Assembly: GCF_007859075.1 (NCBI RefSeq)
Contig: NZ_VOAK01000025.1
Location: 62,001 to 126,000 of the forward strand
Length of the DNA: 64,000 nucleotides
DNA from: Gemmobacter aquaticus
GTDB lineage: Bacteria > Pseudomonadota > Alphaproteobacteria > Rhodobacterales > Rhodobacteraceae
Direction: 5' to 3'
In this document: positions 1-64,000 of the stretch, piece by piece
How the letters are laid out: every line of letters begins with the position of its first letter
Numbering within the stretch: position 1 is the first letter of the stretch
Program-made: the position numbers and the translations under genes
Notes under the pieces: model-generated
The model's database searches: none
What the model was told of the DNA's origin: nothing
What the model saw: only the letters and a program-made list of their open reading frames with translations

Positions 1-1189
1 CCTGATCGACGTAGGCCACTTCCTCGAGGTTGGTGAACCCTTCGGCGACCAGAAGTTGCGCCATCATCTCGTCGATGTCGAGCGTGTCCATGAACAGCTT
101 GGTGCGTTCGGCAAACTCGGCCTGACGGCGCTGGCTTTCCTCGGCTTCGGTCATGATGTCGATGTCGAGCGCGGTAAGCTGGCTGGCCAGACGCACGTTC
201 TGGCCGCGACGGCCGATCGCCAGTGACAGTTGCTCGTCCGGAACGACGACCTCGATCTTGCCGGCCTCTTCGTCGAACACCACTTTCGACACTTCGGCCG
301 GTTGCAGCGCGTTCACGAGGAAGGTCGCCGTATCGGCGTTCCACGGAATGATGTCGATCTTTTCGCCCTGAAGTTCGTTCACCACGGCCTGCACGCGGCT
401 GCCGCGCATACCGACGCAGGCGCCCACGGGGTCGATGGAGTTGTCGTAGCTGATCACGGCGATCTTGGCGCGGCTGCCCGGATCGCGGGCCACGGCCTTG
501 ATCTCGATGATGCCGTCATAGATTTCCGGCACTTCCATCTTGAACAGCTCGGCCATGAACTGCGGGTCGGTGCGTGACAGGAAGACCTGCGGGCCACGAG
601 TCTCGCGGCGCACGTCCTTGACATAGCAGCGGATACGGTCGTTCGGACGATAGCTTTCGCGGCCGATCTTTTCGTTGCGACGCAGGATGCCTTCGCCCCG
701 GCCGATATCGACGATCAGATTGCCGTATTCCTCGCGCTTGACCACGCCATTGATGATGGTGCCCTTGCGGTCCTTGAACTCTTCGAACTGGCGGTCACGC
801 TCGGCCTCGCGCACCTTTTGCAGGATCACCTGCTTGGCCGATTGCGCGGCGATGCGGCCCAGATCGACCGGGGGAACCTCGTCCACCACCTCGTCGCCGA
901 TCTGCGGGTCGGCCAGATAGGATTTTGCCTGACGGACCGTCAGCTGGGCGTGATGGTTCTCGAATTCTTCGTCTGCGACCACGGTGCGGACGCGGGCAAA
1001 GGTGGCGCGACCCGTCTTGCGGTCGATCTTGACGCGGATATCAAGCTCGGTGCCGTAGCGCGACTTGGCGGCCCGGGCGAGGCTTTCCTCCATCGCCTGG
1101 ATGACCAGGTCCGGGTCGATCATCTTTTCCCGCGCAACCGCTTCGGCGGTTTGCAGCAGTTCCAGCTGGTTCGCAGACGTAATCGCCAT
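1..1189 (-). CDS. nusA: Transcription termination/antitermination factor NusA (3' end outside window)
   Basis: NusA binds RNA polymerase and nascent RNA and modulates pausing, intrinsic termination and antitermination. About 396 residues are visible. The N-terminal polymerase-binding domain begins MAITSANQLELLQ. An S1 domain follows (GTIINGVVKREEYGNLIVD), then two KH domains with the typical GACVGMRGSRVQAVVNEL and LAIGRRGQNVRLAS segments. The start of the C-terminal acidic-repeat region (LLVAEGFTNLEEVAYVD) is reached where the window ends. The start codon lies 18 bases downstream of the rimP stop, so the two genes form one transcription unit, as in most bacteria. NusA is known in E. coli to autoregulate its operon through leader terminators, which fits the terminator found ahead of rimP here. 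Truncation is only due to the window edge. Confidence 0.97.
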   Translation of the reverse strand, partial: MAITSANQLELLQTAEAVAREKMIDPDLVIQAMEESLARAAKSRYGTELDIRVKIDRKTGRATFARVRTVVADEEFENHHAQLTVRQAKSYLADPQIGDEVVDEVPPVDLGRIAAQSAKQVILQKVREAERDRQFEEFKDRKGTIINGVVKREEYGNLIVDIGRGEGILRRNEKIGRESYRPNDRIRCYVKDVRRETRGPQVFLSRTDPQFMAELFKMEVPEIYDGIIEIKAVARDPGSRAKIAVISYDNSIDPVGACVGMRGSRVQAVVNELQGEKIDIIPWNADTATFLVNALQPAEVSKVVFDEEAGKIEVVVPDEQLSLAIGRRGQNVRLASQLTALDIDIMTEAEESQRRQAEFAERTKLFMDTLDIDEMMAQLLVAEGFTNLEEVAYVDQ

Positions 1190-1207
1190 GATGTCCTCTT
1201 GGCCTCT

Positions 1208-1819
1208 TCAGTGTTTCGTCGCGGGGGCGTCGAGGTCTTCGTCCTCGTCGCCTTCGGTTTCCTCGATCTCGTCGAACTTCGTCTCGTCGATGACGCCGGC
1301 TTCCTTGCGCTGGCGCAGCACCTCGGCGATCAGCTCGTCAGTCAGCAAGAGCTTGGCGTCCGACAGCCAGTCGAACTTCAGCCCGATGGTCAGAGTCTCG
1401 CCACCTTCCTCGATCTCGATCAGAACCTCGTCGCCCTCGGTTCCTTGCAGGATTCCCTTGAAGCGGCGGCGGCCGTCGATCAGTTCGGTGGTTTCAAGAC
1501 GTGCCTCATACTCGACCCACATGTCGAAATCCTTCAGCCGCGTCAGCGGCCGGTCGATGCCGGGAGAGGAGACTTCGAGGATGTAGTTGTCCTCGATCGG
1601 GTCTTCAACATCCAGCACCGCGGAAATCGCGGTCGAGCAGGTGGCGCATTCGTCAACCTCGATCCCGCCCTCGGGGCGGTCCACCATGATCTGCAGCGTG
1701 CGCGTCTTGCCGCCCATCAGGCGGATGCGCACCAGTTCAAACCCCAACCCCTCGATGACGGGCGAGATGATGTCGGCGAGGCGCCGGTCGATGGCAGTCT
1801 TGGCGATGAGATCGGTCAT
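1208..1819 (-). CDS. rimP: Ribosome maturation factor RimP
   Basis: RimP is a cytoplasmic factor for 30S subunit maturation. The 203-residue product starts [14 protein letters not shown] and contains the family core: [16 protein letters not shown], the [21 protein letters not shown] stretch, [13 protein letters not shown], and a C-terminal SH3-like barrel. It ends in an acidic tail ([12 protein letters not shown]) common in alphaproteobacterial homologues, which explains the length above the E. coli 150 aa. The frame stays open upstream, but those codons cover a terminator and a promoter, so the inner ATG is preferred. That ATG overlaps the stop of a possible 16-codon upstream ORF. It is the first gene of the rimP-nusA unit. 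Confidence 0.95.
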
Positions 1820-1830
1820 GCCTTGCATCC

Positions 1831-1861
1831 AAAACAAAAAAGCGGGCTCACACGGCCCGCT
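1831..1861 (-). terminator. Intrinsic terminator inside the rimP-nusA leader
   Basis: Read on the minus strand, a perfect 7-bp stem AGCGGGC/GCCCGCT with a 7-nt loop is followed directly by TTTTTTGTTTT. It lies between a good promoter and the rimP start, only 12 bases before the ATG, so full-length rimP-nusA mRNA must read through it. This is the arrangement expected of an attenuator. It could also simply end an upstream transcript. Confidence 0.8.
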
Positions 1862-1915
1862 CGCATTCTTCGGTGGTCCGTCGGTTTGGACCCGACAGCG
1901 CCTGTGTTGAGAGGC

Positions 1916-1944
1916 GATATAGGGCAGTTCCCCCTTCATTGCAA
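1916..1944 (-). promoter_or_regulatory. Sigma-70-type promoter for rimP-nusA
   Basis: On the minus strand a -35 element TTGCAA and a -10 element TATATC are separated by exactly 17 bases. Transcription would begin near 1909 and give a leader of about 90 nt. That leader holds two mutually exclusive small stems (GTCGG/CCGAC and GGTCC/GGACC, 1875-1896) followed by the terminator hairpin. Confidence 0.6.
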
Positions 1945-1957
1945 GGACGAAAGCCAT

Positions 1958-1983
1958 GGCGCGCGCCGTGATGGGCGCGCGCC
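1958..1983 (-). terminator. Strong GC hairpin after the TerC-family gene
   Basis: A 10-bp arm GGCGCGCGCC is repeated (each arm is itself palindromic) around a 6-nt loop. It begins 9 bases past the stop of the TerC-family gene. There is no T-tract on either side, so it is a 3'-end stabilising hairpin or a factor-assisted terminator rather than a canonical intrinsic terminator. Confidence 0.45.
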
Positions 1984-1992
1984 AGTGTCAGG

Positions 1993-2979
1993 TCAGACCG
2001 TGTCGGGGGTGCTGCCCGTGTCCTTGGTCTTCCACAGCGAGACGGCAATACCGGCGCCAAGGATGGCGAAGGTGATGCCAAGCGACCATTCCGGCGGGAA
2101 TTTCTGCCAGCCCATCAGGTCAGCGATGAAGATCTTCGAGCCGATGAATACCAGCAGGATCGACAGCGCATATTTGAGATAGGCAAAGCGGTGCAGGATC
2201 GCCGACAGCGCGAAATAAAGCGCCCTCAGGCCCAGGATCGCGAAGATGTTCGAGGTGTAGACGATGAACGGGTCGGTGGTGATCGTGAACACGGCGGGAA
2301 CCGAGTCGACCGCAAAGACCAGATCGGCGAACTCGATCATCACCAGCGCAAGGAACAGGGGGGTTGCGAACCACACGAGGCGACCGGTTTTCGGGTCAGG
2401 ACGTTTCACGAAGAAGTCGTGCCCCTCGATCTCGTCCGTCACATGGAACCGCTTGTGCAGGAACTTGACCAGCGGGTTGGAATGCAGATCAGGCTCCTTG
2501 TCCGAGGCAAAGAGCATCTTGATGCCGGTCAGGATCAGGAAGACCGCGAAGATGTAGAGCACCCAGTGGTACGAGGCGACGATCGTTGCGCCCAGACCGA
2601 TCATGATGCCACGCAGCACGATCACGCCGAGGATACCCCAGAACAGCACGCGGTGCTGATAGACGCGCGGCACGGCGAAGAAGCCGAAGATGAGCGCGAT
2701 GACGAAGATGTTGTCGAGGGCCAGCGTCTTTTCGACGACGAAGGCCGTCAGATACTGTGCCGTCGCCGTTCCGCCCATCTGCCACCAGACAAAGCCTGAG
2801 AAGCCGAGGCCAAGCGCGATATAGCCGGCCGACATCTTCAGGCTTTCGGCCACACCGATCTCATGGTCGGTCTTGTTGAAGACGCCAAGGTCCAGCACCA
2901 GAAGTGTCAGGACCAGCGTGATGAATACGAGCCACATCCAGATTGGTGTGCCCAGAAACAGGGATGTCAGAAGTTCCAC
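1993..2979 (-). CDS. TerC/Alx family integral membrane protein
   Basis: This is a member of the TerC family, whose characterised relatives (E. coli Alx and others) are linked to manganese export and to metal or alkaline-pH stress. The 328-residue product has about nine hydrophobic segments. Two internally related acidic motifs inside membrane segments, EKTLALDNIFVIALIF and EFADLVFAVDSVPAVF, are the family's presumed metal-binding sites. I chose the GTG start with AAGAGG about 9 bases upstream. An upstream ATG (MRKEVC...) is possible but lies on that Shine-Dalgarno. The 5' leader has a hairpin but no clear yybP-ykoY manganese riboswitch. The substrate is not deducible from sequence alone. Confidence 0.85.
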   Translation of the reverse strand: MELLTSLFLGTPIWMWLVFITLVLTLLVLDLGVFNKTDHEIGVAESLKMSAGYIALGLGFSGFVWWQMGGTATAQYLTAFVVEKTLALDNIFVIALIFGFFAVPRVYQHRVLFWGILGVIVLRGIMIGLGATIVASYHWVLYIFAVFLILTGIKMLFASDKEPDLHSNPLVKFLHKRFHVTDEIEGHDFFVKRPDPKTGRLVWFATPLFLALVMIEFADLVFAVDSVPAVFTITTDPFIVYTSNIFAILGLRALYFALSAILHRFAYLKYALSILLVFIGSKIFIADLMGWQKFPPEWSLGITFAILGAGIAVSLWKTKDTGSTPDTV

Positions 2980-3049
2980 GATACAGACCTCTTTTCGCAT
3001 TTTACGCGCCGAGGTCCGCTTCAGATCCATGAAAATGGCTCCGGGCTGA

Positions 3050-3067
3050 CATCGAGCGCACTCGATG
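3050..3067 (-). other. Hairpin in the leader of the TerC-family gene
   Basis: A perfect 7-bp inverted repeat CATCGAG/CTCGATG with a 4-nt loop lies about 70 bases upstream of the start codon. Alx homologues often carry a structured metal- or pH-sensing leader. I could not find the conserved GGGGAGUA-type yybP-ykoY core here, so only the hairpin is reported. Confidence 0.35.
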
Positions 3068-3141
3068 CGGTCCGACATCACGACTTTCGTCGCCAGAGGG
3101 GCCCGGTCCGCTCCTGATAGATGGTTCCATCGTCCGGGGTT

Positions 3142-3636
3142 TCAACCCCCTTCGGGCAAAGTTTCTGTGCCGCGGTTGTCCCGCCAGATCCGCCAGTTAA
3201 GTGGCGCCGCCAGGGACAGCCAGCCCGCATAGGGCAGGATCATCACGAACGCCCAGCCATCAAGCGCCCAGAAGGTCCAGAGCATCCCCAGAACCGCCAC
3301 GCACAGGCCACCCATCACGATGACACTCAGGCCCATGCGCCGCGCCCCGAAGAAAGTGGGGGTCCAGAGCGTGTTGAGCGCGATCTGAAGTGACCAGAAG
3401 GCCAGCGCCTGACCGCTGCCCGCGATCGCCGCGACCCGTGCCGCGGCCAGTGACGACAGGATGTAGATCGTGGTCCAGGCGACCGGAAACATCCAGTTCT
3501 TCGGTCGCCAGTCTGGCTTGGCCAGGCTTTCATACCAGTCGCCCGGCTTGAACATCCATCCGGTCATGCCGGCTGCAAGGCTGGCGCCAAGGAAGGGCAG
3601 AAGCAGCGCCCAGTCAAAACCCGTCGTCGTTTCCAT
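3142..3636 (-). CDS. tspO: TspO/MBR family tryptophan-rich sensory protein
   Basis: TspO is a small outer-membrane protein in Rhodobacter (the mitochondrial translocator-protein family) that binds porphyrins and tunes tetrapyrrole and photosynthesis gene expression. The 164-aa protein has the expected five hydrophobic helices. It carries the signature blocks KPDWRPKNWMFPVAWTTIY, ALNTLWTPTFFGARRMG and the C-terminal PYAGWLSLAAPLNWRIWR. It ends one base after the start-proximal end of the upstream iminopeptidase gene, so the two are co-transcribed. No photosynthesis genes are in this window, so the physiological role here is open. Confidence 0.92.
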   Translation of the reverse strand: METTTGFDWALLLPFLGASLAAGMTGWMFKPGDWYESLAKPDWRPKNWMFPVAWTTIYILSSLAAARVAAIAGSGQALAFWSLQIALNTLWTPTFFGARRMGLSVIVMGGLCVAVLGMLWTFWALDGWAFVMILPYAGWLSLAAPLNWRIWRDNRGTETLPEGG

Positions 3637-3637
3637 A

Positions 3638-4621
3638 TCAACCTTCCCGGACAGAAGCGCGCAGCCCGTCCATCACATGCACCAACTCGGCCGAGATGCC
3701 GGGCTCGGACAAGGCATGCCCGGCCATGCCGATCAGCCGCAGGTCGCAGCGACGCCAGCCCTGCGCCAGTCGGTGCGCGCTGACCGGCGGGCAGATCATG
3801 TCGTAGCGGCCTTGCACCACATTGGCGCCAATATGTTCGATCCGGTCGCGCTGTGCGAGGATCCAGCCGTCATGGTCCAGAAAGCAGCCATTGGCGAAAT
3901 AGTGGTTCTCAAGCCGGGCAAAGGCGCGGGCATATTCAGAGGGGCTTTCCATATGCATCCCGTCGGTCGCGACCGAGGCAAGCGCGTTTTCCCACTGTGC
4001 CCAAAGTCGGGCAAAGCGCATCTCTTCGACCATGTTCCCTGAAAAAAGCCTGCGGTGATAGGCGGCGATCAGGTCGCCGCGTTCAGCTTCGGGGATAGGA
4101 TCGATGAAGCGCGCCCAAAGCTCGGGGAAGAATGCTCCGGCGCCGCCGCCATAGAACCAGTCCAGTTCGGCCCGCGTGCCAAGGAACACGCCGCGCAGCA
4201 CCATGTGGCGCACGCGATCGGGATGGGTGATGGCATAGGTCAGGGCAAGCGTCGCACCCCAACTGCCGCCAAACAGGATGAACTGCGCGATGCCCAGTGT
4301 CTCGCGGATCGACTCGATATCGGCGATGAGGTCCCAAGTGGTATTGGCAAGCACCGCGGCGGTCGGGCGCGACCGGCCGCAGCCGCGCTGGTCAAACAGC
4401 ACCGTGCGATAGACCGCGGGGTCGAAATAGCGCCGCATCGCCGGACTGCAGCCGCCGCCCGGTCCGCCGTGCAGTACCAGCACCGGCACCCCATCGCGCC
4501 GCCCGCATTGCTCGACATAGATGCGGTGACCATCGCCCATGTCGATCACGCGCTGATCGAACGGCTCGATCGGCGGATAAAGATATTCGACTGCGCGCTT
4601 TTGGCCTGATCTGTGATCCAT
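3638..4621 (-). CDS. pip: Proline iminopeptidase (alpha/beta hydrolase, peptidase S33)
   Basis: This cytoplasmic enzyme releases N-terminal proline from peptides. The 327-aa product shows the S33 prolyl-aminopeptidase layout: the oxyanion motif HGGPGGGCSP, the line FDQRGCGRSRP, the nucleophile elbow GGSWGATLAL and a late catalytic His in MAGHALSEPG. The length matches the family. I chose the ATG of MDHRSGQKRAVEYLYPP; the frame runs further upstream into the divergent ubiG promoter and is not needed. It overlaps nothing and is followed one base later by tspO. It faces ubiG across a 65-base shared promoter region. Confidence 0.9.
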   Translation of the reverse strand: MDHRSGQKRAVEYLYPPIEPFDQRVIDMGDGHRIYVEQCGRRDGVPVLVLHGGPGGGCSPAMRRYFDPAVYRTVLFDQRGCGRSRPTAAVLANTTWDLIADIESIRETLGIAQFILFGGSWGATLALTYAITHPDRVRHMVLRGVFLGTRAELDWFYGGGAGAFFPELWARFIDPIPEAERGDLIAAYHRRLFSGNMVEEMRFARLWAQWENALASVATDGMHMESPSEYARAFARLENHYFANGCFLDHDGWILAQRDRIEHIGANVVQGRYDMICPPVSAHRLAQGWRRCDLRLIGMAGHALSEPGISAELVHVMDGLRASVREG

Positions 4622-4686
4622 GAGCGTATTATATAGCGTGGGTGAAAGCCTCTGCCAGAAAAACCGCAAGACAACCGGAGACCAAC

Positions 4687-5421
4687 ATGTCCACCACGAT
4701 CGACGCAGCCGAAGTTGCGAAGTTTGAGGCGATGGCCGCCGAATGGTGGGACCCCAACGGCAAGTTCAAGCCGCTGCACCAGATGAATCCCTGCCGGCTG
4801 CACTACATCACCAGCCAGATCTCGGCCGAATTCGACCGCAACCTGACGCAGCCGCATCCCTTTGCGGGGCTCCGTATCCTCGACATCGGTTGCGGCGGGG
4901 GATTGTTGTCCGAGCCGATGGCCCGTCTTGGCGCGACCGTGGTGGGCGCCGACGCGGCCGAGCGCAATATCCCCGTCGCACAGCTTCATGCCGAACAATC
5001 GGGCCTGACCATCGACTATCGTAACACAACCGCCGAGGCGCTGGCCGAGGCGGGTGAGCAGTTCGATATCGTCCTGAACATGGAAGTGGTAGAGCATGTG
5101 GCCGATCCGCTGGCCTATCTGACGGCCTGCCAGCACCTTTTGAAGCCCGGCGGGCTGATGATCTGCTCGACGCTGAACCGCAACGCGAAAAGCTTTGCCA
5201 TGGCGATTGTCGGGGCGGAATGGGTGATGCGCTGGTTACCCAAAGGCACGCATGACTGGCAGAAGTTCATCACCCCGGAAGAGCTGTATGACCTGATCCG
5301 TCGCGCCGGGCTGACCCCGGTGGACCGCAAGGGCATGGTCTTCAACCCGATCAGCTGGAGCTGGAGCCTCTCGGACCGCGACCTTTCGGTGAATTACGTC
5401 ACCGCCAGCGTCAAGCGCTGA
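4687..5421 (+). CDS. ubiG: Bifunctional ubiquinone-biosynthesis O-methyltransferase UbiG
   Basis: UbiG performs the two SAM-dependent O-methylations of ubiquinone synthesis at the inner face of the membrane. The 244-aa protein starts [23 protein letters not shown], the family's invariant opening. Motif I is [20 protein letters not shown] (residues about 64-83), and [11 protein letters not shown] follows. A GGAG Shine-Dalgarno lies 8 bases before this ATG; an upstream in-frame GTG lacks support. A TATTATATA stretch just upstream may serve as the -10 region. The stop codon shares its A with the start of the following DUF4105 gene (TGATG), so translation is coupled. Confidence 0.95.
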
Positions 5422-6359
5422 TGCTGTTCTGGCCGATTCTCGCGATTGGCGGCCTTTTGGGCGGGACTGCGCTGCATGTGCAGTTTCCGCAGGCCCGTTG
5501 GGTCGTCTGGTTGTTTGTGCTGGCCCTTTTGGCGGTGGCGGTGCTGCGGGTTGTCACGCCCTGGGGTTGGCATGCGCTGGCGCTTTGCGCGGTGCTGGTT
5601 GGAGGCTGGTATCTGTCGCTGGCGCCCCGGCAGGATCGCGACTGGGCGCCCGAACTCTCGCGCATTGTAAGTGCCGATATCGACGGACCCATTGTCACCC
5701 TGCATGACGTGCGGGATTTTCGCTGGCACGACCGCGACAACGGCGAGGCGCGCTGGCGCGACATGGTGGTCAACCTCGACCAGTTGCAATCGGCAGACAT
5801 GATCACCTCGGTCTGGTCCAACCCGAAGATCGCGCATCTGCTGGTCAGCTTCGGCTTTGCGGATGGCCAGCGTGTCGTGTTCTCGGTCGAGATCCGGCGC
5901 GAGAAGGGGGAATTCTTCAGCAACATCGGTGGCTTCTTCCGCCAGTTTGAACTGGCGCTGATCGCGGCCACCGAAGAGGACATCGTCAAGCTTCGGACCA
6001 ATCACCGGGTAGAGGATGTACGGCTTTATCCCCTGCGCCTGACGCCCGAGCAATTGCGCCCATTGTTCCTTGCCTATCTCGAGTTGGGCAACCACCTGGC
6101 GCGCACGCCCGAGTTCTACAACACCGTAACCGCGAACTGCACGACGGTGGTCTGGCAACTGGTCCGTGTGCTCAAGCCAGATCTGCCGCTGCACCGCGGT
6201 CTGCTTCTTTCGGGCCTATTGCCCGACTGGCTATATCAGTTGGGCGTCCTTGATGGAGAAGACGGCCTTGATACGCTGCGCGAGTCTGCCCGCATCACCG
6301 ACAGGGCACGGGCGGCACCCGAAGGTGCCGACTTTTCTGCCGTGATCCGGGCGCGTTGA
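5421..6359 (+). CDS. DUF4105 (Lnb N-terminal-like periplasmic domain) membrane protein
   Basis: The 312-aa product has two or three N-terminal membrane segments (residues about 1-65). A soluble DUF4105 domain, expected in the periplasm, follows. The domain shows its characteristic conserved His in WSNPKIAHLLVSFGFADG (His139) and Cys in EFYNTVTANCTTVVWQ (Cys240), a Cys/His pair like that of papain-fold enzymes. Some relatives, named Lnb, are reported to acylate lipoproteins, but most DUF4105 proteins are uncharacterised, and alphaproteobacteria normally use Lnt for that reaction. The start codon overlaps the ubiG stop, so the protein is made with UbiG. Function is unknown; hydrolase or acyltransferase chemistry is inferred only from the Cys/His pair. 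Confidence 0.75.
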   Translation: MLFWPILAIGGLLGGTALHVQFPQARWVVWLFVLALLAVAVLRVVTPWGWHALALCAVLVGGWYLSLAPRQDRDWAPELSRIVSADIDGPIVTLHDVRDFRWHDRDNGEARWRDMVVNLDQLQSADMITSVWSNPKIAHLLVSFGFADGQRVVFSVEIRREKGEFFSNIGGFFRQFELALIAATEEDIVKLRTNHRVEDVRLYPLRLTPEQLRPLFLAYLELGNHLARTPEFYNTVTANCTTVVWQLVRVLKPDLPLHRGLLLSGLLPDWLYQLGVLDGEDGLDTLRESARITDRARAAPEGADFSAVIRAR

Positions 6360-6386
6360 CCGCGCGCCCTGTTGGCCTTTCCGCCG

Positions 6387-7433
6387 TCACTCGATCTCGG
6401 CCGAGCGCGCCCAGAGGTTGATATCCTCCTCGGCCGCAATCCGGTCAATCTCGGCCAACTCCTCAGGCGTGAAATCAAGGTTCTGGATCGCACCCGCGCA
6501 ATCGACCACCTGTTCGGGCTTTGATGCCCCGATCAGCGCTGTCGTGATCCCGCCCTCGCGCAGCACCCATGCAATGGCCATCTGCGCCAGAGTCTGTCCA
6601 CGACGCTGGGCCAGCGCATCAAGCGCGCGGACCGATTCAATCGCCCGTGGGGTGATGGTCGCGGGATCGAGGCTCTTGCCCTGGGTGGCGCGGCTGCCCT
6701 CGGGGATACCGCCCAGATACTTTTTCGTCAGGATGCCCTGCGCCAGCGGCGTGAAGGCGATGGAGCCCACGCCAAGCGCGGCCAGCGTATCCTTCAGCCC
6801 GTCATGTTCGACCCAGCGGTTGAGGATATTATAGCTCGGCTGGTGGATCAGAAGCGGGGTGCCCAGGTCCTTCAGGATCGCCACTGCCTCGCGCGTGCGC
6901 TGACTGTTGTAGCTGGAAATGCCGATGTAGAGCGCGCGCCCTGAGCGCACGATATGGTCCAGCGCCCCCATCGTCTCTTCCAGCGGCGTCTCGGGATCAA
7001 ACCGGTGCGAGTAGAAGATATCGACGTAGTCGAGGCCCATGCGCTTCAAGCTCTGGTCGCAAGAGGCAATCACATATTTGCGGCTGCCCCATTCGCCATA
7101 AGGGCCCGGCCACATGTCATATCCGGCCTTGGAGCTGATGATCAGCTCATCGCGATAGCCCGCGAAATCCTGTTTCAGGATCTGGCCGAATGCCTCTTCG
7201 GCGCTGCCAAAGGGCGGGCCATAGTTGTTGGCGAGATCAAAATGGGTGATGCCAAGGTCGAACGCAGTCTGGCAGATCGCGCGCTTTGTTGCGTGGGGCG
7301 TATCCTCGCCGAAGTTGTGCCAAAGGCCAAGGCTGATCGCAGGCAGCTTCAGGCCAGAATTGCCGCATTTGCGATAGACCATCCGGTCATAGCGGGCATC
7401 GTCGGGAATGTAGCGCTTGGGAAATCGGCTCAT
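6387..7433 (-). CDS. Aldo/keto reductase, YghZ/Gpr-like
   Basis: An NADPH-dependent oxidoreductase of the aldo/keto reductase superfamily. It most resembles the E. coli YghZ group, which reduces L-glyceraldehyde 3-phosphate and other aldehydes. The 348 residues match that group's length (346). Visible features are the catalytic Asp-Tyr pair in THFDLANNYGPPFGSAEE, the Lys in IISSKAGYDMWPGPYGEWGS, the His in YVDIFYSHRFDP, and the cofactor loop GASKPEQV near the C-terminus. The start is set by an AGGAGG 6 bases upstream. It diverges from the polyamine gene pair with about 150 bases between. The physiological substrate is not known from sequence. Confidence 0.9.
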   Translation of the reverse strand: MSRFPKRYIPDDARYDRMVYRKCGNSGLKLPAISLGLWHNFGEDTPHATKRAICQTAFDLGITHFDLANNYGPPFGSAEEAFGQILKQDFAGYRDELIISSKAGYDMWPGPYGEWGSRKYVIASCDQSLKRMGLDYVDIFYSHRFDPETPLEETMGALDHIVRSGRALYIGISSYNSQRTREAVAILKDLGTPLLIHQPSYNILNRWVEHDGLKDTLAALGVGSIAFTPLAQGILTKKYLGGIPEGSRATQGKSLDPATITPRAIESVRALDALAQRRGQTLAQMAIAWVLREGGITTALIGASKPEQVVDCAGAIQNLDFTPEELAEIDRIAAEEDINLWARSAEIE

Positions 7434-7514
7434 GGGGTCCTCCTGTCGGCCATTGTGATAGCGCAATCATCCGCGGGGGCAATCCTTGGCGTGGGCAGGC
7501 CATTGTCACACGAC

Positions 7515-7543
7515 TTGCACCTAAAGGTCATAGGCCCTATGTG
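7515..7543 (+). promoter_or_regulatory. Sigma-70-type promoter for the carboxyspermidine genes
   Basis: A -35 TTGCAC and a -10 TATGTG are spaced by 17 bases and lie 40 bases upstream of the decarboxylase start codon. The predicted transcript would have a leader of about 33 nt with the GGGGGGAA Shine-Dalgarno. Confidence 0.5.
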
Positions 7544-7582
7544 AGGCCGCTCTTGTCCCTTTGGCCCCGGGGGGGAATCGCG

Positions 7583-8677
7583 ATGATCCAGACGCCATAC
7601 TACCTGATTGACCGGGCAAAGCTTGCGCGCAACATGGAGATCATTGACCGCCTGCGCACGCAGTCGGGCGCCAAGGCCTTGCTTGCGCTGAAGTGCTTTG
7701 CCACCTGGCCGGTCTTTGACCAGATGCGCGAGCATATGGACGGGACCACCTCGTCGAGCCTTTATGAGCTGCGTCTCGGGCGCGAGAAATTCGGCCGTGA
7801 AACCCACGCCTATTCGGTCGGCTGGTCCGACCACGAGATCGCCGAGGCGGTGGGCTATGCCGACAAGATCATCTTCAACTCAATCGGTCAGCTAGAGCGG
7901 TTCGACAATCAGTCCGCCCAGATCGAGCGGGGCCTGCGGCTGAACCCGCGCTTTTCCACGAGCGGCTTTGACCTGGCCGACCCGGCACGTCCGTTCAGCC
8001 GTCTGGGCGAATGGGATCAGGCCAGGATCGAGACCGTGATGGACCGCATTTCGGGCTTCATGATCCATTACAACTGCGAGAACGCCGATTTCGACCTGTT
8101 TGATCGCCAGCTTGCGCGGATCGAGGAGGAATTCGGCGGGCTTCTGAAGCGCCTGAAATGGGTCAGCCTTGGGGGCGGCATCCACTTCACCGGCGAGGGT
8201 TATCCGGTCGACCGGCTGGCCACCCGCCTGCGTGGATTTGCCGACCGTTTCGGCGTGCAGGTGTATCTTGAGCCGGGCGAGGCAGCGATCACCAATGCGG
8301 CGAGCCTCGAGGTTTCGGTGATCGACATCCTGAACAACGGCAAGGATCTGGCGATCGTCGACAGTTCGGTCGAGGCGCATATGCTTGACCTTCTTATCTA
8401 TCGCCAGTCCGCCAAGATGGAGGTGACGGGCGATCACCCCTATATGATCTGCGGCAAGTCGTGTCTGGCGGGGGACATCTTTGGTGAGTTCAGCTTCCCC
8501 GCCCCGCTGAGCGTGGGGGATCGGCTGTCGATCGCCGACGCCGCTGGCTACACGATGGTCAAGAAGAACTGGTTCAACGGCGTCAAGATGCCGTCCATCG
8601 TTGTGAAGGAACTCGACGGCTCGCTGAGCGTCAAACGTGAGTTCGGCTATGAAGACTATGCCTCAAGCCTCGGGTGA
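7583..8677 (+). CDS. nspC: Carboxynorspermidine/carboxyspermidine decarboxylase
   Basis: A PLP-dependent fold-type III (alanine-racemase-like) decarboxylase. It removes CO2 from carboxyspermidine or carboxynorspermidine in the aspartate-semialdehyde route to triamines. The 364-aa protein has the PLP lysine in AKALLALKCFATW (Lys37), the family block VSLGGGIHFTGEGYPVD, and the C-terminal catalytic loop ICGKSCLAGDIFG containing the Cys. The inner ATG (MIQTPYYLID) is preceded by GGGGGGAA and gives the family's N-terminus; a longer GTG start is not needed. The dehydrogenase that makes its substrate follows 51 bases downstream, so both steps are in one operon. Confidence 0.92.
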   Translation: MIQTPYYLIDRAKLARNMEIIDRLRTQSGAKALLALKCFATWPVFDQMREHMDGTTSSSLYELRLGREKFGRETHAYSVGWSDHEIAEAVGYADKIIFNSIGQLERFDNQSAQIERGLRLNPRFSTSGFDLADPARPFSRLGEWDQARIETVMDRISGFMIHYNCENADFDLFDRQLARIEEEFGGLLKRLKWVSLGGGIHFTGEGYPVDRLATRLRGFADRFGVQVYLEPGEAAITNAASLEVSVIDILNNGKDLAIVDSSVEAHMLDLLIYRQSAKMEVTGDHPYMICGKSCLAGDIFGEFSFPAPLSVGDRLSIADAAGYTMVKKNWFNGVKMPSIVVKELDGSLSVKREFGYEDYASSLG

Positions 8678-8728
8678 TCCGGGGCTGAACGAGGCGCTTC
8701 CCTCTGTCCTTGAAGGAGACGGTTCGAA

Positions 8729-9964
8729 GTGAAACGGAACGTGTTGATCATCGGTGCGGGTGGCGTGGCCCAGGTCGTGGCGCATAAATGTGCGCAGAAC
8801 AACGACCGGCTGGGCGACCTGCATATCGCAAGCCGCACCAAGTCCAAATGCGAGGCCATCATTGCCAGCGTTCATGAGAAGAACGCGATGAAGGTGCCCG
8901 GCGTCTTTACGGCCCATGCCGTGAACGCGATGGATCCGGCCGAGGTTGCGGCGCTGATCCGCGATACCGGCGCGCAGATCGTGATCAACGTGGGTTCTGC
9001 CTTCGTCAACATGACCGTTCTCGAGGCCTGCATAGAGACCGGCGTTGCCTATATGGACACCGCCATTCACGAGGATCCGAAGAAGATCTGCGAGACGCCG
9101 CCATGGTACGGCAACTACGAATGGCAGCGCCGCGACCGCTGCAAGGCGGCGGGTGTGACCGCGATCCTTGGCATCGGCTTCGACCCCGGTGTGGTGAATG
9201 CCTGGGCGCGCGTGGCCGAGGGGATGCTCGACAAGATCACCTCGATCGACATCGTGGACATCAACGCAGGCAGCCATGGCAAGTGGTTCGCCACCAACTT
9301 TGATCCAGAGATCAACTTCCGCGAATTTACCGGCACGGTTTATTCCTGGCAGAAGGGGGCCTGGCAGTCGAACAGCATGTTCGAGGTGGGCCGGGTCTGG
9401 AACCTGCCCGTTGTCGGCGACCAGAAGGCCTATCTGACCGGCCATGACGAAGTGCACAGCCTGTCCGCCCGCTACAAGGACGCCGATGTGCGGTTCTGGA
9501 TGGGCTTTGGCGATCACTACATCAACGTCTTTACCGTGCTGAAAAACCTCGGTCTTCTGTCCGAAAAGCCCGTGAAGACTGCCGAGGGGCTGGAGGTCGT
9601 GCCGCTTAAGGTCGTGAAGGCGGTTCTGCCCGATCCGGCCAGCCTTGCGCCGAACTATACCGGCAAGACCTGCATCGGTGATGTGGTCCGGGGCCTCAAG
9701 GATGGCGCGGAAAAAGAGATCCTGATCTACAACGTGGCCGATCACAAGGAAGCCTATGAAGAGGTCGGCGCGCAGGGCATCAGCTATACTGCAGGCGTCC
9801 CGCCCGTGGCCGCCGCCATTCTGATCGCAGACGGTACCTGGGATGTTGGGACGATGGTCAATGTCGAGGAGCTTGATCCGCGACCGTTCATCAATCTGTT
9901 GAACACGATGGGCCTGCCGAGCCGCATCAAGGACGAGACCGGCGACCGCGCGCTGGAGTTCTGA
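8729..9964 (+). CDS. Carboxynorspermidine/carboxyspermidine synthase (saccharopine-dehydrogenase-like)
   Basis: This enzyme condenses aspartate beta-semialdehyde with a diamine using NADPH to give a carboxy-triamine, which the upstream decarboxylase converts to spermidine or norspermidine. The 411-aa protein has an N-terminal Rossmann motif VLIIGAGGVAQVVAHKCAQN and the family's GIGFDPGVVNAWARVAEG block. The long C-terminal domain ends RPFINLLNTMGLPSRIKDETGD. The start is a GTG with AAGGAG about 10 bases upstream. The gene follows nspC in an operon. A tight GC hairpin separates it from the convergent holA. Confidence 0.9.
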   Translation: MKRNVLIIGAGGVAQVVAHKCAQNNDRLGDLHIASRTKSKCEAIIASVHEKNAMKVPGVFTAHAVNAMDPAEVAALIRDTGAQIVINVGSAFVNMTVLEACIETGVAYMDTAIHEDPKKICETPPWYGNYEWQRRDRCKAAGVTAILGIGFDPGVVNAWARVAEGMLDKITSIDIVDINAGSHGKWFATNFDPEINFREFTGTVYSWQKGAWQSNSMFEVGRVWNLPVVGDQKAYLTGHDEVHSLSARYKDADVRFWMGFGDHYINVFTVLKNLGLLSEKPVKTAEGLEVVPLKVVKAVLPDPASLAPNYTGKTCIGDVVRGLKDGAEKEILIYNVADHKEAYEEVGAQGISYTAGVPPVAAAILIADGTWDVGTMVNVEELDPRPFINLLNTMGLPSRIKDETGDRALEF

Positions 9965-9970
9965 TCAAGC

Positions 9971-9993
9971 GCCGGGGGCTTCGCGCCCCCGGC
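9971..9993. terminator. Bidirectional hairpin between convergent genes
   Basis: A perfect 9-bp stem GCCGGGGGC/GCCCCCGGC with a 5-nt loop begins just after the stop of the carboxyspermidine synthase and 4 bases from the holA stop. It lacks a T-tract, so termination strength is uncertain, but its position suits both converging transcripts. Confidence 0.55.
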
Positions 9994-9997
9994 CCCC

Positions 9998-10999
9998 CTA
10001 CCTCTTCATCATCGCAAGACGGATCAGCGCCCGTTCCATGACGGCCATCGCCGGCGCCTTTGAAGAAGATCGCAGCGTCAGGTCGGTCTCCACGATCAGG
10101 CCCAAGGCATCCTCCAGTCGGCGCACGCCCCAGTCACTCGCCTGACGGGCGATGCGGTCCTTGCGGGGGCCGCGCAGCCGGAATGAGGCGGGGCCACGCG
10201 GGTCAACCGCGAGGGCATGGAGCAGCCGGAAGTGGCGCATGGCGAAAATGCACAGTGTGACGGGCTGCACGCCCTGACCCTCAAGCCGTCGCATGATCTG
10301 GCCCACTTGGGCGCCGCGGCCTTCGGAGACAGCGTCGAGTACATCATCCACCTCGGCCTCGAGCGTTGCGGGGGCCATGGCGGCGACATCGGCGCTTGTC
10401 AGGGCTGTGGCATCGCCCCATTTGTAGAGCGCGATCTTTTCCACGGTTTGCCGAAAATCCCCCGGGTCCAACTCTTTCGCCAGCGACAAGAGATCGGTCA
10501 TCGCCTCGCGGTCAATCTCTGTCAGGCCGCTTTTGCGCAGCGTGGCCTCGATCTCCTCGCGTGAGGGTGGGTCATCATAGATGCCGATGCAGCGGGCGGT
10601 GGGGTGCGCCTCGAACAGCTTGACCAGCGTGGATTTGGCGGTCAGCGACGAGGAGGTAATCACGATCTGTGCGTCACCTGGCCGCCAGTCCTTCAGCGCC
10701 TCGGTGACTGCAGAGGCGAGCGTGTCGGTCGCATCCTCGACAAAGGCCACGCGAGGGCCGGGAAAGAAACCTTGCGCCTTCATGGCATCCATGAGCGCGG
10801 CGGGGTCCTTGCGGACATCGGCGCCTTGCAGCCGGGCAAGGCGCATTTCGCCTTCCCCTTCGGGCCCGATCAACGCAAGGATCACTTCCTGACGGCGCAG
10901 CGCCACGCGCATCGCATCCTGCCCGAAGATCAGCAGTCCCGCCGCGGTTGGGTCGGGCTTGCCGAAATAGGCGACTGCCGCGGCGCCCGTCAGCTTCAT
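9998..10999 (-). CDS. holA: DNA polymerase III delta subunit HolA
   Basis: The delta subunit is the clamp-opening component of the replicative clamp loader. The 333-aa product begins [20 protein letters not shown]. It has the family pattern of a degenerate AAA+ N-terminus (LLIFGQDAMRVALRRQEV), the FVEDATD...IVITSSSLTAKSTLVKLFEA core and a helical C-terminal collar region. Its ATG overlaps the lptE stop in an ATGA arrangement, the conserved leuS-lptE-holA order of Gram-negatives. The open frame extends into lptE but those codons are not used. Confidence 0.92.
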   Translation of the reverse strand: MKLTGAAAVAYFGKPDPTAAGLLIFGQDAMRVALRRQEVILALIGPEGEGEMRLARLQGADVRKDPAALMDAMKAQGFFPGPRVAFVEDATDTLASAVTEALKDWRPGDAQIVITSSSLTAKSTLVKLFEAHPTARCIGIYDDPPSREEIEATLRKSGLTEIDREAMTDLLSLAKELDPGDFRQTVEKIALYKWGDATALTSADVAAMAPATLEAEVDDVLDAVSEGRGAQVGQIMRRLEGQGVQPVTLCIFAMRHFRLLHALAVDPRGPASFRLRGPRKDRIARQASDWGVRRLEDALGLIVETDLTLRSSSKAPAMAVMERALIRLAMMKR

Positions 11000-11481
11000 C
11001 GCAGGCTGCCGACCGAGGCCACCAGACGTGTGACAATCTGATCGGCGAGAATTCGCATCAGGCGATAGGCCGCGTCCTCTTCTGCCGACAGACCCGAGAC
11101 GGTCGACCCTGTTGCCGACCATGCGGTGAAGCTTTGTGCCACGCCCTCGGTCAGGCGGTTGCCATCCATGTCGCTAAGCTGCCAGTCGATCCGGCCACGC
11201 AAGTGATAGCGCGTGATGGCGTTTTCAGGCGTCACGCCCACGCCCACACGATCCGTCCGGATCTGGTAGGACAGGTTGAAGCGCGGGTTCGACGGACGGC
11301 CCAGTCGTTCTTCCAACCGTTCGACCAGATCAAACCCGTCCTTGGTATCGGGGCTGTCAACCCGCACGGCGCCCTGCAGCGCGGCCGCTGGTCCGCCGGG
11401 GGCATAGGCAGGCGTAAAGGTGCAGCCCGCGAGGGCGGCACCGGCCATGGTCATAAAGTTACGGCGTTTATACCACGACAT
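10996..11481 (-). CDS. lptE: LPS assembly lipoprotein LptE
   Basis: LptE plugs the LptD barrel and helps insert lipopolysaccharide in the outer leaflet. The 161-aa precursor has a lipoprotein signal with lipobox ALAGC (Cys20), so it is lipidated. The mature domain contains the typical [19 protein letters not shown]...LRGRIDWQL region. The first 14 bases lie within the end of leuS, and its stop overlaps the holA start, so the three are translationally coupled. The signal peptide starts with a twin-arginine-like KRRNFM stretch, unusual but weak as a Tat signal. Confidence 0.88.
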
Positions 11482-14023
11482 TGATGATGCGGCCCGGGAC
11501 GACGATGATCTTCTTCACCGGCTGGCCGGCAAGGAACCTGACCACATCCTCGTCGGCCAGCGCAATCTTTTCAACCTCGGCGGCGGGCATGGTCTTTGGC
11601 ACGCTGATTTCCGCCCGGCGCTTGCCGTTGATCTGGATCGGCAGCGTGACATTGTCCTCAACCAGCAGGGCAGGGTCTGCCTTCGGCCATGGCGCGCGCG
11701 CGACCAGACCTTCGCCGCCCAGCATCACCCAGACCTCTTCGGCCAGATGCGGGACCATGGGCGACATGAGCTGTGCCATGGTGCGCATGGCGTCGCGCTT
11801 GGCCCCGCCCCCCGCCTTCGACTTCGACAGCGTATTGGTAAAGGCGTAGAGCGCCGCGACCGATTTGTTGAAGGCAAAGCCCTCGATCCCCTGGGTCACG
11901 TCCTGAATGGCGCGGGCGGCGGCGCGGGCCAGAGCGATATCCTCATCGCCCGCAGGCGTCTCATCGCGGCTGATCTCGTCGGCCAGACGCCAGACCCGGC
12001 CCAGATGCTTCGCCGTCGCCTCGGCACCGGCTGAAGTCCATTCCACATCCCGCTCGGGTGGGCTGTCCGACATCACGAACCAGCGCGCGGTATCGGCGCC
12101 GAAATCGCGGATGATGTTCATCGGATCGACGACATTCTTCTTGGACTTGGACATCTTGGCCGAGGGGATTACCTCGACGGCCGTGCCATCGGCCAGCGTG
12201 GCGCCAGTCTCAGAGCGGATCACATCCTCGGGCAGGTGATAGACCGGGCGACCATTGCCATCCCGCGTCAGGTAGATCTCATGCGTCACCATGCCTTGGG
12301 TGAAGAGCGCGTTGAACGGCTCGCGCGCCTTGGCGGGCAGGTGGCCCGTCTCGTTCATCGCGCGGGCGAAGAAGCGGCTGTAAAGCAGGTGCAGAATCGC
12401 GTGCTCGATGCCGCCGATGTACTGGTCGACGTTCATCCAGTAGTCGGCATCCTCGGCCACGGTGGGGGTATTGGCGCGCGGCGCGGTGAAGCGGGCATAG
12501 TACCAGGACGAATCGACGAAGGTGTCCATCGTGTCGGTTTCGCGTCTGGCCGCAGCCCCGCATTTCGGGCAGGTGGTCTTGGCCCAGGTCGGGTGGCGAT
12601 CCAGCGGATTGCCCGGCTTGTCGAAGCTGACATCATAGGGCAACTCGACCGGCAGGTTTTCCTTCTTCTCGGGCACGACGCCGCAGGTCGCGCAATGCAC
12701 AACCGGGATCGGGCATCCCCAGTAGCGCTGCCGCGACACGCCCCAGTCCCGCAGCCGGAACTTCGTCACGCCCTGTCCAAAGCCGCGCTGTTCGGCAAGC
12801 GCGATGGCCTCGGCCACGCCTTCGTCGCCGGTCATCAGGGTGCTGCCGTTGACGCCACGAATGTAGCGCACCCGCTCGGACTTCATCGGGGTGAAAGCTT
12901 CCGTCAGCGTGGTTTCATCGGTGCCTTCGGCCACAAAGACGGGCGTGATCGGCAGGTGATACTTGGTGGCGAATTCAAAGTCCCGCTGGTCATGGGCGGG
13001 GCAGCCGAAGATCGCGCCGGTGCCATAGTCCATCAGGATGAAGTTGGCGATGTAGACGGGCAATTCCCAAGCCGGATCAAGCGGATGCCTGACGCGGATG
13101 CCGGTATCAAGCCCCAGCTTCTCGGCCGTCTGCAGCGCCTCTTCGCTGGTGCCCACGCGCCGACATTCGGCGACAAAGGCCGCGATCGCGGGGTTCGTCG
13201 CCTCAAGCGCCTTGGCCAGCGGATGGTCAGGGCTGATCCCGGCAAAAGAGGCGCCCATCAGCGTGTCGGGACGGGTGGTATAGACCTCCAGCCGGTCGAA
13301 TCCGGCAGGGGCGCCCACGGTATCAAAGCTGAACTGCAGCCCGCGCGACTTGCCGATCCAGTTGGCCTGCATCAGGCGCACCTTTTCCGGCCAGTCCTTC
13401 AGACCATCCAGCGCATCCAAGAGATCGCCCGCCATGTCGCTGATCTTGAAGAACCACTGCGTGAGCTCGCGCCGTTCGACCGCCGCGCCCGAGCGCCAGC
13501 CCTTGCCGTCGATCACCTGCTCATTGGCAAGCACGGTCATGTCGACCGGGTCCCAGTTGACCACGGCCGCCTTGCGATAGACGAGGCCCCTTTCCATCAT
13601 GTCGATGAACATGGCCTGCTGCTGACCGTAGTATTCCGGATCGCAGGTGGCGAACTCGCGGCTCCAGTCGATCGACAGACCTAGCGGTTTCATCTGACCG
13701 CGCATGTCGGCGATATTGCCGTAGGTCCAGTCCTTCGGGTGGCCACCACGTTCCATCGCGGCATTCTCGGCTGGCATGCCGAAGGCGTCCCAGCCCATCG
13801 GGTGCAGCACCGAATAGCCGCAGGAGGATTTGTAGCGCGCGACCACGTCGCCCATGGTGTAATTGCGCACATGGCCCATATGGATGCGCCCCGAAGGATA
13901 GGGGAACATCTCGAGCACGTAGTATTTCGGGCGGGCTGCGTCGCGCGTGGCGGTGAAAACCCCGGCCTTGTCCCAGGCCTCTTGCCATTTCGCCTCGATC
14001 AGGCCGGGTTCGTAGCGCGACAT
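11468..14023 (-). CDS. leuS: Leucyl-tRNA synthetase
   Basis: A class I aminoacyl-tRNA synthetase that charges tRNA-Leu. The 851-aa protein has the HIGH-type motif HMGHVRNY (residues 48-55) after [10 protein letters not shown]. The CP1 editing domain includes [13 protein letters not shown], and a zinc-type CxxC pair is present (CATC and CPKC). The KMSKS loop [13 protein letters not shown] lies near residue 624, and a C-terminal anticodon-binding region follows. The length is normal. The start ATG begins the invariant [18 protein letters not shown]. It is the first gene of the leuS-lptE-holA operon. Confidence 0.97.
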
Positions 14024-14138
14024 GCTTGCCTCATTCCACAGGATTGCCGGGCGGAATTACACCGATGGCGCAGCAAAGGTCCAGCCCGGGCAGACGTTAT
14101 CGCCCGTGACAGTCGCGCTTGACGGCGGTGCGGGCGCC

Positions 14139-14684
14139 TTACAGCTGGCTGTCGCGGACCCGAAGGGCCCGCGCACGGGTCAGGATCGCATCCTCGACCG
14201 CGCGCTGCGTCTCGGTCGAGACGGCGGCGCCACCCCGGCCCTGCAGCGACACCTTCAGCGACCGGGCATCAAGCGCGGGGTCGCTGACGTAGATGGTGGC
14301 GCGATAGGTGCGCCCGCCACCCGGCGGGGTGCCATAGCCGGTGACGATCACACCGGTGAACGGGTCGACGGATTCGATCGGCAGGAAGTTCAGCACCTCG
14401 AGCGAGGCCTGCCAGAGGTATTTGTTCACCTCGACCGTGGTGTTGGGGTCGTTGGCGTTCGAGAACAGATCCCAGATGGTCGAGTCGGTATCGTCGAAAC
14501 CATCATTGCCCTTGCGCGACTTCTCCAGCGCCTCGGCCTGGGCCTGCGATGCGGCGCGGCGATCGTAGTCCGTGGCGCTTGGGGCGGCATCCCCGCCGAA
14601 TGGGTTGGATCCAAAGCCGCCGCCGCAGCCCGAAAGCAGCAGAACGATACACCCTGCGGATGCAGCCAGGCCTTTGACGTTCAT
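14139..14684 (-). CDS. DUF3576 lipoprotein
   Basis: The 181-aa precursor has a lipoprotein signal peptide ending in the lipobox LLSGC. A Gly-rich linker and the DUF3576 domain follow (VNKYLWQASLEVLNFLPIESVDPFTGVIVTGYG...RATIYVSDPALDARSLKV). The family is conserved in alphaproteobacteria, usually just upstream of leuS as here, but no biochemical role is established. The spacing to leuS is 115 bases, so co-transcription with the leuS-lptE-holA outer-membrane operon is plausible. The inner ATG is chosen because GGGGA sits 6-8 bases upstream and it places the signal peptide at the N-terminus. Confidence 0.88.
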   Translation of the reverse strand: MNVKGLAASAGCIVLLLSGCGGGFGSNPFGGDAAPSATDYDRRAASQAQAEALEKSRKGNDGFDDTDSTIWDLFSNANDPNTTVEVNKYLWQASLEVLNFLPIESVDPFTGVIVTGYGTPPGGGRTYRATIYVSDPALDARSLKVSLQGRGGAAVSTETQRAVEDAILTRARALRVRDSQL

Positions 14685-15078
14685 TCCCGTCCCCTTGTCC
14701 GTGTCCACTGCTGTCTATACCGAGCAAACAAGGGCGAACAAGGCTTTTTGGTGCGCCGAGTCTTCGGCGAAGGGGCAAGCGATGAATCGTTCGCGCGCGA
14801 GGGGGCGTCGTATGGTTATGCGCCTTTGCGCCGAAAAGTCCTTTGACATCAAGTGGAACAAAGTGATTTGCGGCCTGCTGCGCCGATGCCCGGCTGCCGC
14901 GGGGGCAGGCGGAATCGGGCCGATACCGGGACTGTGGCATTGCTGCACCATAGTTTTCTCGTTTGCCCGGATCACGGCCTGATCGATTGCAATCGGTCGG
15001 TGTTGCGTCGAAAAGAGGTTCATACCCAATTCGGATTCCCCTGAGTTGGGCCGCACCTTGAGACAACGAGGGAAAACG
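14685..15078 (+). other. 394-base intergenic region upstream of the porin
   Basis: No gene was found here. The region separates the divergent DUF3576 and porin genes and is AT-richer than its surroundings. It contains TTGACA with ATTTGC 17 bases further (a weak promoter pair near 14844) and a near-perfect 18-bp palindrome at 14981-14998 centred on CGATTGCAATCG. It also has a GAGGG Shine-Dalgarno just before the porin ATG. Its length suggests a long regulated 5' region. Confidence 0.5.
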
Positions 15079-16104
15079 ATGAAAAAGATTCTTCTGGCGA
15101 CCAGCATCCTCGCTGCGACCACCGGCTTCGCCGCCGCTGAAATCACCCTGTCGGGTGACGCCCGTATGGGTGTGGTTGACTACGGCAACGATCCGGAATT
15201 CAGCGCTCGCGCCCGCGTTCGCTTCACGATGGCTGGTGAGACCGATGGCGGTCTGGCTTTCGGCGCAACCTTCCGCGCTGACCAAGCTACCGACGCCAAA
15301 GGCAACGAAGACATGTCGGCTGGCACCGTCTACGTGCAAGGCGAATTCGGCAAGTTCGAAATGGGTGACGTGGCTTCGGCTGCTGAAGCCGCTTTCGGCG
15401 ACCTGGATGGCGTTGGCTACACCGGCCTGAACGACTACTCGGACATCACCTACATCAACGGTGACGGCGGCGACGCCGACTCGCGTGGTTCGGTCAGCCT
15501 CAACCCGGTCAACCAAGGCACCGGCTCGCTGTTCTCGTACAGCAACGCTGGCTTCGGCTTCTACGTCGGTCTGTTTGACGGCGTGGCAAACGGCCTGAGC
15601 TCGGTCTACGAAGACGCTGGCTTCGACGCTTCGACCGTTGACAGCGACATGAGCTACTCGGTTGCTCTGTCGTACGGCACCGACACCTGGTCGGCTGGCA
15701 TCGGTTACCTGGCCAACGGCGACTTCACCGTTGACGGCACCACCCCCGGCGGCGCTCCGATCACCGCTGACGCTGACGGCGCTGAGCAGATCATCGTTGC
15801 TGGTTCGGGCACCTTCGGCGCGACCACTGTCAAAGCCTACTACTCGGACTTCGACAACTGGTACTTCGACAACTCGTACGGCCTGTCGGTCACCTACGCT
15901 GCTGACGCTCTGTCGTTCACCGGCTATGCCCGTCGCGACTCGGACGTTCTGGCTGCTCTGACCACCGACCGCACCGACCAAGACTCGTTCGGTCTGGGCG
16001 TTGCCTACGACCTGGGCGGCGGCGCTGCTCTGAAAGCTGGTATCGTCGACTCCGACTGGGAAGACGACACCATCTTCGACGCTGGTATCACGATGTCGTT
16101 CTGA
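15079..16104 (+). CDS. Outer membrane porin (Rhodobacter type)
   Basis: A general diffusion porin of the Gram-negative porin family seen in Rhodobacter capsulatus and Paracoccus. The 341-aa precursor has a signal peptide (MKKILLATSILAATTGFAAA, cleavage before Glu21). A 16-stranded-barrel-like mature chain follows with many alternating aromatic/Gly strands, starting EITLSGDARMGVVDYG and ending in the C-terminal phenylalanine (AGITMSF) required for barrel insertion. Codon use is strikingly unlike the neighbours: heavy use of GCT, CGT and TTC/TAC/AAC codons, the hallmark of very high expression. It is monocistronic and followed by a strong terminator. Confidence 0.93.
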   Translation: MKKILLATSILAATTGFAAAEITLSGDARMGVVDYGNDPEFSARARVRFTMAGETDGGLAFGATFRADQATDAKGNEDMSAGTVYVQGEFGKFEMGDVASAAEAAFGDLDGVGYTGLNDYSDITYINGDGGDADSRGSVSLNPVNQGTGSLFSYSNAGFGFYVGLFDGVANGLSSVYEDAGFDASTVDSDMSYSVALSYGTDTWSAGIGYLANGDFTVDGTTPGGAPITADADGAEQIIVAGSGTFGATTVKAYYSDFDNWYFDNSYGLSVTYAADALSFTGYARRDSDVLAALTTDRTDQDSFGLGVAYDLGGGAALKAGIVDSDWEDDTIFDAGITMSF

Positions 16105-16126
16105 TCCTAACGGATCGAATGAAAGG

Positions 16127-16157
16127 AAGGGCGGGGTTCACCCCGCCCTTTTCTTTT
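16127..16157 (+). terminator. Strong intrinsic terminator of the porin gene
   Basis: A perfect 10-bp stem AAGGGCGGGG/CCCCGCCCTT with a TTCA tetraloop is followed by TTCTTTT, 22 bases after the porin stop codon. Confidence 0.92.
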
Positions 16158-16201
16158 GCGCTGCCCCATGGCACCCCTTCGCCAAGGAATGGAGGCGAAC
16201 C

Positions 16202-16858
16202 ATGTCATTGGCAGAAATCAAAGGCCGAATCGCAACGGCCGAGTCGGCCGCAGGTCGGGCTCCTGGTTCAGTCACGCTGATCGCGGTGTCAAAGGTTCAA
16301 CCGCTGGACCGGGTGATTGCGGCGCTGGACCAAGGTCAACGGGTTTTTGGCGAGAATTACGTGCAAGAGGCCGCGGCCAAGTGGCCAGACCTGCGCGCCC
16401 GTTTTGCTGGGGTTGAGTTGCACATGATCGGACCGCTGCAGACCAACAAGGCAAAGCCCGCGCTCGAACTGTTTGACGTGATCCACACCCTCGACCGGCC
16501 CTCCTTGGCCGAGCGTCTGGCACGCCTGGCCCAGGATCGTGGCGCCTGCCCGGACCTGTTCGTCCAAGTCAATACCGGCGCCGAACCCCAGAAGGCCGGA
16601 ATTCTGCCGGATGATGCGGACGGGTTCATCGCCTCCTGCCGTGCGCTCGACCTGCCAGTGCGTGGTCTGATGTGCATCCCGCCGGAGGATGAGGATAGCA
16701 CGCCGCACTTCAGGCATCTGGCGACGATTGCCGCTAGAAACGGGCTCACCGGGCTTTCGATGGGCATGAGTGGCGACTTTGAGACCGCCATTGCCGAGGG
16801 CGCTACCCATGTGCGCGTCGGTAGCGCGATCTTTGGCGCCCGCGCGGCGCGGGCCTGA
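16202..16858 (+). CDS. YggS/PROSC family PLP homeostasis protein
   Basis: A single-domain fold-type III PLP-binding protein that helps keep pyridoxal phosphate and amino-acid pools balanced; no catalytic activity is established for the family. The 218-aa product has the PLP lysine in TLIAVSKVQPL (Lys31), FGENYVQEAAAKW, HMIGPLQTNKA and the terminal GLSMGMSGDFETAIAEGATHVRVGSAIFG phosphate-binding block. Its stop codon directly abuts the stop of the convergent amylosucrase gene, with no intergenic base. Confidence 0.93.
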   Translation: MSLAEIKGRIATAESAAGRAPGSVTLIAVSKVQPLDRVIAALDQGQRVFGENYVQEAAAKWPDLRARFAGVELHMIGPLQTNKAKPALELFDVIHTLDRPSLAERLARLAQDRGACPDLFVQVNTGAEPQKAGILPDDADGFIASCRALDLPVRGLMCIPPEDEDSTPHFRHLATIAARNGLTGLSMGMSGDFETAIAEGATHVRVGSAIFGARAARA

Positions 16859-18745
16859 TCAGACCAGCCAGACCCGGCCCTGCGGCGGTAGTGCGATGTT
16901 ACCGTCATGCATGGCGACATGCGCTTCTGACAGTTCGTCGTAAAGTCGCGTGGATCCCTGCGCTCTCAGCCAGTCGGCTGGTACATGTGTCCAGCCTTCC
17001 GAGAAGTTGAAGAGGCACAGGATCGTCCGCGCCGGCGCGCGGCGCGCAAAGGCAAAAACGCCCGGTGCCGGTGCATCGAGGATCACCGTTGGAACTGCAC
17101 CGTGCAGTTCAGGCAGGGCGCGCCGGCGGGCAAGGATATGCCGGGTGCCTAGGAAACACTGGGATGAGGCCGTATCGCCCTCGTGCCGGCTCGCGGCGCG
17201 CGCCCAGTCCATCATGGGGCGGTGTATCCACCGGCTGTCATGCCTGTGGTCTGGGTCCTCTACATAGCCGTGGTCATTCAACAGCGCGAGTTCATCCCCC
17301 ATGTAAATCAATGGGATGCCGCCGAACGAGGCAATCAGCGCATGTCCCAGCAGGATGCGCTGCACCACTGCCGCCGCAGCTTGGGCGTCGCCCTCTGCTT
17401 GGGCCTTTTCGAGACCCGCCAGAGAGGCAAAGCTCCCCGAGATGCGCTTGTCTCCGGTTGCCTCGTTCACCTGAAACAGGGCGCCGCGCGAGAATGACCC
17501 CGGAAAGCTGCCGTCATAGAAATCCGAGAGGAATGCGCGATGTGACTGGCCCGTCACCCCGATCGCTGCGGCGTCTTCATCGGTGATGGCCCAGCCGATA
17601 TCGTCGTGGCAGCGGATATAGGTCGCGTAGGTCGCGTTGTTCAGCCGATCCGGGAAATGGCTGCGCATGACATGGGTCATCAACCGGATGTCACGCGTGG
17701 CAAGCGCATTCCAGAACTGCACCATCAGGCTGTTGTGATAGGCGAGATTGCCCTCTTTGCCGTCGTGCCGCCCGCGCCCCAGATAGGGCAGCATCTCGGC
17801 GGGCGATACGATCGCCTCTTCCAGATGCAGCACGGCAGGGCAGGCAATCCGGCAGCAAGCCCGCAAGGCCTGCAACAGCACATGGACCTCAGGCTCTGAC
17901 TGACACCGCGTCCCGAGGCGCTTCCACATGAAAGCCACCGCATCAAGCCGCAGCACATCAACCCCCTGATTGGCGAGGTTCAGCATGATGTCGGTGATTT
18001 CCAGAAAGACCTGCGGATTGGCCCAGTTCAGGTCCCACTGATGTTCGTTGAACGTCGTCCACACCCATTTCCCGATCTCGGGGTAGTGGGTGAAGTTGCC
18101 GGGCGCATGGTCGGGAAACACCTCGACGAGCGATTCTTCAAAGCGATTTGGCAGTTCAGGGCTGTCGAACATCAGGTAATAGTCCTGATAACGGCGCTCA
18201 CCCGAGCGTGCGCGGATCGCCCAGTCATGCTCTTTGGCGGTATGGTTCAGCACCAGATCGACGCAGAGGTTCATTCCGCGCGCGCGCAGCGCCTCTGCCA
18301 GAACTTGCAGATCTTCCATCGTGCCCAGTGCGGGGTTGATCTGGCGATAGTCCATGACCGAATAGCCGCCATCGCTATCGCCGGGCCGCGGCATCAGACA
18401 TGGCATAAGATGCACATAGCTGATGCCAAGATCCTCAAGGTAGTCAAGCTTATCAATGATTTGCGGAATACGTCCTGCAAAACGGTCGATATAGAAGACA
18501 TAGCCCGCGCGGTCGGGCCGAAGGAACCAGTCGGGTTCGAGATCGCGCTTCAGATCAAGGCGCCGCAGGTCAGCGGGACGTGCCTTCCACGCGCGTCCAA
18601 GCACAGCCAGCAGGTTCTCGCGAAAGGTGTCATACTCGGGCAGATGTCCATAAATCTCGGCCAGCATGGGCCAGAGGTCACCGGCACTGCGTTCGAGCCG
18701 CAGGGCAAAAATCTCGTCAGTGCTGCCAGAAGTCTTGCGTGCCAT
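16859..18745 (-). CDS. Amylosucrase-like GH13 glucansucrase
   Basis: GH13 subfamily 4 enzymes transfer glucose from sucrose to an alpha-1,4-glucan (amylosucrase) or hydrolyse sucrose. The 628-aa protein has the full family layout: GYVFYIDRFAGRIPQIIDKLDYLEDLGISYVHLMP, DSDGGYSVMDYRQINPALG, and the nucleophile Asp268 in VLRLDAVAFMWK. The acid/base Glu310 is in HLEEAIVSP, and His380-Asp381 are in YIRCHDDIGW. Length and motifs parallel Neisseria amylosucrase closely. The ATG is supported by GGGAGG about 7 bases upstream; a longer start is unsupported. There is no signal peptide, so it acts in the cytoplasm. No other glycogen or sucrose genes are adjacent, so the sucrose source is unknown. Confidence 0.85.
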   Translation of the reverse strand: MARKTSGSTDEIFALRLERSAGDLWPMLAEIYGHLPEYDTFRENLLAVLGRAWKARPADLRRLDLKRDLEPDWFLRPDRAGYVFYIDRFAGRIPQIIDKLDYLEDLGISYVHLMPCLMPRPGDSDGGYSVMDYRQINPALGTMEDLQVLAEALRARGMNLCVDLVLNHTAKEHDWAIRARSGERRYQDYYLMFDSPELPNRFEESLVEVFPDHAPGNFTHYPEIGKWVWTTFNEHQWDLNWANPQVFLEITDIMLNLANQGVDVLRLDAVAFMWKRLGTRCQSEPEVHVLLQALRACCRIACPAVLHLEEAIVSPAEMLPYLGRGRHDGKEGNLAYHNSLMVQFWNALATRDIRLMTHVMRSHFPDRLNNATYATYIRCHDDIGWAITDEDAAAIGVTGQSHRAFLSDFYDGSFPGSFSRGALFQVNEATGDKRISGSFASLAGLEKAQAEGDAQAAAAVVQRILLGHALIASFGGIPLIYMGDELALLNDHGYVEDPDHRHDSRWIHRPMMDWARAASRHEGDTASSQCFLGTRHILARRRALPELHGAVPTVILDAPAPGVFAFARRAPARTILCLFNFSEGWTHVPADWLRAQGSTRLYDELSEAHVAMHDGNIALPPQGRVWLV

Positions 18746-18887
18746 GATCTCGCCTCCCACCGCTGTCAGCATAGGAAATCCAAAGCGGTTTGAAAAGGGC
18801 CGGTGCATGTCGGGCGGGATTGCTCATGCCATGCCTTCTGGCCCTCGTCCCGTCGCGGCCAATGACCATGCACCAGACCCGCAGCGC

Positions 18888-19976
18888 CTAGAGCAAATGG
18901 CCGGACTTGCGGGCCTTGGTGGCAAGGTAAGCGCGGTTTTGCGGTGTTTCCCCCACCTTCAGCGGAACGCGTTCGACCACTGTGATGCCCTGGCTCTCCA
19001 TCATGGCGATTTTGCGGGGGTTGTTCGTCAGAAGCCGCACTGCGCCAAAGCCCATCCGGCGCAGCAACGACGCCCCGACGCGGAAGTCGCGCTCGTCATC
19101 TTCAAACCCGAGGCGGTGATTGGCCTCGACCGTGTCAAAGCCCTGATCCTGCAGCGAATAGGCGCGCATCTTGTTGGCAAGGCCGATACCGCGCCCCTCT
19201 TGATTGAGGTAGAGCAGAACGCCTGCACCTTCCTCGCCCATCTGGGCAAGCGCTGCCCGCAGCTGCGGGCCGCAGTCGCATTTCAGGCTTCCCAGCACAT
19301 CCCCTGTGAAGCACGCCGAATGCAGGCGCGCCAGCACCGGCTGGTCGCGCGGGGGCTGGCCTATCTCGATCGCATAATGCTCTTCGCCGCCATCTTCGGG
19401 CCGAAACACATGCACCCGCCCGGCATCCGATGCGATTATCGGCAGGCGGGCCGAGACCACCTCATGCATGGTCGCCGCCCGGGCAAGTTCGGGTGCGGCC
19501 TCGTGCAGATCAATGAGCGTCAGGTTCATCAGTGCCGCGGCCTCGGCCCCGTCTGTGACAGGTATCAGCACGGCTGCAGGCAGCAGATGCGCCGCTTTGG
19601 CCAGATCCAGCGCCGCGCGATGCAGGTCAGGCTCGCCACCGCGCAGGCACAGGAAGGGCCCCTTCATCGGCACGCGCAGATCATCGGCCGGGTCCGCCAT
19701 GGCGCGCAGCCAGCCAAGGTCCGCATCGGTGGGCAGGGCAAGCCGGGCGATGTCCCCATCATAGACCTGAGCCTTGAGGGTGGCTGCGCGGCGGGCGGTC
19801 AGGGCCAGTTCCGGCACACCGATCTGGCGCAGATCGGCAAGGCGCTGCGGCGTCAGCGCCTCGACCGCGACTGCAAGTGCCGCACGGTCGTTGATCTTCA
19901 GCACAACGGGCAGCCCAAGGCGCAGATCGCCACGCGCACGCGCAAGCCGTTCGACGATGCTGGGGGAAAGTGGCAT
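18888..19976 (-). CDS. ribA: GTP cyclohydrolase II with N-terminal DHBPS-like domain
   Basis: It catalyses the first step of riboflavin synthesis, opening GTP to diaminohydroxyribosylaminopyrimidine phosphate. The 362-aa protein has a complete C-terminal GCH II domain: zinc cysteines 222, 233 and 235 in HSACFTGDVLGSLKCDCG, the NQEGRGIGLANKMRAYSLQD block and LLTNNPRKIAMM. The first ~165 residues resemble a highly diverged dihydroxybutanone-phosphate synthase domain and lack its usual acidic catalytic motifs, so only the cyclohydrolase activity is predicted. The ATG is set by AAAGGAGA. It is divergent from the response regulator. Confidence 0.9.
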   Translation of the reverse strand: MPLSPSIVERLARARGDLRLGLPVVLKINDRAALAVAVEALTPQRLADLRQIGVPELALTARRAATLKAQVYDGDIARLALPTDADLGWLRAMADPADDLRVPMKGPFLCLRGGEPDLHRAALDLAKAAHLLPAAVLIPVTDGAEAAALMNLTLIDLHEAAPELARAATMHEVVSARLPIIASDAGRVHVFRPEDGGEEHYAIEIGQPPRDQPVLARLHSACFTGDVLGSLKCDCGPQLRAALAQMGEEGAGVLLYLNQEGRGIGLANKMRAYSLQDQGFDTVEANHRLGFEDDERDFRVGASLLRRMGFGAVRLLTNNPRKIAMMESQGITVVERVPLKVGETPQNRAYLATKARKSGHLL

Positions 19977-20151
19977 GGCATCTCCTTTCCCCATTCATGT
20001 AGCGATTTGCCTTCGGAATTGAAACATTTCCCAGCATGCTGACACGACCGCGTGAGAAACCTGTCGCAAATCTTGCCCGGTCCGTCATTGCCCCGCATCT
20101 GTCGCCCAGAGGCCGAGACAACCGTTGGCCATCAACGAATGGAGCAGACCC

Positions 20152-20838
20152 ATGGCACAGCTTCGCAAGATCCTGCTTGTGGACGACGACGACGACCTGC
20201 GCGAGGCGCTGTCCGAGCAATTGGTGATGACCGAGGACTTCGACGTCTTCGAGGCCGCCAATGGCGTCGAGGGGATGGAGAAGGCCAAGGCCGCTGCCTA
20301 TGACATCGTGATCCTCGACGTGGGCTTGCCCGACACCGACGGGCGCGAACTTTGCCGCCGCATGCGCAAGGCCGGTGTCAAATGCCCGATCCTGATGCTG
20401 ACGGGGCATGATTCGGACGCCGACACCATTCTGGGTCTGGATGCCGGCGCGAATGACTACGTCACGAAACCTTTCAAGTTTCCCGTCCTGCTTGCAAGGA
20501 TCCGTGCCCAGCTTCGCCAGCATGAGCAGTCCGAGGACGCGATCTTCCAGCTTGGCCCCTACACGTTCAAGCCGGCCCAGAAAATGCTGGTCGACGCGAA
20601 AGAGCGCAAAATCCGCCTGACCGAGAAAGAGACCAACATCCTGAAGTTCCTGTACCGCGCACAACAGGGGGTTGTGCCGCGCGACGTGCTTCTGCATGAG
20701 GTCTGGGGCTATAACGCGGGCGTCACGACGCATACGCTTGAGACCCACATCTATCGTCTGCGCCAGAAGATCGAGCCGGATCCTGCAAATGTGCGCCTGC
20801 TTGTCACCGAAAGCGGTGGTTACCGGCTGGTCGCCTGA
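20152..20838 (+). CDS. OmpR-family DNA-binding response regulator
   Basis: A two-component response regulator of 228 aa. The receiver domain (1-120) has the acidic pocket DDDD at 11-14, phospho-acceptor Asp56 in ILDVGLPDTDG, Thr84 and Lys106 in YVTKPFKF. The winged-helix domain (about 135-228) has LTEKETNILKFLYRA and VTTHTLETHIYRLRQKIEPD. No histidine kinase is adjacent, so it is an orphan in this context. The ATG with GGAG 8 bases upstream is chosen. The gene sits opposite ribA. Its target genes cannot be read from the sequence. Confidence 0.92.
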   Translation: MAQLRKILLVDDDDDLREALSEQLVMTEDFDVFEAANGVEGMEKAKAAAYDIVILDVGLPDTDGRELCRRMRKAGVKCPILMLTGHDSDADTILGLDAGANDYVTKPFKFPVLLARIRAQLRQHEQSEDAIFQLGPYTFKPAQKMLVDAKERKIRLTEKETNILKFLYRAQQGVVPRDVLLHEVWGYNAGVTTHTLETHIYRLRQKIEPDPANVRLLVTESGGYRLVA

Positions 20839-20848
20839 TGGCGGAAAA

Positions 20849-20938
20849 GTGCCGATTCAGCCAAAATTAACGGTCTTTGGTCTTATTGTTGTCTGTATCG
20901 GCGCCTATATCTTTGTGGAACGGGTGATGTTACCCTGA
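20849..20938 (+). CDS. Possible 29-aa single-pass membrane microprotein
   Basis: A short frame starts with GTG ten bases after the regulator's stop. It encodes VPIQPKLT followed by a hydrophobic helix (VFGLIVVCIGAYIF) and a short polar end (VERVMLP). The helix length and charge placement fit a small inner-membrane peptide, and a terminator closes the unit just downstream. A weak GGCGGAAAA precedes the GTG. Against it: no recognised family and a non-ATG start. It would be co-transcribed with the response regulator. Confidence 0.35.
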   Translation: MPIQPKLTVFGLIVVCIGAYIFVERVMLP

Positions 20939-20989
20939 AGTTCCCCGCGCCGCATCGGGGTCATGATGCGGCATCCTCCCTGTTGGACT

Positions 20990-21020
20990 GGCCGGGCGCC
21001 AACGCCCGGCCTTTTTTCTT
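20990..21020 (+). terminator. Intrinsic terminator of the response-regulator unit
   Basis: A perfect 9-bp stem GGCCGGGCG/CGCCCGGCC with a 4-nt loop is followed by TTTTTTCTT. Confidence 0.92.
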
Positions 21021-21182
21021 GCCGGGTGCGAGTCAAATCAACCATGAGGCGAATTTCGGCCGCAATCCGGATATGTGTGTCGTCACGAATTTCCTTGCCC
21101 CACCCCGTTGGAAAGCTGCAAATCCATACTTAGATGACTCGAGGGGACGTCTTGCTGTCCCTGTCCCATGCGGAGTTTGCCG

Positions 21183-21506
21183 ATGAACCTGCGTTTCGAT
21201 CTTCGTGCCGCCCTGCTTGCGATCGCCGCAGGCTTGGTCGCCGTCCCGGCGATGGCTGAAGATGTCACCCTGACGATCGAGAACATGTCGGGTGCTGATC
21301 TGACCGAATTCTATGCCTCACCGGTCGGGACGGAAAGCTGGGGGGCAAACCTTCTGGGTGCAATGATCGTGGCTGCCTCGAACGGGCCTGTGACCATCGC
21401 TGGCACGCAGGGGTGTGCCTATGACCTGCGCATGGTCTTTACCGATGGCGACGTGCTTGAAGACAGCGCCGATATCTGCGCGAACGCGTCCTACACCATT
21501 CAGTAA
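21183..21506 (+). CDS. Small secreted protein of unknown function
   Basis: The 107-aa precursor has a clear Sec signal peptide (hydrophobic LRAALLAIAAGLVAVPAMA, cleavage before EDVTL). A compact mature domain follows (TIENMSGADLTEFYASPVGTE...) with two cysteines (GCAYDLRM and DICANAS) that could form a disulfide in the periplasm. Similar small proteins are common in Rhodobacterales; I know of no established role. The start ATG has GGAG 8 bases upstream. A stretch of about 90 bases separates it from xth. Confidence 0.75.
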   Translation: MNLRFDLRAALLAIAAGLVAVPAMAEDVTLTIENMSGADLTEFYASPVGTESWGANLLGAMIVAASNGPVTIAGTQGCAYDLRMVFTDGDVLEDSADICANASYTIQ

Positions 21507-21594
21507 GCGCGCCTGCCCAGCAGTCGGGATGGGGCAGGGGCTTGTCCGCCGGACGTGGGGGGCCTAGACAGGACCCGCGCACCGGGAGACCGCC

Positions 21595-22383
21595 ATGACC
21601 TTTACCCTTGCCACCTGGAACATCAACTCTGTCCGCCTGCGCGAGGCGCTGGTCTGTCGGTTGTTGACCGAAGAGGCCCCCGATGTCCTGTGCCTGCAGG
21701 AAATCAAGACGCCCGTCGACAAGTTCCCGCAGGATGCGTTCCGTGCCCTGGGCTATACCCACATGGTTGCGCGTGGCCAGAAGGGCTACAATGGCGTGGC
21801 GATCCTGTCGAAGCTGCCGCTGCAAGACGCGGGGGGCGAGGATTTTGCGGCATTGGGCCACGCCCGCCACGTTGCGGCGCGGCTGGAAAACGGTGTCACC
21901 ATCCACAACTTCTATGTCCCGGCCGGCGGCGATATTCCCGACCGCGAGCAGAATGTGAAGTTCGGCCAGAAGCTCGACTTTCTGACCCAGATGCGGGACT
22001 GGGCGCATGGCGGCCGGCCCGCGCGCTCGATCCTCGTGGGCGATCTGAACATTGCCCCGCGTGAGGATGACGTCTGGAACCACAAGGCGCTTCTGAAGAT
22101 CGTGAGCCACACGCCGATCGAGGTTGAGCATCTGGCCCAGGCCCAGGATGCCGGCGCCTGGGTCGATGTGACCCGCAAGGACATCCCAGAGGGCAGGCTC
22201 TACAGTTGGTGGAGCTATCGCGCTGCCGACTGGGACGCGGCGGACAAGGGGCGGCGGCTCGATCATGTCTGGGCCACGCCCGATATCGCAGGTGCGGCGC
22301 ATGGCTCGCGCATTCTGCGCCCGGTGCGTGGGTGGGACCAGCCTTCGGACCATGTTCCGGTGCTTGCAGCCTTCGATCTCTGA
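21595..22383 (+). CDS. xth: Exodeoxyribonuclease III
   Basis: A Mg-dependent AP endonuclease/3'-5' exonuclease of base-excision repair. The 262-aa protein begins TLATWNINSVRLR with the metal-binding Asn. It contains the metal Glu in LCLQEIKTP, then GYNGVAILSK, GDLNIAPREDDVWN and the catalytic Asp-His in QPSDHVPVLAAFDL. The length is typical. It is the first of a co-oriented run with the thioredoxin-like, LON-domain and Trm112 genes. Confidence 0.95.
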   Translation: MTFTLATWNINSVRLREALVCRLLTEEAPDVLCLQEIKTPVDKFPQDAFRALGYTHMVARGQKGYNGVAILSKLPLQDAGGEDFAALGHARHVAARLENGVTIHNFYVPAGGDIPDREQNVKFGQKLDFLTQMRDWAHGGRPARSILVGDLNIAPREDDVWNHKALLKIVSHTPIEVEHLAQAQDAGAWVDVTRKDIPEGRLYSWWSYRAADWDAADKGRRLDHVWATPDIAGAAHGSRILRPVRGWDQPSDHVPVLAAFDL

Positions 22384-22463
22384 TTGCGCAAGGCGCGCAA
22401 CCCCCTTGGCCTTTTCCGTGCCTGCGCCCATATAGGGGCGGGACCTAGTCGGAAGAGGACGCG

Positions 22464-23372
22464 ATGCTCGGACTGAATGGCGCAACCACTGCCCCTGTGG
22501 CACAGGATCTGATCAAGGACACGTCAGAGGCCGCGTTCATGGCCGATGTCATCGACGCGAGCCGCGAAGTTCCGGTGATCGTCGATTTCTGGGCCCCATG
22601 GTGCGGACCCTGCAAGCAGCTTGGTCCGGCACTTGAGGCGGCGGTCACCGCGGCCAAGGGGCGGGTCAAGATGGTCAAGGTCAACGTCGACCAGAACCAG
22701 ATGATCGCGTCGCAGTTGCGTATCCAGTCGATCCCGACCGTCTACGCCTTCTGGCAGGGCCAGCCCGTTGACGGCTTCCAAGGGGCGCTGCCCGCATCGG
22801 AAATCACCAAGTTCGTCGATCGTGTCGCGGCGCTTGCTGGCGATGGCGGGCTGTCCGAAGCGATTGAGATGGCCGAGCAAGCGCTGACGGATGGTGACGT
22901 CGTGACGGCGAACGAGATCTTTGCCGCGATTCTGGGCGAGGAACCCGAGAATGCCGCCGCCTATGGCGGGCTTGTTCGCAGCCATCTGGCGGCGGGGAAC
23001 CTTGAGCAGGCCGAGGCTTTCCTTGCGGCCGTTCCGGCCAGGATCGCGACCGCCAAAGAGGTCGAGGCCGCGCGCGCCCAGATCGAACTGGCAAAGCAAG
23101 CGGCCAATGCTGGTCCCGAGGCCGACTTGCGGGCTGCGGTTGCGGCCAACCCTGACAATCATCAGGCGCGCTTTGATCTTGCGGTGGCATTGAATGCCGC
23201 AGGCAAGGTTGATGAGGCCGTGGACGAATTGCTCGAGCTGTTCCGGCGAGATCGCGAATGGAACGATGGCGCCGCCCGCGCACAGTTGTTTACCATCTTT
23301 GATGCGCTTAAGCCTCAGGACCCGACCGTCCTGCGGGGACGGCGCAAGCTGTCTTCGATGATCTTCGCCTGA
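22464..23372 (+). CDS. Thioredoxin-TPR chaperedoxin (CnoX/YbbN-like)
   Basis: The 302-aa protein joins an N-terminal thioredoxin domain with an intact active site WCGPC (Cys47/Cys50 in DFWAPWCGPCKQL) to a C-terminal helical TPR-like domain (about 130-302). This is the CnoX/YbbN design. CnoX of E. coli protects proteins from over-oxidation and hands them to chaperones. E. coli CnoX has lost its redox site (SxxC), whereas here both cysteines are present, as in redox-active alphaproteobacterial homologues. Cytoplasmic. It lies in the xth-LON-Trm112 run. Confidence 0.88.
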   Translation: MLGLNGATTAPVAQDLIKDTSEAAFMADVIDASREVPVIVDFWAPWCGPCKQLGPALEAAVTAAKGRVKMVKVNVDQNQMIASQLRIQSIPTVYAFWQGQPVDGFQGALPASEITKFVDRVAALAGDGGLSEAIEMAEQALTDGDVVTANEIFAAILGEEPENAAAYGGLVRSHLAAGNLEQAEAFLAAVPARIATAKEVEAARAQIELAKQAANAGPEADLRAAVAANPDNHQARFDLAVALNAAGKVDEAVDELLELFRRDREWNDGAARAQLFTIFDALKPQDPTVLRGRRKLSSMIFA

Positions 23373-23432
23373 TCGCCCATTCAAGCAGGGGGTCCGACCA
23401 CGCCGGGCCCCGTTCAATCTGGGGATTGAGAG

Positions 23433-24077
23433 ATGCTGAAGCCTGCCGACCTGCCCGAGGTGATCTGCATCTTCCCCTTGCCCGGGGCCCTGCTTCTGCC
23501 GCGCGGCCGGCTTCCGCTGCATGTGTTTGAGCCGCGCTATCTGGCGATGCTGAATGATTGCCTGAAGTCCGACCATAGGCTGATCGGCATGATCCAGCCG
23601 CGCGAGATCCCCGGCTCGACCGAACGCAAGTTGCAGGCCATCGGCTGTGCCGGTCGCCTGACCGGCTTTTCGGAAACCGAGGATGGGCGCTACATGATTA
23701 CCCTGACGGGCGTCTCTCGCTTTCGGGTGCGGGAGGAGGTTTCGGGGTTTCAGCCCTATCGTCGCTGCGCGATCGACTGGGCACCCTTCGCGCGTGACCT
23801 TGGGCGGCCCGAGTCCGATCCGGGCCTTGATCGAGCGGCCTTCATCGAATTGCTGAAGCGGTTCTTTTCGTCGCAGGGACTTGCGACCGACTGGGGCAGT
23901 CTGGCCGAGGCTGAGCCGGAATTGCTGATCAACTCGCTGGCGATGCTCTGTCCGTTTGAGCCTGCCGACAAGCAGGCGCTGCTCGAGGCCCCCTCGCTGC
24001 AGACCCGGCGGGAGACATTGGTGGCGCTGATGGAAATTGCCCTGCGCGGGGGCACAGAAGGAGAGAGGCCGCAATGA
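23433..24077 (+). CDS. LON N-terminal-domain protein (peptidase S16 substrate-binding-like)
   Basis: The 214-aa stand-alone LON substrate-binding domain protein starts with the family block [31 protein letters not shown] and contains [30 protein letters not shown]. It has no AAA+ or protease domain. Such proteins are widespread in alphaproteobacteria, and their partner and role are not established. The last four bases overlap the start of the Trm112-like gene (ATGA), so the two are translated together. Confidence 0.88.
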
Positions 24078-24256
24078 GCGACCATGTGATCGTCGAACGC
24101 CGTATGCTGGAGGCGCTGGTCTGCCCCGTCACGCAGGCGCAACTGACCTGGGATCCGGACCGGCAAGAGCTGGTGTCCAAGGCCGCAAACCTTGCATTCC
24201 CCGTGCGCGACGGGATCCCGATCATGCTGGTATCAGAGGCCAGGCCGCTGGGCTGA
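24074..24256 (+). CDS. Trm112/UPF0434 family small protein
   Basis: The 60-aa product matches the bacterial Trm112-like (YcaR) family: [47 protein letters not shown]. Eukaryotic and archaeal Trm112 is an activator subunit of methyltransferases. The bacterial role is uncertain, and this copy keeps only one of the zinc cysteines. It is translationally coupled to the LON-domain gene. Confidence 0.88.
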
Positions 24257-24290
24257 CGTCGCTGTCGCGCGGGTGGCTGTCTGCCCCCCG

Positions 24291-24395
24291 CACCCCCCGA
24301 GGATATTTGGAAAGGAAAGAACGTCGTTGTCTTTCCTTTGATAAATATCCTGCGGGGGTGAGGCGCGGGACGCGCCGAGGGGGCGCAATGCCCCC
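24291..24395. repeat. Long imperfect inverted repeat plus GC hairpin between convergent genes
   Basis: The arms run 24291-24319 and 24331-24360. They read CACCCCCCGAGGATATTT, then GGAAAGGAAAG; the right arm mirrors this with CTTTCCTTT, then AAATATCC and GGGGGTG, and small bulges. A second hairpin GGGGGC/GCCCCC (24379-24395) follows. The element lies between the convergent Trm112-like and UbiH-like genes, so a bidirectional terminator role is likely. The CCCCGAGGATATTT motif resembles intergenic hairpin elements that I recall recurring in Rhodobacteraceae genomes. Confidence 0.65.
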
Positions 24396-24406
24396 TTCCA
24401 AAGGGC

Positions 24407-25633
24407 TCAGGGGCGTTGGCCGGTCAGCAGCTTGGGCAGATCGCCCGTCAGCCCGGCCGCCTGCCGCATGAAACCGCGACGAAGGCCTGGCAGGGCGTTC
24501 ACCAGCCCAAGCCCGATATCCCGCCCAACCCGCAATACCGGGTTGGTGTTTGAAAACAGCCGGTTCACGCTGTCCATGCCAAGGGCAAGAGCGGTGGAAT
24601 CGAACCGCCGCCAGCGCTGATAGGCATCCAGCGTGACGCCGCTGCCAATATCTTCGCCTCGCCGCTGCGCCTCGACCACCACTTGGGCCAGCGCCGCCAC
24701 ATCGCGCAGGCCAAGGTTCAGCCCTTGCCCGGCAATGGGATGAACGCCATGCGCAGCATCGCCCACCAGCGCCACGCGCGGCGCCACAAAGCTGTTGGCG
24801 AGTGTCAGGTTCAGCGGATAGGTGAAGCGTGCACCGGCGAGCGAGATCTCACCGAGAAAATCGCCAAATCGGGGCCGTAGCACCTCAAGATAGCCCGCGT
24901 CGTCCAGCGCCTGAATGGCTGCGGCTGTGGTGTCGCGCTCGCTCCAGACGATGCTGGAATGATGCCCGCCCGCAAGCGGCAGGATGGCGAGCGGCCCTGC
25001 CGGCATGAAGAACTGATGTGCCGTGCCTTCATGGTTCTTTTCATGGTGGATCGCCGTCACCAGCGCGGTCTGTCCATAGCCCCAGCCGGTGCGTTTGATC
25101 CCTGCGCGGGCGGCGACGCCGGATTGGCGCCCGTCACACCCCACCAGAAGCCGGGCCGCAATCGTCTTGCCAGACGCGAGGGTAGCCGTGACGCCCTGCG
25201 GCCCGACCTCTTGCGCGATGACGGTCTCACCCGACAGCAGGGTGATGCCTGCCGTCTCTTGCATGGCCTGCAGAAAGGCCGCGTAGAGGTGGCGGTCCTC
25301 GACCATATATCCCATCGGGCCTTCTTCCAGTTCCGCCGAATCAAAGCCGAGGAACAGGGGCGAGGGGCCTTGCCCGGCGATGCCGTCACTGGCCTTGATC
25401 TTCAGGATCGGCTGCGCGGCCGCGATCCGGGGCCAGACCCCTGTCGCAAGCAGCAACCGCTGCGAGGCGAGCGCGAGCGCATAGGCGCGACCGTCAAAGC
25501 CCGCTTCCGCGCGCGCGGGTGCTGGGCGGCTGTCGACCACGATGACGGAAAGCCCGGCTTGGGCCAGCGCAAGCGCCAAGGCTGGGCCGTTCAGCCCGCC
25601 GCCTGCAATCAGAATATCGGTATCCGGTGTCAT
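24407..25633 (-). CDS. UbiH/UbiF-family FAD-dependent hydroxylase
   Basis: A class A flavoprotein monooxygenase of the group that hydroxylates the ubiquinone ring. The 408-aa protein has the N-terminal dinucleotide motif ILIAGGGLNGPALALALAQAG, the FDGRAYALA segment diagnostic of Ubi hydroxylases, VGCDGRQSGVA, and the second FAD motif VGDAAHGVHPIAGQGLNLGLRDV. Which ring position it modifies (C1, C5 or C6) cannot be decided without phylogeny. The start MTPDTD has GAAAGG upstream; a longer frame is not favoured. It is divergent from the amidase gene. Confidence 0.88.
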   Translation of the reverse strand: MTPDTDILIAGGGLNGPALALALAQAGLSVIVVDSRPAPARAEAGFDGRAYALALASQRLLLATGVWPRIAAAQPILKIKASDGIAGQGPSPLFLGFDSAELEEGPMGYMVEDRHLYAAFLQAMQETAGITLLSGETVIAQEVGPQGVTATLASGKTIAARLLVGCDGRQSGVAARAGIKRTGWGYGQTALVTAIHHEKNHEGTAHQFFMPAGPLAILPLAGGHHSSIVWSERDTTAAAIQALDDAGYLEVLRPRFGDFLGEISLAGARFTYPLNLTLANSFVAPRVALVGDAAHGVHPIAGQGLNLGLRDVAALAQVVVEAQRRGEDIGSGVTLDAYQRWRRFDSTALALGMDSVNRLFSNTNPVLRVGRDIGLGLVNALPGLRRGFMRQAAGLTGDLPKLLTGQRP

Positions 25634-25715
25634 GCCTTTCAATATGGGGCAAGTGAAAGGATTGTCCATGCGCGCTCTCGTCGCTAGCCTGCGGTGAAAC
25701 AGCGGAGGCTTTGCG

Positions 25716-27047
25716 ATGATGGACAAGTGGCTTGGTCGCAGCGCGGCAGAACTCGGGCGGGCGATCGAGGCGGGCAAGGTCAATCCGGTGGATCTGACCG
25801 AGGCCTATCTGGACGCCATCGCCCGCCACCCTGATGCCAAGCGCATCTATGCCCGCACCACCGCGGATCATGCCCGATCAACTGCGGTTTCCGCGGCAGG
25901 ACGGCAACGCGCGGGAACACGGATCGGGCCTCTGGATGGGGTGCCGATCAGCTGGAAAGACAATTTCGACGTGGCCGGTGTGGCCTGCGAGGCGGGAAGC
26001 GCGCTTCTGAAGGGCCGGGTGCCTGCGCAGGATGCCGAGGTGCTGCACAGCGCGACCATGCAGGGGCTGGTCTGTCTGGGCAAGACGCATATGACCGAAC
26101 TGGCCTTTTCCGGCCTTGGGCTGAACCCGGTGACCGCCACGCCGCCCTGCATCAACTTTCCCGATGCCGTGCCTGGCGGGTCGTCGTCCGGGGCGGCCGC
26201 CTCGGTCGCCTTCGGTCTCGCACCGGCGGCGATCGGGTCGGATACCGGCGGATCGGTGCGGGTACCGGCAGCCTGGAACGATCTGGTCGGGCTCAAGACC
26301 ACCACGGGCCGCCTTCCGCTGAAGGGCGTCGTGCCGCTCTGCGAAAAGTTCGACACCGTCGGGCCGATTGCCAGCACGGTTGAGGATTGCGCTCTCATCC
26401 TCTCGGCACTGACCGCACGCCGGGCGGCGGACCTGAAGGGGGCAAGCCTCGCGAACGCGCGCTTTGGTGTACTTGATACGGTCGCCCTGGAGGATGTGCG
26501 CGAGGCCCCGGCACGGGGTTTTGAGGATGCCGTGCGCCGCATGGCTAACGCCGGTGCTACGGTCGATCACTTCGATGCCCCCGAGATTGCCGAGGCGATG
26601 GCGCTTGCGGGCCTTCTGTTCACGCCCGAGGCTTATGCGATCTGGGGTGAGACAATCGAGGCGGCACCCCAAAAGATGTTCCCGCCGGTTCTGGAACGCT
26701 TCCGCTCCGGCGCAACCGTCAAGGCTACGGAGTATATCTCTGCATGGCGGCGGCTGGAGGAGTTGCGCAAGATCTGGGAGCGCCGGACCGGCGGTTTCGA
26801 TGCGGTACTGATCCCCACCTCGCCAATCCTGCCGCCCGATGCGCAGCGTCTGCTGAATGAGCCTGCCTATTTCGCCTCTGAGAACCTGCTTGCCCTGCGC
26901 AACACCCGGATCGGCAACCTGATGGGGCTTTGCGTGCTGACTTTGCCCACGGGGCAGCTCTCTTGCGGAATTTCGCTCATGGGGCCGGCCATGCAGGAGG
27001 AACGCCTTCTGCGCCTCGGTGCGGCGGTCGAGCACGCACTCGGCTAG
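25716..27047 (+). CDS. Amidase-signature family enzyme
   Basis: The 443-aa protein carries the Ser-cisSer-Lys triad of amidase-signature hydrolases. Lys81 is in GVPISWKDNFD, the cis-Ser in PGGSSSGAAASV (about Ser156) and the nucleophile Ser180 in GSDTGGSVRVPAAW. The 24-residue spacing of the serines is canonical. It is not GatA by context: no gatB or gatC is present. It hydrolyses some amide or carbamate; the substrate is unknown. A second ATG immediately follows the first. It heads a co-oriented run with the aminotransferase and ftsK, though 158 bases separate it from the former. Confidence 0.88.
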   Translation: MMDKWLGRSAAELGRAIEAGKVNPVDLTEAYLDAIARHPDAKRIYARTTADHARSTAVSAAGRQRAGTRIGPLDGVPISWKDNFDVAGVACEAGSALLKGRVPAQDAEVLHSATMQGLVCLGKTHMTELAFSGLGLNPVTATPPCINFPDAVPGGSSSGAAASVAFGLAPAAIGSDTGGSVRVPAAWNDLVGLKTTTGRLPLKGVVPLCEKFDTVGPIASTVEDCALILSALTARRAADLKGASLANARFGVLDTVALEDVREAPARGFEDAVRRMANAGATVDHFDAPEIAEAMALAGLLFTPEAYAIWGETIEAAPQKMFPPVLERFRSGATVKATEYISAWRRLEELRKIWERRTGGFDAVLIPTSPILPPDAQRLLNEPAYFASENLLALRNTRIGNLMGLCVLTLPTGQLSCGISLMGPAMQEERLLRLGAAVEHALG

Positions 27048-27205
27048 CACGCCACCCGTATTGGGGCTGGCGCCGGGTACGGGGCAAAAACGCCACAAAC
27101 TGCGCCTCGCCCCCAAGGGTTGTATGTCGTTTCGCTGGACCGGGAAGGACTTGCCCGTTATCCTTTAGGAAACGGGGCGCTACGACCCCGACGAGAGGCA
27201 GATAC

Positions 27206-28396
27206 ATGGCGTTTCCTGAGCGGTTCTCGAACCTGCCGGATTATGCGTTTCCGCGCCTGCGGAAGCTGATCGATCATCTTCCTGCGGGGGGTGACGTGCT
27301 TGCCATGACGATTGGCGAGCCCAAACATGCCATGCCGGATTTTGTCGGCCCGATCCTTGCCGCAAACCTTGCAGGTTTTGGCGTCTATCCCCCCAATGAC
27401 GGCACGCCCGAACTGCTTTCGGCCATCGCCGGGTGGCTGCAGCGCCGCTATGGCGTCGCCTTGGGGGAAGAGCGGCTTATGGTGCTGAATGGCACGCGTG
27501 AGGGGCTGTTCAACGCCTGCATTGCGCTTTGCCCCGAAACCAAGGGCGGCAAGCAGCCTGTCGTGCTGATGCCGAACCCGTTCTATCAGGTCTATGCCGT
27601 TGCCGCGCTGACGGTGGGGGCAGAGCCCGTATATGTGCCGGCCACTGCAGCAACGGGCCACCTGCCGGATTATGCGGCGCTCTCGCCCGACGTGCTGGAT
27701 CGTGTGGCCGTGGCCTATATCTGCTCGCCTGCAAATCCGCAGGGGGCGGTGGCCAGCCGCGCCTACTGGAAGACCCTGCTGGCGCTGGCGGAAAAGCACG
27801 ATTTCCAGATCTTCGCCGACGAATGCTATTCAGAGATCTGGCGCAGCTCCCCTCCGCCCGGCATCCTTGAGGTCGCGGCCGAAGTCGGCGCCGACCCTGA
27901 GCGTGTGGTGGCCTTCCATTCCCTGTCGAAACGGTCAAACCTGCCGGGTCTTCGGTCGGGGTTTGCCGTTGCGGGGCCGCAAAGCATGTCCCGCCTGCGC
28001 AAGCTGCGCGCCTTTGCGGGCGCGCCCTTGCCGCTGCCCTTGCAGCGCGTGGCCGAGGCCGCCTGGGCCGATGAGGCGCATGTGACGCAGTCCCGCGCGC
28101 TCTATCAGCAGAAGTTCGATCTGGCGGACCGCATTTTTGCCGGGATGCAGGGGTATCAAAGCCCCGAAGGCGGATTTTTCCTGTGGCTGCCCGTGCCTGA
28201 AACCATCGGTGATGGCGAGGCGGCGGCCGTGAAGCTTTGGACCCAGACGGGGGTGCGTGTTCTGCCCGGCGCCTATCTCTCGCGCGAGGCGGGGGGGATG
28301 AACCCGGGGAAACCCTATATCCGCGTGGCGCTTGTTGCCTCGTATGACGAAACCGAACGTGGGCTGACCAGGCTGCGTGATTGCATTTATCGGTGA
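27206..28396 (+). CDS. dapC: Aminotransferase class I/II, DapC-like (N-succinyldiaminopimelate aminotransferase)
   Basis: A PLP enzyme of fold type I predicted to act in the succinylase branch of lysine/diaminopimelate synthesis. The 396-aa protein has MPNPFYQVYAVAA, YICSPANPQGAVAS, the DECYSEIW Asp and the PLP lysine (Lys242) in FHSLSKRSNLPGLRSGF. That last motif is the one found in Bordetella-type DapC proteins. The ATG of MAFPERFSNLPDY is used; the frame runs upstream into the amidase without support. ftsK starts 9 bases downstream, so the two are co-transcribed, placing cell-wall precursor supply next to a division gene. Confidence 0.8.
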   Translation: MAFPERFSNLPDYAFPRLRKLIDHLPAGGDVLAMTIGEPKHAMPDFVGPILAANLAGFGVYPPNDGTPELLSAIAGWLQRRYGVALGEERLMVLNGTREGLFNACIALCPETKGGKQPVVLMPNPFYQVYAVAALTVGAEPVYVPATAATGHLPDYAALSPDVLDRVAVAYICSPANPQGAVASRAYWKTLLALAEKHDFQIFADECYSEIWRSSPPPGILEVAAEVGADPERVVAFHSLSKRSNLPGLRSGFAVAGPQSMSRLRKLRAFAGAPLPLPLQRVAEAAWADEAHVTQSRALYQQKFDLADRIFAGMQGYQSPEGGFFLWLPVPETIGDGEAAAVKLWTQTGVRVLPGAYLSREAGGMNPGKPYIRVALVASYDETERGLTRLRDCIYR

Positions 28397-28405
28397 GGAC
28401 GGCAG

Positions 28406-31400
28406 ATGGCTCTGTATCAGATGCGCCAACGTGATCCGCTGATGGACCCGAACACCCATGCCGCGCTGGAACGCCGCGCGCGAGAGTTGATCGGCATCGG
28501 ATTGATCTGCCTTGCGCTGATCTTCGTGGTTATGCTGGGAAGCTATGCACCCGAGGATCCGGGCTGGCTTGTCTCGTCCGATCAGCCGATCCGCAACTGG
28601 CTCGGGCGCATCGGGGCTGCAATTTCCTCGACGCTGGTCATCATCACAGGGCGGGGCGCCTGGACGATCCCGCTGATCCTGCTGGTCTGGGGCGGGCGCT
28701 TCGTGATCCATCGGGGCGCCGATCGTGCCGTGGGCCGTGTGGTTTTCGCGCTGATCGCAGTCGCCATGACCTCGGTCTTTGCGGCAACCTTCGTGCCCGG
28801 TGACGGCTGGCCGCATTCCTTTGGTCTGGGCGGGCTGTTTGGCGATACGGTGCTTGGGGCAATGCTGGGCGTGGCGCCTGTAAAGGCGACCTTCGGTCTG
28901 GTCATGATGTCTTTGCTGACGGGCGCCGCGACACTTGCGATTCTGCTCTTCGTCACCGGTTTTGACCGTGACGAACTGGCGGTTCTGCGCCGCCATGCGA
29001 TGACTCTGTCGGTGATCGCCTACTCCCGCGCGCTGGATCTGGCAGGGCAGGGCTCGAGCCGGGCTTTTCAGGCGGCATCGGCCATTGGCGAGCGTCAACG
29101 CCAGCGTCGTGCCGATGGGCAGGCCCAGCGTCATGCCGAAGCCGAAGCACGCAGGTTGGCCCCGGTCAACCTCTCGGCACCCGAGCCGATGGCCGTGGCC
29201 CACCGCCGCAATCGTGTGATCCGCGCAGAGGGTGAGCCTATGGGAGGATATGAGATTGCGCCTCCGATGCGGCCCGCTGTTGCCCCCGTCCATGCGCGGC
29301 AGGTGGCTGACTGGGACGATTACGGCGATGATGATGTGATCGCGCCGCCAATGCCCGAGCCCACCGCGCTGCCCCGAAAGAAAGAGGGACTTCTGGGACG
29401 CCTGCTGCGCGCCCCCGTCGAACCCGAACTTGTCATCCCCGAACTGCCGCAGACCCAGACCATGAACGACGACGCGCCAAATGAAGACCGGATCAAGGCG
29501 CGCATTTCGGATGTGATCCGCAGCCGCGTGCGGCAGGGGATGGGCACCGCTGCACCGCAGCCACATATGTCACCCCTGCAGGCGGCAATCGCCCGGCGCG
29601 AACCCACGCTTCGCCGGGGACAGGCCGCCCAGATGCGGATCGAGCCGCCGGTCTCTGCCGGCTCGGTGCCTGTTGCCGCACCCGTGGTCGCAGCCGCGCC
29701 CGGCGATGCAATCTCGGCTGCGGTCGCCTCGGCTGCCGCCCGCGCCGCGCAGGCGCAGGAACATGCCCGCCGCATGGCCGATCAGGTGGCCGCACCGGTG
29801 GTATCGCCCGCACAGCCTGCGGTCGGCGCCCCCCGTGCGGCGTCTGCGGCTGCCGCGGCGGTTGCCGCCGCCATTCGTGCCGGCGCTGCCCGTGCCGCGG
29901 CTGCACAGGCGGGTCTTGCCTCGGCCGCTGTCAGCCCCGAGGCCGCTCCGGCTCCGCTGCCGCGCCCCGGTGTCGTGCAAGATGTGGCAGTTGCCCCGCA
30001 GCCCGCAACCCCTGCAGTGCCGCGCAGGATTGAGCCTGAGCCCGCAGCGACCAGCTGGGATGATCTTGCAGACTCGATGCTGTCGGATGATGTCGACCCG
30101 GTCCTGTCGCAAGTGGACAGCTTTGCCGATGACTGGGAGCTCGATGATAACTTCGAGCCCGATTACGACCCAACGCCGATCCAGCCCGCGCCCGCCCGAC
30201 TTGTCGCGCAGCGGGAGGGGGCGGCCACGCGCGTCAATGCCCCGCTGATCACGCCTGAGGTGAAGCGCGGCGTGGTGCAGCATCCGGCCAAGAAGCCGCT
30301 GATGCCGTCTCGTCAGGCTGCGGCCGAGGCGCAGCCGCGTCTGCGGTTCGAGGAAATGGCGCAGCCCGAATACGAGCTTCCGCCCCTGTCACTTCTGGCC
30401 TCTCCCTCGACCGTCTCGCGTCATACGCTGTCGGACGAGGCGCTGGAAGAAAACGCGCGTATGCTGGAATCGGTGCTCGACGACTATGGCGTGAAGGGCG
30501 AGATCGTCTCGGTTCGCCCCGGTCCGGTGGTCACGATGTATGAACTGGAGCCCGCGCCGGGCCTGAAGGCCAGCCGGGTGATCGGTCTGGCCGACGATAT
30601 CGCGCGCTCGATGTCGGCGTTGTCGGCGCGCGTTTCGACCGTGCCGGGGCGCAGTGTCATCGGGATCGAACTGCCCAATGCGCAGCGCGAAAAGGTTGTC
30701 CTGCGCGAGATCCTTGCTGCCCGTGAATTCGGTGATGGCGCGCAGCGCCTGCCGCTGGCTCTTGGCAAGGATATCGGGGGCGATCCGATCGTGGCGAACC
30801 TTGCCAAGATGCCCCACCTGCTGATTGCCGGGACTACCGGTTCGGGCAAATCGGTGGCCATCAACACGATGATCCTGAGCCTGCTTTACAAGCTGACGCC
30901 CGAGGAATGCCGGCTGATCATGATCGACCCGAAGATGCTGGAACTTTCCGTCTATGACGGTATTCCGCATCTGCTCTCTCCGGTCGTCACCGACCCCAAG
31001 AAGGCGGTTGTCGCCCTGAAATGGGTGGTGGGCGAAATGGAGGAGCGCTATCGCAAGATGTCGAAGATGGGTGTGCGCAACATCGACGGCTACAACGGCC
31101 GTGTGCGTGAGGCGATGGCCAATGGCGAGATGTTCAAGCGCACCATCCAGACCGGCTTTGACGAGGATACCGGTGAGCCGGTGTTCGAGACAGAGGAATT
31201 CGCCCCCGTAGCGCTGCCTTACATCGTGGTCATCGTCGACGAGATGGCCGACCTGATGATGGTCGCGGGCAAAGAGATCGAGGCCTGCATCCAGCGCCTT
31301 GCCCAGATGGCACGGGCGAGCGGAATCCACCTCATCATGGCAACGCAGCGCCCGTCGGTCGACGTCATCACGGGCACCATCAAGGCGAACTTCCCGACCC

Positions 31401-31879
31401 GGATCTCGTTCCAGGTGACGTCGAAGATCGACAGTCGCACCATTCTGGGTGAACAGGGCGCCGAACAACTGCTGGGGCAGGGCGACATGCTCTACATGGG
31501 CAACGGCGCGCGCATCACCCGTATCCACGGCCCCTTCGTCTCGGACGAAGAGGTCGAAGAGATCGTGACACATCTGAAGAGCTTCGGCCCGCCGCAGTAC
31601 ATGTCGGGTGTGGTCGAGGGTCCGGAAGACGATGTTGCATCGGATATCGATGCGGTGCTCGGCCTGACCGGTGGCAATACCGAAGGCGAGGATGCGCTTT
31701 ACGATCAGGCGGTTGCCATTGTTGCGCGCGACCGGAAATGTTCGACCAGCTACATCCAGCGCAAGCTGGGCATCGGCTACAACAAGGCCGCGCGTCTTGT
31801 CGAGCAGATGGAAGAGCAGGGCGTTGTCACCCCCGCAAACCACGTCGGCAAGCGCGAGATCCTGATCCCCGAGGCGTGA
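28406..31879 (+). CDS. ftsK: DNA translocase FtsK
   Basis: FtsK is the septal DNA pump that clears and resolves chromosome ends at division. The 1157-aa protein has four N-terminal membrane helices (about residues 28-185). A long low-complexity Ala/Pro/Arg-rich linker (about 190-690) follows. The RecA-like motor has Walker [13 protein letters not shown] near residue 810 and Walker [14 protein letters not shown] near 940. The C-terminal winged-helix gamma domain, which reads KOPS sites, ends [30 protein letters not shown]. It is the last gene of its run, followed by a terminator. Confidence 0.95.
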
Positions 31880-31898
31880 TCGGGACCCCTGGAAAATC

Positions 31899-31933
31899 GG
31901 GCGTCACCGGATTGGTGGCGCCCTTTTGCTTTT
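31899..31933 (+). terminator. Intrinsic terminator of ftsK
   Basis: A 10-bp stem GGGCGTCACC/GGTGGCGCCC (one G-U pair) with a 5-nt loop is followed by TTTTGCTTTT. It also ends just before the stop of the convergent lipoprotein gene. Confidence 0.85.
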
Positions 31934-31939
31934 CAGGCT

Positions 31940-32581
31940 TCAGCCGCCGACGCGGCGGATCTGCACACGCTGGTCGGGGCCGAGATTGAGCCACGCCCGC
32001 GTCACCGCCGCCACATGCGCAATCAGCGTGGCGCGCGACTGCCCGCCCGGTACCGAGAACACTTCGGCCGGCGGATTGTCGGCTGCCACGATTGCCGGCA
32101 TGTCCGCCTCGATCCGCTCCGGCCCGATCAGCACGGCGCCCGAGGCGTCCCGCACCGTGACATTGAAGACGATGCTGTTGACGCCGCCCCATGCTGGCGA
32201 GCGGTAGAAAGCGCGCGGAGTCAGGGCGTGGAACCGCTCAAGCGTGACGTCCATGGTCACTTTCTGGCCGCCGCTCAGGCCCCGCGCCCCGGCAAGGACA
32301 CCTTGACGAATGATATCGGCGACCTGCGCCTTGCGGTCGCCCTCGGGGTCGCCGTGCCAGACGATATCCGCCTTGGGAATGAAGACATTGGCCTCGGATA
32401 CGACCAGCGTTTCGGGGACGGCAACCCGCACATCAGCGACGCGCCAGCCGGCTGTCGTTTCTGCCGGAACCGACGGATAATCCACCCGAAAGCTGGAACT
32501 TCCGCATCCGGCCAGTAGGGCTGTCAGTCCAACCACCATCATCAGTTTCATCGGGCGAGGGTGGAAGGCGCGTGGGATCAT
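31940..32581 (-). CDS. DUF6778-family lipoprotein
   Basis: The 213-aa precursor has a lipoprotein signal (hydrophobic LMMVVGLTALLAGC, lipobox LLAGC). The mature domain follows (SFRVDYPSVPAETTAGWRVADVRVAVPETLVVSE...), recognised from Rhodobacteraceae annotation as DUF6778; its function is unknown. It is anchored to a membrane, probably the outer one. The ATG at MIPRAF has AAGGA upstream. The internal MKLMMV start is possible but lacks a ribosome binding site. It converges on ftsK and shares its terminator region. Confidence 0.75.
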   Translation of the reverse strand: MIPRAFHPRPMKLMMVVGLTALLAGCGSSSFRVDYPSVPAETTAGWRVADVRVAVPETLVVSEANVFIPKADIVWHGDPEGDRKAQVADIIRQGVLAGARGLSGGQKVTMDVTLERFHALTPRAFYRSPAWGGVNSIVFNVTVRDASGAVLIGPERIEADMPAIVAADNPPAEVFSVPGGQSRATLIAHVAAVTRAWLNLGPDQRVQIRRVGG

Positions 32582-32748
32582 GTCGGAACGTCCTTGCATC
32601 TGATGGCGTGCCTCATGGCATATCCCCGGTCGTGCGTCAGGGCAACATAGGGGCGACGGGGTCAGGCAAGGATCATCATGCCCATGGCAGAGGCAACGAT
32701 GATCCAGGTTGAGGGGACTGACCGCCGGGGCTTTTCGGCAGAGGCGCC

Positions 32749-33786
32749 TCAGGTAATGGCATCGAGGCCGAGTGCCTCAAGCCTGTCCAGTTGCGCGACT
32801 TCCGCTTCGGTCAGGGTGATGCCTTGCGATGCAGACACTGCGCGGGCGGCAAAGCGGCGCTGAGAGGGCAGGCGTGCGCCCTGTCCGACGATGGCCTCGA
32901 ACAGACCCTCGGCCCGGGCAAAAGGATCGCCCGAGCGACCCGCAGCAAAGGCCTGCGGGGAAAAGGCAAGGATAAGCTCGCCATGCACGGGAGCCAGCGT
33001 GGTGCTGCCTAGCACATCCAGAACCTCGGGACTGGTCAGATCACCGATCATGATGCCGGCCAGCAACTCGATCATCGTGCTGATTGCCGATCCCTTGTGA
33101 CCGCCAAAGGGCAGCATCGCGCCGGCAAGCGCGGCCTCGGGGTCGGTTGTGGGTGCACCATCCACGTCGATCGCCCAGCCTTCGGGCAGTTGTTTGCCTG
33201 CCCGCCGGTGAAGTTCAATCTCACCCCGCGCGGCGACCGAGGTGGCAAAGTCGAACACATAGGGCGGCTGCCCGGCGCGCGGCCAGCCAAACGCCATCGG
33301 GTTGGTGCCAAGCAGCGGGCGGATGCCCCCTGTGGGCGCGACCGTTGCATAGCTTGGGCACATGACGAGGGCTGCAAGGCCGTGCTCCGTCACTGCCTCG
33401 ACCTCGGGCCAGAGGGCCGAGAAATGGGTGCAGTCGTTGATGACCAGTGCGGCCAGACCCGTTCTGCGCGCGCGTTCGACAAGGGCGGGAAGGCCCAGTT
33501 CGAACGCGGCATTGGCAAAGCCATGCTGTGCATCCACCCGCACGATCGCGGCGGCCTGATCAGGCACGAGGCGGGGCTGGGCCAGTGGGTTCACCTTGCC
33601 CGCCTTCACGGTCCGCAGCGCACCCTCGATACGATAGATGCCATGCGATTTGCAGGCGTCCCGCTCTCCGGCCACGATCACCCGCGCCAGCGCCCCGGCC
33701 TGCACCGGGTTCAGACCGGCGCGGCCAAGGATCGAACGGACGCGCGCATCCAGCGCCTCGATGCTTAGTGTGGTGGATTCGGACAT
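32749..33786 (-). CDS. Ldh2-family oxidoreductase (malate/lactate or delta1-piperideine-2-carboxylate reductase type)
   Basis: A NAD(P)H-dependent enzyme of the Ldh2/malate dehydrogenase type II family. Members reduce 2-oxoacids or cyclic imino acids such as delta1-piperideine- and delta1-pyrroline-2-carboxylate. The 345 residues contain the catalytic His48 in DACKSHGIYRI, His121 in INDCTHFSALWPE, the nucleotide segment GTNPMAFGWPR and PFGGHKGSAISTMIELLAG. Substrate cannot be fixed by eye; imino-acid reductases of D-lysine, proline or hydroxyproline catabolism are the closest to my recollection. A GntR-like palindrome lies 33 bases upstream. After the TGA the frame stays open for 28 codons with a hydrophobic segment. 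Confidence 0.82.
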   Translation of the reverse strand: MSESTTLSIEALDARVRSILGRAGLNPVQAGALARVIVAGERDACKSHGIYRIEGALRTVKAGKVNPLAQPRLVPDQAAAIVRVDAQHGFANAAFELGLPALVERARRTGLAALVINDCTHFSALWPEVEAVTEHGLAALVMCPSYATVAPTGGIRPLLGTNPMAFGWPRAGQPPYVFDFATSVAARGEIELHRRAGKQLPEGWAIDVDGAPTTDPEAALAGAMLPFGGHKGSAISTMIELLAGIMIGDLTSPEVLDVLGSTTLAPVHGELILAFSPQAFAAGRSGDPFARAEGLFEAIVGQGARLPSQRRFAARAVSASQGITLTEAEVAQLDRLEALGLDAIT

Positions 33787-33818
33787 GGTGGATCCTGCCT
33801 CTGTCAGCCTAGATAATC

Positions 33819-33830
33819 ATTGTATACAAT
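33819..33830 (-). promoter_or_regulatory. GntR/FCD-type operator palindrome
   Basis: A perfect 12-bp palindrome ATTGTATACAAT lies 33 bases upstream of the Ldh2-family gene. TTGTATACAA is a core often bound by GntR-family FCD repressors in alphaproteobacteria. No such regulator is encoded in this window. Confidence 0.5.
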
Positions 33831-33919
33831 TCGCATGCATTGCGAAGTGCAAGGCAATTCGTCGCTATCGGTGGCAAGACAATCCTGCGGCGACACGTGG
33901 TCGGCCGCGTCCTGGAGAC

Positions 33920-34705
33920 TCAGCCGGGTCTGTAGAAATCCGAGGCCGGGTCGGTCAGCACCGCCTGACGCAACCTCTCCCACAATGTGCGTCTTAGGGC
34001 GGGATAATCGGGGTGATCATGCGGATCAGGACGGCGGGCGAAGGGCACGGCCATGTCCGTGATGATCCGCCCCGGTCGCGGTGACAGCAGGATGATGCGG
34101 TCGCCCAACACCAGCGCCTCGTCCACGCTATGCGTGACGAAAACCACGCCCGGCCCGCCAGACGCGCCCACAAGCCGCAGAAGTTCGGCCTGCATCAACT
34201 CGCGTGCTTGTGCGTCAAGGGCCGCGAAGGGTTCATCCATCAGCAGGAAATCCGGTCGCGGCGCCAGGGCCCGCGCGAGGGCCACCCGTTGCCGCATTCC
34301 CCCGCTCAGGGCGGCGGGATACCGGTCGGCAAAGCGTTCAAGCCCCACAAGATGCAGCACCTCGGATACGCGGTCCTCCCGCTGGGCGCGGGGCAGGTCT
34401 GGCAGGGCAAAGGCCACATTTGCGGCGACTGTCTTCCACGGCAGCAAGCGGTAGGACTGGAACATCATCGCGATGCCATGCCCCGGAACCGGTGGGGCGT
34501 CATTCAGTGCCACGGTGCCCGACCCGGGTTCGACAAGACCCGCCATCAGCCGCAAAAGGCTTGTCTTGCCGCAGCCCGAGGGGCCGAGAACGACCAGAAC
34601 CTCACCCCGGCCAGTGGCGAGGGTGAGGTCCTGTAGAACGGGCTGGTCCCCAAGCGTCAGAGAGACGCCAGAAAGCTCCAGCCGGTCTGTCGCGTTTAGT
34701 GCCAA
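33920..34705 (-). CDS. ABC transporter ATP-binding protein (TauB/SsuB type)
   Basis: The cytoplasmic ATPase of an importer, 261 aa. Walker A is GPSGCGKT (41-48), the Q-loop is in MMFQSYRLLPW, the signature is LSGGMRQRVALARAL, Walker B is FLLMDEPFAALD, and the switch His is in VFVTHSVDEAL. The sequence type is that of nitrate/taurine/sulfonate importers. Its first 10 bases overlap the end of the binding-protein gene, so it is the last gene of a three-gene importer operon. Confidence 0.9.
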   Translation of the reverse strand: MALNATDRLELSGVSLTLGDQPVLQDLTLATGRGEVLVVLGPSGCGKTSLLRLMAGLVEPGSGTVALNDAPPVPGHGIAMMFQSYRLLPWKTVAANVAFALPDLPRAQREDRVSEVLHLVGLERFADRYPAALSGGMRQRVALARALAPRPDFLLMDEPFAALDAQARELMQAELLRLVGASGGPGVVFVTHSVDEALVLGDRIILLSPRPGRIITDMAVPFARRPDPHDHPDYPALRRTLWERLRQAVLTDPASDFYRPG

Positions 34706-35700
34706 GCGGTATCGCCCGCGTCCGAAGTGCCAAGCCGCGCCAGAACTGCCTCCAGCGGGCCAAGGTCGGCGAAGGCATCCAGGGGCGCCGGGGTCATGCC
34801 CTTGAAATCCTCGCCTTCATGCAGCCATGCCTGTGCGGCCTGCAATTCGCCACGGCTCAGCCCGCCGTTCACAGTCCATGCGCCGGAAAAGGCCTTGGCG
34901 AGCATCTGCAGATCGGACTCGGGCACATCCGGGCGGGCCTCTTGCATCGCGGCCACCCATTTCTGCGGATCCGACTGGAAATCACGTGCGGCCAGCACCA
35001 ACGCCTCGATCACCGCCTCCACCTCGGCGCGGCGGGTCTCCAGTGTCTCGCTGCGCACGACGTTGAGCTTCGACAGGATCGGCGCAGCCTTGTAATAGGC
35101 ATCTGTGTCGACCAGAACCTTGACCTGCGGATCGTCGTCAATCGCGGTGAAGCTGCCGATTCCCATGGTGGTTGCGTCGATTTGCCCGGCCAGAAGTGCC
35201 TGCGCGCGCGCCTGTGGCTGGCCAAGCGCGACCAACTCCAGCCCTGCGACGTCGACCCCCGCCTCGGCCAGAACCCGCATGGACAGAAGGTGATCAACGC
35301 TGCCCACCCGGCCGATGCCAAAACGCTTGCCCGCCAGATCGGCAGGCGCCGAAACGCCGCGTCCGGCGATCAGATAAGGCAGGGCCTTGTTGGGCGACAT
35401 GACACCGCGCAGGTCGGTGGCCCCGGCTGCCGTCGCCTGCAACAGCGATTCCAGCGCGACATTGGCCATCTCACCCTCGCCTGCCCGCAGCGCGGTCATC
35501 ACCATGGGCGACTGCTCGACGCGGACGAATTCGACATCCACCCCGACGCGATCAAAGTAGCCGCCGCGCTCGGCCAGCTCCATCACCGAATTCGGCACCA
35601 AGGGTGTCTCGGCGTCAGAAACGATCAGCCGGAATGGCTCGGCCCCGGCCATCGTGGCAAAGGTCAGGGCAAGTGCCGCGATGGTTGCAATCTTTTTCAT
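34696..35700 (-). CDS. ABC transporter substrate-binding protein (NMT1/TauA-like)
   Basis: The 334-aa periplasmic precursor has a Sec signal peptide (MKKIATIAALALTFATMAGA, cleavage before EPF). The mature chain is of the NMT1/SsuA-like type, with the opening SDAETPLVPNSVMELAERGGYFDRVGVDVEFVRV and the hinge region DLAGKRFGIGRVGSVDH. The ligand is unknown; relatives bind sulfonates, taurine, pyrimidines or aromatics. A GGGGGGAA ribosome site sets the start. It lies between its permease and ATPase genes. Confidence 0.87.
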   Translation of the reverse strand: MKKIATIAALALTFATMAGAEPFRLIVSDAETPLVPNSVMELAERGGYFDRVGVDVEFVRVEQSPMVMTALRAGEGEMANVALESLLQATAAGATDLRGVMSPNKALPYLIAGRGVSAPADLAGKRFGIGRVGSVDHLLSMRVLAEAGVDVAGLELVALGQPQARAQALLAGQIDATTMGIGSFTAIDDDPQVKVLVDTDAYYKAAPILSKLNVVRSETLETRRAEVEAVIEALVLAARDFQSDPQKWVAAMQEARPDVPESDLQMLAKAFSGAWTVNGGLSRGELQAAQAWLHEGEDFKGMTPAPLDAFADLGPLEAVLARLGTSDAGDTAWH

Positions 35701-35716
35701 GTTCCCCCCGTTCAAT

Positions 35717-36505
35717 TTAGACGTCGCGCCAGCGCATCAGGCGCTGGCTGACCAGACGCAGGGCTTCGGTCATGCCCACGCCGATCAAGGCCAGCACGAT
35801 CACCACGGCCAGATACTCGGCCATCTGGAACCGGCTGCCATAGACGGCAAGCAGACCTCCCAACCCGCTGATGGCAGTATAGAGCTCGGCCACGATGGTG
35901 TTGATCAGTCCAATGGTCGAACCTATGCGGATGCCGGTGATCAGGAAGGGCACGGCGCCCGGCAGGATGACATGCCACAGAATACGCCCGCGCGAAGCGC
36001 CCGTGGAGGCAGCCATCTCAAGCAGGTCGGGGTCGGCGGCCTGCACGCCGGCATGGGCGTTCAGCACGATGGGCATGACCGCGCCCAGAAACACGATCAG
36101 CACCTTTGCCTCTAGCCCAAGCCCCAGCAAGACGATGATCAGCGGGATAAAGGCCACGCGGGGTGTGGCGGCCAGCGCATTCACATAGATGTCCAGCGTC
36201 CGCCCGAGTGCGGGCCAGATCCCCATTGCGATGCCAAGGGCACCCCCGAACATGACCGCAAGTCCTGTCCCCACAAGGTAAACCTGCAAACTGGCGGCCA
36301 GCGCGGGCCACAGCTTGCCACTGCTCGCGAGCCCGATCCCGGCTTTTGCAACGGCAACGGGCGAGGCAAAAAGCCCCGGCGGCGCGTGGCGCGCGGCCAG
36401 CGCCCAGGCGAGCAGGATCAGCGCGAGAAATCCCAGCCGCAGCGCAGCAGTCGCGACCGGGCCTGTGCCCTTGCGATCTGCCAGATGTGCGCTTTGCGAT
36501 GCCAT
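35717..36505 (-). CDS. ABC transporter permease (TauC/SsuC type)
   Basis: The 262-aa inner-membrane permease has six hydrophobic helices and the EAA-like loop AASTGASRGRILWHVILPGAVPFLITGIRIG that contacts the ATPase. It is the first gene of the importer operon and is divergent from the PQQ-type exporter genes; the 185 bases between them would hold both promoters. The substrate is unknown. Confidence 0.9.
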   Translation of the reverse strand: MASQSAHLADRKGTGPVATAALRLGFLALILLAWALAARHAPPGLFASPVAVAKAGIGLASSGKLWPALAASLQVYLVGTGLAVMFGGALGIAMGIWPALGRTLDIYVNALAATPRVAFIPLIIVLLGLGLEAKVLIVFLGAVMPIVLNAHAGVQAADPDLLEMAASTGASRGRILWHVILPGAVPFLITGIRIGSTIGLINTIVAELYTAISGLGGLLAVYGSRFQMAEYLAVVIVLALIGVGMTEALRLVSQRLMRWRDV

Positions 36506-36580
36506 CTCTTCCTCATGCGCCCCGAGTCATCAGACCAAGTAGACCACGCCCGATGCGCCGGGCGCTGTTGCACCTTCGTC

Positions 36581-36600
36581 GGTATGGCCGTGGGCATACC
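36581..36600. promoter_or_regulatory. 20-bp imperfect palindrome between divergent ABC operons
   Basis: GGTATGGCCG/TGGGCATACC matches its own reverse complement at 16 of 20 positions, with 6-bp perfect outer arms GGTATG/CATACC. It lies in the divergent promoter region about 90 bases ahead of the exporter ATPase. It could be an operator; no regulator is known. Confidence 0.3.
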
Positions 36601-36690
36601 ACCAAAGAAGGGGGGGCAGGTCCCGCGGGCGCGCTTGCCAGACGATGCGCCACTGGCAAGAGTGACTACAGCAGGGAGGACAGGGGGGCA

Positions 36691-37443
36691 ATGCAGCAGT
36701 CGGCAGCGAGCAACGCAGCAGCCCTTGCGGTCGTCGGGGTCAGTCACCGCTTCGGATCAGTCGAGGCGTTGCGCGATGTGTCGCTGACGGTGCCGCAGGG
36801 ATCGTTCTGCGCGCTTCTGGGGGTAAACGGGGCTGGCAAGTCCACGCTGTTCTCGCTGATCACCCGGCTTTACGACAGCACCTCGGGGCGGATCGAGGTC
36901 GCGGGGTACGACGCCCGCCGTGCGTCGCGGCAGGCGCTGGCCCGGATCGGCGTGGTCTTTCAATCGCGTGCGCTGGATGGCGATCTGACGTTGACGCAGA
37001 ACCTCGCCTATCACGCGGCATTGCACGGGATCGGCGGCGCTGCGGCCCGTGCCCGCGTGGCCGAGGTGCTGGCGCTGGTGGGTCTGCATGATCGGGCGGC
37101 GGCGCGCGTCTCGACCCTATCAGGTGGGCAGAAACGCAGGGCCGAGATTGCGCGCGCATTGTTGCACCGACCCCAGCTTCTTCTTCTCGATGAGGCGACG
37201 GCCGGGCTTGATGTGCGCGCCCGTGCCGATGTCATGACGCTGGTGCGCGGACTGATCGCGACGCAAGGCGTATCCTGCCTTTGGGCCACGCATATTCTGG
37301 ACGAGATCCTGCCCGCCGATCATGTCGTCGTGCTGCATCGTGGCCGGGTTCTGGCGGATACGACGGCCGCCGTGATTTCAGCGGGCCAGACGCTGGCCGA
37401 GGCCTTTCTGCAGTTGACCGGCCTGCCCGAGGGCGCGGCATGA
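36691..37443 (+). CDS. ABC ATP-binding protein of the PQQ-dependent alcohol-oxidation type
   Basis: The 250-aa ATPase has Walker A GVNGAGKST (44-52), the Q-loop in GVVFQSRALDGDLT, signature TLSGGQKRRAEIARAL and Walker B LLLLDEATAGLD. The pattern KSTLFSLITRLY...NLAYHAALHGIGG is typical of the ABC family found beside PQQ-dependent alcohol dehydrogenase systems (the ped/exa cluster type). The start is fixed by a strong purine-rich AGGGAGGA region upstream; a longer open frame is not favoured. It overlaps the permease gene by four bases (ATGA). No quinoprotein, PQQ or cytochrome gene is present in this window. Confidence 0.85.
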   Translation: MQQSAASNAAALAVVGVSHRFGSVEALRDVSLTVPQGSFCALLGVNGAGKSTLFSLITRLYDSTSGRIEVAGYDARRASRQALARIGVVFQSRALDGDLTLTQNLAYHAALHGIGGAAARARVAEVLALVGLHDRAAARVSTLSGGQKRRAEIARALLHRPQLLLLDEATAGLDVRARADVMTLVRGLIATQGVSCLWATHILDEILPADHVVVLHRGRVLADTTAAVISAGQTLAEAFLQLTGLPEGAA

Positions 37444-38240
37444 GCGGATGGGTCATCGCCTTTGGCGGCATCCTGCGGCGCGAGGTTCTGCGCTTTGCCC
37501 GGCAGCGCGAACGGTTTCTGGCAGCACTTGTTCGACCGCTTGTCTGGCTGTTCATCTTTGCAGCCGGGTTCCGGTCGGTGCTGGGCCTGTCGATCACGCC
37601 GCCCTACAAGACCTACATCCTCTACGAGATCTACGTCACGCCCGGTCTCTGCGGGATGATCCTGCTGTTTGCGGGCATGCAATCCTCGCTTTCAATGGTT
37701 TATGACCGCGAGACGGGGGCCATGCGCAGTCTGCTTGTCAGCCCCTTTCCGCGCTGGTTCCTGCTGGGGTCCAAACTGGTGGCAGCGGTCATGGTTGCGG
37801 TGCTGCAGGTCTATGCCTTTCTGCTGATCGCATTGATCTGGGGCATCCGGCCGCCGCTTGTCGGGTTCGTCGCGGTCTTGCCTGCGCTGGTGCTGGCCGG
37901 GGTGATGCTTGGGGCACTGGGGCTGCTCATCTCGTCGGCGATACGGCAGCTTGAGAACTTTGCGGGAGTGATGAACTTTGTCATCTTCCCGATGTTTTTT
38001 GCCTCAAGCGCGCTTTACCCGCTGTGGCGGATGAAGGAATCGAGCCTGCTTCTGTATCACATCTGCCGGATCAACCCCTTTACCCATGCAGTAGAGTTGA
38101 TCCGCTTTGCGCTTTACGGGCAGCTTTCAATGCTGTCGCTGGCGGTCACGGCGGGGTGCGCGGTCGTCTTCTTTGCCGCGACCGTGGTCATGTATGACCC
38201 CGCCAAAGGCCTTTGGCGGGGCAAGCGCGTTGCGGGTTAG
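37440..38240 (+). CDS. ABC-2 type permease of the PQQ-dependent alcohol-oxidation type (PedC-like)
   Basis: The 266-aa inner-membrane ABC-2 permease has six hydrophobic segments. Its diagnostic core is VTPGLCGMILLFAGMQSSLSMVYDRETGAMRSLLVSPFPRWFLLGSKL, and PMFFASSALYPLWRM is the typical ABC-2 signature near the C-terminus. It partners the overlapping ATPase gene. ABC-2 systems usually export, and the substrate of this family is not known. It ends converging with the FAH-type gene, overlapping it by four bases. Confidence 0.85.
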   Translation: MSGWVIAFGGILRREVLRFARQRERFLAALVRPLVWLFIFAAGFRSVLGLSITPPYKTYILYEIYVTPGLCGMILLFAGMQSSLSMVYDRETGAMRSLLVSPFPRWFLLGSKLVAAVMVAVLQVYAFLLIALIWGIRPPLVGFVAVLPALVLAGVMLGALGLLISSAIRQLENFAGVMNFVIFPMFFASSALYPLWRMKESSLLLYHICRINPFTHAVELIRFALYGQLSMLSLAVTAGCAVVFFAATVVMYDPAKGLWRGKRVAG

Positions 38241-38923
38241 ATCACGGGCGTGACCAGTGCCGGCAGTCCATCAATCTCGACCTTGACCACCTGCCCCCGC
38301 TGCACGCGGCCCACGCCCGCAGGTGTGCCGGTGTAGATCAGATCGCCCGGTGCCAGCGTGACCATACGCGACAGCGCGGCGATAATCTCGGTGACCGGCC
38401 AGATCATGTCCGCAAGACCCGCGTCCTGCCGAAGCTCGCCATCGACCGACAGCCGAATGTTGCCCTGTGCCAGGTTGACAACCTGTGCGACGGGCACCAG
38501 CACGCCGCAGGCTGCCGAATGGTCAAAGCCCTTGGCCATGTCCCAGGGGCGCCCCAACTTCTTGGCTGCGGCTTGCAGGTCGCGGCGGGTGAAATCGTTC
38601 CCGGCGGCATAGCCCCAGACGTGGGTAAGAGCATCCGCCGCAGGGATGTTTGCTCCGCCAAGGCCAAGTGCCACCACCAGTTCGGCCTCGAAATGCAGGT
38701 CATCGGTCATGGGCGGATAGGGAAGGCTCCCACCGTCGGTCAACAGGGCGTCGGCTGGCTTGGAAAAGAAGAAGGGTGGCTCGCGGTCGGGATCATGGCC
38801 CATCTCGCGGGCATGTTCGGCATAGTTGCGCCCCACGCAATAGATGCGCCGAACGGCAAAGCGGTCGGCCGAGCCCGCGATGGGCAGACTCGGCGTGGAA
38901 GCAGGCGGCAGCACATAGGCCAT
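38237..38923 (-). CDS. Fumarylacetoacetate hydrolase family protein
   Basis: A 228-aa FAH-fold enzyme; relatives include fumarylpyruvate hydrolase, acylpyruvases and oxaloacetate decarboxylases. Visible motifs are YCVGRNYAEHAREMG, FFFSKPADAL, the metal-binding Glu pair in HFEAELVVALG, the Asp in AAGNDFTRRDLQ, and GDLIYTGTPAGVG. The length fits the short bacterial group. Substrate cannot be decided from sequence. The gene lies 12 bases downstream of pxpC, so it is probably co-transcribed with the 5-oxoprolinase genes. Confidence 0.87.
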   Translation of the reverse strand: MAYVLPPASTPSLPIAGSADRFAVRRIYCVGRNYAEHAREMGHDPDREPPFFFSKPADALLTDGGSLPYPPMTDDLHFEAELVVALGLGGANIPAADALTHVWGYAAGNDFTRRDLQAAAKKLGRPWDMAKGFDHSAACGVLVPVAQVVNLAQGNIRLSVDGELRQDAGLADMIWPVTEIIAALSRMVTLAPGDLIYTGTPAGVGRVQRGQVVKVEIDGLPALVTPVI

Positions 38924-38935
38924 GGGATCAATCCT

Positions 38936-39988
38936 TCAGGTCGGGCCGGGGGGCGAGTTCGGGGGCAGAACAGGAGCCAGAATCTCGTCGGCTGCGAATA
39001 GACCGACCAGATCGCAAGAGAGCAGATAGGCCGTATCTGGTGCACCGTCCGGAACCGTCTGCAGGTCATCGCGCAGTCCGCGCAGAAAGCGGCGATGCGC
39101 GATCCAGATCTCCTCGGCCTGATCACGCGTGACTGCCGCAAAGCGCAGCGCAGAACCGGTGGGCATCTGCGCGAGGCGCGCAAGATCAGCGCCGATGACG
39201 GTGGCGATCTTGGGGTAGCCGCCGGTCGTCTGTGCCTCGGCCATCAGAACGATGGGCTGGCCCGACCCCGGCACCTGAATCGCCCCGGGAACCGTGCCGT
39301 CCGAGACGATGTCGTGCCCCTCGATGGCGGGCAGGCGGGGGCCGTCCAGCACCATCGCCATACGGTCGCGCTGGGAGCTGACAGTGAAGCTTTCGTTCAA
39401 GAGCCGTGCCAGAACCTCGGACGCAAAACGCTGATGCTGCGGGCCGAGGACGATACGGACTGGCCCTGCGCCTGATGAAACGCGGGGCGTCGCCGCGCGC
39501 AATGGGGGAAGGGCGTCTGCTGCAGGGCCAAGTGGCAGCACATCACCCTCGATCAACCGTCGCCCGCCAAGCCCGCCCAAACCGCTGCGCAGATGGGTGC
39601 TGCGGGCGCCCAGGACCGGTGGGCTGACGATCCCGCCTGCAATCCCCAGATACCCCCAGACGGCATCGCGCAAGGCGCCGATGAACAGCGTCTCACCCGG
39701 CATAAGCCTGTGGCTTTCGCCTGCGGCGATGGGGCGGTCGTCGATGCGCAGATCACAGTCACCGCCCGTGACGGCCACAAGCGCCGGGCGCGTCACATGA
39801 AACCGCCCGCCCAGACCGGCGAATTCGAGAACCGCCGCAGTGTCGGGGTTGTGACTCAGCGCATTGGCCAGCTGCATCGCAGGTGGGTCCATGGGGCCAG
39901 CGGCCGAGACCCCGAAACGGCGCAGGCCGGGGCGGCCGGGGTCCTGAACGCTCAGCAGCGGCCCGGCGGCCAGAACCCTCAGCGTCAT
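38936..39988 (-). CDS. pxpC: 5-oxoprolinase subunit PxpC (KipA-like carboxyltransferase fold)
   Basis: PxpC is part of the ATP-dependent 5-oxoprolinase PxpABC that opens pyroglutamate to glutamate. The 350-aa protein has the biotin-dependent carboxyltransferase/KipA signature: LLSVQDPGRPGLRRFGVSAAGPMDPPAMQLANAL, FHVTRPALVAVTGGDCDLRID, and SDGTVPGAIQVPGSGQPIVLMAEAQTTGGYPKIATV. The ATG overlaps the pxpB stop in ATGA form. pxpA is not in the vicinity. Confidence 0.92.
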   Translation of the reverse strand: MTLRVLAAGPLLSVQDPGRPGLRRFGVSAAGPMDPPAMQLANALSHNPDTAAVLEFAGLGGRFHVTRPALVAVTGGDCDLRIDDRPIAAGESHRLMPGETLFIGALRDAVWGYLGIAGGIVSPPVLGARSTHLRSGLGGLGGRRLIEGDVLPLGPAADALPPLRAATPRVSSGAGPVRIVLGPQHQRFASEVLARLLNESFTVSSQRDRMAMVLDGPRLPAIEGHDIVSDGTVPGAIQVPGSGQPIVLMAEAQTTGGYPKIATVIGADLARLAQMPTGSALRFAAVTRDQAEEIWIAHRRFLRGLRDDLQTVPDGAPDTAYLLSCDLVGLFAADEILAPVLPPNSPPGPT

Positions 39989-40704
39989 GGGGCGACCTCG
40001 GGTTCGACGACGCTCTCGCCAGCCTGAACGCGGCGGGCCAGATCGGCGGCGGTCCCGGCATCCACCGGGGCAAAGCGCACGCGGTCGCCCGCCGTGAAAA
40101 GGAACGGCTGATCGCGGCGCAGATCGAACAGGCGCAGCGGTGTCCAGCCGATGTAGCGCCACCCCGAGGGGCCGGGCACCGAGTTGACGCTGGCCTGCTC
40201 CCCCCCAATGCCGATGGCCCCTGCGGCAACCAACTGGCGCGGTGTGGCGAGGCGGGGTGTGTGCAGCACCGCGGGCAGGCCGCCCAGATAGGCAAATCCC
40301 GGCGCGAAGCCGATCATGTAGACGCGATATTCGGCACTGGCATGTAGCGCGATGACCTCTGCAGGCGCCATGCCCTTGAGGCGGGCAAGATCGTCCAGAT
40401 CCTGCCCCACCTCGCCACCATAGAGCACCGGCACTCGCCAGAGGCGGCCCGGTGCGGGGGCGTCGTCCAATGCGGCGTGCAGCGCATGCATGGCGGCCTC
40501 TACCGCCGCACCGCGAATGATCTCGGGGTCATAGCGCACCATCAAGGCGCGATATGTCGGCACCAGTTCCAGAATGCCCGCGATCGCGGCATCCTCCACC
40601 GCTTTCGCCAGCGCGATGACGCGGGCATTGGTCGTGGCGTCGATCCGCTCGCCCAACTGAAAGCTGAGCGCCTGATCGCCGCAGGGAAGGACGGTCGGGG
40701 TCAT
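39985..40704 (-). CDS. pxpB: 5-oxoprolinase subunit PxpB (KipI-like)
   Basis: The second allophanate-hydrolase-like subunit of 5-oxoprolinase. The 239 residues begin MTPTVLPCGDQALSFQLGERID and include the core YMIGFAPGFAYLGGLPAVLHTPRLATPR and NSVPGPSGWRYIGWTPLRLFD. It is the upstream partner of pxpC with overlapping stop/start. In most bacteria pxpA (LamB/YcsF) lies next to these two, but not here. Some KipI/KipA pairs act instead as regulators of sporulation kinases in Bacillus, which is not expected in this lineage. Confidence 0.92.
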   Translation of the reverse strand: MTPTVLPCGDQALSFQLGERIDATTNARVIALAKAVEDAAIAGILELVPTYRALMVRYDPEIIRGAAVEAAMHALHAALDDAPAPGRLWRVPVLYGGEVGQDLDDLARLKGMAPAEVIALHASAEYRVYMIGFAPGFAYLGGLPAVLHTPRLATPRQLVAAGAIGIGGEQASVNSVPGPSGWRYIGWTPLRLFDLRRDQPFLFTAGDRVRFAPVDAGTAADLARRVQAGESVVEPEVAP

Positions 40705-40766
40705 CTGCGCCTGCGCCTTTGGTCGCCACGATCTTGGCGCGGGCAGCAAGCGGGCGCAACCACCCG

Positions 40767-40970
40767 TTATTCGAAGGCGCAGCCAGCCTTGATGCCAAAG
40801 GCCTTGAAGATCCGCGCCGCCGGGCAGAAACCGGTGAACGAAGCCTGAATCAGGTTCAGCCCGATAAAGACGGTGAACCAGACAAAGAGCGGCGAGACAT
40901 AGGCGGTCAGCACGACGGACAGCAGCACCATTGCGCCGGCAAACAGCATCACGGAACGATCGAGGGTCAT
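40767..40970 (-). CDS. DUF2892 two-helix membrane protein
   Basis: The 67-aa protein has two hydrophobic helices (VMLFAGAMVLLSVVLTAYVS and PLFVWFTVFIGLNLIQASFTG). It carries the DUF2892 end FTGFCPAARIFKAFGIKAGC, with the Cys often seen in sulfur- and rhodanese-associated members (the YgaP membrane part). It follows the sulfide:quinone oxidoreductase gene, separated by a hairpin, which fits a role in sulfide handling. GAAAGGAAAA provides the ribosome binding site. Confidence 0.85.
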   Translation of the reverse strand: MTLDRSVMLFAGAMVLLSVVLTAYVSPLFVWFTVFIGLNLIQASFTGFCPAARIFKAFGIKAGCAFE

Positions 40971-40992
40971 GGTCGTTTTCCTTTCATAAAAG

Positions 40993-41017
40993 GCCGGGGC
41001 AGACCGCCCGCCCCGGC
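40993..41017 (-). terminator. Hairpin between sqr and the DUF2892 gene
   Basis: A perfect 8-bp stem GCCGGGGC/GCCCCGGC with a 9-nt loop is followed on the minus strand by CTTTTATG. With such a short T-tract it may lower, rather than abolish, transcription into the DUF2892 gene, which begins 22 bases further. Confidence 0.5.
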
Positions 41018-41037
41018 AGATGGGGCCGGGCGGGGGA

Positions 41038-42324
41038 TCACCCGGTCGTTGTTTCCTTCAGCTTGTCGATCCCAAGGGCCTTGAGGGCGAGGCTTTCATA
41101 GAACGGCTCCGATGTGCCCGCCTTCAGCTTGCGCAGGAAGTATTTCTCGAACCCGATCTTCGCGAGGTGGACCCATTTGCCCGAGGATGACCAGTTGACG
41201 TTGCGCGGCGGGATCTGGGGTTGCGCCACGAAGGCCACGCCCCCGTCACCGAAATCGGCAAGGCAGACCGCGTTCCAGGTTCCGACACGGTCAGGTGCCT
41301 GACCCCGCAGCAGGTTTCCGATATTGTGTGCCGTGGCTGTGACCATGGATTCGATCATGAACCCGGTCTTGGGCACACCGCAGGGCACGGGCGTAGGCCC
41401 CATGGGCGGGATTGCGACGCAGACCCCAACGGCGAAGATATTGGGGAAGGCGGGGCTTTGCTGGTGCTTGTCGACGATGGTGAAGCCGCGCGGATTGCTC
41501 AGCCCTTCGATTCCCGACACCGGCTTGATGCCCCGGAAGGCCGGCAGCATCATCGAGAAGGCGAAGGGCAGGTCCTTCTCGGCTTTCACGCTCCCATCCT
41601 CGGCAATCTCTTCGACGATCATATGCCCGTCCTCGACACGTTTCATGCGGGTCGAGGTCATCCACTTGATGTGCTTGGCGCGCATCTCGGATTCCAGAAG
41701 GCTTTTGGTATCGCCCACGCCATCAAGGCCAAGGTGGCCGATATAGGGTTCGGGCGTGACGAAGGTCATCGGCACGCGGTCACGGATGCGGGCCTTGCGC
41801 AGCGCGGTTTCAAGGATGAACAGAAACTCGTAGGCCGGGCCAAAGCAGCTTGCGCCCTGTGCGGCGCCTATGATGACGGGGCCGGGGTTCTTCAAGAGCC
41901 GCTCATACACCTCGCGCGCCTGTTCGGCATGATCGATATGGCAGATCGACTGGGTAAAACCGCCATGCGGGCCCAGCCCCTCGATCTCGTCAAAGGCAAG
42001 CTCTGGCCCGGTGGCGATGACCAGATAGTCATAGCTGACTGACTGCCCATCGACCAGCTGGATGCGGTTTTCTGCAGGCAGAAGCTTCTCGGCGGCGGTT
42101 GCGATGAAGTTGATGCCTTTCTTCGCCATGGTCGGAGCCAGATCGACGGTGATCTCGTCGCGCGCACGCCAGCCCACGGCAATCCAGGGGTTCGACGGCA
42201 CGAAATGGTATTTCGGGTCCTTGGTGACGACGGTGATGCGGTCTTCGCTTCGAATCTTGTCCTTCAACTCATAGGCCATGATGGCCCCGCCAAGCCCTGC
42301 TCCGAGAACGACGATATGCGCCAT
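41038..42324 (-). CDS. sqr: Sulfide:quinone oxidoreductase family flavoprotein
   Basis: A membrane-peripheral flavoprotein that oxidises sulfide to sulfane sulfur and reduces quinone. The 428-aa protein begins with the FAD motif IVVLGAGLGGAIMAYEL and has DYLVIATGPELAFDEIEGLG. It keeps cysteines at 128 (TQSICHIDHA), 160 (GAAQGASCFGPAYEF) and 315 (PTPVPCGVPKTGF). The first two fall almost exactly where the Rhodobacter capsulatus SQR catalytic cysteines (127 and 159) lie. The start is set by GGGAGGAAAG. It follows the RND pump gene after 93 bases. A flavocytochrome-c-like sulfide dehydrogenase is a less likely alternative. Confidence 0.82.
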   Translation of the reverse strand: MAHIVVLGAGLGGAIMAYELKDKIRSEDRITVVTKDPKYHFVPSNPWIAVGWRARDEITVDLAPTMAKKGINFIATAAEKLLPAENRIQLVDGQSVSYDYLVIATGPELAFDEIEGLGPHGGFTQSICHIDHAEQAREVYERLLKNPGPVIIGAAQGASCFGPAYEFLFILETALRKARIRDRVPMTFVTPEPYIGHLGLDGVGDTKSLLESEMRAKHIKWMTSTRMKRVEDGHMIVEEIAEDGSVKAEKDLPFAFSMMLPAFRGIKPVSGIEGLSNPRGFTIVDKHQQSPAFPNIFAVGVCVAIPPMGPTPVPCGVPKTGFMIESMVTATAHNIGNLLRGQAPDRVGTWNAVCLADFGDGGVAFVAQPQIPPRNVNWSSSGKWVHLAKIGFEKYFLRKLKAGTSEPFYESLALKALGIDKLKETTTG

Positions 42325-42417
42325 GATCTTTCCTCCCTCTGGGTGCCCGCCTGACACTCCCATTGCCGGCAGACGGTTGCAGTCGACCCGCCGCCCGAGC
42401 GGCGACGGGCGATGTCG

Positions 42418-45400
42418 TCAGGTGCGGAACACCCGGTAGATCGCGGGGATCACCAGAACCGTCAGCAGGGTCGAGGTGATGAGCCCGAACAGAAGCGAGA
42501 TCGCCAGACCCTGAAAGATCGGGTCGGCCAGAATGACGACCGCCCCGATCATCGCGGCCACGGCGGTCAGGAAGATGGGCCGGAAGCGAATGGTGCCCGC
42601 CCGCAAGAGCGTCTCGACCGTCACGGCGCCTTCGTGGCGGATGAAGTCCACCAGCAGGATCGAGTTGCGCACGATGATGCCCGCCAGCGCGATGAAGCCG
42701 ATCATCGACGTGGCCGAGAAGGGGGCATCGAACAGCCAGTGCCCTGCCATGATGCCAAGGAACGTCAGCGGAATCGGCGTCAGGATGACGAGAGGCAGCT
42801 TGAACGATCCGAACTGCGCCACCACAAGGATGTAGATGCCCAGAAGGGCGATGCCGAAGGCCGCGCCCATGTCGCGGAAGGTGACCCATGTCACCTCCCA
42901 TTCGCCATCCCACAGAAGTGTGGTCTGCGTCTCGTCATCGGGCTGGCCATGCAGCGCGATCACCGGCGCACCCTCTTGCCCCTTGAGCGCATCGGCCACG
43001 GCAAGCATGCCATAAAGCGGGGCCTCGAAATCGCCGGCCAATTCGGCCGTGACCATCTCGGCCGCCCGGCCATTATGGCGGAATATCGGGTGCGAGGCCG
43101 TCTCCTCGCGGATCTCGACGACATCGCCCAGCTCCACCACGCCGCGGGCGCCCGGCAGGGTATTGGCCGGGATCGGCGTCGTCAGGAACCGCTCGTCCAG
43201 GACACGGTCACCCTTGGGGCGCTGGATCATCAATGGGATTGGATAGCGCCCCTCGCCGCGGTGCGAATAGCCAACGGTCTGTCCGCTGTTCAGCAACGCG
43301 AGCGTGTCGAACACATCCGCCTCTTGCACCCCGAAGAACTCCAGATCGTTGGTCGAGATCGTCGCGCGCAGGCGCCGGGCGGGCTCGCCATAGCTGTTGT
43401 CGACATCGACGATGAACGGCACCGATCGGAAGGCGGCCTCGACCTGCGCGGCAGCCGCGCGGCGCGCTGCCGGGTCGGGGCCATAGATCTCGGCCAGCAG
43501 GGTCGAGATCACTGGAGGACCGGGCGGCGGTTCAACGACCTTGAGGCTGGTTCCTTCCGGTACCGGCACGGCGCGGATGCGTTCGCGGATATCCAGCGCG
43601 ATATCATGGCTGGTGCGGTCGCGGTCGGTCTTGGGGCTGAGATTGATCGCAACCTCTCCCAACTGCGCCTCCTTGCGCAGATAGGTGTGGCGGACAAGGC
43701 CGTTGAAGTTGAAAGGCGCCGCCGCCCCGGCATGGGTCTGCACCGAGGTCACCTCGGGCAGGTCGAGGACGATCCTGGCAATATCCTGCGCCACACGGTC
43801 AGTGGCCTCTGTTGCGGCCCCCTCAGGCAGGTCGATCATCACCGAAAGCTCTGACTTGTTGTCGAAAGGCAGAAGCTTGACCGTCACGTCCTTGGTGTAG
43901 AGCAGGCCGAGTGAGCCGAAGGACAGAACGATCGTGACCAGAAGGAACACGAGGCTGCGGCGGCGCGTGGCCAACAGCGGCTCGGCCACGGCGTGGTAGG
44001 CGCGCTCCATCCAGCCGCCAGCGTGTTCACCACTGCCCTCAGCGCCATGTGCGATCGGGGCCTTGCCGGCGATCTTGACCATCAGCCAAGGCGTGATGAT
44101 GACGGCGACGAAGAAGGAAAAGATCATTGCCGCGCTGGCATTGGCGGGGATGGGCGACATGTAGGGCCCCATCATGCCCGAGACGAAAAGCATAGGGAGC
44201 AGGGCCGCCACCACGGTCAGCGTGGCGACGATGGTGGGGTTACCCACCTCGTCAACGGCGTCGATTGCGGCGCTGGCACGCTCCCGCCCGTCGCGCATTG
44301 CCCAATGACGCGCGATGTTCTCGATCACCACGATGGCGTCATCCACCAGAATGCCGATCGAGAAGATCAGTGCGAAGAGGCTGACCCGGTTTAGTGTGTA
44401 GCCCATGATCCAGGCCGCAAAGAGCGTCAGCAGGATCGTCACCGGAATGACGATGGCCACCACCAGCGACTCGCGCCAGCCAATCGCCAGAAGCACGAGG
44501 CCGATGATCGACACCGTTGCCAGCCCCAGATGGAACAGCAGTTCGTTGGCCTTTTCATTGGCCGTCTCGCCGTAGTCGCGGGTGATGGTCAGCTGCACGC
44601 TATCGGGGATCAGGTGTTGCTCAAGCGCCTCGATCCGGTGCAGTGCCGCCTCGGCCACGACCACGGCATTGGCGCCCGCACGCTTGGCCACGGCCAAGGT
44701 GACGGCAGGGCTGCGGTGGATCTCTCCACCCTCGCTGCGTTCAAGATGCGAGACGATCTGGCCGCCGGTATCGGGCACGAAGCTCACATCTGCCACATCG
44801 GAGACATAGACCGGGCGACCGTCGCGCGTGGTCAGCAGCAGGCTTGCGATCTCGGCAGGCGCGGTCAGTGTCTCGCCGGCGACAAGTGCGATCTCTTGGC
44901 CGCTGTCCCGCAGCGTTCCGGTGTTCAGGACGCGGTTCGCCTGACTGACCTTGCCGGCAAGCTGTTGCAGGGTCACGCCATAAAGCGCCAGCCGATCAGG
45001 ATCGGGTGCGATGCGAATGGCCTCTGTTGTCTCTCCGACCAGATAGGTCAGCCCGACGTTTTCGGTCTTGGCAACCTCTACCTGCAGGGCGCGTGCGATG
45101 CGGGTCAGGTCATTGGCGGCAACCTGCTGGCCCGGCCGGGCCGACAGGGTTACCGACAGGATCGCCACATCGTCGATGCCGCGCCCGATGATCAGGGGTT
45201 CGGGGATGCCGACGGGAATACGATCGAGATTGGCGCGCACCTTGTCATGCACGCGCAGGATCGCGTCCTCGGCTTTGGTGCCGACCTCGAACCTCGCCAT
45301 GACCATCGCGGAATCGTCGCGGGTGTTGGAATAGACGTGCTCGACGCCGTTGATGCCCTTGACGATCACCTCAAGCGGCTCGGTCACCAGCTTGACCGCA

Positions 45401-45606
45401 TCCTCGGCCTTCAGGCCCTGCGCCTGTACATGGATGTCCACCATCGGGACGGATATCTGCGGCTCTTCCTCGCGCGGGAGAGCACCAAGAGCAACCAGCC
45501 CCGCAGCAAGCGCGGCAAGGATCAGAAGCGGCGTCAGGGACGAGGCAATGAAGGCCTGCGTAAGCCGCCCCGCGATGCCCAGGGGTTTCTTGGTCAGCTC
45601 ACTCAT
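42418..45606 (-). CDS. RND-family efflux transporter
   Basis: The inner-membrane proton-driven pump of a tripartite efflux system, 1062 aa with twelve helices and two large periplasmic loops. Visible are the proton-relay Asp pair in FSIGILVDDAIVVIENIARHWAM, the IVRNSILLVDFIRHEG repeat counterpart and the LPREEEPQISVPMVDI opening of the first porter loop, which is typical of the subgroup often found with sulfur or metal genes. The first eight bases overlap the adaptor gene. No outer-membrane TolC partner is encoded nearby. Confidence 0.92.
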   Translation of the reverse strand: MSELTKKPLGIAGRLTQAFIASSLTPLLILAALAAGLVALGALPREEEPQISVPMVDIHVQAQGLKAEDAVKLVTEPLEVIVKGINGVEHVYSNTRDDSAMVMARFEVGTKAEDAILRVHDKVRANLDRIPVGIPEPLIIGRGIDDVAILSVTLSARPGQQVAANDLTRIARALQVEVAKTENVGLTYLVGETTEAIRIAPDPDRLALYGVTLQQLAGKVSQANRVLNTGTLRDSGQEIALVAGETLTAPAEIASLLLTTRDGRPVYVSDVADVSFVPDTGGQIVSHLERSEGGEIHRSPAVTLAVAKRAGANAVVVAEAALHRIEALEQHLIPDSVQLTITRDYGETANEKANELLFHLGLATVSIIGLVLLAIGWRESLVVAIVIPVTILLTLFAAWIMGYTLNRVSLFALIFSIGILVDDAIVVIENIARHWAMRDGRERASAAIDAVDEVGNPTIVATLTVVAALLPMLFVSGMMGPYMSPIPANASAAMIFSFFVAVIITPWLMVKIAGKAPIAHGAEGSGEHAGGWMERAYHAVAEPLLATRRRSLVFLLVTIVLSFGSLGLLYTKDVTVKLLPFDNKSELSVMIDLPEGAATEATDRVAQDIARIVLDLPEVTSVQTHAGAAAPFNFNGLVRHTYLRKEAQLGEVAINLSPKTDRDRTSHDIALDIRERIRAVPVPEGTSLKVVEPPPGPPVISTLLAEIYGPDPAARRAAAAQVEAAFRSVPFIVDVDNSYGEPARRLRATISTNDLEFFGVQEADVFDTLALLNSGQTVGYSHRGEGRYPIPLMIQRPKGDRVLDERFLTTPIPANTLPGARGVVELGDVVEIREETASHPIFRHNGRAAEMVTAELAGDFEAPLYGMLAVADALKGQEGAPVIALHGQPDDETQTTLLWDGEWEVTWVTFRDMGAAFGIALLGIYILVVAQFGSFKLPLVILTPIPLTFLGIMAGHWLFDAPFSATSMIGFIALAGIIVRNSILLVDFIRHEGAVTVETLLRAGTIRFRPIFLTAVAAMIGAVVILADPIFQGLAISLLFGLITSTLLTVLVIPAIYRVFRT

Positions 45607-46618
45607 GGGCCGCGCCCCCGGTCGCGTCTCCGGTCGCGCCGACAGGTGGGGCCTCGGTCAGGACGCGGTCACCAGCGGCGAGCCCGGACAGGATCTCGAC
45701 CCGCGTGCCGGATTCTGTGGTTTCGCGCTGTCCGGGGACGACCGAGCGCAAGACCGGGCCACCGGGCGTATCGAGCGCCACGAAATCAAGCCCGCTGCGC
45801 GTGGTGATCGCGGTTTCGGGCACCATCAGCGCTTGACGCTCGGACACCGGAAGGCGAACCAGAACGCGCAGGTCGACAAATCGGTCGGGCAGGTCGGTCA
45901 CCTCGACATCGGCGATCACCCGACCGTTCTCGATCAGCGGATAGATGCGGGCGAGCTTGCCCGAGGCCTCGGCCGAGCCATCATCGATATAGATCGTGTC
46001 GCCTTCTTTCATCTGCGTGGCATGGCGTTCGGGAACCGCAAGGCGCAGGAACGTGCCGCCCGAGCTGAGCGTGGCGACCGTCTCGCCCGGCATGACGACC
46101 GCACCCTGCGCGACCGGCACGTCGAGCACGCGGCCCGCGGCGGGGGCGAGAACCTGCCCTTCGGTCTGGCTTTGCCGGATCACCTCGGCCTGCGCATCCA
46201 GCGCGGCGATCTGACCCTTGAGCACATCGACCTGCGTACGCAGCGCATCAAGCCTCTGAACGGTGGTCACGCCCTGCTTGAGCAACTCTTGCCCCCGCTT
46301 CAGCTCGGCCTCGGCATTGCCAAGCTGTGCGGTGGTGGCGTCGAGTTGGGCCCGAAGGGCGGTGATCTGGAAGCCGAGTTTCTCGTCGACGATACGTGCC
46401 ATCGGCTGTCCGGCGCTGACGATATCACCTTCGCTGACGGTCAGTTCCGTCAGGGTGCCGCCGATCCGGGCACGGGCTGGAACGCGGTCGCGCGCCTCTA
46501 TGCGACCATAGACGGCCTTCCACTCGGTCATTGGTTCGGGCGCAAGCTCGATCACCTCGGCCGGTGCGAGTGCGGGGGCCAGCCCCACGAACAGGACAGA
46601 GAGCAAGAGACGGCGCAT
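45599..46618 (-). CDS. RND periplasmic adaptor (membrane fusion protein)
   Basis: The 339-aa adaptor has a signal peptide (MRRLLLSVLFVGLAPALAPA) and a barrel-sandwich lipoyl-like domain (ARARIGGTLTELTVSEGDIVSAGQPMARI). A helical hairpin, LDATTAQLGNAEAELKRGQELLKQGVTTVQRLDALRTQVDVLKGQI in outline, is coiled coil. A beta-barrel and membrane-proximal domain follow. It links the RND pump to an outer-membrane channel. The ATG is set by AAGGA 8 bases upstream. It heads the adaptor-RND-sqr-DUF2892 unit behind a promoter with a SqrR-like operator. Confidence 0.9.
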   Translation of the reverse strand: MRRLLLSVLFVGLAPALAPAEVIELAPEPMTEWKAVYGRIEARDRVPARARIGGTLTELTVSEGDIVSAGQPMARIVDEKLGFQITALRAQLDATTAQLGNAEAELKRGQELLKQGVTTVQRLDALRTQVDVLKGQIAALDAQAEVIRQSQTEGQVLAPAAGRVLDVPVAQGAVVMPGETVATLSSGGTFLRLAVPERHATQMKEGDTIYIDDGSAEASGKLARIYPLIENGRVIADVEVTDLPDRFVDLRVLVRLPVSERQALMVPETAITTRSGLDFVALDTPGGPVLRSVVPGQRETTESGTRVEILSGLAAGDRVLTEAPPVGATGDATGGAAHE

Positions 46619-46640
46619 GGCGAATCCTTTCCTTTGCATT

Positions 46641-46668
46641 AACATATTCCTAACTATGCATATGTAAA
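46641..46668 (-). promoter_or_regulatory. Promoter with SqrR-like operator for the RND-sqr unit
   Basis: On the minus strand TTTACA (-35) and TATGTT (-10) are 16 bases apart. Between and overlapping them is ATATGC-N8-GAATAT (46644-46663), a palindrome with one mismatch. It matches, apart from that position, the ATTC-N8-GAAT box I recall for the sulfide-responsive repressor SqrR of Rhodobacter capsulatus. A repressor there would block the promoter directly. The regulator gene itself is not in this window. Confidence 0.55.
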
Positions 46669-46766
46669 GGCCGCTGACTCGTTTTTTCCTGCCCGTGACT
46701 TTGGCAGGCGGCAGCGGATGTCAAACCATGACCCCAGTCAGGGATTCTGGATATGACACAAGTCAA

Positions 46767-46791
46767 GAAGCCGCCCCGACGGGGCGGCTTC
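46767..46791 (-). terminator. Terminator hairpin at the end of the glp operon
   Basis: An 11-bp perfect stem GAAGCCGCCCC/GGGGCGGCTTC with a 3-nt loop lies 32 bases past the glpK stop on the minus strand, followed by TTGACTTG, a poor T-tract. It also insulates the upstream control region of the RND-sqr unit. Confidence 0.65.
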
Positions 46792-46822
46792 TGAAGCATC
46801 GATGGCCAACGGTGGAGGTGGA

Positions 46823-48310
46823 TCAGCCTGCCGCAATCGTCGCGGCTACGGCCCGTTTCCATCGGTCATAGCGGGCGTCGCGGTCAGCCTGGGGCATGCT
46901 GGGTACAAACTGGCGATCCAGCGCCCATTGCGCTGAAAACTCTGCCGGAGGGGGGCAGATGCCCGCCTGAAGCCCCGCAAGGTAGGCCGCACCAAGCGCC
47001 GTGGTCTCGGTGACCTGCGGTCGGTCCACGGGGGCGCCAAGGATATCGGCAAGGAACTGCATGGCCCAGTCACTGGCCGCCATCCCGCCATCGACACGCA
47101 GCACACCCTCGGCAGGGGCGGACCAATCCGCGCGCATTGCCTCGAGCAGATCGCGCGTCTGGTATCCTACGCTTTCCAGAGCGGCGCGGGCAAACTCGGC
47201 AGGCCCCGAATTGCGTGTAAGACCGAAGATCGCCCCCCGGCAGTCCGGTCGCCAATAGGGTGCGCCAAGCCCAACAAAGGCCGGCACGAGGATCAGGTTC
47301 TGTCCCGGATCGGCAGCCTCGGCCAGGGGTTGAGATTCGCTCGCGCTTCGGATGACCTTGAGCCCGTCGCGCAACCACTGCACCACCGCGCCCGCGATGA
47401 AGATAGAGCCTTCCAGCGCGTAGGTCGTCTCACCGTTCAGGCGATAGGCGATGGTGGTCAGCAACCGGTTCCGTGACGGCACCATCTCAGCCCCGGTGTT
47501 GAGCAGCGCAAAGCAGCCGGTGCCGTAGGTAGACTTCATCATGCCGGGGCGGAAACAGGCCTGCCCCACGGTCGCGGCCTGCTGATCCCCCGCAACGCCA
47601 AGGATCGGGATCTCTCGTCCAAAGAGATCTGCGCGCGTCACACCGAAATCGGCGGCGCAGTCACGCACCTCGGGCAGAAGTGCCATGGGAACATCGAGTA
47701 GGGCGCAGATCTCGGGGTCCCAGCGGTTCTGGGCGATGTTGTAAAGCAGGGTGCGCGCGGCGTTCGTGGCGTCGGTTGCGTGAACGCGGCCGCCCGTCAG
47801 GTTCCAGATCAGCCAGCTGTCCACCGTGCCGAAGGCAAGCTCGCCCCGCGCGGCGCGGGCGCGGGCATCGGGGATGTGATCAAGCAGCCACTTCAGCTTC
47901 GTGCCCGAGAAATAGGGATCGAGCAGCAGCCCGGTGCGTGCGGTGACCATTGCCTCATGCCCGGCCTCTTTCAGCGTGGCGCAAAGATCGGCGGTTCGGC
48001 GATCCTGCCAGACGATCGCGCGGTGCAGCGGCTGGCCAGTCGCCCGGTCCCAGAGGAGCGTCGTCTCGCGCTGGTTGGTGATCCCGATCGCGGCAATATC
48101 AGCGGCGCCAAGCCCGGCCTTCTCGATCGCCGCACGGGCGGTCGCCGCAACGGTTGCCCAAAGGTCCATCGGTTCGTGCTCCACCCAGCCAGAGGCAGGA
48201 TAGTGCTGGGGAAACTCCTCTTGCGCCGTGGCAACGACACGCAGGCCCGCGTCGAAAATAATCGCACGCGACGAGGTGGTTCCCTGATCGATGGCAAGGA
48301 TATGGGTCAT
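46823..48310 (-). CDS. glpK: Glycerol kinase
   Basis: It phosphorylates glycerol to sn-glycerol 3-phosphate, trapping it in the cell. The 495-aa FGGY kinase begins [17 protein letters not shown]. It has [30 protein letters not shown], the glycerol-binding [30 protein letters not shown] and the C-terminal ATP motif [20 protein letters not shown]. Length and motifs are normal. It is the last gene of the glycerol operon, 116 bases after glpV, and is separated from it by strong inverted repeats that may set its expression level. Confidence 0.97.
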
Positions 48311-48326
48311 GGTGGTTCCGGAACTG

Positions 48327-48413
48327 CTTCAACCTGACAAAAATACCCTTGGTTCCGCCGACGTCGCCGCAAGGGTGCTTGGATCAGGTTGAAGGGGGCG
48401 GCGCGCCGCCCCC
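48327..48413 (-). repeat. Nested inverted repeats between glpV and glpK
   Basis: Three layers are visible. An 11-bp outer pair CTTCAACCTGA (48327-48337)/TCAGGTTGAAG (48384-48394) encloses ACCCTTG (48345-48351)/CAAGGGT (48370-48376). Immediately beside these is a perfect 20-bp palindrome starting GGGGGCGG and ending CCGCCCCC (48394-48413), just after the glpV stop. In glp mRNA this would form two large hairpins, a likely RNA-processing or partial-termination site. Confidence 0.65.
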
Positions 48414-48426
48414 CTCCGATCCTTGC

Positions 48427-50145
48427 TTATTGCCAGGATTTGATCAGCTCGTCATAGGCGATCGTCTCGCCTTGCGGCTTTTCGTTTTCCAGCTTGGCCA
48501 CCGGCGCGCCGGGAGCGTCGAGCCATTCCTGCGGGTCCTTCTCTTCGTTCATCTTCGGACCAAGATCGCCCTGAACGCCGGATTTTTCCAGACGGATCAG
48601 TACTTTCTCTTGCTCGGCGCAGAGGCTGTCCAGCGCTTCCTGCGGGGTCTTGGCGCCCGACATCGCGTCGCCAATATTCTGCCACCACAACTGGGCCAGC
48701 TTCGGATAGTCCGGGATATTGGTGCCGGTAGGCGACCATTGCACCCGTGCGGGCGAGCGGTAGAACTCGACCAGTCCACCCAGTTTCGGCGCGCGCTCGG
48801 TAAAGCTTTCGTGCTGGATCGTCGACTCGCGGATGAAGGTCAACCCGACGTGGGCCTTCTTCACATCGACGGTTTTCGAGGTGACGAACTGGGCATAGAG
48901 CCAAGCTGCCTGCGCGCGATCAACCGGGGTCGATTGCATCAGCGTCCAGGAACCGGCGTCCTGATAACCGATCTTGGTGCCTTCACTCCAATAGGCGCCG
49001 TGAGGCGAGGGGGCCATGCGCCATTTCGGCGTGCCATCCTCGTTCATCACCGGGGTTCCGGGGGCGACGGATGCGGCAGTGAAGGCGGTGTACCAGAACA
49101 TCTGCTGGGCGATTGCACCCTGTGCCGGAACCGGGCCGGCCTCGCTAAAGGTCATGCCCTGAGCTTCCGGAGGCGCGTATTTCTGCAGCCATTCGATCGC
49201 CTTGGTCACAGCATAGACCGCCGCAGCATCGTTGGTTGCACCGCCGCGCGCCACGCAGGAACCGACGGGACGCGAGTTCTCGTCCACGCGAACGCCCCAT
49301 TCATCAACCGGCAGGCCGTTCGGCTCTCCCTTGTCGCCCATGCCGGCCATCGACATCCAGGCGTCGGTATAGCGCCAGCCAAGCGAGGGGTCCTTCTTGC
49401 CGTAGTCCATGTTGCCATAGACCGAGGTCGGCCCGCCCATGTAGGACATATCGCGGCCTGTGAAGAATTCGGCGATGTCCTCATAGGCCGACCAGTTCAC
49501 CGGAACGCCCAGATCGTAGCCATACTTGGCCTTGAAGTCGTCTTTGGTCTTCTGATCGTTGAACCAGTCGTAGCGGAACCAGTAGAGGTTGGCGAACTGT
49601 TGGTCAGGCAACTGATACAGTTTGCCATCCGGCCCGGTGGTGAACTTGATGCCGATGAAGTCAGCAAGATCCAGTCCGGGGTTGGTGACAGCGGCACCGT
49701 CGCCGGCCATCCAGTCGGTCAGGTTGCGGGCCTGCTGATAGCGCCAGTGGGTGCCGATCAGGTCGGAGTCGTTGATGTAGCCATCATAGATATTCTCGCC
49801 GGTCTGCATCTGGGTCTGCAGTTTCTCGACGACGTCGCCTTCGCCGATCAGGTCATGGGTGACCTTGATGCCGGTAATCGCGGTAAAGGCGGGTGCAAGC
49901 ACCTTGGATTCGTAGGAATGGGTGTCGATGGTTTCCGATACCACCTTGATTTCCATGCCCGCATACGGTTTTGCCGCATCGATGAACCACTGCATCTCGG
50001 CTTCCTGTTCGGCCCGGCTAAGGGACGAGAGATCGCCGATCTCGGCGTCGAGGAAGGCCTTCGCCGCCTCGATGTCGGCGAAGGCCGGCATGCCTGTGGC
50101 CATCAGCGCAAGCGCCATGGCTGTTGCAGTTGCTTTCATTCTCAT
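48427..50145 (-). CDS. glpV: Glycerol ABC transporter substrate-binding protein
   Basis: The periplasmic receptor of the glycerol importer. The 572-aa precursor has a Sec signal (ATATAMALALMATGMPAFA, cleavage before DIEAAKAF). The large MalE-type binding domain has the recurrent TDWMAGDGAAVTNPGLDLADFIG and WYTAFTAASVAPGT segments. Its unusual size (over 550 aa) is characteristic of the GlpV group first described in Rhizobium leguminosarum. GGGAGGAAAA precedes the ATG. Gene order glpDSTPQUVK is complete here. Confidence 0.92.
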   Translation of the reverse strand: MRMKATATAMALALMATGMPAFADIEAAKAFLDAEIGDLSSLSRAEQEAEMQWFIDAAKPYAGMEIKVVSETIDTHSYESKVLAPAFTAITGIKVTHDLIGEGDVVEKLQTQMQTGENIYDGYINDSDLIGTHWRYQQARNLTDWMAGDGAAVTNPGLDLADFIGIKFTTGPDGKLYQLPDQQFANLYWFRYDWFNDQKTKDDFKAKYGYDLGVPVNWSAYEDIAEFFTGRDMSYMGGPTSVYGNMDYGKKDPSLGWRYTDAWMSMAGMGDKGEPNGLPVDEWGVRVDENSRPVGSCVARGGATNDAAAVYAVTKAIEWLQKYAPPEAQGMTFSEAGPVPAQGAIAQQMFWYTAFTAASVAPGTPVMNEDGTPKWRMAPSPHGAYWSEGTKIGYQDAGSWTLMQSTPVDRAQAAWLYAQFVTSKTVDVKKAHVGLTFIRESTIQHESFTERAPKLGGLVEFYRSPARVQWSPTGTNIPDYPKLAQLWWQNIGDAMSGAKTPQEALDSLCAEQEKVLIRLEKSGVQGDLGPKMNEEKDPQEWLDAPGAPVAKLENEKPQGETIAYDELIKSWQ

Positions 50146-50231
50146 GTTTTCCTCCCAAGGAAAGTGAACGTCTGTTCCTTATTGCCAGGGCCGGGGCCTC
50201 CATCCCCGCCCGCTGGCGTCGTTGGTCCCGT

Positions 50232-50657
50232 CTAGACCCAGCGGAAGACCGCCGCCGCATAGACAAGGCAGAGCGCGAGCGCCCCCCAAACCGGGAGACC
50301 CGCGAAGAACAGCCAGACCAGGCAGATAAAGGCCGAGCCAAGCAAACTGATGAACAGCCGGTCGCCGCGCGTCGTCTCGATCCTGAGTACGCCGACCCGT
50401 GGCGTCTCGGGAAAGCGGATCGCGAGGATCGTGAACGTGACAAGCAGGCTTGCGATGCACCAGAAGAAGATGGCGACAGGCAGGGTCCATGCCATCCAGC
50501 CGCCGGGGATCATCGGATCGAACCAGGCGATGCCGCCATCATCGCGCGGAGCGACGGCCAGAAGCGCTGCGAGGATCCCCCCCATCACCACGGCTGCGGT
50601 GATCGAGATGGCGGTCCAGTTCACCGGGCGCGTCGGGGTTGCTGTGGTGTCTGACAT
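50232..50657 (-). CDS. glpU: DUF2160 membrane protein of the glycerol ABC operon
   Basis: The 141-aa protein has four hydrophobic helices (for example WTAISITAAVVMGGILAALLAVAP and LPVAIFFWCIASLLVTFTILAI) and belongs to DUF2160. It is always found between the permease and binding-protein genes of GlpSTPQUV-type systems. Its exact role in glycerol uptake is not known; an accessory membrane subunit is likely. The inner ATG (MSDTTATPTRP) has GAGG six bases upstream; an in-frame GTG that overlaps the glpQ stop is the alternative start. Confidence 0.85.
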   Translation of the reverse strand: MSDTTATPTRPVNWTAISITAAVVMGGILAALLAVAPRDDGGIAWFDPMIPGGWMAWTLPVAIFFWCIASLLVTFTILAIRFPETPRVGVLRIETTRGDRLFISLLGSAFICLVWLFFAGLPVWGALALCLVYAAAVFRWV

Positions 50658-50665
50658 GGGAAACC

Positions 50666-51468
50666 TCACACGCGGCCCAGGGCAAAGCCCTTGGCGATGT
50701 AGTTGCGGACAAACCAGATCACGAGCGCGCCGGGGATGATGGTCAGGACCCCGGCGGCCGCCAGCACCCCCCAGTCCATCCCGCTGGCTGAAACCGTCCG
50801 CGTCATGGTGGCGGCGATGGGCTTTGCGTTGACGCTGGTCAGGGTACGCGAGAGCAGAAGCTCCACCCAGCTGAACATGAAGCAGAAGAAGGCCGCGACA
50901 CCGATCCCGCTTGCGATCAGCGGCATGAAGATCTTCACGAAGAAGCGCGGGAAGCTGTAGCCGTCGATATAGGCGGTCTCGTCAATCTCTTTCGGCACAC
51001 CGCGCATGAAGCCTTCGAGGATCCAGACCGCCAGCGGCACGTTGAAGAGGCAATGCGCCAGCGCCACCGCGATATGGGTGTCGAACAGACCGACGCTGGA
51101 ATAGAGCTGGAAGAAGGGCAGCGCAAAGACCGCGGGCGGCGACATGCGGTTCGTCAGCAGCCAGAAGAACAGGTGCTTGTCCCCCATAAAGCTATAGCGG
51201 CTGAAGGCATAGGCTGCCGGCAGCGCCACCGCGATCGAGATGACGGTGTTCATCACCACGTAGATGATCGAGTTGACGTACCCCATGTACCAGCTTGGAT
51301 CGGTCAGGATCACGACGAAGTTGCTGAATGTCAGGTCATTCGGAAACAGGGTGAAGGTCGAGGTGATCTCGGTGTTCGTCTTCAGGCTCATGTTCAAAAG
51401 CCAGTAGATCGGGATCATCAGGAACAGCAGATACAGCGCCATGACGATGGCAGAGGATTTCAGGCGCA

Positions 51469-51469
<1 letters not shown>
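50666..51469 (-). CDS. glpQ: Glycerol ABC transporter permease GlpQ
   Basis: An inner-membrane permease of the carbohydrate-uptake-1 type (MalG-like), 267 aa, with six helices. The EAA loop EIDETAYIDGYSFPRFFVKIFMPLIASGIG contacts the ATPases. Its ATG overlaps the glpP stop (ATGA). With GlpP it forms the channel for glycerol. Confidence 0.92.
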
Positions 51470-52341
<872 letters not shown>

Positions 52342-52342
52342 G

Positions 52343-53440
52343 TCAGGCCGCCCTCCCCAGCGAGGCCCCTTGCGGCGCAACGCGCCAGTCATCGGCATAG
52401 ACGTTGATCTTTTGAGGAGCGAAGCTGACATGCGTCAGGTTGGCCTCCAGTGGCATGCCTTCGGGCACGACCACGTTGACGGGCTGTCCCATCGCATCGG
52501 CCCGCACCAGACGGTGCCTGCCCACATCCTCGACCCGGCGGATGGTCACGGGCACACCCGTGCCTGCGGTCAGCACGACATGTTCCGGACGGATGCCGAT
52601 CTGCGTGCGCCCGGTCGGCGCGCCATAGGACTGGCCAAGCTCGACCGAGGTGCCGTCGGGCAGCACCGCGCGGTTGCCTGCGATCTGCGCGTCAAGAAAG
52701 TTCATGCCCGGCGAGCCGATGAAGTAGCCCACGAAGGTATGGGCCGGGGTCTCGAACAGCTCTTCCGGGGTGCCCATCTGCACCACGCGCCCATCATACA
52801 TCACCACGACGCGGTCAGCGAAGGTCAGCGCCTCGGTCTGGTCATGGGTGACATAGATCATGGTATGGCCGAACTCGCGGTGAAGCTGCTTCAACTGCGT
52901 GCGCAACTCCCATTTCATGTGCGGGTCGATCACGGTCAGCGGCTCGTCAAAGAGGATGGCGTTTACGTCCTCTCGCACCATGCCGCGCCCAAGGCTGATC
53001 TTCTGCTTTGCATCGGCGGTCAGACCCTGGGCCTTGCGCGACAGGATCTCTTCCATGCCGATCATGCGGGCGATCTGGTCGACGCGGCCCTTGATATAGC
53101 TGGCATCCATGCCGCGATTGCGCAGCGGGAAGGCGAGGTTGTCGCGCACCGTCATCGTGTCGTAGACGACGGGGAACTGGAAGACCTGCGCGATATTGCG
53201 CTCGGCCGTCTCGGCCTCGGTCACGTCGCGATCGCCAAAAAGCACCCGCCCGTGCGAGGGCCTCAGAAGCCCCGAGATGATGTTCAGAAGCGTGGTCTTG
53301 CCGCAGCCGGATGATCCCAGCAGCGCATAGGCGCCGCCATCCTGCCAGATGTGGTCCATTTCCTTCAGCGCATAGTCCTTTTCCGATTGCGGATTCGGAA
53401 AATAGCTGTGGGCGAGGTTCTTCAGCGTGATCTGTGCCAT
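52343..53440 (-). CDS. glpT: Glycerol ABC transporter ATPase GlpT with atypical signature motif
   Basis: The second ATPase of the importer, 365 aa. Walker A is GSSGCGKTT (42-50) and Walker B ILFDEPLTVIDPH (161-173), with the switch His in YVTHDQTEAL; a C-terminal TOBE/MalK-like domain follows. The usual LSGGQ signature is replaced by LTADAKQKISLGRGM (139-153). In a heterodimer with GlpS this would leave one composite ATP site lacking a normal signature. I recall the same replacement in homologues. The start codon has no overlap with glpS (7 bases apart). Confidence 0.9.
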   Translation of the reverse strand: MAQITLKNLAHSYFPNPQSEKDYALKEMDHIWQDGGAYALLGSSGCGKTTLLNIISGLLRPSHGRVLFGDRDVTEAETAERNIAQVFQFPVVYDTMTVRDNLAFPLRNRGMDASYIKGRVDQIARMIGMEEILSRKAQGLTADAKQKISLGRGMVREDVNAILFDEPLTVIDPHMKWELRTQLKQLHREFGHTMIYVTHDQTEALTFADRVVVMYDGRVVQMGTPEELFETPAHTFVGYFIGSPGMNFLDAQIAGNRAVLPDGTSVELGQSYGAPTGRTQIGIRPEHVVLTAGTGVPVTIRRVEDVGRHRLVRADAMGQPVNVVVPEGMPLEANLTHVSFAPQKINVYADDWRVAPQGASLGRAA

Positions 53441-53447
53441 GGTCCCC

Positions 53448-54536
53448 TCATGCCGCCCTTGCATATGCGGCGGGCGCGGCAAGCCGGCCGTCGGCGTCGA
53501 ACAGATAGACATGCGCGGGGTCAAGCCAGACGGACACCTGCGCCCCGGATTTCAGGTCATGCACTCCCTCGACCAGACCGACCCAGCGGTCGCGGCCATG
53601 ATCGACGTGGATGAAGGTCTCGGACCCGGTGATCTCGGTCACGGCGACGGTGCAGCGAAACTCGACCGCAGTGCCGGAATGCTTGTTCAGGAACAGGTGA
53701 TTGGCGCGGAAGCCCGCCATGTATCGCCCGTCAGGTGCGTCAGCAAAGGGCCCGTCCGCCGGCGCGTTCGCGGTATCGCCAAAGTTCACCCTGTGGCCTT
53801 CCTTGAAGCAGCTGACAAAGTTCATCGGCGGGTCGCTGAACACGCGGGCCGTGGTCGCATCCGCCGGCTCGCGATAGACGCGCGGCGTGGGGCCGAACTG
53901 GGTGACGCGCCCCTCCCACAGGGTTGCAGTGTTGCCGCCCAGAAGCAGCGCCTCTTCCGGCTCTGTCGTCGCATAGACAAAGATCGCGCCCGAAGCCTCG
54001 AAGATGCGCGGAATCTCGATCCGCAACTCTTCGCGCAGCTTGTAGTCGAGGTTCGCCAGCGGCTCGTCCAGAAGGACAAGACCTGCCCCCTTGACCAGTG
54101 CCCGCGCCAGAGCGCAGCGCTGCTGCTGGCCGCCCGAAAGTTCCAGCGGTTTGCGGTTCAGCATGGGGGTCAGGCGCAGCATCTCGGCGGTTTCGCGCAC
54201 CTTGCGGTCGATCTCGGCCTGTGACTGGCCCAGGATCCGCAAGGGCGAGGCTATGTTTTCATAGACCGTCAGGCCGGGGTAGTTGATGAACTGCTGATAG
54301 ACCATGGCGACGCCACGGTCCTGCACGCGCATCCCCGTCACGTCGCGCCCATCCCAGAGCACCCGTCCCGTGGTGGGTTGGTCAAGCCCCGCCATCAGAC
54401 GCATCAGGCTGGTCTTTCCCGACAGTGTCGGTCCCAGCAGCACGTTCATCGTGCCTTTCTGCAATGTCAGAGTGGTGGGGAAGATATGAAACCTTCCCGC
54501 GACCGACCGTGACACGCCTTGCAATTCCAGCGCCAT
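53448..54536 (-). CDS. glpS: Glycerol ABC transporter ATPase GlpS
   Basis: The first ATPase of the importer, 362 aa. Walker A is GPTLSGKTS (35-43), the Q-loop is in MVYQQFINYPGLTVYENI, the signature LELSGGQQQRCALARAL is intact and Walker B is LVLLDEPLANLDY. The switch position reads YATTEPEEAL, with Thr-Glu in place of the usual His-Asp, so both subunits have one altered catalytic element. A MalK-type C-terminal domain follows. GGGAGAGA sets the start. It lies 10 bases after glpD. Confidence 0.9.
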   Translation of the reverse strand: MALELQGVSRSVAGRFHIFPTTLTLQKGTMNVLLGPTLSGKTSLMRLMAGLDQPTTGRVLWDGRDVTGMRVQDRGVAMVYQQFINYPGLTVYENIASPLRILGQSQAEIDRKVRETAEMLRLTPMLNRKPLELSGGQQQRCALARALVKGAGLVLLDEPLANLDYKLREELRIEIPRIFEASGAIFVYATTEPEEALLLGGNTATLWEGRVTQFGPTPRVYREPADATTARVFSDPPMNFVSCFKEGHRVNFGDTANAPADGPFADAPDGRYMAGFRANHLFLNKHSGTAVEFRCTVAVTEITGSETFIHVDHGRDRWVGLVEGVHDLKSGAQVSVWLDPAHVYLFDADGRLAAPAAYARAA

Positions 54537-54546
54537 TCTCTCTCCC

Positions 54547-56148
54547 TCATTCCGCTGCCGGATTGACGGCACCGCCGGGCGCTGTGGCCATCCAGGCCCC
54601 AAGCGCGGCGATCTCCTCCGCCGTCATCCGCAACCCCAGTTTCGTCCGCCGCCACACGATATCGTCGGCGGTGCGGGCAAATTCCTTCTCTCGCAGCCAG
54701 AGTACCTCGGCCTCGGTCAATGTCGCGCCGAAGTTGCGTCCGAGGTCGCTTTCAGACTTCGCCGCCCCCAGAATGACAAATGCCTCTGTCCCGTAAGCCC
54801 GGATCAGGCGCTGCGCGTGGGACTGCGACAGGAACGGATACTCTGCCTGCAGCCGGGCAAGCAGCGCGGCCACCCCGTCATGCGGAAAATCGCCGCCCGG
54901 CAACGGCACGCGCGCGGTCCAGGCGTCTTTTGCCGACGGGAACCAGCGATCCAGCTTTTCCAGTGCGCTTTCGGCCAGCCGGCGATAGGTGGTAATCTTG
55001 CCGCCGAACACGTTCAGCAGCGGCGCCCCGTTGGTGTCGAGGCTGAGCACATAGTCCCGTGTTGCCGCCGTGGCCGATTTCGCGCCGTCATTGTAGAGCG
55101 GCCGGACACCGGAATAGGTCCATACCACATCGGCGGGTGTGACGGGACGTGCGAAATACTGGCTCGCAAAGGCGCACAGATAGTCGCGTTCCTCATCCGT
55201 GCAGCGCACGTCGCCGGGGCGTCCGGTATGATCCTTGTCGGTCGTCCCGATCAGGGTGAAATCCTGCTCATAGGGGATCGCAAATATGATGCGCCCGTCT
55301 GTTCCCTGAAAGAAGTAGCAGCGGTCATGGTCATACAGCTTGCGCGTCACGATGTGGCTGCCGCGCACAAGCCGCACCCCTTCGGACGAGTTGATACGCG
55401 TCACATTGCGGATCACATCCTCGACCCAGGGGCCGCCTGCGTTGACAAGCGCACGGGCATGGTGAACGGCCCGCGTGCCGTCGGCGCGTTCGGTGACGAC
55501 CTCCCAGAGATCGCACTCGCGGCTGGCTGAAAGGACGCGGGTCTTGGTCAGAATCGTTGCGCCGCGCGCCTCGGCATCGCGGGCGTTCAATACAACAAGC
55601 CGAGAGTCCTGCACCCAGCAGTCAGAGTACTCATAGGCCAGCTGAAACCCCGGCTTCAGAACTTTTCCAGCCTCATCGCGCGTCAGGTCCAGCGTGCGGG
55701 TTGCCGGCAGAATCTTGCGACCGCCCAGTGTGTCGTAAAGAAACAGCCCCAGACGGATCAGCCATGCCGGCCGGCGCCCCTTCATCCACGGCAGGGCAAA
55801 ACCGAGAAGGCGCGAGGTCGGCGTATCGCTTTCGAACCGCATATCGGAGGAATAGGGCAGCACAAAGCGCATGGGCCAACTGATATGGGGCATGGCCACC
55901 AGAAGGGTCTCACGCTCTTCCAGTGCTTCACGCACCAGGCGGAACTCGAAATACTCAAGATAGCGCAGTCCGCCATGGAACAGCTTGGTTGAGGCCGAAG
56001 AGGTGCCCTGCGCCAGGTCGCCCTGCTCGGCCAGCGTGACCGAAAGGCCGCGCCCTGCCGCATCGCGGGCGATGCCGCATCCGTTGATGCCGCCGCCGAT
56101 GATGAAGATGTCGGTCGTCGCGGACCGATCCACACCTGTCACGTTCAT
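54547..56148 (-). CDS. glpD: Glycerol-3-phosphate dehydrogenase (quinone)
   Basis: The membrane-associated FAD enzyme that oxidises glycerol 3-phosphate to dihydroxyacetone phosphate and feeds electrons to quinone. The 533-aa protein has the FAD motif IFIIGGGINGCGIARDAAGRGL, then SSASTKLFHGGLRYLEYFEFRLVREALEER, VNAGGPWVEDV and SGVRPLYNDGAKSATAATRDYVL. It is the first gene of the glp operon (strong GGGGGGAGG site) and is divergent from glpR across a region holding a likely operator. Confidence 0.96.
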   Translation of the reverse strand: MNVTGVDRSATTDIFIIGGGINGCGIARDAAGRGLSVTLAEQGDLAQGTSSASTKLFHGGLRYLEYFEFRLVREALEERETLLVAMPHISWPMRFVLPYSSDMRFESDTPTSRLLGFALPWMKGRRPAWLIRLGLFLYDTLGGRKILPATRTLDLTRDEAGKVLKPGFQLAYEYSDCWVQDSRLVVLNARDAEARGATILTKTRVLSASRECDLWEVVTERADGTRAVHHARALVNAGGPWVEDVIRNVTRINSSEGVRLVRGSHIVTRKLYDHDRCYFFQGTDGRIIFAIPYEQDFTLIGTTDKDHTGRPGDVRCTDEERDYLCAFASQYFARPVTPADVVWTYSGVRPLYNDGAKSATAATRDYVLSLDTNGAPLLNVFGGKITTYRRLAESALEKLDRWFPSAKDAWTARVPLPGGDFPHDGVAALLARLQAEYPFLSQSHAQRLIRAYGTEAFVILGAAKSESDLGRNFGATLTEAEVLWLREKEFARTADDIVWRRTKLGLRMTAEEIAALGAWMATAPGGAVNPAAE

Positions 56149-56216
56149 GCCTCCCCCCGGAGCCTTGTCTCCGCGGTGGAAAGCTGCACTGCAGATGTGC
56201 CATCGGTCAATCAAAA

Positions 56217-56250
56217 TTTTCGCTTATGATCGTTTTTTAACAAAAGCGAA
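56217..56250. promoter_or_regulatory. Candidate GlpR operator between glpD and glpR
   Basis: TTCGCTT (56219-56225) and AAGCGAA (56244-56250) form an inverted repeat within a very AT-rich stretch (56212-56252) in an otherwise GC-rich region. TTCG-containing half sites are typical of DeoR/GlpR regulators. Its position 69-102 bases before glpD fits promoter control. Confidence 0.5.
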
Positions 56251-56418
56251 CCAAAGCACGCCTTCAATCGCGCATCGCTGGCCGAAACAGAAGACTTGCG
56301 CGCATCCTTGGATGACGTAAAGTCAGAGGTTACAAGGGGATGTCCGTGCCTGGTTCGCGGCAGAATACAGACCCAAGCCGGCGATCTGGCCGGCGCCAGG
56401 CAAAGCGGGGAGGCAGCC

Positions 56419-57195
56419 TTGGCCTTGAGCATCCGACAAAGTGAGATCCTCGCGCTGGCGCGCGCAGAAGGCCGTGTTCTCGTCGATGATCTCGCGCATC
56501 GATTCGACGTGACATTGCAAACCATCCGCCGTGATCTGGGCGATCTGGCCGAGGCCGGACTTGTTGACCGTGTGCATGGCGGTGCAGTGCCGCGCGCCGG
56601 CACCGTGAACCTGGGGTATGAAGCACGGCGCCGCATGAATGCCGAGGCCAAGGCTGCCATCGCGGTGGCCTGCGCAGCGGCGATCCCCGACAACTCGTCG
56701 CTCATCCTCAATCTTGGGACCACAACCGAAGCAGTGGCCCATGCGCTGATCCACCACAGCAATATCACGGTGGTCACCAACAATATGAACGTGGCGAACA
56801 TCCTGCACGCCAATCCGGGGTGCGAGATCATGGTGGCGGGTGGGATGCTGCGCCGGTCGGATGGCGGCCTCGTGGGGGAGCTTACGACCCAGTTCATCGA
56901 GCAGTTCAAGGTCGACTATGCCATCATCGGCACCTCGGCGCTGGACTATGACGGCGATCTTCTGGACTTCGATCTGGCAGAGGTGCGGGTCAGCCGCGCG
57001 ATCCTGCGCCAGTCCCGCCAATCGTTTCTGGTGACGGATCATTCCAAGCTCGGCCGTTCGGCGCCCGCCCGGATCACCAGCATTGCAGATGTTGACGCCG
57101 TCTTTATTGATCAGGCGCTACCCGACGATCTGATGCGACGTTGTGAGGAATGGGGTACGGCTGTGCATGTGGCCCCGGTCCATCGCGACGAATAG
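56419..57195 (+). CDS. glpR: DeoR-family transcriptional repressor GlpR
   Basis: A glycerol-3-phosphate-responsive repressor. From the proposed TTG start it has 258 aa, close to E. coli GlpR (252). The N-terminal DeoR helix-turn-helix reads RQSEILALARAEGRVLVDDLAHRFDVTLQTIRRDL followed by EAGLVDRVHGGAV. The C-terminal sugar-phosphate-sensing domain has LNLGTTTEAVAHAL, NNMNVANIL and VTDHSKLGR. The TTG is favoured because GGGGAGG lies about 6 bases upstream and residues further upstream resemble no part of the family. Divergent from the glp operon. Confidence 0.9.
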   Translation: MALSIRQSEILALARAEGRVLVDDLAHRFDVTLQTIRRDLGDLAEAGLVDRVHGGAVPRAGTVNLGYEARRRMNAEAKAAIAVACAAAIPDNSSLILNLGTTTEAVAHALIHHSNITVVTNNMNVANILHANPGCEIMVAGGMLRRSDGGLVGELTTQFIEQFKVDYAIIGTSALDYDGDLLDFDLAEVRVSRAILRQSRQSFLVTDHSKLGRSAPARITSIADVDAVFIDQALPDDLMRRCEEWGTAVHVAPVHRDE

Positions 57196-57202
57196 AGCTG
57201 CA

Positions 57203-58036
57203 TCAGTTCGCCTGCCACCACATCGGCTGGGCGGAAAATTCGGCCCAAGCCGTGTCTGCGCGCAACAGGGTACGCAATTCCTGCGTGCCCACGCCCGTTT
57301 CACCGCTGCGCCTGCGGGCGTTTGCAAGATCGTTCAATGTCCCAAGGTCATCCTGCAAATCCTGCAGTCTCTCGCGGAACTGCTCCCAGTCACCGGCAGG
57401 CCAGAGGGGGGCGAAGAATTCGGCGAGATAGCGGAAGCTCTTCATGTCCTTGCGGAACTCGTGTCGGCTGTCCTCGGACAGGTGGGCAAGATCGGCGCCA
57501 TGGGTCTGGCAGGTCTGCCATGCGGCGGCCAAGGCCTGCGCGGCAAACTGCCCGACCGGCATGGCCTGCGCCGCGCGCGCCGCGCGTCTGCGGCCCAGCA
57601 GTTCGCCCGTGCCAAGGCTGCGCATCAGGCGCGCAGCAAAGCCAATCGCCTTTTTGCGCCTGATCTTTGAGCGCGTCTTGCGTCGCAGGCTGTCAGTTTC
57701 TTTCAGAAGAGCAGGGGTGCGCGCCCTCTCTGCAAGGCCGGCAATGAAGACGTCAGCATCACGCACATGGCCCAGTTGCCGAAAGATCGTTTTCGCTTCG
57801 TCCCGTGCGACCTTGCGCGCCTTTCGGCGCAAGAGTGGGGCAAAGGAATCAAGCGCTGTCGTCAGTCTGCGCAGGGCAACACGCGTCTTGTGAGCCCCCG
57901 ACTCTTCGTCGCTCTCCATGAACTGTGCGAGGTACATGTCGATGTCGCGGCAGATCTCGTCGAGGATCATGCGTAACGCCGCTTCAGCGGTGACCATCGG
58001 CGTGAAAACCGGGCTTGTCTCGTCGTCGGATGGCAT
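57203..58036 (-). CDS. CHAD domain protein
   Basis: CHAD domains are all-helical, rich in conserved His and basic residues, and bind inorganic polyphosphate. The 277-aa product shows VHKTRVALRRL-like repeats: ESGAHKTRVALRRLTTALDSFAPLL and EDSRHEFRKDMKSFRYLAEFFAPLW, the two halves of the domain. It has a Lys/Arg-rich middle (RRKTRSKIRRKKAIGFAARL). No CYTH or polyphosphate kinase gene is nearby. The inner start MPSDDETSP is a judgement; in-frame upstream ATGs exist, all with weak ribosome sites. It converges on glpR with 7 bases between. Confidence 0.82.
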   Translation of the reverse strand: MPSDDETSPVFTPMVTAEAALRMILDEICRDIDMYLAQFMESDEESGAHKTRVALRRLTTALDSFAPLLRRKARKVARDEAKTIFRQLGHVRDADVFIAGLAERARTPALLKETDSLRRKTRSKIRRKKAIGFAARLMRSLGTGELLGRRRAARAAQAMPVGQFAAQALAAAWQTCQTHGADLAHLSEDSRHEFRKDMKSFRYLAEFFAPLWPAGDWEQFRERLQDLQDDLGTLNDLANARRRSGETGVGTQELRTLLRADTAWAEFSAQPMWWQAN

Positions 58037-58257
58037 GATCACGATCCCCGAATCCCGGCCATGGCGTTTCGCGCGCAACATTAGCAGCCAAGCCCGCGCA
58101 GGGCGATATGGCATCAATGTTGCAGCAAGATGAACATCCTGGGTCGCCTGCGACTGAGGCATTCAGCATCGCTGTCGCACAATGCGGATGCAGCTAATCT
58201 AATCGGTTATATTAAGAGAGGCGGTACACAATGTTTTACCGCAGATTCACAAAAGAG

Positions 58258-58286
58258 AAAGGGTCGCCGGAATGCGGCGACCCTTT
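58258..58286 (-). terminator. Intrinsic terminator of the small minus-strand unit
   Basis: A perfect 11-bp stem AAAGGGTCGCC/GGCGACCCTTT with a 7-nt loop is followed on the minus strand by CTCTTTTG. The orientation ends a transcript coming from the ideal ribosome site at 58413-58429, not the convergent genes. Confidence 0.8.
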
Positions 58287-58356
58287 CCGAGTTTCAAGGA
58301 GATGGGCCAGTTAGGTACCAAGCCCAATCAGTGGTCAGATATCCAAGGGGTTGCCC

Positions 58357-58413
58357 TTAGAGATCACTCCTTCTGACTGTCCCGACACCTCTCTCCAATA
58401 TCACTCTAGACAC
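58357..58413 (-). CDS. Possible 18-aa leader peptide or microprotein
   Basis: A GTG start lies 7 bases after AGGAGG in GAAAGGAGGTGATCCAG, a site complementary to the 16S rRNA 3' end over its whole length. It opens the frame MSRVILERGVGTVRRSDL, ending in TAA. The peptide is basic and unlike any family I know. Downstream RNA (58290-58356) can fold into AAGGG/CCCTT, GTCAGA/TCTGAC and GGGC/GCCC stems before the terminator. It may be a regulatory leader peptide, a dual-function RNA, or a ribosome-binding decoy. Confidence 0.45.
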   Translation of the reverse strand: MSRVILERGVGTVRRSDL

Positions 58414-58483
58414 TGGATCACCTCCTTTCAATAAGTTGCCGATAAGCAAAAGGTGACACAGATTTCGTGTTTGTCAAAAGAAA

Positions 58484-59107
58484 TCACACAGCGCGTTGAG
58501 TCAATTTTCCGACAAGCACGCGGAATGGCACAAGCGCAACAGCCGCCATTGCAAGCTTTACAAGCCAGTCAGCGAAGGCCAGCGAGACCCACAGTGGCAC
58601 CACCGGACCCAGCCCGACCAGCGGCAGAGGTTCAGCCGCCCAGCTGACATCATTCGTCGGCTCCATGAATGAAAGAAATCCGGCAAAGGCGATGGTGAAA
58701 AAGATGGCGGTATCAAGGCAAGAGCTTGCGAGTGTGGAAACAAAGGGGGCCTTCCACCAATTACCGTCGCGCAGGCGATTGAAAATCGCGATGTCGGTCA
58801 ATTGCGCGGCAAGGAATGCAAGTCCAGAACCGATAGCGACACGCAAAGTCACCAGAGGGCCGAACTCGCCCATGATCTGCGATCCGATGAGCGAGCATAT
58901 GACGCCTGTCACAAAGCCCACGAGCACCACCTTGCGGGCTGCGGCGGCGCCCTGGATGCGGTTTGTCAGATCGGTGATCAGAAAGGCGACCGGGTAGGTC
59001 AGCGCACCCCAGGTCAGCCAAGGGCCAAGCAGGTGCTGTACGAGGATGTTGGATGCGACGACAGTCGCCGCCATGGCGATAACGCCGGGCAGAAGGGATT
59101 TCGACAT
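58484..59107 (-). CDS. Queuosine precursor transporter (YhhQ/VUT family)
   Basis: An inner-membrane transporter that imports preQ0/preQ1 for queuosine tRNA modification. The 207-aa protein has about six helices. Its family motifs are ATVVASNILVQHLLGPWLTWGALTYPVAFLITDLTNRIQGAAAARKVV, GSGLAFLAAQLTDIAIFNRLR and WKAPFVSTLASSCLDTAIFFTIAF. No preQ1 riboswitch pattern could be seen in its 94-base leader. A lone transporter suggests salvage of the precursor. Confidence 0.9.
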   Translation of the reverse strand: MSKSLLPGVIAMAATVVASNILVQHLLGPWLTWGALTYPVAFLITDLTNRIQGAAAARKVVLVGFVTGVICSLIGSQIMGEFGPLVTLRVAIGSGLAFLAAQLTDIAIFNRLRDGNWWKAPFVSTLASSCLDTAIFFTIAFAGFLSFMEPTNDVSWAAEPLPLVGLGPVVPLWVSLAFADWLVKLAMAAVALVPFRVLVGKLTQRAV

Positions 59108-59201
59108 TTGTATTTCCGTTTTTTACAAGGTCGCGGAGACTTGGCCCCCGGATCATCCGGCGGGGCGAGGCGGCGCTGATACTACCGGGGGCGGCGTTCT
59201 G

Positions 59202-60092
59202 TCAATCTTGAACGCGGTACTCGACGAACTCGGTCCGCTGGAAGAACTTGAAGTTGTCGTCCGAAAGCATGGTCAGGCGGATGCCTTCGGCGTCCTGCCA
59301 GACCGACAGCCCCTCAAGGTTGTCGTGCTGGCCGGGATGTGTCTCAAGCAGTGTCGCCTCGTTGGTGATGCGGTTGCCTGCGATGTCGAACCGCCGCACG
59401 CGCGCGGCAAAGCCCATCAGGCCGCGGAACTGGCGCTCCAGCACATAGAGCCTGCCATCCGGCCCGAAATCCGCGGCAACCGGCAGGAAGGTTCCGCGTC
59501 GCGGCAAGGTAAACGGCTGCGTCCACGCACCACCCTTGAAGCGATAGACCGGAAAGTCGCCGCCGGCGCGTAGATCCTCGGGCATGGTATAAAGCGCGCC
59601 GTCGGGGCCGATGGCCAGCGCCTCAAGTGCTGCATTGCCGGGCATGCGGCGGAAGTCTTGCGGAGTGGGCAGGTTCTGCGCGGAGCCGCCCAGCTGATCA
59701 TAGCGCAAAACCCGCGCCACCCCCTCGAACGAGATATAGGCGGTGCCATCAGGCGCGATGGCCAACCCTTCGCTATCGGACCGGCGCTTGCGCAGTGGCT
59801 GACCTTCACCGTCCAGCAGCAGTGCGATGGGGGCGGCGTCTACGCCCATGATGCGGCCCTGGCCGTCGCGGGCCAGATGCCCCGTCGTCCAGCCGCCGCG
59901 ATCGGAAAGGGCCGCAAAACGCATGCCATCGGCGCTGATCTCCAGCGCCGACATCCCGCCCATCCGGTCGTCACCCGACCGCCAGACAAAGCTTCCGACA
60001 TAGCCCGCGGCCCCGCCCACACGAGCGCTGGCGCTGCCCTCAAGGGCGAGGCCACAGGCCAGGATCAGCGTGCAGAAAGTACGGAAGCGCAT
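59202..60092 (-). CDS. Secreted esterase-like/phytase-like beta-propeller protein
   Basis: The 296-aa precursor has a Sec signal ([15 protein letters not shown]). The mature domain is of the esterase-like activity of phytase family: [64 protein letters not shown] and [15 protein letters not shown]. These are repeated propeller-type blades with Asp/Glu metal sites. A phosphatase or esterase role in the periplasm is possible, but the substrate is unknown. The start lies inside the 3' end of mepA (28-base overlap), so the two are co-transcribed. Confidence 0.8.
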
Positions 60093-60952
60093 TGGCCTGG
60101 AAGATCCGCCATCGTGTAATCACGGGCGCCTTTCTGTTTCGGGGCGTCCGGGTCGGCGGGTTGCTGCTTTGACGGATCGAGTGCGTCGGTGACCCACCAG
60201 TTCAGCGATTCATCACAGCCGCTGCCGCCATTTGACAATTCGGCCACTGTGGGGGTCTGCGTCTGGCAGAAGCTCGCGCCCTTGGGGCACTTCAGCCGCA
60301 CATGGAAATGCGCATCGTGCCCCCAGTAGGGGCGGATTTTTTGAAGCCATGCCTTGTCGCGCCGACTGGCGTTCCGGCACAGTTCGATCTTGACGGGCGG
60401 GGTCACGAAGATGCGGTCCACCCGTGGATCGGATGCCGCCGCCTTGAGCACCGCTGCATGCTGGGCTGTCCAGTTGCCATTCACGCGCCGCTGGTCATCG
60501 CTGCGCACCGAGATCGAGCTGATCTGCTCGCGTTCAGCCCGCGTCAGCGTCAGCCTGGGCGGGGGCAGCATCCAGATATCGGCATCGAGCCCGATCTGGT
60601 GGCTGGCATGACCCGAGGTCATCGGCCCGCCGCGCGGCTGGCTCATGTCACCGACATAGAGGCCGCGCCAACCAAGCCGGGTGACCTCTTGCGACAGGTC
60701 CTGCACGAAATCCACAAGCAGCGGATGGCCGAAGTTCCGGTTGCGTGACAGACGCATGGCCTGCCATGTCGGCCCGGTTTCCGGCAACTCTACCAGACCC
60801 GCCGCGCAGCCGCGCGAATAGGACCCGACCGGCATCGGATCGCCCTGCGCGGGCGCGTTGGCGGCGCCAAACAGCTTGTTCGCCAAGGGCTCTGCCGAGG
60901 CGGACAGCGCGACAAGGCCCAGAACGAGGCCAGTGCAGAGGGTACGGATCAT
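60065..60952 (-). CDS. mepA: Penicillin-insensitive murein endopeptidase MepA
   Basis: A periplasmic LAS-type metallopeptidase that cuts D-Ala-mDAP crosslinks in peptidoglycan. The 295-aa precursor has a signal peptide ([20 protein letters not shown]). It carries the zinc motifs [13 protein letters not shown] and [12 protein letters not shown], with the substrate region [14 protein letters not shown]. Multiple cysteines are present, as in other members. Its ATG overlaps the stop of the UMF1 transporter, and its end overlaps the phytase-like gene, so the three form one operon. Confidence 0.93.
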
Positions 60953-62316
60953 GGCTTTGCCTGTTCACCATTCGGTTTGACCCAGATTAGCAGAATGAGC
61001 GCAATCAGGAACAGTCCGATCAGGGGCGCGACCCCGATGCGCTGCGATCCGCTCAAGTCCGAGGCGATCGCGATCGCGAATGGCGCAATGAAGGACGTGG
61101 CCTTACCCGAAAGCGCATAAAGCCCGAAGGCCTCGGTCGCGCGCTCTGGCGTTGTGTGGAACACCATCATCGTGCGCGAGGCGGCCTGCACCGTTCCACC
61201 CGCCGCCCCGATCAGCATCCCGCAGGCATACATGACGATGTCAGGAATGGATGACCCGGCGGGCAGGGCGATGCCGAAGATCTGCTCGCGCGACATGCCG
61301 ACAATGACCGCGCAGACCAGGATCAGCACCCAGACCGAGGCCACGATCACCGGCTTCGGTCCGCGCAGCGCATCAATCCTGCCGCCGATCCAGGTGGCAA
61401 TCGCGCCCGACAGCGCCCCGATGATGCCAAAGACACCGATCTGCGTGACGCTCCAGCCCAGCACACCCGAGGCGTAGACCCCGCCAAAGCCGTAAAGCGC
61501 ATTGAGCGCGTCGCGGTAGAACATCGACGATCCCAGATAGGCAAAAAGGCTCTGCCGCGATGGCAGGGATTTGAGCAGCGCAAGCAGGTCGGCCAGCGAC
61601 TGCCCAAGGCTGCGACCGGTGCCCGTGGGCTTGGGCTCCTTCACCCATAGAAAGAACGGGATCATGAACAGGGCATACCAGAGGGCGGTGAAGGGGCCGA
61701 CCGCACGGGTCCCCTCGCGCGCGGCAGCATCGAGGCCGAACAATGGGTCAAGCCCGATCAGCGTCTTGCCGGTCTGCCCGTTTTCGGCCAGCAACAGCAG
61801 CATGATGACCAGCGAGACAATGCCCCCGGTATAGCCGAAGGCAAAGCCTGAGCCCGAGACCTTGCCCATCTCTTCCTGTGTCGCCAGCGAGGGCATCAGC
61901 GAGTTGGTGAAGATCGTCGCGAATTCCATCCCGATCAGGCCGAGCCCGAAAAAGGCGATGGCAAGGGTCAGGTCAGGCGTCGTGGGCGCCAGATACCAAA
62001 GCCCCCATGCACCCACCACGTAGCACAGCGAAAAAACCCAGATCCAGACCATCCGCCGTCCGGATCCATCGGCGATCGCGCCCAGAACGGGGGCGAGCAG
62101 CGCAATCATCAGCCCGGCAATCGTTTGGCCATAGCCCCATGTCGCCTGCGCTTGCGCGGCGGCGGCCGCCGGCTCCATGCCGGTGCTGGCATAATGGGCG
62201 CGCGCCACCTCGGCGAAATAGGGGCTGAAGATAAAGGTCAACAGAAGCGTATTGTAGGGTTGGCTGGCCCAGTCAAAGAAGTACCAGCCCCATATGCGTT
62301 TCTTCGCGCTGACCAT
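60949..62316 (-). CDS. UMF1/Atg22-like major facilitator transporter
   Basis: The 455-aa inner-membrane protein has about twelve helices and the UMF1-family (PF11700, Atg22-like) opening KKRIWGWYFFDWASQPYNTLLLTFIFSPYFAEVARA. GPVVGAIADGSG is replaced by the equivalent LAPVLGAIADGSGRR, and TMMVFHTTPERATEAFGLYALSGKATSFIAP is the C-terminal signature. The substrate is unknown; yeast Atg22 exports amino acids. GGGGG precedes the ATG about 8 bases upstream. It overlaps the mepA start. Confidence 0.88.
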   Translation of the reverse strand: MVSAKKRIWGWYFFDWASQPYNTLLLTFIFSPYFAEVARAHYASTGMEPAAAAAQAQATWGYGQTIAGLMIALLAPVLGAIADGSGRRMVWIWVFSLCYVVGAWGLWYLAPTTPDLTLAIAFFGLGLIGMEFATIFTNSLMPSLATQEEMGKVSGSGFAFGYTGGIVSLVIMLLLLAENGQTGKTLIGLDPLFGLDAAAREGTRAVGPFTALWYALFMIPFFLWVKEPKPTGTGRSLGQSLADLLALLKSLPSRQSLFAYLGSSMFYRDALNALYGFGGVYASGVLGWSVTQIGVFGIIGALSGAIATWIGGRIDALRGPKPVIVASVWVLILVCAVIVGMSREQIFGIALPAGSSIPDIVMYACGMLIGAAGGTVQAASRTMMVFHTTPERATEAFGLYALSGKATSFIAPFAIAIASDLSGSQRIGVAPLIGLFLIALILLIWVKPNGEQAKP

Positions 62317-62384
62317 GCCCGATGCCCCCTGTTGGTTGCGCCGATCAAGCCCGAAACCCGCGATCCGCGCAACCCCGGCAGGGG

Positions 62385-62915
62385 TCAGAATTTGGGCGGC
62401 CAGGGACGTTGGTGATCGGCCTCGACCCAAGCCTGAACCCAGCCGGGCAGCGGCGGGCTTTGTGGATCATGGCCCATCGCCTCGACCACGCGGGCGGGGG
62501 CGACGATCCCCTCTTTTGATGTGATGGCTACCCGCACCAGCATTTGGGTGGTGCATTCGCCGTTCCGCCACATGGTCTGGTCCATGTAGATGAAGCGCGC
62601 ATCCCAGCCGACGCAGCGCGATCGCATGGTGACCTTCTGAAACGTCGTGACCCGCCTGCGATAGCGGGTCGAGTTGCCGGCAACCGCCAGACCCCAGCCG
62701 TTCTGCCGCAAGGCCGTGTGAAGCCCGGCACGAATGCCCAGAGGCAGCCGGCCCAGATCAAACAGCGTCAGCGTCCGGCCGTTGTTCAGCTCCATCCAGG
62801 GGTCGATGTCCCATGGCCAGCAGATATGCGTGCTTTCATGCGTGTCGAGGATGCCAAGGGGCGGTGCCCGGCGGGCCTTGAATACTTCCTTCACAAGCCG
62901 AAGATAGGGATACAT
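62385..62915 (-). CDS. Hotdog-fold acyl-CoA thioesterase (THEM6/4HBT-like)
   Basis: The 176-aa hotdog-fold protein has the group's conserved THICWPWDIDPWMELNNGRTLTLFDLGR segment, with an Asp-x-x-x-x-Glu/Asn active-site pattern, RYRRRVTTFQKVTMRSR and FIYMDQTMWRNGECTTQMLVRVAI. Related proteins hydrolyse acyl-CoA; no specificity can be given. AGGAGG sits six bases before the ATG of MYPYLRLVKE. It is upstream of the UMF1 gene, 68 bases apart, probably the first gene of that operon. Divergent from yggT. Confidence 0.82.
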   Translation of the reverse strand: MYPYLRLVKEVFKARRAPPLGILDTHESTHICWPWDIDPWMELNNGRTLTLFDLGRLPLGIRAGLHTALRQNGWGLAVAGNSTRYRRRVTTFQKVTMRSRCVGWDARFIYMDQTMWRNGECTTQMLVRVAITSKEGIVAPARVVEAMGHDPQSPPLPGWVQAWVEADHQRPWPPKF

Positions 62916-63040
62916 GGCGCGCCTCCTGCAAGCTCTCGCTTGGCCTTGCTTTACGCGCACGTCAAGTGGAACGTTGCGGAAGTTGTTGTGCTTCTTGTGG
63001 CTTCGCGCTACCTGAAACACAACAGATAGTGAGGGCACAG

Positions 63041-63328
63041 ATGATCTCGATCCTGCAAATCCTGCTCATGCTGCTCAGCATCGCGCAGTTCGTCATATTC
63101 GCGCATATCATCATGTCGTGGCTGATCAATTTCCAGGTGCTGAACCTGCGTCAGCCGCTGGTCGCGCAGCTTTGGTATGGTCTGAACCGTCTGCTTGAGC
63201 CGGTCTATTCCCGCCTGCGCCAGATCCTGCCCGATCTGGGTGGCATCGATCTTGCGCCGCTGGTGGCGCTGCTGATCGTCTATGCCCTGCGCATCCTCAT
63301 CGTGAATAACGCGGCCAGCTTCATCTGA
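63041..63328 (+). CDS. YggT family membrane protein
   Basis: The 95-aa protein has two hydrophobic helices separated by a polar loop (ILQILLMLLSIAQFVIFAHIIMSWLI and LVALLIVYALRILIV). It carries the YggT core SWLINFQVLNLRQPLVAQLWYGLNRLLEPVYSRLRQILPDLGGIDLAPLV. The family is linked to osmotic and photosystem assembly functions in other bacteria and plastids; here the role is unknown. GAGGG lies 7 bases before the ATG. recQ begins 14 bases downstream, so they share a transcript. Confidence 0.88.
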   Translation: MISILQILLMLLSIAQFVIFAHIIMSWLINFQVLNLRQPLVAQLWYGLNRLLEPVYSRLRQILPDLGGIDLAPLVALLIVYALRILIVNNAASFI

Positions 63329-63341
63329 CCGGTTCCTTCCG

Positions 63342-64000
63342 ATGCAGCACCCCCGCGCGCTTCTGGCCTCGATCTTCGGCTTTGGGGCCTTCCGCCCCGG
63401 CCAGGAAGAGATCGTCGATGCCGTGTTGGCCGGGCGCGATACGCTGGCCATCATGCCAACCGGCGGGGGCAAGTCGCTTTGCTTTCAGCTGCCTGCCCTG
63501 TGCCGGGGTGGGGTCACGGTTGTCATCTCGCCGCTGATTGCGCTGATGCGCGATCAGGTCCGGTCCTTGCGTGAGGCGGGGGTAGAGGCCGGGGCGCTGA
63601 CATCAGGCAACACCGACGAAGAGACGGCAGAGGTGTTTCGCGCGCTGGACGAAGGGCGGCTCAAGCTTCTTTACATGGCACCCGAACGGCTTGCCTCGGC
63701 CGCCACGACCGCGCTTTTGCGCCGCATCGGGACCAGCCTGATCGCCGTGGATGAGGCGCATTGCGTCAGCCAGTGGGGCCACGACTTTCGCCCCGATTAT
63801 CTGCGCATTGGCGAGTTGAAGCGGGCGCTGGACGTGCCGCTTGCTGCATTTACCGCCACGGCCGATGCCGAGACGCGGGCCGAGATCGTCAATCGACTGT
63901 TTGGCGGGGTAGAGCCCGCGACCTTCCTGCGCGGGTTTGACCGGCCGAACATCCACCTGGCTTTTGCGGTCAAGAACAGCCCGCGTCGCCAGATCCTCGA
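63342..64000 (+). CDS. recQ: ATP-dependent DNA helicase RecQ (3' end outside window)
   Basis: A superfamily 2 3'-5' DNA helicase of recombination and replication-fork repair. About 219 residues are visible. The Q motif is GFGAFRPGQEEIVDAVL, Walker A is MPTGGGKSLCFQLPAL, then VISPLIALMRDQV, the DEAH box with the aromatic loop VDEAHCVSQWGHDFRPDY, AFTATADAETRAEI and the start of domain 2 FDRPNIHLAF. The helicase C, RQC and HRDC regions lie beyond the window. It follows yggT closely on the same strand. Confidence 0.93.
   Translation, partial: MQHPRALLASIFGFGAFRPGQEEIVDAVLAGRDTLAIMPTGGGKSLCFQLPALCRGGVTVVISPLIALMRDQVRSLREAGVEAGALTSGNTDEETAEVFRALDEGRLKLLYMAPERLASAATTALLRRIGTSLIAVDEAHCVSQWGHDFRPDYLRIGELKRALDVPLAAFTATADAETRAEIVNRLFGGVEPATFLRGFDRPNIHLAFAVKNSPRRQIL

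Follow-up and report, generated by a model that had tools for sequence, protein, structure and literature searches.

A small RNA of alphaproteobacteria, probably a distant relative of CC2171, with an extended 16S-complementary start site and a micro-ORF that looks selected for translation

6S RNA imitates a promoter for RNA polymerase, and tmRNA holds a short mRNA-like reading frame within a structured RNA. The RNA described here, found in a 64,000-nt stretch of the Gemmobacter aquaticus genome (this whole stretch is called the window), resembles 6S RNA by analogy only, as an RNA that would mimic the optimal substrate of a central machine of the cell, and differs from tmRNA in having a Shine-Dalgarno sequence and a start codon of its own. 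The Rfam search found no 6S match within positions 55000–62000 of the window, and tmRNA was rejected, as ARAGORN finds none in the window or in 8 related loci. A described, if distant, counterpart is CC2171 from Caulobacter (Rfam RF01867), so the statement of the earlier note on this DNA that no counterpart was known does not stand. CC2171 shares with the window RNA the 5' block GAAAGGAGGTGATCCAGTGTCT, the terminator and the overall length, but the middle part differs, the hairpin H2 and the internal CAYCUCC (see below) being features of the window's family. It is typed by Rfam as an sRNA gene, and no statement of translation was found there. In the accessible part of the Rfam 15 paper one covarying pair is added to CC2171 (PMC11701678), and the available portion of an sRNA table from Mesorhizobium huakuii gives an RF01867-annotated product of apparently 215 nt by RNA-seq (PMC5596092). 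Schrader et al. 2014 found two earlier-predicted Caulobacter ncRNAs to be translated, their identities not being given in the accessible text (PMC4117421).

The rnTrpL/peTrpL RNA of S. meliloti is a trp attenuator RNA with a 14-residue leader peptide (PMC10117765, accessible part). Like the window RNA, it is small, comes from alphaproteobacteria and carries a micro-ORF that is translated, translation being predicted in our case; it differs in that trpL is leaderless and located before trpE, whereas the window RNA has an extreme Shine-Dalgarno sequence and no fixed downstream gene. Extended Shine-Dalgarno pairing is on record, in the excerpt available, for start sites of Staphylococcus aureus mRNAs (PMC13009471), but these are start sites in another phylum and not one conserved RNA gene. 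The survey of Paracoccus denitrificans sRNAs describes conserved intergenic sRNAs, none of which, in the available text, could be matched to the window RNA (PMC5107571), and the accessible parts of papers on Bradyrhizobium (PMC5082802), Bartonella (PMC7717549) and Caulobacter (PMC12559287, PMC11005374) contain no counterpart that we could find. In the literature searched, no description of a translated, class-wide alphaproteobacterial RNA of such a kind was found.

The window RNA is encoded on the minus strand at about 58443–58250, as a compact unit of about 190 nt sited in the gap between a transporter gene and a CHAD gene. The features of the unit and its neighbours, in the direction of transcription, are as follows:

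58484–59107, minus strand: upstream neighbour, outside the RNA, a gene of the queuosine precursor transporter family (yhhQ; Pfam Vut_1, 94.1 bits; TIGR00697, 91.4 bits, cut-off 50.95)
58472–58477, minus strand: putative -35 element TTGACA (TTGAC or similar at the same place in many of 85 family loci, by eye)
58450–58460, minus strand: putative extended -10 element TGTGT-CACCTT, with a 16-nt spacer to the -35 element (pattern TGTGNCANNNT by eye in family loci)
58413–58429, minus strand: extended Shine-Dalgarno sequence GAAAGGAGGTGATCCAG, complementary to 17 bases of the 16S 3' end
58357–58413, minus strand: 18-codon ORF MSRVILERGVGTVRRSDL, with the GTG start at 58413–58411 and the TAA stop at 58359–58357
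58394–58417, minus strand: hairpin H2, TCCAGTGTC/GATATTGGA, with the loop TAGAGT and the start codon within the stem, predicted in the window fold
58403–58406, minus strand: 5' strand of helix P1, GAGT, inside the H2 loop, covarying with 58289–58292 across the family and, in other letters, between clades
58345–58358, minus strand: small hairpin AAGGGCAACCCCTT, overlapping the stop codon (GGCARCC or similar just past the stop in most family loci, by eye)
58296–58304, minus strand: internal anti-Shine-Dalgarno sequence CATCTCCTT, paired in the window fold with the part AAGGAGGTG of the Shine-Dalgarno sequence at 58419–58427
58289–58292, minus strand: 3' strand of helix P1, ACTC, directly before the terminator
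58250–58287, minus strand: intrinsic terminator AAAGGGTCGCCG-CATTC-CGGCGACCCTTT, then TCTCTTTT, read from the sequence and the window fold
57203–58162, minus strand: downstream neighbour, outside the RNA, a CHAD domain gene (Pfam CHAD, 119.5 bits); most family relatives have arfB here

Such an arrangement suggests a stand-alone small RNA gene with a predicted promoter and terminator of its own, whose transcription would start near 58443. This anatomy is well supported; the output of the RNA is what we infer. The fold of the window RNA is much more stable than that of 200 dinucleotide shuffles (-83.3 vs -59.9 ± 4.4 kcal/mol, z -5.3) and closes with a 14-bp hairpin, and a scripted search found the terminator hairpin in all but 4 related loci of sufficient length. 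The earlier note had described at this minus-strand site a unit of a Shine-Dalgarno sequence, a GTG at 7-base spacing, an 18-codon ORF and a terminator, and this unit is real, beyond what chance would give: the GTG indeed stands seven bases past the GGAGG of the Shine-Dalgarno sequence, and the length of the ORF recurs in the family (see below). The suggestion that the opposite strand could yield an anti-Shine-Dalgarno decoy finds no support, the promoter-like elements, the ORF and the terminator all sharing one direction.

The main family set comprised 85 loci, i.e. the window and 84 of the 89 loci fetched. The omitted ones were L079 (a match in genome G084 to RF01867 that proved false on reading), L081 and L086 (second matches in their genomes), and L053 and L089, which are true members that lack two bases of the ATCC part of the 16S match.

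The complement of GAAAGGAGGTGATCCAG equals the 17 bases CTGGATCACCTCCTTTC of the 16S 3' end. The identity, given already in the earlier note, was confirmed on the 16S end CTGGATCACCTCCTTTCTAAGGA of two alphaproteobacterial genomes in which the RNA is also present (G065 from the window's family, 16S in L294 and RNA in L001; G113 from the same class, 16S in L293 and RNA in L121); no 16S match was found in the window's own assembly. In that assembly the 17-mer has 1 exact site, and 3 sites including that one at up to 2 mismatches, and the reversed-pattern control has 0. Joint folding of the window RNA with the 18-nt 16S tail brings a gain of 16.9 kcal/mol, and all 188 sequences that were folded gain from pairing with the tail (mean net -21.6 kcal/mol, between -8.5 and -29.3, net of the RNA's own fold and with the tail from the window's family applied to all). 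This folded set includes 4 sequences without the scripted terminator, some too short, and at least 2 same-contig pairs (L010/L170 and L066/L204). Comparison of loci revealed that the 5' block is the most conserved portion of the RNA and that AAAGGAGGTG is the nearly invariant core of the 16S-tail complement; the ATCC part of the match is variable in some members of the window's family, and thus the full 17-base pairing is not required. Could the match be a decayed 16S fragment, as the earlier note had itself objected, or a product of chance? The identity of 17 bases to the complement of the 16S end is what suggests it, but the flanks are not 16S-like, the whole unit is conserved in relatives, and a looser version of the motif has matches in 50 of the 86 alphaproteobacterial genomes and in 0 of the 213 genomes from other Pseudomonadota (reversed control 0; the split was counted by hand), so that this explanation was rejected as practically untenable.

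The cmscan analysis identified RF01867 (CC2171) with 35.2 bits and an E-value of 5.8e-06 on 421 bases, below the gathering threshold of 75, and the window RNA was therefore not filed as a member of RF01867. The alignment is full-length (model positions 1–159 of 159), with a nearly identical 5' block and a poorly aligned middle, and P1 may be shared by its place, though not by its sequence. Because the order of parts is shared, the window RNA is probably a distant relative of CC2171 by common descent. Other Rfam matches at the site (STnc320, ctRNA_p42d, STnc390, suhB and others) were rejected, being far below their cut-offs and mostly on the terminator hairpin. Elsewhere in the window (60005–60150, plus strand) there is a weak match to the Pseudomonas sRNA P34 (23.6 bits, cut-off 44), probably due to chance.

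At E ≤0.01, RF01867 has matches in 88 of 100 genomes of the window's family (one of them the false match mentioned above), none of which is above the cut-off, and the conservation in relatives that the earlier note had counted on is thus found, together with an apparently selected frame and stop (see below). A small custom model detected the RNA in 2 of the 12 family genomes without an RF01867 match, which brings the overall count to at least 89 of 100, and in 5 of the 6 other genomes given alongside the 12, the window's own included. In the class as a whole, 69 of 289 genomes match RF01867, some weakly or partially, and 9 of the 289 exceed the cut-off; the looser motif was found in 54 of 289 genomes of a class-wide draw that includes many small, incomplete genomes. 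The exact 20-base motif occurs in at least 117 stretches of public genomes, and among the matches listed there are 80 loci, of which 77 bear the name of an alphaproteobacterium and 3 (L139, L155, L171) just that of a 'Proteobacteria bacterium'. Judging from these searches, which by motif or covariance model are biased towards members whose 5' end is conserved, the RNA is widespread among alphaproteobacteria and not universal. Among 14 control genomes, RF01867 matches Caulobacter vibrioides and Deinobacterium chartae, one of the two being over the cut-off; the match in D. chartae, a control that is not alphaproteobacterial, is weak and speaks against class specificity.

The micro-ORF has exactly 18 codons in 77 of the 85 family loci. 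Allowing for a two-base shift, the same length was seen by eye in L080, which belongs to the 85 and was scored as non-18, its start codon being two bases nearer, and outside the 85 in L053 and L089; by eye again, six further divergent members have 18 codons (four), 20 codons (one) and 13 codons (one). Codon 19 in the 85 loci is TGA in 38, TAG in 32, TAA in 7 and another codon in 8, and TGG, expected 15.8 times from the purine frequencies, was observed 0 times (Fisher p 4e-15, which is not a true probability, as the sequences are related). The first in-frame stop falls at codons 14–31 in 75 of 76 loci among the motif matches listed and in 30 of 30 class loci; the corresponding values are 22% and 28%, and 7% and 23%, for the two remaining frames, and composition would give about 26%. 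The test was applied to those 76 of the 80 motif loci whose length allowed it, and at least 2 of them share a contig with a family locus. An ORF of 14–31 codons is present in 78 of the 80 motif loci listed, L199 having 59 codons and L138 being cut by its end. Such constancy of length, frame and stop suggests that the ORF is selected for translation.

The peptide, in contrast, differs between clades: it is of the MSRxxLE[RK]GVGT type in the window's family and of the MSHGSA, MSHCH, MSSDF or KRCHLAGIAR types elsewhere, with the first two residues alone in common. What appears to be conserved, as far as comparison of sequences can tell, is the open frame with its stop and not the peptide. Or perhaps the RNA is a plain small mRNA, the 18-residue peptide being its product? 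The pattern MSRxxLE[RK]GVGT does recur in the family, where the TCT, TCG, TCA and TCC codons for Ser interchange at codon 2, the start and the stop look selected, and within codons 2–12 the entropy (0.45/0.50/0.60 bits at codon positions 1/2/3) displays a slight third-position excess, which leaves some room for the peptide. However, over the whole ORF no such excess exists (0.80/0.84/0.80 bits, 74 sequences), codon 3 is AGA in 72 of 74 sequences despite the synonymous Arg codons, the agreement of the clades ends after two residues, and many fixed positions are accounted for by the pairing of H2 and P1. We regard the small-mRNA reading as distinctly unlikely, and of the synonymous-biased conservation that the earlier note had proposed to look for, the slight excess in codons 2–12 is the part that was found. 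The 74 aligned sequences were taken from 79 eighteen-codon loci of the family type (L045, L164, L170, L201 and L204 were omitted, and L015 and L047 were re-cut by hand).

Helix P1 pairs codons 3–4 with the bases just before the terminator. The alignment of 74 sequences shifts the 3' strand of P1 by one or two columns, and P1 was therefore counted on unaligned sequences. In a narrow test on 71 family sequences (3 of the 74 are without the anchor), a mean of 4.27 out of 5 positions was paired, compared with 3.75 ± 0.07 after swapping of partners (the highest of 2000 swaps gave 3.99), and at one position 44 sequences have G-C and 26 have A-U. P1 thus appears to be kept by compensatory changes, and would be a pseudoknot if H2 formed at the same time. 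Wider segments pair better with matched than with other-clade strands in the MSHG (-18.7 vs -11.9 kcal/mol) and MSHC/R (-19.7 vs -11.2 kcal/mol) types, and with smaller gaps in the MSS type (-14.1 vs -10.2 kcal/mol), the mixed set (-15.1 vs -10.7 kcal/mol) and the family (-12.7 vs -8.8 kcal/mol), where just 24–28% of matched pairs (family, MSS, mixed) beat 95% of other-clade pairs. Swaps inside the family bring almost no change in the wide test (-12.7 vs -12.5 kcal/mol), the separation there being given by the narrow test only.

In a selection of 28 family sequences, 94.8% of the cells of hairpin H2 are paired, and sliding lowers this to 37.7–48.4%. H2 shows weak covariation, with 94.2% as the mean after shuffling and a single pair altered on both sides, as expected, because one of its strands is the fixed start site. 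The motif CAYCUCC or a similar one, able to pair with the Shine-Dalgarno sequence, is repeatedly found at the same place of the family alignment; no covariation can be counted for this pairing, since the Shine-Dalgarno side hardly varies. Alternative pairings, as the earlier note had foreseen, are present around the Shine-Dalgarno sequence and P1, but its proposal of AAGGAG with CTCCTT was rejected: AAGGAG lies at 58372–58367 and not at 58368–58363, the family alignment shows no conservation of it, and the recurrent partner of CATCTCCTT (58304–58296) is AAGGAGGTG (58427–58419) instead. In predicted ensembles the mean pairing of the Shine-Dalgarno sequence is 0.98 in 82 family-type sequences and 0.61–0.75 in three other types; as it is partly paired in the latter, its hiding may be peculiar to the window's family.

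In the genomic neighbourhood of 80 of the 85 family loci, the queuosine precursor transporter gene lies upstream of the RNA, in the same orientation. Downstream, again in this orientation, arfB is present in 66 loci, and no more than 430 nt separate it from the Shine-Dalgarno sequence in 62 of these (the identity of arfB was checked for one downstream gene: 179.3 bits, cut-off 100). In 19 of the 85 loci, the window included, arfB is absent within the flank of about 1.5 kb; the window genome has an arfB-like RF-1 gene on another contig, and the window alone among the 85 has CHAD downstream. It may be asked whether the RNA is a translation-coupled attenuator or leader of the downstream gene, in most cases arfB, the window representing a lineage in which CHAD has replaced it. 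The frequent adjacency agrees with such a role, and a leader that senses ribosomes would sensibly control arfB, a gene for the rescue of stalled ribosomes. However, besides the 19 family loci without a nearby arfB, the 93 loci of other types have arfB downstream in 0 cases (upstream and reversed in 1) and yhhQ in 0, some downstream predicted genes are convergent (in about ten of the 30 class loci a gene predicted by an ORF heuristic, not by annotation, faces the RNA), and incidental inspection of the predicted folds brought to notice no antiterminator partner that would open the terminator. The recurrent neighbours are mostly confined to one RNA type, and since they change between clades while the RNA persists, a general role as an attenuator, proposed originally in the form of a leader-peptide attenuator, is not supported and seems unlikely; because arfB follows in 66 of the 85 loci, a local, family-level effect on arfB is possible. 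In the loci of other types neither yhhQ nor CHAD accompanies the RNA, and both were rejected as general partners. A dual-function small RNA, the second likeness drawn in the earlier note, is conceivable: the constancy of stop, frame and length of the ORF would agree with translation, and the peptide is not shared by the clades.

The reading that we prefer, and to which we would give an even chance, is that of a translated, structure-gated regulatory RNA of alphaproteobacteria, which senses ribosome loading and works through being translated. It rests on those parts that are shown by comparison, i.e. the 16S-tail complement, the spacing of the start, the selected ORF with its stop, and the compensatory changes in P1. 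What counts against it is the variable ATCC part of the 16S match, the partly paired Shine-Dalgarno sequence of three other types, the weak outcome for P1 in the wide test and for the covariation of H2, the slight third-position excess in codons 2–12, and the eight of the 85 loci in which the count did not give 18 codons. A ribosome crossing the micro-ORF would open P1 and H2 (the 5' half) and free the 3' half; without ribosomes the RNA would close, with the Shine-Dalgarno sequence and the start codon hidden, and its state would be set by the number of ribosomes free to initiate. Candidate outputs are pairing in trans, the stability of the RNA itself and titration of ribosomes, of which a regulatory output in trans, governed by translation, seems to us the most likely; on incidental inspection no conserved seed for trans pairing was noticed outside the 5' block.

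Or perhaps the RNA could be a decoy for ribosomes, a translational counterpart of 6S RNA, in which a perfect mimic of an initiation site holds the 30S subunit and the ORF lets ribosomes leave by termination? The 5' block, as the most conserved part, and the mean gain of 21.6 kcal/mol with the 16S tail, after the cost of the RNA's own fold, are consistent with such a function, and P1, which starts a few bases past the start codon, could hold an initiating 30S subunit. Yet a pure decoy needs no ORF of a length fixed at 18 codons, and in the window's family the internal anti-Shine-Dalgarno sequence would limit the capture, which makes the decoy improbable. A 'translational 6S RNA', i.e. a lineage-wide mimic of the ideal initiation site that would capture or count free ribosomes via the 16S tail, let them go again through translation of a throw-away micro-ORF and feed ribosome availability back onto translation, is a conceivable proposal, about which we are on balance doubtful.

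If the preferred reading of a translated, structure-gated RNA is true, an RNA gene that much of the class has preserved, with selection on its translation but not on its peptide, would constitute a natural sensor of ribosome loading, and the matching of translation capacity to need in alphaproteobacteria would become directly testable. The picture of CC2171 is corrected in that relatives of an Rfam family typed as sRNA carry a reading frame that appears to be selected, and that these relatives extend well past what the curated cut-off shows.

Two minor observations concern RNAs of the other types. The loci of the Bradyrhizobium type (L205, L169, L179, L183, L186) have a 14-codon ORF ending in KRCHLAGIAR, the DNA of which holds the 16S-tail-like CACCTCGCTGGGATC. 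In several loci of the MSHC type the ORF contains CTGGATC, a possible pairing partner for the extended Shine-Dalgarno sequence GATCCAG, and in L112 the corresponding segments, compared by eye, are GATCCTG and CAGGATC, which amounts to a compensatory change with respect to GATCCAG/CTGGATC.
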